Below the pieces are notes generated by a model that was not told the origin of the DNA, searched no databases, and was given only the letters and a program-made list of their open reading frames with translations. The translations under genes were made by a program, and so were the position numbers. Of a stretch of 30,962 nucleotides of DNA, positions 1 to 30,962 are shown piece after piece (the stretch's first letter is position 1; each line of letters starts with the position of its first letter). The DNA is from a virus. The stretch is from positions 1-30,962 of the IMG/VR virus record IMGVR_UViG_3300008110_011197; one strand, 5' to 3'.

Positions 1-429
1 TTACTTTATTAACCAAGAAGATGATTGAATTTTATCTCCTAATCCAAATACCATTTCTATACCCAACTTGGTACAGATATCTTTTTCTGCAATTGTATCT
101 GATGTTTGATCACCACCATTGGTGAATATAAATTTTTGATATTTATTTTTCATTTCTTTGTAAATAAATTCAACTGTGTTATCAACTTGTCTGTTAGTAT
201 CTATCGAAATGATTACGTCATCGACACATTTTATATTTTTTAAAATAATACGTCTTTCATCTTCTCTCATAAATTCCTTCGAACCTTTTAATGTTCGTTG
301 GTAATCATTGTTGAGTATTACAAATAAATAATCTCCCAATGATTTAGACCTATTAAGATACTCTATATGTCCTTTATGTATTGGATTAAAATAACCACTA
401 GCTATAACCAATGTTTTAATCTTCTCCAT
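1..429 (-). CDS. Cytidylyltransferase-fold nucleotidyltransferase (HldE C-terminal/TagD-like)
   Basis: This 142-residue protein transfers a nucleotide from NTP to a sugar or alditol phosphate, judged by family. The N-terminus carries the GYFNPIHKGH signature (residues 12-21); HKGH matches the HxGH nucleotide-binding motif. It is followed by the LGD and LNND segments and an ERR motif (about 58-60) typical of the HldE C-terminal/RfaE2/TagD family. The C-terminal GGDQ and SSSWL segments resemble the heptose-1-phosphate adenylyltransferase branch. The length suits a single-domain enzyme. The ATG start overlaps the preceding gene by 14 bases and the TAA stop is at the window edge. A heptose kinase and a cupin lie about 2 kb upstream, so an NDP-heptose-like product is plausible, but the substrate and nucleotide are inferred. 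Glycerol-3-phosphate cytidylyltransferase is the alternative. Confidence 0.8.
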   Translation of the reverse strand: MEKIKTLVIASGYFNPIHKGHIEYLNRSKSLGDYLFVILNNDYQRTLKGSKEFMREDERRIILKNIKCVDDVIISIDTNRQVDNTVEFIYKEMKNKYQKFIFTNGGDQTSDTIAEKDICTKLGIEMVFGLGDKIQSSSWLIK

Positions 430-661
430 ATAATGAGAACCGTTTTACAGGAACTTCTACTTCTTCTTCTCTGATAATTTCGACCGTTCCTTTTCTTGCT
501 TCAATGTAAAAATTAGTATCACCATTTTGTTGATACCACGCTTCCAACCCATCCGTTAGGGATGGGTAGATAGTTTTACCACCATCGGCAAATACCCATC
601 TATCACCTGGCGGTACTCTTTTAAGAACTAATTCTTTTTCTTGTTTAATCTCTGTGTCCAT
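416..661 (-). CDS. Small hypothetical protein
   Basis: An 81-residue protein of unknown function. I chose the ATG at 661 (MDTEIKQ) because the only in-frame upstream start is a TTG at 676, deeper in the preceding gene. The chosen start overlaps that gene by 17 bases, and its own end overlaps the nucleotidyltransferase by 14. The sequence is acidic and lysine-rich with no membrane segment. A central DGLEAWYQQNG stretch followed by alternating beta-like residues (FYIEARKGTVEII) suggests a small mixed alpha/beta fold. The tight overlaps on both sides support real translation. Confidence 0.6.
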   Translation of the reverse strand: MDTEIKQEKELVLKRVPPGDRWVFADGGKTIYPSLTDGLEAWYQQNGDTNFYIEARKGTVEIIREEEVEVPVKRFSLYGED

Positions 662-1910
662 ATAATATAAATTCAATTAGTTTATCACAATTTTTAGGTC
701 CTTCCAAATATTTCATAAATTGATTAAAATTATTTTGCATTTTGTTTGAATACAATACTTCTAACTTTTTGTGAGTTTTATTTAAATCGGAACCATTTTC
801 TTTGTATGTATTTAAAACATATTCTATACTTTTATCTATAGAATTTTTATAATTTTCAGCGATTTCTTTATCTGAATTTATTTTTTCAAAATCAAAAAAT
901 TCAGTATTCATAAACCAAAATCCCAATTTATGCAATTCTAAAAAGTTATACGGATTCATATCAACTATAAATGGTATGTTTAATTTAGAAAATAAAATTG
1001 CTTTTAAAGTTTTTTCGGTAATATATTGCCTATTTTTACCATTCGCAGGCCATTGGAAGGTTCTATAATTTGTTGTCTCAAATAAAAACGAACATACTGA
1101 TGTTATGTAATCGGTATATGTTGAATAGTGATTTTTTTCCCACCCAAATGATTGATGTATTGTAATTAAATCCGTCAGAAATGTTGGTTTATTTGCAATA
1201 CTATCGTATATTTCTAATAAATTATTTTCTATACCCTCTACTTCAAACTTATTAAGAATATCATTATATAAACTATCTCTTTCCGGTTTATAATTCTTTT
1301 TTAAATACAACCCAATCAAATTTTGCTTATCAATTTTAAGATGCTTATAAGATAGGAAATCAAATCCGTAAATATAGTAAAAATATAATAAATTCAAAAA
1401 AGGTTCATAATAAAAATTATTATGAGTATATCCAAATGCTCCGGATGAGATAACTTTGTGGTTATCTAAAAAACTTAAAATTCTATCATCCGTTTCGTGA
1501 AATGCTTCATTTACATTTAGATATATGACTTCCAGAACACTTTTATCAGGCGATTCAAATTGAGATTGATTAAATCCCATTGGAAAAAACTGCCTAACAA
1601 AAAGATATACTTTATCGTATCCAAATTTGGATATTTGCTCTTTTGCAAAATTTAAATTTTCGGACATCATACCATAACCAATATTTTTGGTTATTTTATA
1701 ATCGATATCAATGTCATTAAATTTAAAAGAATAATGCCCATCTATATTTTCTAAAAGTTGCGGCTTATTTTCTGACCAACTAAATACAGGGGAGTTAAAG
1801 ACTCTATCATCGTTAATAACATTATATCCCCTATTAATCATATAGGGTTTTAGGTATGTCAACATGATAGAGTCTTTATCTACTCCTGATATAAATAAAA
1901 TTTTTTTCAC
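645..1910 (-). CDS. Putative glycosyltransferase-like protein
   Basis: About 421 residues with no confident family. It opens with a Rossmann-like strand (KKILFISG). Near residues 285-325 there is an ITEKTLKAILFSK...PFIV...FLELHKLGFWF stretch that resembles the donor-side region of GT10/fucosyltransferase-like proteins (EKT, PFI, L..LGF). This is a motif impression, not proof. No ATG lies at the expected N-terminus: the reading frame opens with TTG (1913) immediately followed by GTG (1910). I took GTG as the start; the next ATG would remove the first strand. It follows the DUF4494-like gene by about 20 bases and is probably in the same transcript. It could instead be an uncharacterised phage protein. 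Confidence 0.6.
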   Translation of the reverse strand: MKKILFISGVDKDSIMLTYLKPYMINRGYNVINDDRVFNSPVFSWSENKPQLLENIDGHYSFKFNDIDIDYKITKNIGYGMMSENLNFAKEQISKFGYDKVYLFVRQFFPMGFNQSQFESPDKSVLEVIYLNVNEAFHETDDRILSFLDNHKVISSGAFGYTHNNFYYEPFLNLLYFYYIYGFDFLSYKHLKIDKQNLIGLYLKKNYKPERDSLYNDILNKFEVEGIENNLLEIYDSIANKPTFLTDLITIHQSFGWEKNHYSTYTDYITSVCSFLFETTNYRTFQWPANGKNRQYITEKTLKAILFSKLNIPFIVDMNPYNFLELHKLGFWFMNTEFFDFEKINSDKEIAENYKNSIDKSIEYVLNTYKENGSDLNKTHKKLEVLYSNKMQNNFNQFMKYLEGPKNCDKLIEFILYGHRD

Positions 1911-1929
1911 CAATTGTTGGTTAAATCTA

Positions 1930-2139
1930 TTAATTTATAACTTCAATGATTTTTGTTTCAGATACTTTAACTACCTCATACTCCAATCTAACTGCATCGT
2001 TTGTAAACTTCTTTACCAATTTTGCTTCAGCTTCTGTACACGATAGTGCATCTACCAAATACTGCTCTTTGTTCTTTTTGATTTTACCTTTTGCATCTTC
2101 TACTTCGACTGCAACCATAACTGAATAATACTTTGCCAT
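1930..2139 (-). CDS. DUF4494-like small protein
   Basis: A 69-residue protein matching the shape of DUF4494 proteins, which I recall from Bacteroidetes and their phages. It has an N-terminal strand (YYSVMVAVEV), a charged turn, then the signature EQYLVDALSCTEAEAKL (about 25-41), where YLVDA and TEAEA are the characteristic parts. Function is unknown. The ATG start sits behind an A-rich leader (ending AAAGTTATG) without a Shine-Dalgarno. A promoter-like pair lies about 30 bases upstream, just after the terminator of the histone-like gene, so this gene probably starts a transcript running to the left edge. It is shorter than the full-length family members I remember. Confidence 0.7.
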   Translation of the reverse strand: MAKYYSVMVAVEVEDAKGKIKKNKEQYLVDALSCTEAEAKLVKKFTNDAVRLEYEVVKVSETKIIEVIN

Positions 2140-2167
2140 AACTTTTGTTTTTTAATTTGTTAATACT

Positions 2168-2197
2168 CTAATATACAAAATTATTTTTAATCTACAA
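2168..2197 (-). promoter_or_regulatory. Bacteroidetes-type promoter candidate
   Basis: Reading the minus strand, TTG at 2197-2195 (TTTTG in full) lies 19 bases before TATATTAG at 2175-2168. This resembles the Bacteroidetes -33 TTG / -7 TAnnTTTG arrangement and matches four other sites in this window. It would give a leader of about 25 bases to the DUF4494-like gene. A second -7-like octamer, TAATTTTG (2183-2176), overlaps but lacks a TTG at proper spacing. Confidence 0.5.
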
Positions 2198-2200
2198 AAT

Positions 2201-2224
2201 AAAAATGAGGAATATCATTCCTCA
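2201..2224 (-). terminator. Rho-independent terminator
   Basis: On the minus strand a perfect 8-bp stem, TGAGGAAT / ATTCCTCA with a 3-base loop (2224-2206), is followed by TTTTTATTTT. It lies 9 bases beyond the stop of the histone-like gene, as expected for an intrinsic terminator. It separates that gene from the promoter candidate for the DUF4494-like gene. Confidence 0.8.
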
Positions 2225-2232
2225 AATTTACC

Positions 2233-2406
2233 TTATTGTTTAGTTTCTTCAACGGATGCCGTTCTATAATCTGTTACCAATTTTTTAAGGTCTCCAATGA
2301 AAGTACGTGCGTTCTTTTGTGATACTTTTGTTGTTTTGTTGTGTTCCACTTCGAACTTTGTCCATAAATCTTTCATTTGTTCGAATAACTCTTGCTTTTT
2401 GCTCAT
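2233..2406 (-). CDS. Hc1-type histone H1-like protein
   Basis: A 57-residue lysine-rich protein that I translated by hand (ATG at 2406, TAA at 2233). It reads MSKKQELFEQMKDLW at the start and has a C-terminal ARTFIGDLKKLV...YRTASVEE segment. Bacteroidetes Hc1-like histones are about the same length and share a helical N-terminus, an ARK-like turn, a second helix and an ending close to YRKxSxEExK. By family it would be a small nucleoid or DNA-binding protein. The A/C-rich leader, the precise terminator 9 bases after the stop, and its isolation between two other genes support it as a real, separately expressed gene. Family assignment is from memory of the pattern, so moderate. Confidence 0.7.
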   Translation of the reverse strand: MSKKQELFEQMKDLWTKFEVEHNKTTKVSQKNARTFIGDLKKLVTDYRTASVEETKQ

Positions 2407-2433
2407 AGTTTTTGTTTTTGTTTGTTATTAAAT

Positions 2434-2634
2434 TTATCTTCCTCTTTTCTTTTTGAGTTCTAATTCTTTAAGGTAATGTGCTTTCCATTTATATTCCACA
2501 GATACGGGCCCGTTTGGGAATTTTACAAGATCATATTTCCAAATTGAAGTAGATTCTTCATCTTCAAATATGTATTCAAATTTTGTAGGTTTTTCTGTTT
2601 TACTAATATTTTCTTTAGAAGTTTTTATGCTCAT
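2434..2634 (-). CDS. Small charged hypothetical protein
   Basis: A 66-residue protein with a basic N-terminus (MSIKTSKENISKTEK), an acidic middle (FEDEEST) and a lysine/arginine tail ending KKKRGR. Aromatic residues (WKYDLV, VEYKWKAHYL) suggest a small beta core and a helix. No family is recognised. The ATG at 2634 overlaps the end of the cupin gene by 20 bases, so it is probably translated from the cupin transcript. The 27-base gap to the histone-like gene is A/C-rich. Confidence 0.6.
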   Translation of the reverse strand: MSIKTSKENISKTEKPTKFEYIFEDEESTSIWKYDLVKFPNGPVSVEYKWKAHYLKELELKKKRGR

Positions 2635-3007
2635 AATTATTCAAATCGTTTGGTGAATCTCTATAAATTCTATATGAATCATATTCGAAATGTTCGGTTG
2701 ATACTTCAAATACGACTGAATCATTTTCCAATGCAGTGAGTTGATGTGGCATACCACGTTCTACATATATCACATCTCCGGCATTTATAGTGGTTGTAAA
2801 TAACTTTGCCGAATCGGTATCTATATAATCATATCGAAAACTTCCACTTTGGATATACCAAGTTTCGTTTTTAATCAAATGATAGTGCATAGAAAAATGT
2901 GAATCTTTGAGTGGAAACACCAGTAGTTTGCCACAATATTGGGAATCATTGTGAATCCACAATTCATATCCCCATAATTTTTCTACCCTAAATGGTTTTT
3001 GTATCAT
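2615..3007 (-). CDS. Cupin protein, sugar-phosphate isomerase-like
   Basis: A 130-residue single-domain cupin. WGYELW (12-17) and CGKLL (about 25-29) precede cupin motif 1, FSMHYHLIKNETWY (about 38-51), which supplies two histidines and a glutamate to a metal. Motif 2 follows (GDVIYVERGMPHQL), then FEVSTEH. The pattern resembles the C-terminal cupin of type II mannose-6-phosphate isomerases and the stand-alone cupins found in sugar-nucleotide clusters. It lies directly downstream of the heptose kinase gene (37-base gap) and has its own promoter candidate there. It may isomerise or bind a sugar phosphate; activity is inferred. Its stop overlaps the next small gene. Confidence 0.75.
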   Translation of the reverse strand: MIQKPFRVEKLWGYELWIHNDSQYCGKLLVFPLKDSHFSMHYHLIKNETWYIQSGSFRYDYIDTDSAKLFTTTINAGDVIYVERGMPHQLTALENDSVVFEVSTEHFEYDSYRIYRDSPNDLNNYEHKNF

Positions 3008-3023
3008 ATTAAATTTATTTTAT

Positions 3024-3052
3024 CAAATATAAACATACAAAAAATTATCCAA
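3024..3052 (-). promoter_or_regulatory. Bacteroidetes-type promoter candidate
   Basis: On the minus strand TTG (3052-3050) lies 18 bases before TATATTTG (3031-3024), a perfect match to TAnnTTTG. The TTG overlaps the end of the heptose kinase gene. Transcription would begin about 10 bases before the cupin ATG. Confidence 0.55.
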
Positions 3053-4079
3053 TTTGCCAAGCTCTCATCCCAAATTTATTAAATGTAAATTTTTGATGAT
3101 ACCCCATATTCAATTTATCTAATTCTTTAATAACATCGTATTTTGTATTATTTGGGCAATAGAAAAACATAAATCCTCCACCACCTGCACCACTTATCTT
3201 ACCACCGGTTGCACCTGCTTTAATTGCAGTTTCATATAACAATTCTATTTCAGGCGTACTAATTCCTTTTGCTAACATTTTCTTTTGCTGAAATCCATAA
3301 TCTAATATCTCACCTAAATCATCTATATTTCCTTTTATCAAACAATCTTTTATCATCTTCGCTTGCTCTGCCAATGCGTGGAGTGATAGGGTTGATGTTT
3401 TGTTATTATCTTTCATTTTTTCAACTTGCTCTACCAATATATCGGAACTATTTCGTGTGAAATTTGTAAAATAAAGAACTATATTGTTTTCCAATTCATC
3501 CTGAATACTATCTTTTATTCGTAATGGATTAACAATCACATCATCACCTTTGAATTCCATATAATTCCATCCACCAAAAGATGCGGCGTATTGGTCTTGC
3601 TTTCCACCATTTTCCGCCAATTCAACTCTTTCAATTTGAATTGCCATTTCAGCAATATCATATTCTCCCAATGGTAAATTGAATAGTTCAGTATATACAC
3701 CAATAAGAGAAACTATGAGAGTTGATGATGTTCCCAAACCACTACCAGTCGGAACATCTTGCCACGTTACAATATCATAACCAAATGGTTCTAACTTAAA
3801 TCTTTTACATATATGATTGTGAGTTGCTTTAAACAACTTTAATCCATATGAACAATCTAAATTATTACTAAAATCATGCACCTCAAATTCATCCTTATTA
3901 ACCCATTTAAAGGTAACTTTAGTATCATCTCTTAATTGTAAAGATGTATGTGTAAACAATCGGATTGTGGTATTAATTACTGCGCCCGTATGATGTTTGC
4001 AGTAATCCGGCATATCCGTTCCACCTCCACCAAAACTAATCCTGAATGGGACCTTGCTCCTGTATATTTTGTTCTTCAT
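3045..4079 (-). CDS. hddA: D-glycero-D-manno-heptose 7-phosphate kinase-like GHMP kinase
   Basis: A GHMP-family kinase of 344 residues. By family it phosphorylates C1 of a heptose 7-phosphate using ATP, an early step to NDP-heptose. Motif 1 is PFRISFGGGGTD (about 11-22), motif 2 the ATP loop GSGLGTSS (about 112-119), then GGKQDQYAASFGG (about 158-170), which is characteristic of HddA, and the glycine-rich motif 3 GGKISGAGGGG near residue 293. All catalytic motifs are intact. Starts at 4103, 4094 and 4079 are all ATG; I chose 4079 because HddA proteins begin just before PFRIS and it minimises overlap with the upstream gene (44 bases). A cupin and an HldE-C-like enzyme are nearby, but no isomerase (GmhA) is seen. 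Confidence 0.85.
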   Translation of the reverse strand: MKNKIYRSKVPFRISFGGGGTDMPDYCKHHTGAVINTTIRLFTHTSLQLRDDTKVTFKWVNKDEFEVHDFSNNLDCSYGLKLFKATHNHICKRFKLEPFGYDIVTWQDVPTGSGLGTSSTLIVSLIGVYTELFNLPLGEYDIAEMAIQIERVELAENGGKQDQYAASFGGWNYMEFKGDDVIVNPLRIKDSIQDELENNIVLYFTNFTRNSSDILVEQVEKMKDNNKTSTLSLHALAEQAKMIKDCLIKGNIDDLGEILDYGFQQKKMLAKGISTPEIELLYETAIKAGATGGKISGAGGGGFMFFYCPNNTKYDVIKELDKLNMGYHQKFTFNKFGMRAWQIG

Positions 4080-4623
4080 CCGGTATTCCTCCATTTTCTT
4101 CATACCAATTTTTTACATTCCTTTCCCCAACTAATAGGAAAAAACAATTATAACAAAGTGGTCTAATGTTTTCTAATTTTCTGTTATTTAAATTTCCATC
4201 AAGAAAATCTATAAGTAAAGGCATTTTTCCATCGGATATTCTTTCTTCACCAAACCCACAACTTGAACAGACTTTTGGAACATATCCACTATCAAATAAT
4301 TTGTTTTTAAATTTATGTAATGGATATTTAAGATGTTTGCCTGCTATTAAATCATCAATGTGATATTTTTTGTTTTTGATTCTTTTAGCTTTCTCAATAC
4401 CTATTCCGTATGGATTTTTTAAATCTTCAAAAATACCATAAAGTTTTGCATACTTTTTATAGGTGTTATATGAAACACCCAAAGTTCTTGCCGCTTCAAA
4501 TGCGGATTGTGATTTTTCTTGTGCTGCTTTTATTTGTGATTCGAGTAGTGGACGGGCGCCAACGCCTCTCTTTCCGCTTGTTCTCTGTTGTAAATTGGGG
4601 AAAAAACTTTCTTCCGTTTCCAT
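4036..4623 (-). CDS. HNH-like zinc protein with lost catalytic histidines
   Basis: A 195-residue protein. Residues 40-64 (AFEAARTLGVSYNTYKKYAK) look like a helix-turn-helix. The C-terminal part has two CxxC pairs, C119/C122 and C157/C160, flanking LLIDFLDGNLNNRKLENIRPL. This is the layout of an HNH homing-type domain (DHxDGNxxNNxxENLRxLCxxCH), but the first His of the DH pair is Phe140 and the His after the second CxxC is Phe161. The zinc site is kept while the catalytic His is absent, so I infer a DNA-binding or regulatory protein, not a nuclease. The ATG at 4623 follows an AT-rich 34-base gap containing the weak inverted repeat ATACT-AATA-AGTAT (4643-4656). Confidence 0.7.
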   Translation of the reverse strand: METEESFFPNLQQRTSGKRGVGARPLLESQIKAAQEKSQSAFEAARTLGVSYNTYKKYAKLYGIFEDLKNPYGIGIEKAKRIKNKKYHIDDLIAGKHLKYPLHKFKNKLFDSGYVPKVCSSCGFGEERISDGKMPLLIDFLDGNLNNRKLENIRPLCYNCFFLLVGERNVKNWYEENGGIPDEEQNIQEQGPIQD

Positions 4624-4657
4624 ACTAATAACTTTTAATTTAATACTAATAAGTATA

Positions 4658-5104
4658 TCAAATTAAAATTTTTATCAGTTTATTAAATGTATTATCAGGA
4701 GTATCGGATGTATCTATATCTACAAAAAACTCCACAGGTGGTTCGTAATCCAATGCAAATTTATCCTCCCTACCTCTCATCTTTTTTGTATGGCAATATA
4801 TTTCTGTAACTTTACATTCAGATTTAAATTGTTCTCTTAATTCTCTATACGGAGATACCAAACTTATGACCACATCATTACCACAATCATCCAAATATTT
4901 AGCAATATCAAATGCTTTGGCAATATTCTTATATCTACCCTCTTTTGAATAATCTTTGTTTGGAAATAATTCTCTTAATTGGTCACCGTCTATGTGAAAT
5001 ACGGATTTGCGCCAGTTCTTTTTATCTGTTTGTAACCAAAATTGTAACTTTTTTGCCAATGTAGTTTTACCACTACCTGGCTGACCTGTAAAAAGGTATA
5101 TCAT
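4658..5104 (-). CDS. Adenylylsulfate-kinase-like P-loop kinase
   Basis: A 148-residue P-loop kinase. Walker A GQPGSGKT is at 7-14, followed by HIDGDQLRELF (37-47), equivalent to the LDGDxxR substrate motif of APS kinase (CysC). DYSKEGRYKN (51-60) matches the FSxxxRxxN segment and SPYRELRE is the conserved lid-side motif. The protein is shorter than bacterial CysC (about 200). APS kinase homologues also act in capsule modification, for example the CDP-diphosphoramidate kinase Cj1415 of Campylobacter; the neighbouring sugar genes make that kind of role possible. No sulfate adenylyltransferase or sulfotransferase is seen in the window. It starts 3 bases after the stop of the HAD gene. Confidence 0.75.
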   Translation of the reverse strand: MIYLFTGQPGSGKTTLAKKLQFWLQTDKKNWRKSVFHIDGDQLRELFPNKDYSKEGRYKNIAKAFDIAKYLDDCGNDVVISLVSPYRELREQFKSECKVTEIYCHTKKMRGREDKFALDYEPPVEFFVDIDTSDTPDNTFNKLIKILI

Positions 5105-5107
5105 AAC

Positions 5108-5956
5108 TTATTTTCTTTTTAATGCAAATTCTGCTGCTTTATATGCTTTTGTATCTTTATCGTATTTTAATGCTGATTTTATTTTAATCATTTTCCCTGT
5201 ATCTGGATTCTTAACTTTTTTATCCAAATCTTTAGGTAATAGAGATTTTAAACTCATATCATTTCCTTTTGGAGTTTCTTTTTTATTTGGCATTTCTTTT
5301 TCTTTTTCGGAATGATTGAATGTTTTTTGTGGGGCCTTTGGAACATCATGTTTTACATGCTGAACTTTCATTTTCATGTTTGGATATTTTTCTTTTAATT
5401 TAGAAACTGCCGCTACATTTTTATGAGAGTCATCAATGAAAAAAACATCATTATATCCCCTTTTAATTTTATCTTCTATCCAATCTGCCTTTTTTTGTGG
5501 ATCAGAATCTCCCAACGCCACCACATATATTCCCGTCAATCCAATATCTTTTAAATATTCTTTAACAGGTTTATAAGCACTTCTTGCTGTAAGTATTACT
5601 ACCTTTCTCTCTCCTTCGGATTTTGCAACTGTCTTTAATAATTTTGTAACACCTTTAATTTCTTGTGGTTGCTGAACTTTTTCAAAATCTGAAAAATCAA
5701 ATTTATCAGTTTCCTTTGGTTCATATACCGCATATTCACCCGGTGTTAATTTGGATTCTTTTCCATCACCATGTTTAACATATATAAAAGAATTTGTTTT
5801 TACTAAAGTATCATCAAAATCAAATACTCTTAATTTTTTAGAACTATCGGCTTCACTAATCTGTTTAAACGCATTGATAAGTGGATTGGAGTATACTCTC
5901 CCAAAATCAACTTTTAGTCCGCTCCAAAGTCCGTCAATGAAACCATTTTTAACCAT
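5108..5956 (-). CDS. HAD-family phosphatase with basic C-terminal tail
   Basis: A 282-residue two-part protein. Residues 43-190 form a HAD domain: motif I FDFDDTLVKT (45-54), motif II ILTARS (about 120), motif III lysine in KKADWIEDK, motif IV FFIDDSHKN (about 172-180). It resembles the phosphatase half of polynucleotide kinase-phosphatases and other small phage HADs, so a 3'-phosphatase or nucleotidase role is possible. After about 195 there is a low-complexity K/E/P linker, then a conserved-looking module NPDTGKMIKIKSALKYDK...AYKAAEFALKRK. This KNPxTG...YK module recalls short DNA-related adaptor modules in virus proteins (inference). The first 40 residues are unassigned. The ATG overlaps the preceding gene by 8 bases. 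Confidence 0.75.
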   Translation of the reverse strand: MVKNGFIDGLWSGLKVDFGRVYSNPLINAFKQISEADSSKKLRVFDFDDTLVKTNSFIYVKHGDGKESKLTPGEYAVYEPKETDKFDFSDFEKVQQPQEIKGVTKLLKTVAKSEGERKVVILTARSAYKPVKEYLKDIGLTGIYVVALGDSDPQKKADWIEDKIKRGYNDVFFIDDSHKNVAAVSKLKEKYPNMKMKVQHVKHDVPKAPQKTFNHSEKEKEMPNKKETPKGNDMSLKSLLPKDLDKKVKNPDTGKMIKIKSALKYDKDTKAYKAAEFALKRK

Positions 5957-6254
5957 TTAATAATTTCTTTTTGGTTTTTTCTAATCTTTCGTTTTCACTT
6001 GTTAAATATTCCACTTTGGTTCTCAACTCCGCAACTTCGGATGTTAACTTTAAAATGAGTTGACGCATTTCATCCTTTTCTTCCTTACTTTCAACAAGTA
6101 AAGCTTCTAATTTGGCGATACGTTCTCTACAATCCGTTCTGATGAAGTCATCCTCTCTATCTTTACGGATAGCACGTTTTTCGTAGTATCTGAATGCGGT
6201 TGTTCCTCCTAATACAGATATTGCGGTGATTAGTACGGTATATAAATTATCCAT
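5949..6254 (-). CDS. Small membrane-anchored coiled-coil protein
   Basis: A 101-residue protein with one N-terminal membrane segment (about residues 5-20, LYTVLITAISVLGGTTAF), followed by a basic junction (YYEKRAIRK) and a long heptad-rich coiled coil (about 40-98). The positive residues after the helix predict the coiled coil in the cytoplasm. Such proteins occur near lysis or membrane-interaction genes in phages; holin or spanin-like roles are possible but no signature is present. Its ATG directly abuts the TAA of the preceding gene (TAAATG) and its end overlaps the HAD gene by 8 bases, so all three are likely translationally coupled. Confidence 0.7.
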   Translation of the reverse strand: MDNLYTVLITAISVLGGTTAFRYYEKRAIRKDREDDFIRTDCRERIAKLEALLVESKEEKDEMRQLILKLTSEVAELRTKVEYLTSENERLEKTKKKLLNG

Positions 6255-6629
6255 TTATTCTTCTGGTTTTAATTCGTGGTAGCCTGTATTTGCTTGGTTT
6301 ATGAATTGCATTGCCTGCGAAATATGGTCGGAAATCCAACCCGGAAGATTTTTCTCTTGTGTTCCTATTTTACCTTTTAGTTCGGTTGCGTTTTTGATTA
6401 TATCCTCCAATTGCCCCATCCCCATACCAACTTCATGATCATCTCCAGGTCCTTCGTTCAATTTGTATTTTAAAACATCGGTCATAGTGTTAAACACTTG
6501 CTCACCTTTATTCTCACCAAACCTATATGCTCCACCCATTTTTTCATAAACTTTTATTTTATGTTTGGTAGGCATATTCCTCTCCGATATTTTTTTCCAA
6601 ATTTTAGGATTTGTCAATTCTAATTTCAT
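6255..6629 (-). CDS. Conserved-looking phage protein with helical DHE/LPGW module
   Basis: A 124-residue protein. The C-terminal half (DDHEVGMGMGQLEDIIKNAT...LPGWISDHISQA...ANTGYHEL) resembles a helical module I recall at the ends of several marine T4-like phage proteins, where LPxWIQDHI and a YHxL ending recur. Function is unknown; a small virion-associated or chaperone-like role is only a guess. The start is an ATG behind a 51-base AT-rich gap that holds TATATTCG and TATAAATG octamers on the minus strand, neither with a good partner element. The stop abuts the next ATG. Confidence 0.65.
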   Translation of the reverse strand: MKLELTNPKIWKKISERNMPTKHKIKVYEKMGGAYRFGENKGEQVFNTMTDVLKYKLNEGPGDDHEVGMGMGQLEDIIKNATELKGKIGTQEKNLPGWISDHISQAMQFINQANTGYHELKPEE

Positions 6630-6680
6630 ATTGATTCATTTATACGAATATAAATATTAAATTTTATTAATAAATCACTA

Positions 6681-7574
6681 TTAGTTTATATTATTTATTT
6701 CTATTGAAAATGCGGAATTTGATTGTTGTCTAAATTCTTCTTTCCTATCAATTCTTTTTATTAAAGTATTATAATGGTTTCGGTTTCTATATGCATAGTT
6801 CTCACAAACTATATAATTTTTCAATTTGAACTGATATATTAATTCTCCATTTTGATTCAATTTCTCCGCTGCCCACATAATAAATGTATCATCCGGTCCA
6901 TAGTGGCCCATTGATTCTGGCATAGGAATTCTATCCAATAATTTTTTAGATAAACAATTGAACCATCCACCTCCGAATTTCATTTTTGGTTGACCCGGTA
7001 CATTATTAAAAAGAGTTTCCAACTCAACTTCTCCAACTTCACCACTATCAATAAATGGATTATTTACTTTACAATATCCAACTTCTTTATTTAAGAATTT
7101 TTCATTTACCAAACAGTTCCAAGTATTATCCCATATTTTTACACATTCTGGACTAATAACATATTTTGAAATACTTTCTCCTATTGCATCTATACCTTGC
7201 TCTATATAGTATAATATCTTATCATCAAAACAAATATCGGTATCTAACCAAATAAAGTGTGTAGCATCTTTACATTCCAAATGCGAAATTCTTCTTAAAG
7301 ATGTACATCCCATTATATCATCCCTTACATTGAAGGTTGTTTTACCTGCCCACTCCGTCAGTAGTTTTAATGAATTAAATCTATCAATAAAAAATTGTTT
7401 ATCTAATTTTGAATTTTCCCAATCAACCAAATAATCATCAACAGATAGTGCTAAAAATAATTCATAGTTTTTTCCATCTATAAACTTTGATGCTCTATTT
7501 AAATCTCCCAATAATCTTTCCAAATCATCTATTTCATTTGGCATTACAAAGGTTGTAATAACTATTTTTTTCAT
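6681..7574 (-). CDS. GT-A glycosyltransferase
   Basis: A 297-residue GT-A-fold transferase. An N-terminal strand (KKIVITTFV) and a helical nucleotide-binding half lead to the metal-binding DxD at 111-113 (WLDTDICFD). Further on, the GGGWFNCLSKKLLDRIPMPE and GHYGPDDTFIMWAAEKL segments look like the acceptor-site and catalytic-base region of GT2/GT7-like enzymes (GxGxxxFs...DD.F). No membrane segment, so cytoplasmic. Its ATG overlaps the stop of the upstream two-domain transferase (ATGA). Donor and acceptor are unknown. This is the last gene of the main cassette before the small phage genes. Confidence 0.75.
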   Translation of the reverse strand: MKKIVITTFVMPNEIDDLERLLGDLNRASKFIDGKNYELFLALSVDDYLVDWENSKLDKQFFIDRFNSLKLLTEWAGKTTFNVRDDIMGCTSLRRISHLECKDATHFIWLDTDICFDDKILYYIEQGIDAIGESISKYVISPECVKIWDNTWNCLVNEKFLNKEVGYCKVNNPFIDSGEVGEVELETLFNNVPGQPKMKFGGGWFNCLSKKLLDRIPMPESMGHYGPDDTFIMWAAEKLNQNGELIYQFKLKNYIVCENYAYRNRNHYNTLIKRIDRKEEFRQQSNSAFSIEINNIN

Positions 7575-9151
7575 TTAATTATATTTTTTGTTAATTCATT
7601 TCTATCATACTGATGGATTATAACAAACGGGGTTTCACCATTAAAAATAACACCATCTCTAATATCAAATTCGTATTTACCTATTAATTGATTATTTGAG
7701 AGCGTTCCGATTTGTAATGCCCAATTTGTATCCAACCCTGCTATCTGTATTTTGTCTTTTACTAATTTATTATGTATCACAAAATTAAAAGAACTTTGAT
7801 CTGTGAAATGTTCTGTATTTCCCGCTTGCGATACCAAATAGTTTAATAATAGTAGTTCCAGCATATCCTCATAATATCCGGCTATTACTCCAACATTGCA
7901 CGTATGTTCAGATTCATATCTATCCCAGAATAATTCATTATATCCCTCCAATATATTTTTTTTGCCCCAAGGTTCATCTCTATACAAAACATTTTCGCTT
8001 GAAACTATTATTTTATTTTTTAAATGTTGATTTAGGTATTCGGATGGATTTGTTTGAAATATAACATCTCTAACATCAGTTGTTATCACATAACGATATT
8101 CTATATCAATTTGTTTCAATATCGCATATATATCTATCAATCTTTTCATGTGCGGGTGACCATTGAGCTGGCCTATGCATACCATCCAACCATTTGATTG
8201 CAAGTAATTTATAGTTTCATCCGGAACATTATATACAACCATAATTTTATCACCATCGAATCCACAATTATTTACGGAGTTTACATAACTTTTTATTTTA
8301 TCTACATTGTAGTTTGCTATAGCCGATATTATTAAATCTTTTTTATTTTCCATTTCTTTCATTTTTTGTAAAAACTTATTTGGCATTGATTGTCTCTCGG
8401 TATGATATCTTTCGTAAGTATTAGAATCTATACATGTTAGTAATGAAAATATCGATTCCTCTGTTCCTAAATATCCCAACTCCAATGTATCATTTAAATA
8501 GTATGAATAATCTTCTTTAAATTTTTTTACATACTTTTTATCACACCCAAATATAGTTGCTCTACATAACCAGTTTGGTATAATATCCGTATATTTTTTA
8601 AAACCAGAATAATCGAATCCATGAACTTCCGTGCCAACGTAATCTATTGATGGAAACAAAACCGATTTGATTCGTTTTGCCATACCATTTAAACTTTCAT
8701 CACAAACAATATCGGTTGGTATATGTTGGGTTATTCCGGCATCAACCCATATAAAAGTATTACTATTAAATTTATCTCTTTCATATGCCTCATTAACAAA
8801 AAAAACTTTACTCATTACAATTGGATTATACCATTCCGAAAAACTCTGTGGTGTTCCTGTTAACCAATGAGTGGAGTTATACCAATCTGGATTTAATCTT
8901 ATTGATTGTAATCTATCCCAATAATTTTTGAAATATTTATTTTTTATATCATCCAATTCTACAATAACAACATCCGTTTTATCCAAAAATTTTGACCTAT
9001 TCTTATATACGAATTCTTCATATTTTTTTGGTACAAAAACGGTCATATTATGCGAAAGGGATAGCACATTTTTAAAATTATCTAAATACAAAGATTCACT
9101 CCTATCACTTCTACCATTCCAATATCCCGTTACAATATTTATATCACTCAT
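7571..9151 (-). CDS. Two-domain protein: HtrL/YibB-like plus second glycosyltransferase-like domain
   Basis: At 526 residues this is the longest cassette protein. Residues 1-265 resemble the HtrL/YibB (WlaTC) family: VTGYWNGRSDRSESLYLDNF at the start, VFVPKKYEEFV, then WYNPIVMSKVFFVNEA and FIWVDAGITQ. Residues 273-526 are a second domain: LIISAIANYNVDKIKSYVNS, IMVVYNVPDETINYL, a KRLIDIYAIL helix and TTDVRDVIFQTNP, where DVRD takes the place of a DxD in nucleotide-diphospho-sugar transferases. A lysine-rich linker (KFLQKMKEMENKKD) joins them. I infer a bifunctional transferase adding two residues in turn. The upstream gene ends 2 bases before its ATG. Confidence 0.7.
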   Translation of the reverse strand: MSDINIVTGYWNGRSDRSESLYLDNFKNVLSLSHNMTVFVPKKYEEFVYKNRSKFLDKTDVVIVELDDIKNKYFKNYWDRLQSIRLNPDWYNSTHWLTGTPQSFSEWYNPIVMSKVFFVNEAYERDKFNSNTFIWVDAGITQHIPTDIVCDESLNGMAKRIKSVLFPSIDYVGTEVHGFDYSGFKKYTDIIPNWLCRATIFGCDKKYVKKFKEDYSYYLNDTLELGYLGTEESIFSLLTCIDSNTYERYHTERQSMPNKFLQKMKEMENKKDLIISAIANYNVDKIKSYVNSVNNCGFDGDKIMVVYNVPDETINYLQSNGWMVCIGQLNGHPHMKRLIDIYAILKQIDIEYRYVITTDVRDVIFQTNPSEYLNQHLKNKIIVSSENVLYRDEPWGKKNILEGYNELFWDRYESEHTCNVGVIAGYYEDMLELLLLNYLVSQAGNTEHFTDQSSFNFVIHNKLVKDKIQIAGLDTNWALQIGTLSNNQLIGKYEFDIRDGVIFNGETPFVIIHQYDRNELTKNIIK

Positions 9152-9153
9152 AT

Positions 9154-9864
9154 CTATTTTATATTATTATAATATTGTTTACCTGTTTTTCTAACAACAT
9201 ACTTCATCAAATTTTTTTCCAATACATCAACACCAATATATTCAAATCCCCGCAATAGTAAATTGTGAGGTGCCTTTAAATGACTATCAGAATAAATTGG
9301 ATTATAAAATTCTGATACAAAAAAATCAGATACTTTAATAAAGTTATCTCTGGACATAGCAAATATAACATCATTTGGAAAAACATTTCCATCACTAATT
9401 ATAACATGCTTATCATCAATTTGATATTCAAATTTGTTGTGATGAATATCCGACCTGATTTTGATAATAGTATCGTACTTATACCCATTTTGTTCTTCTA
9501 CCATCTTCAACATTTCTATTGCTCTTTTTATTTTCTTATATTGAAGATATGTATTCATTTCGGTTTGAAAGTTCGGATTCAAATCTGATTTTATAAATTC
9601 ATATTCGTTAACTACTTTCCGAATATCCTCAACATCCAATCCAATTAAATTAATTCCATTAAATAAAGAAATTATCTCACCATCGGACATATATGAATCA
9701 GATTGTCCTGCCATCCAACATTGTTGTGCTGGATGATAGTTAAATTTTAAATCATACGTCGATACAAAAACATCCGGGTTAAGATGCCGAAATGCATCTA
9801 TGAAATTATCTCTACATTCGGACCATGTTCTAACGTGTCCTATTATCAAGATTGCAGTTCTCAT
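9154..9864 (-). CDS. Glycosyltransferase-like protein (GHxRTW family), paralogue A
   Basis: A 236-residue protein beginning MRTAILIIGHVRTW, followed by NFIDAFRHLNPDVFVSTYD. This start (AILxxGHxRTW...NPDVFVxTYD) marks a family of phage and bacterial putative glycosyltransferases. The YDTIIKIRSDIHHNKFEY segment (about 130-147) probably includes the metal/donor acid (RSD). The gene at 10565-11239 is a paralogue with the same start and the same RSRFDI site; the two are separated by the MycF-like methyltransferase. The ATG overlaps the upstream stop (ATGA). Catalysis is not established from sequence alone. Confidence 0.65.
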   Translation of the reverse strand: MRTAILIIGHVRTWSECRDNFIDAFRHLNPDVFVSTYDLKFNYHPAQQCWMAGQSDSYMSDGEIISLFNGINLIGLDVEDIRKVVNEYEFIKSDLNPNFQTEMNTYLQYKKIKRAIEMLKMVEEQNGYKYDTIIKIRSDIHHNKFEYQIDDKHVIISDGNVFPNDVIFAMSRDNFIKVSDFFVSEFYNPIYSDSHLKAPHNLLLRGFEYIGVDVLEKNLMKYVVRKTGKQYYNNIK

Positions 9865-10568
9865 TTTTTTATAATAAATGCAGTAGGCGTTTTTAGTTGC
9901 GTTGATTCTAATTTTAATCCTCTCTCCTTAATGAATCTATCTACACCATTTGATTCACTCCAATTATGGTATGCATATTCATCGAATACCACAACACCAC
10001 CATCAACCACTCTATCCCACATATTGTTTAATGCTGTATAAGTTGGTATATCCAAATCCAAATCCAAATAAAGTATACTGATTCTTAAACCTGGTTTATC
10101 CATTAAGAAAGATTTAGATGTATCAATTACATCTCCTTGTACTAATTCAAACTTATCAGATTTGAATCCACATTTAATAAGTTTTTTATAAATTCCATCT
10201 TTTGAAATTTCAATTTTATCCAAATCTTCGCATCTATCAAATACTTGACTCATAGTTGCTTTATCGATTTCATCATCCAATTCTTTTACAAAATCAGGAT
10301 TGAAAAAGTCAAAACCTATGACCTTTTTAATACTATTTGGTTCGTTCATTTCAAGTATTTTTAACCAAGTGGCAAGTCCGGATCCTTTAAAAACACCACA
10401 CTCTACAATATCTCCCATTAAGTGTTTTGTCATTTCATAGAATCTTATTCTACTATAAAGTTTGTTAAAAACGGATCTTTCTTCACTTAATATAAAGTTA
10501 TTCCAGTTGCTATAAATGTCCTGATTGTTTGTTATCGATACGTTACTGTTATTGTATAAGTTTATCAT
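9861..10568 (-). CDS. TylF/MycF-type SAM-dependent sugar O-methyltransferase
   Basis: A 235-residue class I methyltransferase of the TylF/MycF family, which O-methylates deoxysugars using SAM and Mg2+. Motif I is GDIVECGVFKGSG (52-64), motif II VIGFDFF (about 83-89), and the metal-binding acidic run LDLDLD (168-173) is followed by IPTYTAL, all typical of MycF. VDGGVVVFDEY is the post-IV strand. It sits between two paralogous glycosyltransferase-like genes with 4-base ATGA overlaps on both sides, which suggests it methylates the sugar that they transfer. The length matches the family. A free amino- or fatty-acid substrate is less likely in this setting. Confidence 0.85.
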   Translation of the reverse strand: MINLYNNSNVSITNNQDIYSNWNNFILSEERSVFNKLYSRIRFYEMTKHLMGDIVECGVFKGSGLATWLKILEMNEPNSIKKVIGFDFFNPDFVKELDDEIDKATMSQVFDRCEDLDKIEISKDGIYKKLIKCGFKSDKFELVQGDVIDTSKSFLMDKPGLRISILYLDLDLDIPTYTALNNMWDRVVDGGVVVFDEYAYHNWSESNGVDRFIKERGLKLESTQLKTPTAFIIKK

Positions 10569-11239
10569 TTTGATATTTTGTAAGTTTTATTATAAATTTT
10601 TGATTGTACTGATTGTCCGGGTCCTCCTAATCTTACTATGGAAATCCCAATGGTTTGTGAATAATAAATTCCATATATATTTGCTATTACTGTCATACTA
10701 CCATGTGGTCCTTCATCGTGTAAAACTCGTTTGCCATAAATTTTAAATGTATCAGTATTACATACCGCACATAGGTCATTGTCTGATCGGTGTACTGCTC
10801 CATCACCGATGTGTATTAATTTTGAATTTTTACAAGATTCATATATTTTTTCATAATCAATTTTTTTATCTAATAAAATATCAAATCTACTTCTGACTAC
10901 CAAATCGTATTTACCATGTATTTTTTCATATTCCTCGTATGTATTTGTTATTTTTAAAATTTTATACATTTGTAATATGGAATGGTTTCCGATTGGAGTA
11001 TTTTCAATTTTTAAATCAACTACATTTATACCATCAAATAATGAAGTTATTTCATCATTACTTTTTATAATATTCATTTTATTTTCATCATGTAGTTCGT
11101 AATCAGGTCTGAAGATCTCATTATATGTATCTACAAATACATCCATTGTATGGTTATTATCGTAAATTGTATCCATAAAATTTTGCTTACAATAATCCCA
11201 TGTTCTAATATGTCCCGGAAGTAATACTGCTATTTTCAT
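10565..11239 (-). CDS. Glycosyltransferase-like protein (GHxRTW family), paralogue B
   Basis: A 224-residue paralogue of the 9154-9864 product. It starts MKIAVLLPGHIRTW and continues with NFMDTIYDNNHTMDVFVDTYN; the acidic site is YDLVVRSRFDILLD (about 113-126). I chose the ATG at 11239, which forms a TAATG junction with the upstream stop; the frame extends to a TTG at 11254, but that would overlap needlessly. A GGPGQSV segment near the C-terminus is not shared with paralogue A. Cytoplasmic, donor unknown. Confidence 0.65.
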   Translation of the reverse strand: MKIAVLLPGHIRTWDYCKQNFMDTIYDNNHTMDVFVDTYNEIFRPDYELHDENKMNIIKSNDEITSLFDGINVVDLKIENTPIGNHSILQMYKILKITNTYEEYEKIHGKYDLVVRSRFDILLDKKIDYEKIYESCKNSKLIHIGDGAVHRSDNDLCAVCNTDTFKIYGKRVLHDEGPHGSMTVIANIYGIYYSQTIGISIVRLGGPGQSVQSKIYNKTYKISK

Positions 11240-12045
11240 TAACTTTCTAACCAAATTTTAACTGGCCCCTCTCTATCTATTTCTCTGTTTTCTGATACTA
11301 TGTCGTGATATTTGTGGATAACAAAAGACCTATCGGTTGGTACAAAGTAATCCGTTAATGCACTAAACCACACACCTCCCCAACTTTTATTTTCAATTCT
11401 AACAGAATCAAAAAGAGATACGGATAAAAAGTGGCATGAAAAATCTCGTATTACATAGCAGGATGTAAACAATATACTTTCGCTCGTTACATCAACACCA
11501 TCTCTATTTGTAAAATCATTATCTTGACTTTGATATTGATCTTCCACAAAAAAAGTTATTTCATCCGATTTTATATATGATGTTCTTTTAGAATACTCTG
11601 CAATCATATCATCACCCACTCTACGTTTTGCACATATAAATGGTGCTACAAAATAAACAGGACCATTTTGTGGTAGCCTGTTTAATATATCATCAAAAAA
11701 ATTAACAGATGGTATTGTATCGGATTTTATTATCAAAACTCTATCATCTGAATCTAAATTGGATTTGCAAAAATCTTTTATTGAACTAATATCTCCACCT
11801 AAAGATTTATGTGTTGTACCAATGTATGGGAATATTTTTATTTCTTTAAATATACGTTTTAGATTAAATTTATCTGCCAAATTCAATAAAGATTCATTTG
11901 ATAACTCATCTTCATGTGAATTATAAATGTAAAGAGTATCAAAAGATTTATCACATTCTTGTCTTGAAAATCCACCAAAAGTCATTTCGGCATTTTCAAA
12001 ATTTAAAGTTTTGTGAGTAATAAAAAATGCAATGTTTTTTCTCAT
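11239..12045 (-). CDS. Putative glycosyltransferase
   Basis: A 268-residue protein with a Rossmann-like N-terminus (KNIAFFITHKTLNF), a second strand (DTLYIYNSHED) and a possible donor site at SDDRVLIIKSDTIPS (about 98-112), where KSDT stands where many GT-A enzymes have DxD. The C-terminus has SWGGVWFSALTDYF and ends with a charged tail. No family can be named with confidence; the ATGA and TAATG junctions to its neighbours and its position among transferases support a sugar-transfer role. It could be a different nucleotide-binding enzyme of the pathway. Confidence 0.6.
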   Translation of the reverse strand: MRKNIAFFITHKTLNFENAEMTFGGFSRQECDKSFDTLYIYNSHEDELSNESLLNLADKFNLKRIFKEIKIFPYIGTTHKSLGGDISSIKDFCKSNLDSDDRVLIIKSDTIPSVNFFDDILNRLPQNGPVYFVAPFICAKRRVGDDMIAEYSKRTSYIKSDEITFFVEDQYQSQDNDFTNRDGVDVTSESILFTSCYVIRDFSCHFLSVSLFDSVRIENKSWGGVWFSALTDYFVPTDRSFVIHKYHDIVSENREIDREGPVKIWLES

Positions 12046-12470
12046 ATTTTATATTTTTCTATATAATCCGAACAAATTCCTTTACAATCAAAAACTAAAT
12101 CATTTTCAGTTTCAGGCAATACTGCTATACTACCTTTTATTGGTTGTTTTCCTGGATATGCCCATACATAATTTTTTGATGTAAGAGTTACGGTATCAGT
12201 TTCATGCCAAAAATAATGTATTGCATATTTTTTCATTTCAATCAATGCATCAATATTTTTGGCATGACACCAAAATCGTTCATTCATTAAAAATTTATAA
12301 TCCGTTTTATATTGTGGAGAATCATGTCCTAACCAAAACTCACCATCTACAAACCAAACATCAATCTCAACATCGTACCCCATTTTCAGAGCATCATCTA
12401 TATAATCCGGCCTATTTTCTGCTTCAGGTGTTCTACCATCCACATTTCCTCTATGCGATATTAGTATCAT
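12042..12470 (-). CDS. Short glycerophosphodiester phosphodiesterase-like protein
   Basis: A 142-residue protein with the N-terminal half of a GDPD TIM-barrel. SHRGN (5-9) gives the catalytic His-Arg pair, PEAEN follows, then VEIDVW (about 34-39) with the Glu and Asp metal ligands and LGHDSP with the second His. Full GDPD proteins are about 240 residues, so this is a compact version; the C-terminus (AYPGKQ, IAVLPE) still looks structured. It lies directly downstream of the HAD-nucleotidyltransferase fusion with a TAATG junction. By family it hydrolyses phosphodiesters; here it may trim or transfer a glycerol-phosphate-like group. No signal peptide. Confidence 0.7.
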   Translation of the reverse strand: MILISHRGNVDGRTPEAENRPDYIDDALKMGYDVEIDVWFVDGEFWLGHDSPQYKTDYKFLMNERFWCHAKNIDALIEMKKYAIHYFWHETDTVTLTSKNYVWAYPGKQPIKGSIAVLPETENDLVFDCKGICSDYIEKYKI

Positions 12471-13840
12471 TACTTTTTATTTTCTAAATAATAGTTTAAA
12501 TCCTCTGGCGTGCCCAATCCCCACATCTTTTCAATGTTAAATGTTTTTATTTTTTTACCATCACCAATTGCTTCATTGAAAACAGGGCAAGTATAAAACT
12601 CATTATTTGTTCTGATATTCTTACTAATCATTTGTTCTGCATATTTTACATAATCAGAACCTTTTGCCCAATAGTAAACACCAACCGTTGCTATATCTGA
12701 TATTGGATTCTTCTCCGCTACTTCAGTAACATATCCATACTCATCTACTTTAGCAAATGACCATTTTGGATGTGTTGCTGTAAAAGTAAGAATGCCACCG
12801 TCAACTTTTTGTTCAATCATCTTATACATAAATTCGTTTGAATCCCACTCTACAAATTGATCAGAGTTTGCCATAACTAATGGTTGCTCATTATCAATGA
12901 ATTCTTTTGCTAATAGAGTTGTACAAGCTGCTCCTTCTGTAATACCATCTACTTCTACAATTTTACAAGCAGGTGTAATTAAGTTTAGTAGTGCATCCAA
13001 ATTATACTTTGCTCTGTGTTCTTTTTGGACTACATAAATGAATGTGGCATCTATATTCAAGTTATCAACAACAACCTGAATCATTGGTTTACCTTCTACA
13101 TCAATTAGTGGTTTTGGGAATGTATATCCGGCTTGCTGAAATCTAGTTCCGGCTCCGGCCATTGGAATGAGTACATTCATTTTACCACCTTGCCATTTTG
13201 GTACATTCATATTTTTCTGTGTTTTTTCTAATTTACTAATAATTTTTGATAATACCAAATCTTTTGGATTATCAACTCTCAAAACATTTGCCCTACTTCT
13301 ACTTGCAGCTAATAAGCCCGGTGGAGAATCTTCTACTATAAGAGTTTCTTCCGGTAGCACACCCATCATACTCATAGCCTTCCAATACATTTCAGGATGT
13401 GGTTTAGAGTTCTTTACATCCTCATTAGAGAGGATTAAATCCATATACTCAATAATACCTATCTTTGCCAACATCACCAATACAGACCTTCTAATTGAGT
13501 TTGAAGCACATGCTAACTTATACCCTCTATCTCTCAATTCTTTAAACAATTCAATTTTTTGGATATCGGGTTGTAATTCCGATATTGCTTCGATAGTAAG
13601 TTGTTGCTTCCTATTCCAAACCGTTTCGTATGTATCTCTTTGTAAACCTTTATTTTGAGTAAGTAATTCTAATTTTTGATTTGTTTTTAATCCATCATAT
13701 ATAGAAAGATGTTCTGCTTCTGAAATAACATATTTAGTGCTTTTTGCAATTTCCCAAAGAGCTTTGTTTAAAGTATTAAAGTGTATTTGTTTTGCCTCTA
13801 CCAATACACCATCTAAATCAAATATAATTAATTTTGTCAT
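12470..13840 (-). CDS. Bifunctional HAD phosphatase - sugar-phosphate nucleotidyltransferase
   Basis: A 456-residue fusion. Residues 1-210 are a HAD subfamily IA phosphatase (beta-phosphoglucomutase/GPP-like): FDLDGVL (6-12), the CASNS motif II region, SNEDVKNSKPHPEMY (motif III lysine) and VEDSPPG (motif IV). After about 218 a nucleotidyltransferase begins: MNVLIPMAGAGTRF, FPKPLIDVEGKPM (KP catalytic segment), GAACTTLLA, NSDQFVEWD in place of the usual GD, and WGLGTPEDL near the end. It would dephosphorylate one sugar phosphate and activate another, or act twice in one path. The ATG at 13840 makes a TAATG junction; a longer frame begins only at a TTG (13861). NTP and sugar are unknown. Confidence 0.85.
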   Translation of the reverse strand: MTKLIIFDLDGVLVEAKQIHFNTLNKALWEIAKSTKYVISEAEHLSIYDGLKTNQKLELLTQNKGLQRDTYETVWNRKQQLTIEAISELQPDIQKIELFKELRDRGYKLACASNSIRRSVLVMLAKIGIIEYMDLILSNEDVKNSKPHPEMYWKAMSMMGVLPEETLIVEDSPPGLLAASRSRANVLRVDNPKDLVLSKIISKLEKTQKNMNVPKWQGGKMNVLIPMAGAGTRFQQAGYTFPKPLIDVEGKPMIQVVVDNLNIDATFIYVVQKEHRAKYNLDALLNLITPACKIVEVDGITEGAACTTLLAKEFIDNEQPLVMANSDQFVEWDSNEFMYKMIEQKVDGGILTFTATHPKWSFAKVDEYGYVTEVAEKNPISDIATVGVYYWAKGSDYVKYAEQMISKNIRTNNEFYTCPVFNEAIGDGKKIKTFNIEKMWGLGTPEDLNYYLENKK

Positions 13841-14580
13841 TATTTTCCGTATTTTTGCCAATCGTTATGCATGAATAATCCATCATTATGTCCAACTTTG
13901 TAATTTTGTTGGGCCCACCATTTACTGATATTTCCTTCCAATGCTATTCCCTCACCAGCAAATGGATGAACTATATCTAAATAAAATTGCTTTTTGTATA
14001 AGCATGGATTATTTGTCCAATTACCATATCTAGATGTTGTATGGAACATATCTTCGGATTTCTTAATTTGTTCTGGGAATTGTATATCCGGTTCACACCA
14101 ATGTATTGAATCCAACAAATGTGGTGATGTACATCCAATCTCCTCATCATAATAACTTAATTCTTGTCCTTTATATTTAAAGGAAAAATGTGGGTGGCCT
14201 GGATTCTTTCTATGCCGTAAACGAACAACATCTAATCCCGCTTCAATTGCTTTATAACTTTTGTATAATGTATTATATGTGGTTTCTGTATCTTCAATCA
14301 AATTCCAATCATGTTCTAATACTAAAACATAATCTTGCTTTGCATTTTCTGTAAGTTTGATAAATGCTTTTCCAATTCCAATATTAGAATTCATACCAAT
14401 GACATTCAATCCAAAATGTTTTGCTATTTGATAATCTTGATCATTAAATTCCTGAAATAGGATTGTAATATCCTCTACCATATCAAACAATCCATTATTG
14501 TAATACGTCGTTAGTGTATCCACTAATACCTGGCCACTATGCCAACTCAATATCCCTATACTAATTGGTAATTTTTCCAT
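13840..14580 (-). CDS. GT2-like glycosyltransferase
   Basis: A 246-residue GT-A transferase. It starts with a strand and donor loop (ISIGILSWHSG), then NVIGMNSNIGIGKAF, which matches the N-x-G-x-G helix that follows the uridine site in GT2 enzymes, and the acidic motif LVLEHDW (86-92), with EHD as the metal-binding DxD equivalent. The C-terminus (NPCLYKKQFYLDIVHPF, ALEGNISKWW) is likely the acceptor side. No membrane segment. It lies 3 bases beyond the dioxygenase stop and couples to the fusion enzyme by TAATG. Confidence 0.75.
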   Translation of the reverse strand: MEKLPISIGILSWHSGQVLVDTLTTYYNNGLFDMVEDITILFQEFNDQDYQIAKHFGLNVIGMNSNIGIGKAFIKLTENAKQDYVLVLEHDWNLIEDTETTYNTLYKSYKAIEAGLDVVRLRHRKNPGHPHFSFKYKGQELSYYDEEIGCTSPHLLDSIHWCEPDIQFPEQIKKSEDMFHTTSRYGNWTNNPCLYKKQFYLDIVHPFAGEGIALEGNISKWWAQQNYKVGHNDGLFMHNDWQKYGK

Positions 14581-14583
14581 AAT

Positions 14584-15240
14584 TTATAATTTTTCAAAAT
14601 ATCCACCTATATCAAATTTAGTATTCATATTAATTGAACCCATATTATTTGGTATAAATTTTGAAGGATCTACTAATCTAAAATCCACAGATACTCTTGT
14701 TTCAAAACTTTTGTTTTCTTTATTACCATGTGTTAAGTTTGCACCATTGAATACCAATATCTCTCCATATTTTACTTTATACGGTTTGTAATCGGCTTTA
14801 TTCTCTTTGCTTTCCATCCAAATCGTATTATATTCGTTGGTGTTTACAAATGGCATCCAAAAGTTTACTTCAGATGTATTGTGATTATATGTTTTATCTT
14901 TATGCCATTCTCCAACTGCTAAATTTCCATTTGCCAATTGTACCCGAAATGTTGGAATTGATTGATAAATTATTTCAGAATATTCAAATCTATCTTTAAG
15001 TTCCTTAACTAACTCTAAATATGTGGATAAAAATTGTTCGTTAAACTTTTCGTAATACCTTTTATGCCAGATTGTAGATTGATCATTTTCTCTAACTAAA
15101 AGTTCGTAATATTTTAATATATGCAAATCTTCCAACGGAATAGTTTCTCCTTTCCATAGCTCCAACATTTCTGAAACTATTTTTCTAAACGGATACTTTT
15201 GTGTATCGTAACTAATTTTATAGGGAGTTGGTAAATACAT
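14584..15240 (-). CDS. Fe(II)/2-oxoglutarate-dependent dioxygenase, StrG-like
   Basis: A 218-residue non-haem iron dioxygenase. The metal triad is His113 and Asp115 (EWHKDKTYNH) with the distal His171 (LTHGNKEN), and Arg182 in ETRVSVDFR is the 2-oxoglutarate anchor. NFWMPFVNTNEYNTIWMES between them is typical of the family annotated as streptomycin biosynthesis StrG-like. By family it hydroxylates a small molecule or sugar, releasing CO2 and succinate. Its location between two GT2 transferases suggests oxidation of a glycan or its nucleotide-sugar precursor. Intact; ATG start 3 bases after the preceding stop. Confidence 0.8.
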   Translation of the reverse strand: MYLPTPYKISYDTQKYPFRKIVSEMLELWKGETIPLEDLHILKYYELLVRENDQSTIWHKRYYEKFNEQFLSTYLELVKELKDRFEYSEIIYQSIPTFRVQLANGNLAVGEWHKDKTYNHNTSEVNFWMPFVNTNEYNTIWMESKENKADYKPYKVKYGEILVFNGANLTHGNKENKSFETRVSVDFRLVDPSKFIPNNMGSINMNTKFDIGGYFEKL

Positions 15241-15243
15241 AAA

Positions 15244-15876
15244 TTACTTATTACTATAATGTTTTTGTAAAATAGTATCCCAATGCTCTCTATCCTGTAG
15301 TTTTATATCTTCAAATTTACCTTCACCTATTGTTGATGACATCTCCGTTTGAACTGAAAAATTGTGTAGTACCCATTTTGGGTTTGAATTAATACGAACA
15401 ATCCAATCATCATTATACCAAATCCTCAACTCTTCCGGAATAGGCTGCCAATATTTTTTTTGTAACATAAAAAAAGATGCCCAACCCCAAGGTCTAGTTT
15501 GAACTAACGGTGCTATAAATGGCATTTCAGTATAATTATTATAATAGTTGCCCGTTGCTTGTCCGACTATACCCTCAACGTTATCTCCTACAAGTTGAAA
15601 TATAATTGGATTAAAATTAACATCATCGTTCACAACTGCTATGTATTCATTTTTAGAAAGTTCTACACCCAAATTCCAAGATGCTGCTATATATAAATTT
15701 TCCTTTGGTTGTACTAATTTTACTTTATCCAATGCTTCATAATATTCAAAGAATTTTCCTGAATTATCTATCAATATAATTTCATCCACATTTTCGGATG
15801 CAATCAAATCAGATAATAATTTGTGTATTCTTGGCGATTGCCATAAAGTTGGTATAATAACCGAATATTTGTTCAT
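15244..15876 (-). CDS. GT2-family glycosyltransferase
   Basis: A 210-residue GT2 enzyme. YSVIIPTLW (4-12) and EIILIDNSG (32-40) are the donor-binding strands, ENLYIAASWNLGVELS (59-74) the N-x-G helix, and VVNDDVNF (81-88) carries the metal-binding acidic motif. PWGWASFFML and WYNDDWIVRI fit the acceptor and catalytic-base regions (the ED/DD motif). It is a short, soluble single-domain form. ATG start; 10-base gap from the epimerase gene. Donor unknown. Confidence 0.85.
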   Translation of the reverse strand: MNKYSVIIPTLWQSPRIHKLLSDLIASENVDEIILIDNSGKFFEYYEALDKVKLVQPKENLYIAASWNLGVELSKNEYIAVVNDDVNFNPIIFQLVGDNVEGIVGQATGNYYNNYTEMPFIAPLVQTRPWGWASFFMLQKKYWQPIPEELRIWYNDDWIVRINSNPKWVLHNFSVQTEMSSTIGEGKFEDIKLQDREHWDTILQKHYSNK

Positions 15877-15886
15877 GATTTTCTTT

Positions 15887-16879
15887 TTATTTTTTCCAGA
15901 ATGAATAAATTCCCTTTTCTAATTCGTATGATGGCCATACAAATCTATCTCTCTTTGGTTGTTCTTTTGCCCACTCCCACATCTTGGTTAAACCATCTCT
16001 CAAAGATGTCGTATGTTTGAATCCCAAAATATTTACAGATTTTTCCCAGGTTGGTATGGAATGTTTAACTTCATGTCTAGCTTCCTTATACACAACTTCA
16101 CCTCCACCTATAACATCTCTCAATATTTTATTTGCATCATTAATTGACCACTCTTCCACACCACCAAGATTAATAATTTCTTTGGATGCGGTTGGTAATA
16201 TTGCGGATTTCCATAGTGGTTCGACTATATCATCTATATAACTAAACGCTCTTGTTTGTTCACCATCACCAAAAATAGTCATTGGTTCGGAGTTCATATG
16301 TTGATACATCCAAATACCCAATACGTTTCTGTACTTATCCCAAATATTTTGGTTTCTACCATATACGTTATGTGGTCGTATGATACACCAATCTAAACCA
16401 TGTTGTTCACCGGCAATTTGAATATCCATTTCACATGCATATTTAGCCACTCCGTATGGATCTATAGGCCTTTGCTGCTGTACTTCATCAAACATTCCCC
16501 CTTCACCATGTCCATAAACTGCGAGTGTAGATGTAAATACTAATCTTTTTACATCATATTTTATGCATTGATTTATTATTCTAGTTGTTGCAATTAAATT
16601 ATTTTCATAATTATATTGCCTAATAAATGGTGATAACCCCTCCGCTGCGTATGCGGCAAAATGAAATACATAATCAAATTTATGGCTTGCGAAACAATTT
16701 TCGATTGGATGTTTAACCAAATCCATTTGCCACAATTGTACCTTTGGATTTATGTTTTCCTTATATCCACCACTTAAATCATCTATACCGACAACTTCGG
16801 CGTTTGGTATATTTTCAATAATATAATCTGCAAGTCTACTTCCCAATAATCCTGCAACTCCTGTTATGAGTATTTTCAT
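15887..16879 (-). CDS. NAD-dependent nucleotide-sugar epimerase/dehydratase (SDR)
   Basis: A 330-residue extended SDR enzyme acting on an NDP-sugar in the cytoplasm. GVAGLLG (7-13) is the NAD-binding GxxGxxG, VVGIDDLSGG gives the adenine-ribose acidic site, FHFAAYAAEG the cofactor loop, FTSTLAVYG with Thr118 and the YGVAK pair Tyr142/Lys146 form the catalytic core. IRPHNVYG and GDGEQTRAFSYIDD are standard epimerase motifs. It is closest in feel to UDP-glucose/glucuronate 4-epimerases, but 4,6-dehydratases share these motifs. It supplies an activated sugar for the neighbouring transferases. ATGA junction with the downstream stop of the methyltransferase gene. Confidence 0.9.
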   Translation of the reverse strand: MKILITGVAGLLGSRLADYIIENIPNAEVVGIDDLSGGYKENINPKVQLWQMDLVKHPIENCFASHKFDYVFHFAAYAAEGLSPFIRQYNYENNLIATTRIINQCIKYDVKRLVFTSTLAVYGHGEGGMFDEVQQQRPIDPYGVAKYACEMDIQIAGEQHGLDWCIIRPHNVYGRNQNIWDKYRNVLGIWMYQHMNSEPMTIFGDGEQTRAFSYIDDIVEPLWKSAILPTASKEIINLGGVEEWSINDANKILRDVIGGGEVVYKEARHEVKHSIPTWEKSVNILGFKHTTSLRDGLTKMWEWAKEQPKRDRFVWPSYELEKGIYSFWKK

Positions 16880-17475
16880 ATTTTATGTTTTTTTAAAAAT
16901 TCTTCTACAGATATTATGTTCATAAGATTCCACTTATTCAAGTTATAATATGCATAATTTAAATAATTATCATTAGTAATATGTGGTATGTTTGTTCCTC
17001 TTTTAATTATTCCGCATCCTAAATCCGTATCTACTACCTCTATATCCAAATCAATTCTTTCAACTCTTAATTTTGCAATTGCTTTCCAAACATCACCCGT
17101 CCACACACCACCATGATCATCTCTCTGTTGCATATGTTCCGATGTTGGTAAACAATCGTGGCACACAATAGAACCTCTTTCTGTCAAATGGTTTAACGAA
17201 TTTTCAATATCTTTTAGTACTTGATCATTATGGTGTAATCCATCTATAAAAATGATATCAAATTTTATATCGTTGGATATTGATTCAAAATACTCATCCG
17301 ATGTTCCGATGAATGTGACTTCTCCTTTTGGAAAGGGATCAATAGAAACCTTATCTTGTATATTGATTTTATCAAAATTACTTGTTGGGTCTTGTGTTCC
17401 AACTTCTAAATAAGATTTATAATTATTTTTACTTATTAGAATATTAATTAAATCCCATCGATTTAAATACATCAT
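16876..17475 (-). CDS. Class I SAM-dependent methyltransferase
   Basis: A 199-residue small methyltransferase of the methyltransferase_24 type. Motif I is YLEVGTQ (about 22-28), the acidic loop VSIDPFP follows, and DIIFIDGLHHNDQVLKDIE (about 73-91) plus GSIVCHDCLP are the diagnostic FIDG.H and HDCxP motifs of this group, often linked to sugars or acidic metabolites. The ATG at 17475 is directly followed by another ATG at 17472; either gives about a 30-base overlap with the upstream transferase. Probably modifies a cassette sugar; the substrate is not visible. Confidence 0.8.
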   Translation of the reverse strand: MMYLNRWDLINILISKNNYKSYLEVGTQDPTSNFDKINIQDKVSIDPFPKGEVTFIGTSDEYFESISNDIKFDIIFIDGLHHNDQVLKDIENSLNHLTERGSIVCHDCLPTSEHMQQRDDHGGVWTGDVWKAIAKLRVERIDLDIEVVDTDLGCGIIKRGTNIPHITNDNYLNYAYYNLNKWNLMNIISVEEFLKKHKI

Positions 17476-18340
17476 ATTTGTTTATTAAATTGTTTACTAC
17501 TTGTTTTTGTGTGTAATTATTTATTACTTTTTGATAACCACTAAATGCTATTTTTTCTCTTTCCTTTTCATTTTCATTATAATAATTTATTTTTTCAATA
17601 CAATCAAACATATCATTATAAAAAACAATATCCGTTCCATCTATAAACATTTCATGCAAGCGTTTACTATCATTCAATCTATCGGTTATGATAAGTTTAC
17701 CACATGCCATTCCCTCAAATATTCTGCGGGTGATTTCACCCCATCTACTATTTTGAACAACCATCAATCCTTTATTTAAAAATTCAGTATGTTCAATGCC
17801 AACCATTCCATTTTTATTACCAATAGCTCCCTCTGCCCAATTTGTAAGATAATCTAAAAATCCTGAATTACCAAATCCTCGCGTTGTAACAGCAACGTAT
17901 TCTGGCGATAGATTCATTGGATATTGTATTGATGTATCTGCAAAGTGCGTAACCCATTCTACATTTGTTCCAATTTCTTTATATTTTAAATAAGAATCAT
18001 AATCAGGAGTAATGGTATAATGAAATTTATTTGCTTTTGGTGAATTTCTTTCCCAGTTTTGTGGGTCATCACCACTTTCTTGTATCCAAAATGCATCTAC
18101 ATATTTTTTATCAAGAAACGGTGAATCAAATCTTCCCCAATCCATAAATAAAACAATATCGGTTTTTGGATTTGATTCTATCCACTCCTTAAGTTTAGTG
18201 TCAGAATATATTCCCGATTTATTACTACCAATTGATACTATATCCGTTTCCCAACCACATGCTTTAAATTCATTTACCAATGACATCGGTGTGGACCAAA
18301 TTTCATCAGGCTCATATGCGTATATAAATGTTATTTTCAT
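17444..18340 (-). CDS. GT-B glycosyltransferase, CgeB-like
   Basis: A 298-residue GT-B-type transferase. The N-terminal Rossmann half (KITFIYAYEPDE, TDIVLFMDWG, FWIQESGDDPQNW) and the short C-terminal half with RRIFEGMACGKLIITDRL (about 209-226) and the DGTDIVFYND segment are typical of the CgeB/GT1-4-like proteins, in which the E in FEGMACG contacts the donor. It lacks a membrane segment. It connects by ATGA to the upstream GT2 gene and overlaps the methyltransferase by about 30 bases, so the trio is likely coupled. Donor unknown. Confidence 0.8.
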   Translation of the reverse strand: MKITFIYAYEPDEIWSTPMSLVNEFKACGWETDIVSIGSNKSGIYSDTKLKEWIESNPKTDIVLFMDWGRFDSPFLDKKYVDAFWIQESGDDPQNWERNSPKANKFHYTITPDYDSYLKYKEIGTNVEWVTHFADTSIQYPMNLSPEYVAVTTRGFGNSGFLDYLTNWAEGAIGNKNGMVGIEHTEFLNKGLMVVQNSRWGEITRRIFEGMACGKLIITDRLNDSKRLHEMFIDGTDIVFYNDMFDCIEKINYYNENEKEREKIAFSGYQKVINNYTQKQVVNNLINKYDVFKSMGFN

Positions 18341-18960
18341 AAAGTATCGTAGTAGTTATTTTGCTTTTCTTGTCTTTCAATTGTTTTTGGATGCCTAATA
18401 CAATAAACCTCATCGGCTGGGAATGATGTGTAATTTTCAAATCCAACTATTCTTTCATGTACTTTATTTACCCATCCAATTTTTTCTGACTTTTTATAAA
18501 TACGAGTTTGAACATCTGGGAAATTTACCCAACCTTTTTCGTTTACGTTCCATCCCCATTTTTGAATATGTGTTTTGGTTAATCCATCAACTGTGTTTAT
18601 ACGTGGGACTACAATCAAATCTTTATCAGTATTGTTATCTAAAATATCCTCCAAATTAACAATAAGATTTGGATCCAAATATTCATCGGCATCCAATTGA
18701 AATATCCATTCACCTTCACATTGTGAATTTAATAAATTTTTCCATTGAGCAAAATCATTATCAAATTCGGATTCTATTAATGTAATCTTGTCTGCGTTTG
18801 CCTGTAGTTCCAGATATTCAACCATTTCAATAGGTGCTTTTGGTGTATCTAATAAAACTACAATTTCAGAGTTTTCACCCTTATAATTTAGTAATTGTGT
18901 GACCAATCTAATAATCTCTTCATGCTCATTACAAGCTGTAATTGCGTAACTTAATTTCAT
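18337..18960 (-). CDS. GT2-family glycosyltransferase
   Basis: A 207-residue GT2 enzyme of the WaaE/KdtX type. LSYAITACNEHEE (3-15) replaces the usual VxIxxxNEE start, and FQLDADEYLDP (88-97) carries the metal-binding DAD motif. INTVDGLTK, FPDVQTRIYKK and KVHERIVGF are the acceptor-side segments seen in LPS-core beta-1,4-glucosyltransferase relatives. I chose the ATG at 18960, one base after the upstream stop; the open frame extends to a GTG (18990) inside the previous gene. Soluble and complete. Confidence 0.85.
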   Translation of the reverse strand: MKLSYAITACNEHEEIIRLVTQLLNYKGENSEIVVLLDTPKAPIEMVEYLELQANADKITLIESEFDNDFAQWKNLLNSQCEGEWIFQLDADEYLDPNLIVNLEDILDNNTDKDLIVVPRINTVDGLTKTHIQKWGWNVNEKGWVNFPDVQTRIYKKSEKIGWVNKVHERIVGFENYTSFPADEVYCIRHPKTIERQEKQNNYYDTL

Positions 18961-18961
18961 A

Positions 18962-19234
18962 TTAACTATTTGTATAATGCCAACTACCACTCTGTGGATT
19001 CACATATGTAGTTGATGTATTTAGGTTTGGTATATTTAAAATACCTGTTGTTCCAGGTGTAACGTTCACCGTTCCAAATCCACCTATTCCGATAGGAGTG
19101 CCAATTGGTTTTTGTTCATCTGTAACCTTTTCCAATTCCTCTTTAATTCTATCCCATTGTTTTGGGGTTGCGGTGTAATCATTACATGCTTCCATAAACC
19201 CCTTCATCCATATAACAAATTCTTTTGATGTCAT
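18962..19234 (-). CDS. Small phage protein, EFVIWMKGF family
   Basis: A 90-residue protein. Its N-terminal 35 residues (SKEFVIWMKGFMEAC...TPKQWDRIKEEL) match a short helical domain common in phage genomes, with the pattern xFxxWLxGFxE...LTxxQWxxIKxxL. The rest (40-90) is G/T/N-rich and probably flexible, with a GIGGFGTVNVTPG stretch. Function unknown. It is not a sugar enzyme and, with the next gene, marks a non-glycan insertion in the cassette. Confidence 0.7.
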   Translation of the reverse strand: MTSKEFVIWMKGFMEACNDYTATPKQWDRIKEELEKVTDEQKPIGTPIGIGGFGTVNVTPGTTGILNIPNLNTSTTYVNPQSGSWHYTNS

Positions 19235-19237
19235 ATC

Positions 19238-19711
19238 TTATTGATTTCTTTTTTGTGATTTTGTATCTATTCCTGTTACGTTTTTGTTTTTTGGAGTAAT
19301 TTCATTTACATCCATCGTTAACTCAACAACTTTATTTAATCCGCTCATTTTATAAGTTCTATAAGATTCATTTGTAATCGTTGGTACTTTGCTAACAACT
19401 TTTTCGTATATCTGCTTTGCACCACCTCTCATTTGTAATTTTTCGGTTTCTTCGTTTACAAATTTACCAAAAAATCTTTTTATAACATTTGGATTTACAT
19501 TGGATACTTTTACACAATGTATTATATCTTTTGCTTTCGATACAAACAATGTAAATACTATTGGGGCAGTTGTTTCTGTAAACTTCTTTTTATCTCCATC
19601 AATATAAGCGTATTCTTTTATTAGATAAAACTTGCCCCTTACCATTTTTTCAGGAACAATTACATTTCTATCATCTATAAATTTTCTATATATTGGATTG
19701 TAATTAGACAT
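19238..19711 (-). CDS. Hypothetical T4-like phage protein
   Basis: A 157-residue protein without a recognised domain. It begins SNYNPIYRKFI and has a beta-rich core: RGKFYLIKEYAYIDG, APIVFTLFVSKAKDIIHCVKV, then NPNVIKRFFGKFV. The layout (a GKFY strand, an acidic turn, a P-I-V-F strand and an N..L/V..R segment) recalls small T4-like phage proteins that I cannot name. The basic tail ends SQKRNQ. ATG start 3 bases after the preceding stop. Virion or DNA-packaging roles are possible; I do not assert one. Confidence 0.55.
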   Translation of the reverse strand: MSNYNPIYRKFIDDRNVIVPEKMVRGKFYLIKEYAYIDGDKKKFTETTAPIVFTLFVSKAKDIIHCVKVSNVNPNVIKRFFGKFVNEETEKLQMRGGAKQIYEKVVSKVPTITNESYRTYKMSGLNKVVELTMDVNEITPKNKNVTGIDTKSQKRNQ

Positions 19712-19714
19712 TTT

Positions 19715-20983
19715 TTACTTTAACATTTTTAGTTTAGGTAATTCTAATTTTTGAAATTTAGGTTGTATTTTATTATACACATTATAATGATTCAAAATAG
19801 TATCAAATAATTTAGTCATTTTTTCTAAACTAAAATTTTGCTTATTTTGTTTACCTAATTGATATGCGGCGATTTTATACTTATCATAGTTTTTATAAAC
19901 ATCTTTCATTTTAACCAATGCATTTGAAATATTTACGGTGAACCATTGTGCTTCCTTCAACAGGAACTGGTCTGCAGCGGATTCATGAACATTTTTAAGT
20001 TCTCCATCCAATAGTATTGCACCACCTCCTTTCAAAAAATCCAGGTGGCCGCTCCAATTACTTACTAATATTGGTTTGCCTGTTAAACTGAATTCTAATA
20101 ATGGTCTACCAAATCCCTCACCCTTTGTAAAGTTTAACATTGCTTTTACTTTTGGATGTTCATATAATCCATTCATTTCGGATTGAGTCAAATCTCCATG
20201 CAACAGATATACAGGAACTTTACCATAATCTTTATCCAATGCTTCTCTTATTTTTTTAACTATTTCTTCCCTACCCATAACACCAAATCCTGCACTAGAT
20301 GTTTTCAAAATCAATGCTGGTTTTACTTTCTCATTTTTGAAAGCGGTTGCAAATGCTTTAATCATCATGCCCACATTCTTTCTATCCTCACCTAAATTTC
20401 CACGCAACCAATGTCCTACAAATAGGAATGCAAAATCTTCTTTAACCGATTCCAATTCGGTAATATGTGCAACATATTCTGTTCCAAAATCATTTTCATC
20501 AAATCCTTCGAACAAAATCTGAATAGGTTTTTCAACCTTGTGTTGTTTTATAAGTTGTCCGGTCTGATTATCTGCTTCGTTAAACATTGTAGATGCAAGA
20601 ATATTTTTAGAATGCTCCGATGGAACTATTATCAAATCCATTCGATTGCAGCCACCTACCCATTCAAATGCACAATGTGTAGTTTCTATACCAGCGGTGA
20701 TTCCTATGTTATAGTGCCCCATTGGTTGAAATTCATTCGGTACTGTCACCTGCATGTATATGTCCGGTTTTTCCGTTATCTGTGGGATTATCCTATCTAC
20801 AACCCATTTGTGGAATGGCTTATCGTAATTAAGAGCATCCATTGGAGTTTGCCCCCATCTTGTACTAATTACTTTAACTTCGAACTTGTCTAATTTATAC
20901 AATGAATGTAATAAATCTCTACTATGATCTCCATATCCACTTCTTGTAGATACTGGAGCTTGAAATATTAATGTTGGTTTCAT
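19715..20983 (-). CDS. GT-B glycosyltransferase (GT4-like)
   Basis: A 422-residue GT-B transferase. The N-terminal half includes STRSGYGDHSRDLL (12-25), the flexible acceptor loop typical of GT4, and IGITAGIETT. VPSEHSKNIL marks the domain junction. The C-terminal donor domain has FLFVGHWL, a RKNVGMMIKAF helix, and GEGFGRPLLEFSLTGKPIL (about 296-314), the E-x7-E motif (EGFGRPLLE) that binds the nucleotide sugar. The tail is basic. Intact; its ATG overlaps the stop of the broken transferase (ATGA). Confidence 0.85.
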   Translation of the reverse strand: MKPTLIFQAPVSTRSGYGDHSRDLLHSLYKLDKFEVKVISTRWGQTPMDALNYDKPFHKWVVDRIIPQITEKPDIYMQVTVPNEFQPMGHYNIGITAGIETTHCAFEWVGGCNRMDLIIVPSEHSKNILASTMFNEADNQTGQLIKQHKVEKPIQILFEGFDENDFGTEYVAHITELESVKEDFAFLFVGHWLRGNLGEDRKNVGMMIKAFATAFKNEKVKPALILKTSSAGFGVMGREEIVKKIREALDKDYGKVPVYLLHGDLTQSEMNGLYEHPKVKAMLNFTKGEGFGRPLLEFSLTGKPILVSNWSGHLDFLKGGGAILLDGELKNVHESAADQFLLKEAQWFTVNISNALVKMKDVYKNYDKYKIAAYQLGKQNKQNFSLEKMTKLFDTILNHYNVYNKIQPKFQKLELPKLKMLK

Positions 20984-21933
20984 ATTGTAACTAATTGATA
21001 TTTTTTACGTGGTTTCCAATTTTCTAATGCAGTTTCCATTCCTTCTACTAATGTTTTACACATATTATCTCTACTCAATCCACCTTCTTCCATAAAATGC
21101 GTTCTACCTTTCAATCCCATTTCTTTTCTTTTTTCTCTTCCCATATCATACCATTCTTTAATCAATGGTGCTACATCTGCAAAATCAACTCTATCATCAA
21201 AAATGTATGGTGTAGGAACTGAACCTGTTGTTGACCGAACTGGCCAAATTGGTTTTACCCAATCTCCCCATATAACACTTTCTTTTTTACTTTTATCATG
21301 CAAAGACCCTATTTTAACATAATCTTCGGCGGTTAAAAGTTTTTCAGTTTTTTTATCTCTGAATCCACATTGGTCTTGTAATCCACCTGTGACATTTACA
21401 ATGATAGGTGTTCCTGCCATAACGGATTCCGCAGTTGCCAATCCAAACCCCTCATTAGATGCTATATTTATAGTAACATCTGCGATATTATACAAATAGT
21501 TTAATTCCTTTTCTGTATATCTATTTGATGCGAATATAATCTTTGCATCCGGCATCAAGTGTTCTGCTGTTTTTGGTAAATCCGTTCCATGTTCTTCAAC
21601 AGGAGTAGTGTGCATTAATAAACAAACTTTATCTTGTTTATCCTCTGGTAAACTTTTTCTAAAAGATTCGAATGCCAACATTACATCTATTGGTTGCTTT
21701 CTTCTAATATTTCGGTTACTCCAATATAGAACAAACTCATACTCTTTATCACCAAATATTGTCTTTTTAAAATCTTCAGGAACTTCTACAGGTGCGTAAT
21801 CATCGGTATTAATACCATGTGGTACATAACTGACTTGCCAATCTTCTAATTTGTTCCAGTATTTTTCTTTATCCCAGCTCAATCTCATATAACCAAATCC
21901 AATATCTCGGGTCGGTAAAATGTAGAATAGCAT
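20980..21933 (-). CDS. GT-B glycosyltransferase, C-terminal fragment of a broken gene
   Basis: A 317-residue frame holding the C-terminal donor domain of a GT-B enzyme: WQVSYVPHGIN at the interdomain junction, FVLYWSNRNIRRKQPIDVML, and EGFGLATAESVMAGTPIIV (E-x7-E). The first 22 residues (MLFYILPTRDIG...) are an out-of-frame reading of the N-terminal piece encoded at 21869-22210; meaningful sequence begins at SWDKEKYW. The frame differs by one base from the upstream piece. An ATG exists (21933, and again at 21888), so this half could be translated by reinitiation, but alone it would lack the acceptor domain. Probably inactive. Confidence 0.75.
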   Translation of the reverse strand: MLFYILPTRDIGFGYMRLSWDKEKYWNKLEDWQVSYVPHGINTDDYAPVEVPEDFKKTIFGDKEYEFVLYWSNRNIRRKQPIDVMLAFESFRKSLPEDKQDKVCLLMHTTPVEEHGTDLPKTAEHLMPDAKIIFASNRYTEKELNYLYNIADVTINIASNEGFGLATAESVMAGTPIIVNVTGGLQDQCGFRDKKTEKLLTAEDYVKIGSLHDKSKKESVIWGDWVKPIWPVRSTTGSVPTPYIFDDRVDFADVAPLIKEWYDMGREKRKEMGLKGRTHFMEEGGLSRDNMCKTLVEGMETALENWKPRKKYQLVTI

Positions 21934-22210
21934 CGGGTCTTTCCGTCATAATCAATTGTCTGATAATATCAGGATTACCATATCCATCAAATGGAATGAT
22001 TCTAACGGATGCATCTGCAACTCCGGTTCTCGCCCTAACATCTTCACTTAAGTCTAAAATTTTTCCGTTTTCAGGATGCTTTATTGCTGCACCTAACTGC
22101 AACCAATCATACTTGTCTACTGTTCCTAAAACTAATTGTTTTGAAACATTGGCTATACCACTAGCCATTCTTAAATCATCTGATAGTAACAGAATTTTCT
22201 TTTTTGCCAT
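21869..22210 (-). CDS. GT-B glycosyltransferase, N-terminal fragment of a broken gene
   Basis: A 113-residue frame encoding the first part of a GT-B acceptor domain: KKILLLSDDLRMASGIANVSKQLV (3-26), then AIKHPENGK and AILHFTDPRYWIWLYEIE, ending LG and TAA. GT-B N-terminal domains are usually 170-200 residues, and here the frame resumes in the next gene at the interdomain junction, so roughly 50-60 residues seem missing as well as one base of frame. This points to an internal deletion with a frameshift. ATG start with an A-rich leader (AAATTAAGTTATG). Probably a pseudogene piece. Confidence 0.75.
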   Translation of the reverse strand: MAKKKILLLSDDLRMASGIANVSKQLVLGTVDKYDWLQLGAAIKHPENGKILDLSEDVRARTGVADASVRIIPFDGYGNPDIIRQLIMTERPDAILHFTDPRYWIWLYEIELG

Positions 22211-22239
22211 AACTTAATTTAAAATATATATTGTTTTAT

Positions 22240-23103
22240 TTAAATTTTTCCATCACAATGTTTACCAAAAAATTCACACCAATCGCAAAGTTTCGATGGT
22301 TTTTTTGAGTATGTAATATCATTACGATAATTACCATCAGTATCAAAAACACTATCTACAAACTCTTTAAATCCACTCCAAGCCTTATTGACGGATGGTT
22401 TACCATTTGCAGGAACATGCCTACTGATTCTATGTGTTGGAATATCTTCTTTTATCTCAACCTTTCTTTTTAATATGATAAATTCAACATCAATCATATC
22501 TTCGGATATACCAATTAATTCTGCATAGAATTTTTTGTATAAAAGGATTTGTGCGTTTTTTACAGGATCTTTTTTCTGATACTTACTCCATCCTCTAGTT
22601 GAGGTTTTGAAGTCCATTATTTTAATTCGATTTGTGTATGTATCTTTTACTATCAAATCTATAAACCCTAAAAAATTTACGTTATCCGATATTTTTGTAT
22701 TTATTGGTTGTTCTATTGCAACCAATTCATCGTGCTTCAAAGAAAAGAACTTATTAAAGTTTTTAGATTTTTGAAACCAATCCAAAAGGATATTTCCATC
22801 TTCTAAAAACTCAATAAGTTCTTCTTTTGTACAAATATCAACTTCACCATTATTCGATTCTTTTATATACAATTGCCGCATTCTTTCTTTTAAGAAGTGC
22901 TTCAAATCTATACTCTTATCTGCCTGCGATTTTGAAATTCTCAAACATATTTTTAAATACTCTTGCAATGTTTCATGCATTGCTGTTCCGAATACTGAAT
23001 GTATATTTGATGTCGATTGGGATAATCCATCTATGTATGCTAATTTGTATTGCTGTGCGCATGTGCTCCACATACTATATTGCGAAAATGATACTCTTGC
23101 CAT
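22240..23103 (-). CDS. PD-(D/E)XK nuclease with Fe-S cysteines (Cas4/RecB-like)
   Basis: A 287-residue exonuclease-type protein. SFSQYSMWSTC (5-15) opens it and FGTAMHETLQEYL carries the conserved GxxxH helix. GFIDLIV (PD motif Asp) and IKIMDFKTS (DxK) form the catalytic core. Cys15 with Cys273, Cys276 and Cys283 near the C-terminus gives the four-cysteine pattern of the 4Fe-4S cluster in Cas4/AddB relatives. By family it degrades DNA ends and may serve replication or recombination, or recycle host DNA. It follows gene 62 and has its own promoter candidate, placed so close that the ATG could be the transcript's first codon. No cas genes are nearby, so not CRISPR. Confidence 0.85.
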   Translation of the reverse strand: MARVSFSQYSMWSTCAQQYKLAYIDGLSQSTSNIHSVFGTAMHETLQEYLKICLRISKSQADKSIDLKHFLKERMRQLYIKESNNGEVDICTKEELIEFLEDGNILLDWFQKSKNFNKFFSLKHDELVAIEQPINTKISDNVNFLGFIDLIVKDTYTNRIKIMDFKTSTRGWSKYQKKDPVKNAQILLYKKFYAELIGISEDMIDVEFIILKRKVEIKEDIPTHRISRHVPANGKPSVNKAWSGFKEFVDSVFDTDGNYRNDITYSKKPSKLCDWCEFFGKHCDGKI

Positions 23104-23107
23104 ATAT

Positions 23108-23138
23108 GTAATATAACTAAATTTTTTGGATTTATCAA
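23108..23138 (-). promoter_or_regulatory. Promoter candidate, leaderless arrangement
   Basis: On the minus strand TTTG ending at 23136 lies 20 bases before TATATTAC (23115-23108), only 4 bases ahead of the nuclease ATG. The 26-base block 23101-23126 is nearly identical (about 23 of 26) to 29960-29985 in front of the DruA-like gene, the start codon included. It overlaps the last codons of gene 62. Confidence 0.5.
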
Positions 23139-23587
23139 ATTTTTAATTTCAATTTAGTTATTTGCTTTTTATCAGTACCATATTTTTCACAAACATACTT
23201 CATATGTTCTCTACCTTCTCTTGTAGAGTATAAAACTTCAATATAATCAAATGCTTCCTTTTCGGAACATTGAAACTCCGTTTTAATTAGATTAATTAAA
23301 AATTCTTCATACTTATCCGATGCTTTACCTTTGATATATTTTAAAAAGTATTTTCCTTTTGGAATAACACTTATATATAACTTGTACATTTCCTTTGGTT
23401 GTAAAGTTTGCGTCAAAGGTAGTAGGGTTGCAATTAATTCAACCCACTCTGGTTTCATAGAAAGAAAACGATTAATCATAAAATTACTCCATGATTTCAA
23501 ATCTTCATCCGAAAGTTTATCAAAATAATTCGGGTCTTGTTCGGATGTTATTGCGTTGATATGGTCAAATATTTTTTTTGCAGCCAT
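23135..23587 (-). CDS. 62: Clamp loader small subunit
   Basis: A 150-residue T4 gp62-type protein, part of the gp44/62 ATPase that loads the sliding clamp at primer ends. WSNFMINRFLSM (about 33-44) is the strongest marker, followed by ELIATLLPL, the PKEMYKLYISVIPKGKYFLKYIK block and a YEEFLINLIK...CSEKEAFDYIEVL helix, all in the usual order. It is shorter than T4 gp62 (187), like marine T4-like versions. It joins the zinc-ribbon gene by a TAATG junction, one gene away from 44. No ATPase motif, as expected. Confidence 0.85.
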   Translation of the reverse strand: MAAKKIFDHINAITSEQDPNYFDKLSDEDLKSWSNFMINRFLSMKPEWVELIATLLPLTQTLQPKEMYKLYISVIPKGKYFLKYIKGKASDKYEEFLINLIKTEFQCSEKEAFDYIEVLYSTREGREHMKYVCEKYGTDKKQITKLKLKI

Positions 23588-23826
23588 TACTCAATAATCT
23601 TTTTTTGAAGTTCTTCTGGTAACATTTCATTTAAAGCTTCACCACATTGTGTACATAGAAAAACCTGTATAGGTATAACCATATCATCTGGTGTACCCGT
23701 CAGAAGTCTAGATACTTTTCTAACTCTTACACCTGGCATATATGTATCATTTCCACATTTACATAAAACTTCTCTTGCGTCTGTTAATTTAAAATCCGGT
23801 GGTAACTGATATTGTCCGTTTGTCAT
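23587..23826 (-). CDS. Small zinc-ribbon protein between clamp loader genes
   Basis: A 79-residue protein with CKCGN (about 22-26) and CTQCGE (58-63), forming a four-cysteine zinc ribbon around the core YMPGVRVRKVSRLLTGTPDDMVIPIQVF. Function unknown. It is locked between the two clamp-loader genes (ATGA with 44, TAATG with 62), which suggests co-expression with the replisome. It might be a replication accessory, or a T4-late-like transcription adaptor that contacts the clamp, but no sequence evidence separates these. Confidence 0.75.
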   Translation of the reverse strand: MTNGQYQLPPDFKLTDAREVLCKCGNDTYMPGVRVRKVSRLLTGTPDDMVIPIQVFLCTQCGEALNEMLPEELQKKIIE

Positions 23827-24755
23827 TTTATTATGTTTAAAATTTGAATAATTGTGCTCATAAATACGATTTCTTTATCGACTACTAATGCATCTTTGGA
23901 TAAACCATCTGCAATTGTCATAATCGTATTTGCTACATTTCCGGTTGCATATTCATCTACTTTATCGTATAGGATTGAATACATTTCTGAATAATCGTTT
24001 AGATGGTTATCTGCTACCGCCTGTCTAATTTTCATAAACAAGTTACGTTTGTCATCATTTGATTTTAATAAGTCAATCAATTTTGTTTGGAAATTTGATT
24101 CAACCATTACTTTATGATCTACTTTCAATTCTCCTTTTGCTGATTGTAATTGACAAGTATTAAGTATTCTCCTAATATCAGGATAATAAGAACTAACAAT
24201 ATCAGCTACATTCTTAATGTCATACTTAATCTTTTCCGTATCCAAAATCTTACTAACTTGCACTGCAACATCTTTTTTAGTTGGTGGTGTAATTGCGAAA
24301 GATTGACAACGACTTTGAATCGGGTCAATAATTTTCTCAATGTAATTACAAGTAAGAATAAACCGACAATGTTTACTAAATGTTTCCATTAAGTTACGAA
24401 GTATCGCCTGTGCATTTGGAGTCATATAATCGAACTCGTCTAATATAATAACTTTGAATCCTGCAAAACCTACCGATGATGCGAAGTTCTTAACCTTATT
24501 ACGGACAGTATCAACATTGTTTTCATCCGATGCATTTATAATCATACTATCACATTTTATTGTATTTATGATAAGTTTTGCAAGAGTGGTCTTACCTGTT
24601 CCCGCTTTACCATAAAACAATAAGTGTGGAATATCATTTGTATCCAGATATTGTTGGATTGTTTCTTTTACTTGCTCATTTCCAACATATTCGGCAAGTG
24701 TTTGTGGACGGTATTTCTCCACCCACAAACTATGTTCTTTGTTGTGCTTCTTCAA
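23823..24755 (-). CDS. 44: Clamp loader AAA+ ATPase subunit
   Basis: A 310-residue AAA+ ATPase, the gp44 subunit that opens and closes the clamp. LWVEKYRP (about 10-17) is the family's N-terminal mark. Walker A is GKAGTGKTT (49-57), Walker B VIILDEFDYM (about 102-111), sensor 1 ILTCNYIEKI, and the arginine finger SRC lies in IQSRCQSF. Length matches T4 gp44 (319). The start is unusual: there is no ATG near the N-terminus, and the frame opens at TTG 24755, 26 bases inside the dUTPase gene. A later start would approach the LWVEKYRP motif. Weak initiation may help set its ratio to clamp and polymerase. Confidence 0.93.
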   Translation of the reverse strand: MKKHNKEHSLWVEKYRPQTLAEYVGNEQVKETIQQYLDTNDIPHLLFYGKAGTGKTTLAKLIINTIKCDSMIINASDENNVDTVRNKVKNFASSVGFAGFKVIILDEFDYMTPNAQAILRNLMETFSKHCRFILTCNYIEKIIDPIQSRCQSFAITPPTKKDVAVQVSKILDTEKIKYDIKNVADIVSSYYPDIRRILNTCQLQSAKGELKVDHKVMVESNFQTKLIDLLKSNDDKRNLFMKIRQAVADNHLNDYSEMYSILYDKVDEYATGNVANTIMTIADGLSKDALVVDKEIVFMSTIIQILNIIK

Positions 24756-25104
24756 ACTCTATTTGTGGATATGGTAATATGATAATCTGCGCAGCTCTAT
24801 CACCAATTTCATATGAATGAGGTCCTGTCTTTTTAAGAGTTGCTTGTAGTTCACCTCTATACCCACTATCTATTACACCAACAGAGTTTGTCAAAATTAA
24901 ATCATATTTTCTTATGGATGATCTAGGAAATATTAATCCCAAAAAACCTTCAGGTATTTCTAATGAAATTCCAAATCCATATGTAATGTCTAATTTATTT
25001 TCGTTTATGATACGTGTGATTACTAAATCCATTCCAGCATCACCTGCTTTGGCGTATGTTGGTATTACTGCTTTAGGATCCAGCTTCTGTACTTTCACTT
25101 TCAT
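24730..25104 (-). CDS. dut: dUTPase lacking motif V
   Basis: A trimeric-type dUTPase that hydrolyses dUTP to dUMP and PPi and keeps uracil out of phage DNA. Motif I is GDAGMDL (21-27), motif II PRSSI (60-64), motif III GVIDSGYRGE (76-85) and motif IV GDRAAQ (101-106). The chain stops at residue 124 (EFEEAQQRT), so the glycine-rich motif V (GGFGSTG), which closes over the substrate, is absent; the stop lies inside the gene 44 overlap. I chose ATG 25104 (MKVKVQKL), typical for the family; a longer in-frame ATG at 25185 would add a charged extension inside the previous gene. Activity may be reduced. Confidence 0.9.
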   Translation of the reverse strand: MKVKVQKLDPKAVIPTYAKAGDAGMDLVITRIINENKLDITYGFGISLEIPEGFLGLIFPRSSIRKYDLILTNSVGVIDSGYRGELQATLKKTGPHSYEIGDRAAQIIILPYPQIEFEEAQQRT

Positions 25105-25402
25105 TTGTAGACTCGTTTTGTTTTGTTCTTTCCAATTTTGTTTCTTCTGATATTTCTTTTGCAAATATTCTAAAAACCATTCCATTATGTTGGAATGTCA
25201 ATGATTCACCATCAATTGGTTCTATTTTTAGAACCAAAGGAGTTGTTTCGGACTCTTTTGATGACCAACCAAATACTACTGGTTCATTATTGAAAAATTG
25301 AAAACACCACTCTGCATCTTTAATTAATTTTGGTTGTGGTATCTCTACACTACCCTGTGTTTGTAATTCCTCTTGTGGGAATAAATCTAATTGTTCTGCC
25401 AT
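25073..25402 (-). CDS. Small protein with N-terminal QLDLF clamp-binding-like motif
   Basis: A 109-residue protein of unknown family, directly downstream of the clamp gene (4-base gap) and overlapping dut. It begins MAEQLDLFPQEE: QLDLF matches the bacterial beta-clamp-binding consensus QL[SD]LF. The middle (WCFQFFNNEPVVFGW, LVLKIEPIDGESLTF, GMVFRIFAKEI) predicts a small beta-rich domain, and the tail is E/S/T-rich and probably disordered. I infer a sliding-clamp or replisome-interacting accessory protein; binding to host beta clamp is the alternative. The motif is short, so chance is not excluded. Confidence 0.7.
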   Translation of the reverse strand: MAEQLDLFPQEELQTQGSVEIPQPKLIKDAEWCFQFFNNEPVVFGWSSKESETTPLVLKIEPIDGESLTFQHNGMVFRIFAKEISEETKLERTKQNESTNESESTEAGS

Positions 25403-25406
25403 TTTA

Positions 25407-26120
25407 TTAATTTGAAATTTCTACTAAATAATATTTACATACAAAATCATCAATCTGAAATTCAACGTTTGATAATCCATCAACCGATACTTTGAGTTTT
25501 GCATTGGTTGCTTCTTTATTTGCTGTAAGAATTTCTTTTAAATATTTTGATGAGAATGAGATTGGTTTTACATCACCATCAAATCCTTTGATTACTGTGA
25601 ATGTTACTCTGTTTGTTGATATAGAAGAATAACCAATTGCCATCTTCAAATCACCATCCTCCGTAAAGATTGTGAAAGTATCTACATCACTCAATGCACC
25701 CTTTGCTTTGATAAAACGATCTACCATTTGTGATGTCATATCAATTGCAATACCGAAATCAGGCAATGCCTTCAAATCTGGAACAGGTGGAATTACACCC
25801 AAATCCGCCAATTGGTATGAAGTTTCGGTATCATCCGAACTCAATTTCAAACTAACTGCTTTCTCACCGGCTTTATCTACTTTCAATGTTATATCACTAT
25901 CCAATACACCAATCATATTTTTCAATAATGAAGTTGTATAAATACCAACATTAAATGGTGTTGAAGTGAATGCGTTGAATTCTACTTCACCTAATAGAGT
26001 TTTATCATCAGAAATAAATCTAACTGATAATTTTGTTCCTTCTGCGTTCCATGCTACTGATTCAATAAGTCCACCTAGTGAATACTTTTGAATAAATTTT
26101 AATAAACTGTTTTTGTTCAT
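25407..26120 (-). CDS. 45: Sliding clamp
   Basis: A 237-residue gp45-type processivity clamp, by family a homotrimeric ring that tethers the DNA polymerase and in T4 also activates late transcription. LLKFIQKYSLGGLIESVAWN (6-25), a FNVGIYTTSLLKNMIGVL segment, the SSDDTETSYQLADLGVIPPVP stretch and the C-terminal FSSKYLKEILTANKEATNAKLKVS repeat-like half match the two-domain clamp fold. Length is close to T4 gp45 (228). It follows the polymerase gene (48-base gap) and has its own promoter candidate, so clamp can be made in excess of polymerase. Confidence 0.88.
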   Translation of the reverse strand: MNKNSLLKFIQKYSLGGLIESVAWNAEGTKLSVRFISDDKTLLGEVEFNAFTSTPFNVGIYTTSLLKNMIGVLDSDITLKVDKAGEKAVSLKLSSDDTETSYQLADLGVIPPVPDLKALPDFGIAIDMTSQMVDRFIKAKGALSDVDTFTIFTEDGDLKMAIGYSSISTNRVTFTVIKGFDGDVKPISFSSKYLKEILTANKEATNAKLKVSVDGLSNVEFQIDDFVCKYYLVEISN

Positions 26121-26149
26121 AATTGTAATTGTTTAAGTTTTATGTTTGT

Positions 26150-26179
26150 TAAATATACGAAATTTTTATTAGAAAGCAA
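26150..26179 (-). promoter_or_regulatory. Bacteroidetes-type promoter candidate for the clamp gene
   Basis: On the minus strand TTTG (ending 26177) sits 19 bases before TATATTTA (26157-26150). It spans the end of the polymerase gene and the 48-base gap. The resulting leader would be about 25 bases, A-rich, with the TTAACAAA element also seen before the DUF4494-like gene. Confidence 0.5.
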
Positions 26180-28724
26180 AAAACTTTTTTGCTGTCTTTG
26201 TATCTGCAGTGACTTTATCCCACTTTAGTGCGTTATAAAAATCATCTAATTTGTTTTCCAATTCTGCTGAAAATATCTTATCCCTATCTATATACGTTTC
26301 TACGAAATCCATAATTTCTTTTGGATCGTTATAATCTTTAAATGCCAATGTCTCCAATCCTAATGGATTATTTTTTAAGTATACCCATTTCACTTTATCA
26401 CCATCTCTAATTGGTTCGTGCTTATATGGTGCGTTAAAGAATTTAAGTAATCTATTGTATGCAATTCCGGCTTTAACGTGTGCGGGTGTTCCTTTTTCAA
26501 AGTTTGCGATTGATGATCCAGGTTTCCACTTACCATTATCGTATTTACTTAACTCTTTTATTGCTCCACCTTTTGCAATTAGGTTTACAGGGAGAGTTGG
26601 TAAACTCTTCTTAAACGTTAGAAGTGTATCATCTATATATTCATGATCTTTACCCATCAGAATATCTTTCAACATTGTAGACATAAATTTCTGAAATGCT
26701 TTTGGAAATGAACTTCTTACAACATCTAAACCTTTAACATCCAACTTATCGCAAGGAATTCCATTTTTCAAAATCATCCATTGTGCATATCGTTTCTTTG
26801 CTACCCAAAATCCAGCTTTACTGATATATTCTTTTTTGATTTCAAATCTATGTTTATCTTTTGGAATAAAGAAAAATCTTTCTGCTAATAAGTCGTAGAA
26901 TGAGTTTAAGAATGTTTGTGTTTCGGTTGCAATATTATCCACCTCAACTGCCATCCTCTTTTCATCAAATTCCTTATAGTTTGGATAACGATGTTTGACC
27001 AATGGTTCTGCCATCATATAAATGGAATCTGTATCAATATACACATTGTAGTCATCCTTTGTTCCTAATTCTTTCCAATATTTTCTATTTGCCATTTCCG
27101 CCGTCTTTTTAATTACGACTTGTCCTGTTAGTGTCACTGCTTCTGCGTTATCCACATCATAGAAACGGAATGCCGGTAACCCCAATACACCATACATTGA
27201 GTTTAGTAGAATTTTCTGAACGTGTTGTCTTTTGCCATAAAATTCATATTGTTCGGTATCACCTGCTTCACCATATTTTTTTTCTAACTTACGATACTCA
27301 ACCCTTTTCTGAAACCAAGTGTTAAGAATATCTGCAATTAGACCTGGTTTGTCCTGATTATATAAAACTCCATTTGCAGCAACACCCAAATTACTATCTT
27401 TGATTACATCGGCAAGTTCTTCTTTTGTATATTCGTATGTATCATCCTTACCAACTATTCTATATGTTCCGGTATCATCACCTTTAATCCAAGCTTCTGC
27501 ATCCCAATTATCAATCTTACCAATCTTTGTTTCAGGACTGATATTAAGGGTCATAATGATTGATGGGTATAGGGATGTCAAATCTAAATCATAAATCCAA
27601 TCATACTTACCAACAATGGGTTCTTTTACATATGCACCTATGAATTTCTCTTGGTCGTTATCTTTCAACGCCTGCATCCTCTCTCTTCGGTCTTTTGGCT
27701 TATTCGTTGCAACCAATCCTTTTACCTTCAGATATGATAAACACGCACCCTCCAACCACTTTGATGAATAAATGTAATCTTCGTATGGAACATAACCAGC
27801 GTGACAGATTGCTCTACACAATTCGATAAACTTTAATTTGTTATCCATTGTTACCACCAAGTCCACGTCGACAATGTTATACTCTATGAACTTTTCTAAA
27901 TCCGTTTCAAATAAATCATCCAAACTACCTTCATATTCAACCTTGCCTCTACCCAATTCCTTTGTTGCAATGTGGTTTAGAGTGTAACTACTTTCCAGAC
28001 CAAAATTATATTGTTTGTATAAATTGATATAATCCAAAATAGATACACCACCAAATGACCACTTGTCTCTGTAAGGTGAATAAAAACATTGTCCAATACG
28101 AGATAATCTTTTTGCATGTCCTTCTCCACATACGTTTTTAATACGATTGTAAAGATATGGAATATCGAAAAAATCTATGTTCCAACCTGTGAGAATAGTC
28201 GCGTCAACTTCTTCGTAATAATTAAGAAATGCAAGTAAAAGATTTTTCTCGTTATCGAAAATGTGAACACTCCCCTCTCTACCATCCTTGCTAAATTTGT
28301 CAGCATTTTTTTTAACTTTTTTTTGTTTATCTAATACGAAAACATCAAATAGTTTTGTTGCACTATCATGTGCAGCAATTGATGTAATTTCGTTTTGTGC
28401 TTCTTTTGTATTTGGTAGTCCTGATATCATTTCCACCTCAATATCGAATGTCATTATTCTATGACCTACAGATGGAATATCACTATCGTAAATATCTACT
28501 AATACTCTTGTTGTTTCTGGAACATCACTTTCAAATAGGTCATCACTTTCATCCTTTTCCCACTTTGAAATACGGGTTAGTTTCTCACCATTCATTGAAA
28601 GATGTTGTCCATATGGGTCTTTCTTATATGCATACTTTCGGTATGGCATTGTTTGATACCCACTTTTGTCATCCCAAAGATGCATTAAATTTTTCTGTCT
28701 CTCGTAATAAATGTTTTGATACAT
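26169..28724 (-). CDS. 43: Family B DNA polymerase
   Basis: An 851-residue T4-type replicative polymerase with proofreading. Exonuclease motifs are intact: Exo I FDIEVE (93-98), Exo II WNIDFFD (181-187), Exo III YNIVD (282-286). Polymerase motifs are DLTSLYPSII (381-390, motif A), KILLNSMYG (504-512, motif B) and YIDTDS (562-567, motif C). The C-terminus ends KKFFAF, a hydrophobic tail that fits clamp binding as in T4 gp43. T4 gp43 has 898 residues. The gene starts 8 bases after the DruA-like gene and is followed by the clamp; in T4 the order is 45-44-62-regA-43, so the polymerase has moved to the front. No intron or intein is seen. Confidence 0.97.
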   Translation of the reverse strand: MYQNIYYERQKNLMHLWDDKSGYQTMPYRKYAYKKDPYGQHLSMNGEKLTRISKWEKDESDDLFESDVPETTRVLVDIYDSDIPSVGHRIMTFDIEVEMISGLPNTKEAQNEITSIAAHDSATKLFDVFVLDKQKKVKKNADKFSKDGREGSVHIFDNEKNLLLAFLNYYEEVDATILTGWNIDFFDIPYLYNRIKNVCGEGHAKRLSRIGQCFYSPYRDKWSFGGVSILDYINLYKQYNFGLESSYTLNHIATKELGRGKVEYEGSLDDLFETDLEKFIEYNIVDVDLVVTMDNKLKFIELCRAICHAGYVPYEDYIYSSKWLEGACLSYLKVKGLVATNKPKDRRERMQALKDNDQEKFIGAYVKEPIVGKYDWIYDLDLTSLYPSIIMTLNISPETKIGKIDNWDAEAWIKGDDTGTYRIVGKDDTYEYTKEELADVIKDSNLGVAANGVLYNQDKPGLIADILNTWFQKRVEYRKLEKKYGEAGDTEQYEFYGKRQHVQKILLNSMYGVLGLPAFRFYDVDNAEAVTLTGQVVIKKTAEMANRKYWKELGTKDDYNVYIDTDSIYMMAEPLVKHRYPNYKEFDEKRMAVEVDNIATETQTFLNSFYDLLAERFFFIPKDKHRFEIKKEYISKAGFWVAKKRYAQWMILKNGIPCDKLDVKGLDVVRSSFPKAFQKFMSTMLKDILMGKDHEYIDDTLLTFKKSLPTLPVNLIAKGGAIKELSKYDNGKWKPGSSIANFEKGTPAHVKAGIAYNRLLKFFNAPYKHEPIRDGDKVKWVYLKNNPLGLETLAFKDYNDPKEIMDFVETYIDRDKIFSAELENKLDDFYNALKWDKVTADTKTAKKFFAF

Positions 28725-28732
28725 ATGTTATT

Positions 28733-29962
28733 TTATCTACCCACGTCTGCTAAAAATTTGTCTTTCATTTGTTCCCATGTCATACCGATTGCATCTGCGT
28801 AAAACAGAGTTTCGTTTTTCAATCTACCTTCATCATGTAATTTTGAATATCGTTTGATTGCTTGTTTTTTCCACCAACGAATTGTGTAATTATCACCCTC
28901 TACAAATTTATCTTTCATCACTAATTCGGTATCTGTAACTTTACCACATAGGTATTCGCACCCATTCTCATACATCATTGCAAAGTAAACACCTCTCTTA
29001 AACCCATGATGGTATGTATCTGCTTTAATACCACACTCTTTGAATATTTGAGTTATAATCTTTTGTTTAATACCACTTACAGGACCACTAGCTCCTTCGC
29101 CTGTTCCCATATTGGCACCATTCCGGATTCGTTCATTGGTGATATTATTTGTGTACCACTCTGAACGATTTTCTTTTAACCATTGGTGCCATGGATCGTA
29201 GAACTTATCATCAGGCTTAATGCTGATTTTGCCTTTACTTTCACCCAATGTTTTAAAATGTGGAATGGCGTTGTATTGTGAATGAATACCATATAACGAT
29301 GTAGTTCCAACTGCAATTAAAGTGTTATCATATTTTTGTTTCCAATGCTCTCTAAATGTGGGAGATGTAGTTAATGCTGATACTAATTTACCACCCAAAA
29401 AGTTATAACCCAATGGTTGTGTTGCAATGATGGATGTTCCAATTGCGGTATTGTTTAATTTACCTTTTTGGAATTTATCTTCTTTAGTCCAACCAATGTA
29501 TTCATCTCGTACTCCTAATGATGTAATATCAGAACCTAAACTAATTACACCCAATACTTTTCCACTCACCATATCCTTTACAAACCCCTTTACATTACGA
29601 CCGGGATTTGGTGTAAACTCCATAGAAGAAATCAATTTTCTCATATAAGTCCAACGGGTTGCCTCATCACCATCTTCAACTAATTCTACATAAGGTTGCA
29701 TATTTTGAATTTCGGTAATAGTACCTTCTTTATCAAAAATATCTTTTGGTTTCCAAATCTTATCGTATTGTTGATGTAATGCCGGAAGTTGTTGATAACT
29801 TGTATGCAAATCTTCATTCCACTCTAACCATTTTTTGTAGAGTGTTTGTTCTTGTACTGACATTGAAAAGAGATAATCCAAATTTGCAATTAATGCTTGT
29901 CTTTCTTTATCAAAATCAAAACCTGCTGTTTTTGGCTGTTCGCCTGTTTCCCAAAATTTCAT
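28733..29962 (-). CDS. DUF4338/DruA-like protein
   Basis: A 409-residue protein. The middle resembles DUF4338, the domain of the Druantia defence protein DruA: GKVLGVISLGSD, VRDEYIGWTKEDK, a short NNTAIGTSIIATQPLGYNF stretch, GGKLVSAL, then a region where DruA-like proteins have ETF/TTS (TTSLYGIHSQYNAI) and a later LGESKGK. The N-terminal 100 residues and the last 120, including GFKRGVYFAMM and RWWKKQAIKRY, are unassigned. Match is by pattern memory, so tentative. Its role in a phage is unknown; modification of phage DNA or counter-defence are possible. It has a private promoter candidate with a leaderless layout and lies just upstream of polymerase. Confidence 0.6.
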   Translation of the reverse strand: MKFWETGEQPKTAGFDFDKERQALIANLDYLFSMSVQEQTLYKKWLEWNEDLHTSYQQLPALHQQYDKIWKPKDIFDKEGTITEIQNMQPYVELVEDGDEATRWTYMRKLISSMEFTPNPGRNVKGFVKDMVSGKVLGVISLGSDITSLGVRDEYIGWTKEDKFQKGKLNNTAIGTSIIATQPLGYNFLGGKLVSALTTSPTFREHWKQKYDNTLIAVGTTSLYGIHSQYNAIPHFKTLGESKGKISIKPDDKFYDPWHQWLKENRSEWYTNNITNERIRNGANMGTGEGASGPVSGIKQKIITQIFKECGIKADTYHHGFKRGVYFAMMYENGCEYLCGKVTDTELVMKDKFVEGDNYTIRWWKKQAIKRYSKLHDEGRLKNETLFYADAIGMTWEQMKDKFLADVGR

Positions 29963-29966
29963 ATAT

Positions 29967-29997
29967 GTAATATACTTAAATTATTTTGTAATACCAA
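29967..29997 (-). promoter_or_regulatory. Promoter candidate, leaderless arrangement
   Basis: On the minus strand TTG (29997-29995) lies 20 bases before TATATTAC (29974-29967), 4 bases ahead of the ATG at 29962. The 26-base block 29960-29985 repeats the block before the PD-(D/E)XK nuclease gene (23101-23126) almost exactly. The -33 element lies inside the end of the GIY-YIG gene. Confidence 0.5.
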
Positions 29998-30649
29998 TTT
30001 TTTCATTTTTCCTTCTTTTTTTCTGGGCCTCTTTTAATTTTTCCCTATGTTCCAACGATAATTTTTTCCCAATTTTAGCTATACTAATTTTTTGTTTTGT
30101 TTCATTTGACATTTTTTTTCCAAACATTGGATTTTTACTTCCTACGTGCAATCCAATATGTGCAAGACTCATTTTTTTTCTTTGTTCAGTTGTTCTATTT
30201 TTTCCTATTTTTGATTCTCTTATTTTTTGTTTTGTTTCTTCTGAATGTGGTTTATGTTTTTTTCCTATTTTTGATTCTCTTATTTTTTGTTTTGTTTCTT
30301 CGGAAAGTTTTCTTCCCAAATTGAGTTCCCTCATTTTTTGCCTTGTTGATTCTGAACGTATTATACCCAGCTGTCCTTCCCCGCCATCTGTTAAATTTAT
30401 CAGATTACCTTCTTTCAGGTCTTTTCTACCGTAAAATTTAATCCAAAATTTTTCTCTTTCACATGCATCTTCCCATGTTAAATTATCTTCAATTATTTCA
30501 ACTTTATATTGAGTTTTATTTGTTATATTATGCCAATACTTTGTTCTTTGAGTATTTTTATTTGCTCTTTGATATTTATTATCATTGCCAATTCCTATAT
30601 AAAAAAAATGGTTTTTATCTAATCTTTTATGTCCATAAACATATGCCAT
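29981..30649 (-). CDS. GIY-YIG homing endonuclease with NUMOD3 repeats
   Basis: A 222-residue homing endonuclease of the T4 Seg type. The GIY-YIG domain is at about 2-90: VYGHKRLDKNHFFYIGIG (the Y...YIG pair), an Arg-rich helix (RANKNTQRTKYW) and the probable catalytic Glu in DACEREKFW. Residues 97-210 carry four to five NUMOD3-type DNA-binding repeats around SEETKQKIRESKIGK. Two adjacent repeats are encoded by a perfect 44-base direct repeat. Free-standing homing genes like this sit between core T4-like genes and spread by cutting phages that lack them. It starts one base after the open tail of the upstream gene, which may have been disturbed by its arrival. Confidence 0.9.
   Translation of the reverse strand: MAYVYGHKRLDKNHFFYIGIGNDNKYQRANKNTQRTKYWHNITNKTQYKVEIIEDNLTWEDACEREKFWIKFYGRKDLKEGNLINLTDGGEGQLGIIRSESTRQKMRELNLGRKLSEETKQKIRESKIGKKHKPHSEETKQKIRESKIGKNRTTEQRKKMSLAHIGLHVGSKNPMFGKKMSNETKQKISIAKIGKKLSLEHREKLKEAQKKRRKNEKIGITK
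30198..30301 (-). repeat. Perfect 44-base direct repeat in NUMOD3 region
   Basis: Positions 30198-30241 and 30258-30301 are identical over 44 bases, with a 60-base period that keeps the reading frame. They encode two copies of EETKQKIRESKIGK. Perfect DNA identity suggests recent duplication or slippage. Confidence 0.85.
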
Positions 30650-30650
30650 A

Positions 30651-30767
30651 TTACCAAAATTTACTTGCTAATTCACTCTCTGGCGCAATTGTAGTATGGT
30701 TTTCTATACCTTTGTTAAATTCTCTAGCATTCTTTGGATAAGGTCTTATTTCATGCTTTAAGGATTT
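30651..30767 (-). other. Open reading tail after an in-frame TGA
   Basis: The 38 codons after the TGA at 30768-30770 stay open in the same frame (KSLKHEIRPYPK ... ASKFW) and end with TAA at 30651, one base before the homing-endonuclease ATG. This looks like the original C-terminus of the edge gene, now separated by the TGA. The SLKHEIRPYPK segment reads like real protein sequence. Confidence 0.55.
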
Positions 30768-30962
30768 TCATATTCCTTTCTTTTCTTTTTTATCACCAAC
30801 TATGACTTGTATGTATCTATGCTTTGGTGGTTCTTCCCTTCTCCAAATTTCTTTGTAACCTTGCTTTCCGATTTCTCTACGAAGATGTTCCAAATTGCCA
30901 CTGCCCCACATTGAATAGACGGTTCTACTATGAATCCAATCGTAAGGGTCTTTTGTTAGAGA
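30768..30962 (-). CDS. C-terminal part of an unidentified gene, cut by the window edge and closed by TGA
   Basis: Sixty-four codons, start outside the window. The translated end reads DPYDWIHSRTVYSMWG, NLEHLRREIGKQGY, IWRREEPPKHRYIQVIVG and KKEKKGI before TGA. The HRYIQVI...KKEKK...LKHEIRPYPK pattern, continuing after the TGA, recalls the C-termini of some phage base-modification or GNAT-like proteins (Mom-like), but this is only a weak impression. The extra tail is described separately. If TGA is a true stop, the protein loses its last 38 residues. Confidence 0.6.
   Translation of the reverse strand, partial: SLTKDPYDWIHSRTVYSMWGSGNLEHLRREIGKQGYKEIWRREEPPKHRYIQVIVGDKKEKKGI

Follow-up and report, generated by a model that had tools for sequence, protein, structure and literature searches.

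The described systems closest to the locus analyzed here are Druantia, an anti-phage defence system of bacteria whose DruA protein contains the domain PF14236 (DUF4338) and is encoded in an operon with a helicase gene, and the Mom protein of phage Mu (PF25680), an enzyme that modifies adenine in DNA. DruA-like proteins in cyanophages and the assignment of DUF4338 to the GNATs are both already in print, as far as the available text of the two papers goes: six Synechococcus phages encode proteins structurally like DruA, which belong to phrog_19197 (Phold paper, PMC12774648), and DUF4338 is called a GNAT domain in passing (PMC10853773). We found nothing in the available text of the Phold paper on a link to Mom, on the gene context or on the function of the phrog_19197 proteins. 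For Mom, the available part of a review on jumbo phages describes a Mom-family protein and another GNAT for acyl modification of DNA (PMC7824862). New in the present analysis are the Mom-like predicted fold of a phage DruA-like protein, a profile bridge between DruA and Mom, the gene order Mom-Mom-DruA-gp43 and the replacement of this block by methyltransferase-like genes. In the open-licence literature searched, to the extent that its text was available, we found no statement on the link between DruA and Mom, on the Mom-Mom-DruA-gp43 block or on its replacement, and likewise no report of an activity of DruA.

The window, i.e. the whole stretch of 30,962 nucleotides that was analyzed, corresponds to the IMG/VR virus record IMGVR_UViG_3300008110_011197. 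The features relevant for the DruA-like gene are compiled in Table 1. The window labels gp45, gp44, gp62, dUTPase and RecB-like were assigned partly by eye, the label gp43 being excepted.

Table 1. Location of the DruA-like gene, its conserved segments and its neighbours in the window.
Feature	Position	Strand	Basis or remark
Clamp loader (gp44-like)	23823..24755	-	weak matches, several PADLOC models; place in relatives; by eye
Sliding clamp (gp45-like)	25407..26120	-	PCNA_C E 0.023, under cut-off; beside gp43 in relatives; partly by eye
Family B DNA polymerase (gp43)	26169..28724	-	PF00136 E 9e-35; 8 nt downstream of the DruA-like gene
DruA-like protein (PF14236), 409 aa	28733..29962	-	ATG start; profile matches
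PF14236 domain (residues 76-339), modelled with a GNAT-like fold	28946..29737	-	Pfam match and AlphaFold2 model
Codons 220-230, TTSLYGIHSQY; second conserved motif	29273..29305	-	partly common to Druantia DruA; Y230 in 16/16 rows
Codons 182-192, QPLGYNFLGGK; loop after strand beta-4	29387..29419	-	putative GNAT cofactor-loop place, from position and motif
GIY-YIG/NUMOD3 ORF, homing-endonuclease type	29981..30649	-	NUMOD3 E 8e-16; GIY-YIG E 0.01, under its cut-off
Mom family gene, 3' part, cut by the window end	30654..30962	-	89% identity with the Mom protein of L002 (its residues 165-267)

The original prediction had described a gene with similarity to DruA beside the DNA polymerase gene of a phage, and both parts of this description were confirmed. 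The gene is a real open reading frame, and its product matches PF14236 with an E-value of 6.8e-19 and 68.6 bits at a cut-off of 27, so that the Pfam test named for the assignment was passed; no better Pfam family was found. The polymerase gene gp43 adjoins it downstream on the same strand. Further matches of the protein were obtained with the PADLOC model of DruA (E 2.3e-19) and with the function-unassigned family phrog_19197 (E 1.8e-30). An alignment of the window protein with 33 relatives revealed that Q182, P183, G185, N187, G190, G191, K192 and L193 as well as T220, T221, L223, S228, Y230 and W364 are invariant in all 34 rows. Most of the core segments quoted in the original prediction are conserved across these sequences. 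The gene is under purifying selection, with dN/dS values of 0.07-0.18 in eight comparisons with relatives in which synonymous sites are near saturation.

The similarity to Druantia DruA is also visible in single residues. In an alignment of 16 DruAs from phages, bacteria and archaea, every row has G138, R152, P183, G190, G191, K192 and Y230; two of these DruAs are followed by a helicase gene within their operon. In contrast, the surroundings differ. In a Druantia locus druA is accompanied by further Dru genes, among them the one for the DruE helicase, whereas the neighbours in the window are Mom, the GIY-YIG/NUMOD3 ORF and gp43, and none of the models for DruB to DruE matched among the 10 window ORFs scanned. 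The phage gene thus stands beside replication genes and Mom instead of a helicase gene.

The upstream neighbours, namely the GIY-YIG/NUMOD3 ORF and the 3' part of the Mom gene, were missing from the original prediction. The GIY-YIG/NUMOD3 ORF lies between the Mom piece and the DruA-like gene and ends 18 nt upstream of the latter. This short distance, and a search of positions 28600-30962 that found 7 sigma-70-like sites, fewer than the mean of 11.3 in shuffled sequences, lend no support to the promoter of its own that had been assumed for the DruA-like gene. The Mom label of the window piece is based on its identity to the Mom protein of the related locus L002, which matches PF25680. The 103 codons of the piece contain one in-frame TGA ahead of the conserved RPYPK tail, at a place where no stop interrupts the Mom ORFs in L002, L019 and L067; this stop codon may reflect a truncated Mom in this phage, a sequence error or drift. 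A GIY-YIG/NUMOD3 ORF separates Mom from DruA in the window as well as in L009 and L010; in L033 such an ORF was observed between DruA and gp43. Homing-type elements seem to visit the Mom-DruA cassette. Elsewhere in the window, the ORF at 4036-4623 matched a PADLOC homing endonuclease model (2.1e-10), and several ORFs on the minus strand at about 7-22 kb resemble glycosyltransferases and nucleotide-sugar enzymes by eye.

An AlphaFold2 model of the DruA-like protein, calculated with 34 sequences (pLDDT 87.5, pTM 0.84), predicts a GNAT-like fold. We read the part of the model between E90-94 and E318-329 as a series of elements in GNAT order, to which inserts and additional helical termini are added. 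Foldseek returned no solved structure at E <= 0.001, and its top rows were mostly GNAT-type enzymes. Using VIA-align, which re-ranks Foldseek's own top 1000, the best solved match was Mom of phage Mu (8bv8; Z 10.9, 186 of 222 residues, rmsd 4.6), followed by SpeG and mainly other GNATs with Z values from 9.8 down to about 9. A Z of 10.9 versus 9.8 is a small lead, and the predicted fold alone is no proof of function. A family sequence search of solved structures gave no match. Among predicted viral structures, proteins from Faunusvirus, Yasminevirus and Dasosvirus matched the model at E 2e-19 to 5e-9, and one Mom matched it at 9e-3. Two of the matches from the three former viruses sit in proteins of more than 1100 amino acids.

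The cofactor loop of classical GNATs, which bind an acyl-CoA or a similar donor, has the motif QxxGxG/A. The DruA-like protein shares with GNAT acetyltransferases the order of the predicted fold and the loop after strand beta-4, but differs from them in the motif QxxGxN, in large inserts and in a profile match that is weak at best (27.8%). The motif QxxGxN is found in the phage branch and is not kept in Druantia-type DruAs.

Direct profile comparison using hhalign yielded no match between phage DruA and Mom (0.3%), and the values with the Moms of the window's own group were 0.6-0.7%. The combined alignment of phage and bacterial/archaeal DruAs reached 0.1% with Mom, and 1.4% and 7.2% in comparisons that included the group's own Moms; in the Pfam scan PF25680 was not listed for the DruA-like protein at E <= 1. 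A connection was obtained with a third set, the transposase-associated DruAs, which are fused to or located beside transposases (in L224, PF14236 is combined with a DDE transposase domain). The profile of this set matched the Mom profile with 95.8% (E 7.7e-9, 171 columns), the phage DruA profile with 96.7% (E 3.4e-10) and the joint alignment of phage and bacterial/archaeal DruAs with 97.5%. As controls, the ordinary GNATs PF00583 and PF13302 gave 1.8% and 0.2%, and the highest value from 30 shufflings of the Mom columns was 0.8%. With a Mom profile extended by the Moms of the group, the transposase-associated set reached 96.6%, and with the six group Moms alone 32.4%. Counting against the Mom reading, phage DruA matched the GNAT set PF13302 with 27.8% (E 6e-4), which is better than its match with Mom.

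The same three sets can be compared at the level of motifs. Mom-like H-Y, F-[VI]-[DE] and N-x-x-S motifs occur in most rows of the transposase-associated branch, whereas GGK and TTS...Y take their place in the branch formed by the phage and Druantia proteins. The invariant residues H58-Y59 and D149 and the conserved S/T124 of Mom, located via the profile alignment, are absent from this branch. The model of the DruA-like protein also differs from Mu Mom, in our reading, by inserts and by additional helical segments at the N- and C-terminus. As the direct profile comparison failed, the link between DruA and Mom is drawn from the transposase-associated DruAs and the structure. We conclude that DruA and Mom share a common descent within the GNATs and that the site was re-tooled; the same chemistry cannot be claimed. 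A search of viral contigs with Mu Mom as query retrieved close copies only. In the GenBank record S-SCSM2R, the label 'methylcarbamoylase mom' is given to the DruA-like gene, although PF25680 has no match there.

True Mom genes are located in the vicinity of the DruA-like gene. Mom-like proteins were recognized among the ORFs upstream of DruA in relatives of the window, where the gene order is Mom-Mom-DruA-gp43. All four candidates scanned match PF25680 with E-values of 4e-41 to 2e-44, and 11 of the 12 invariant columns of Mom are kept in all six group Moms, A148 being replaced by Ser in three of them. A Mom match, often in two tandem copies, was present in 35 of the 154 DruA-selected loci and the window, many of the 154 reaching too little upstream DNA to show Mom. 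The ORFs directly upstream of DruA in L006, L017 and L028 had no Pfam match; the gene next to DruA is thus not in every case a Mom. Analysis of longer records with DruA revealed Mom in 12 out of 22: 11 of the 12 IMG/VR records carry it (ten with two copies, one with one copy), and so does one of the 10 isolate phages (S-SSM7). Where DruA follows gp45, two Moms were present in all eight longer IMG/VR records. Mom is, however, not an obligate partner of DruA, since nine of the isolates had no Mom match and an IMG/VR record of 101 kb (G298) contains DruA without Mom. A Mom beside gp43 in the kyanovirus Melnitz-3, which is not among the DruA matches, was also considered and rejected as a further case; this Mom lies among small function-unassigned genes and a hydroxylase, with tail genes some kb off.

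The association was also analyzed from the side of the polymerase with 80 loci that were selected by gp43 of the window. Because these loci are related and some share contigs with the DruA-selected loci, the following counts are non-independent trials. In 35 of the loci the DNA upstream of gp43 reaches 4.5 kb or more; 31 of these contain DruA and Mom, four contain neither and none contains one alone. The complete set of 80 comprises 45 loci with both, 11 with DruA alone and 9 with none of the genes sought, each of the latter two groups having less than 4.5 kb upstream of gp43, and 15 with methyltransferase-like genes. Eight further whole records contained both families (three, including one of 198 kb) or neither of them (five, including records of 209 and 202 kb).

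The four of the 35 loci without DruA and Mom carry DNA-methyltransferase-like genes instead, and in all 15 of the 80 loci with such genes both DruA and Mom are absent. Conversely, no methyltransferase-like gene was found in the 154 DruA-selected loci within the DNA covered. Two ORFs with S-P-P-Y motifs were found in L374, in the region of gp45 that adjoins gp43. The first matches PF01555 (N6_N4_Mtase) with an E-value of 4.7e-6, barely above the cut-off, and its relatives are annotated as N-4 cytosine-specific DNA methylase or DNA methyltransferase in some phage records; the second (5.8e-4) stays under the cut-off. On the gp43 tree the swap needs one or two changes, so the replacement is suggestive but counts as a single case rather than a recurrent one. 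Two of the 80 gp43-selected loci also have, adjacent to the methyltransferase-like genes, an ORF of 756 amino acids without Pfam match (L374, 2130-4400).

On the basis of these results we propose, with a probability slightly above one half, that the DruA-like protein is a GNAT-fold enzyme of the DruA family, from a branch related to the Mom DNA-modification enzymes, which helps to add a bulky group to the bases of newly replicated phage DNA and in this way counteracts restriction. In the phage group of the window, the gene closes a Mom-Mom-DruA block just upstream of gp43, or it is located two genes further, again with the Moms upstream of it. The enzyme would work with Mom in the group of the window and apparently without Mom in most kyanovirus isolates, and the marked phage DNA would escape recognition by host restriction and other DNA-targeting defences. 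The analysis itself shows the membership in the DruA family, the predicted fold, the profile link to Mom via the transposase-associated DruAs, the association with Mom in this phage group and the methyltransferase-like genes that replace the block in close relatives; we infer the action on DNA, the catalysis with a CoA-type donor and the anti-restriction purpose. The account is plausible because GNATs for acyl modification of DNA are described in jumbo phages, in the available part of the review (PMC7824862).

The joint presence or absence of DruA-like and Mom genes in the group of the window would also be compatible with a division of labour, in which the Moms alone modify the DNA and the DruA-like protein serves as the attack or sensing arm of a self/non-self system carried by the phage, helping to act on DNA of the host or of competing phages that is without the Mom mark, as perhaps in Druantia. 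The bacterial DruAs in operons with a helicase gene, annotated as Druantia, and the Mom domains fused to nucleases in jumbo phages (PMC7824862, available text) fit such an arm. Nevertheless, we consider it unlikely, as no model of a Dru partner matched among the 10 window ORFs scanned, nine of the 10 DruA-bearing isolates have no Mom match and the predicted fold is GNAT-like and not nuclease-like. The GNAT-like fold with its cofactor-like loop and the profile match with PF13302 could instead point to a protein acyltransferase, whose target would be a protein of the host or the phage, for example RNA polymerase or a replisome component; a phage GNAT, Rac, acts on RNA polymerase according to the available text of two papers (PMC7552054; PMC7824862). 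Such a function is improbable, because the best solved match is a DNA-modifying enzyme and the gene is coupled to Mom, both genes being missing where methyltransferase-like genes stand.

Relatives of the DruA-like protein were detected in 31 of 50,697 phage records, consisting of 26 Synechococcus and other cyanophages, three Pelagibacter phages and two marine single-cell virus records; S-PRM1 is one of the phages. In IMG/VR, 85 relatives found by close patterns were confirmed and 80 of them kept. The position of the gene was determined in 141 IMG/VR loci. In 28 of them DruA immediately precedes gp43, and in 85 it immediately follows gp45. The remaining 28 comprise eight loci upstream of gp43 with an insert, one with a GIY-YIG ORF between, three on the gp45 side with inserts, 11 that are cut on the left and continue with the same genes as the gp45 class, and five without a recognized neighbour. 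DruA lies between gp44 and gp62 in seven of the eight cyanophages viewed, sometimes with small genes between, and near gp46/47 in the eighth (S-B68) as well as in both pelagiphages viewed. DruA thus turns up repeatedly within clusters for replication or recombination, at varying positions. In Synechococcus phage S-T4 (L088, 4365-4763) an annotated methyltransferase gene directly precedes the DruA-like gene. A position in such clusters in several phage lineages, together with the missing invariant residues of Mom, could mean that catalysis was lost and that the protein is a DNA-binding or polymerase accessory factor. This seems quite improbable to us, since its own motifs are invariant across distant relatives, as expected of an active or ligand-binding site.

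Phylogenetic analysis of 43 proteins, with the tree rooted at midpoint, separated 26 phage-type rows as one group (support 99/98) from nine Druantia-type bacterial/archaeal DruAs (97/89) and eight transposase-associated DruAs (100/99). The phrog_19197 proteins of Synechococcus phages belong to the same viral clade as the window protein. Because it stands apart from the bacterial DruAs sampled, the phage-type DruA looks like an old viral lineage and not like a recent capture from Druantia. Nine of the 26 phage-type rows come from MAG contigs. In two bacterial MAG contigs (L151 and L154) integrase- or resolvase-like genes are close to the phage-type DruA by eye, and these DruA genes are perhaps located on integrated elements. 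The phage-type DruA domains of L152 (6906-9104) and L155 (1341-3029) have long N-terminal extensions without a Pfam match. In bacteria, DruA was found in three of 96 and 13 of 200 genomes, each count including the centre genome, in a sample that was not aimed at phage hosts. The homology to DruA could suggest that the protein acts as a decoy against host Druantia or excludes superinfecting phages. Either role is highly improbable in view of the separate viral clade, the low frequency of DruA in this bacterial sample, the intact conserved motifs and the coupling with Mom. The inhibitor or superinfection-exclusion role put forward in the original prediction thus has no support of its own, and DNA modification is the best supported of the three roles proposed there, owing to the Mom-like predicted fold and the nearby Mom genes.

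Beyond the preferred reading of the phage protein as a Mom-related enzyme of DNA modification, it is possible, and we hold this only tentatively, that the DruAs of Druantia, transposons and phages form a second Mom-type branch of base-acylating enzymes, which in phages would constitute, together with Mom, a replication-linked module for DNA hypermodification, and that the DruA of Druantia likewise writes or reads a bulky mark on DNA bases. If DruA is a Mom-type branch, its role in Druantia would become testable by nucleoside analysis, and a first clue to the activity of DruA would be available. The finding would also add a DNA-modification module that is frequent in uncultured phages, at least 584 DruA-like relatives having been confirmed among the 600 IMG/VR stretches listed, and it would suggest that related enzymes are used by defence and counter-defence.
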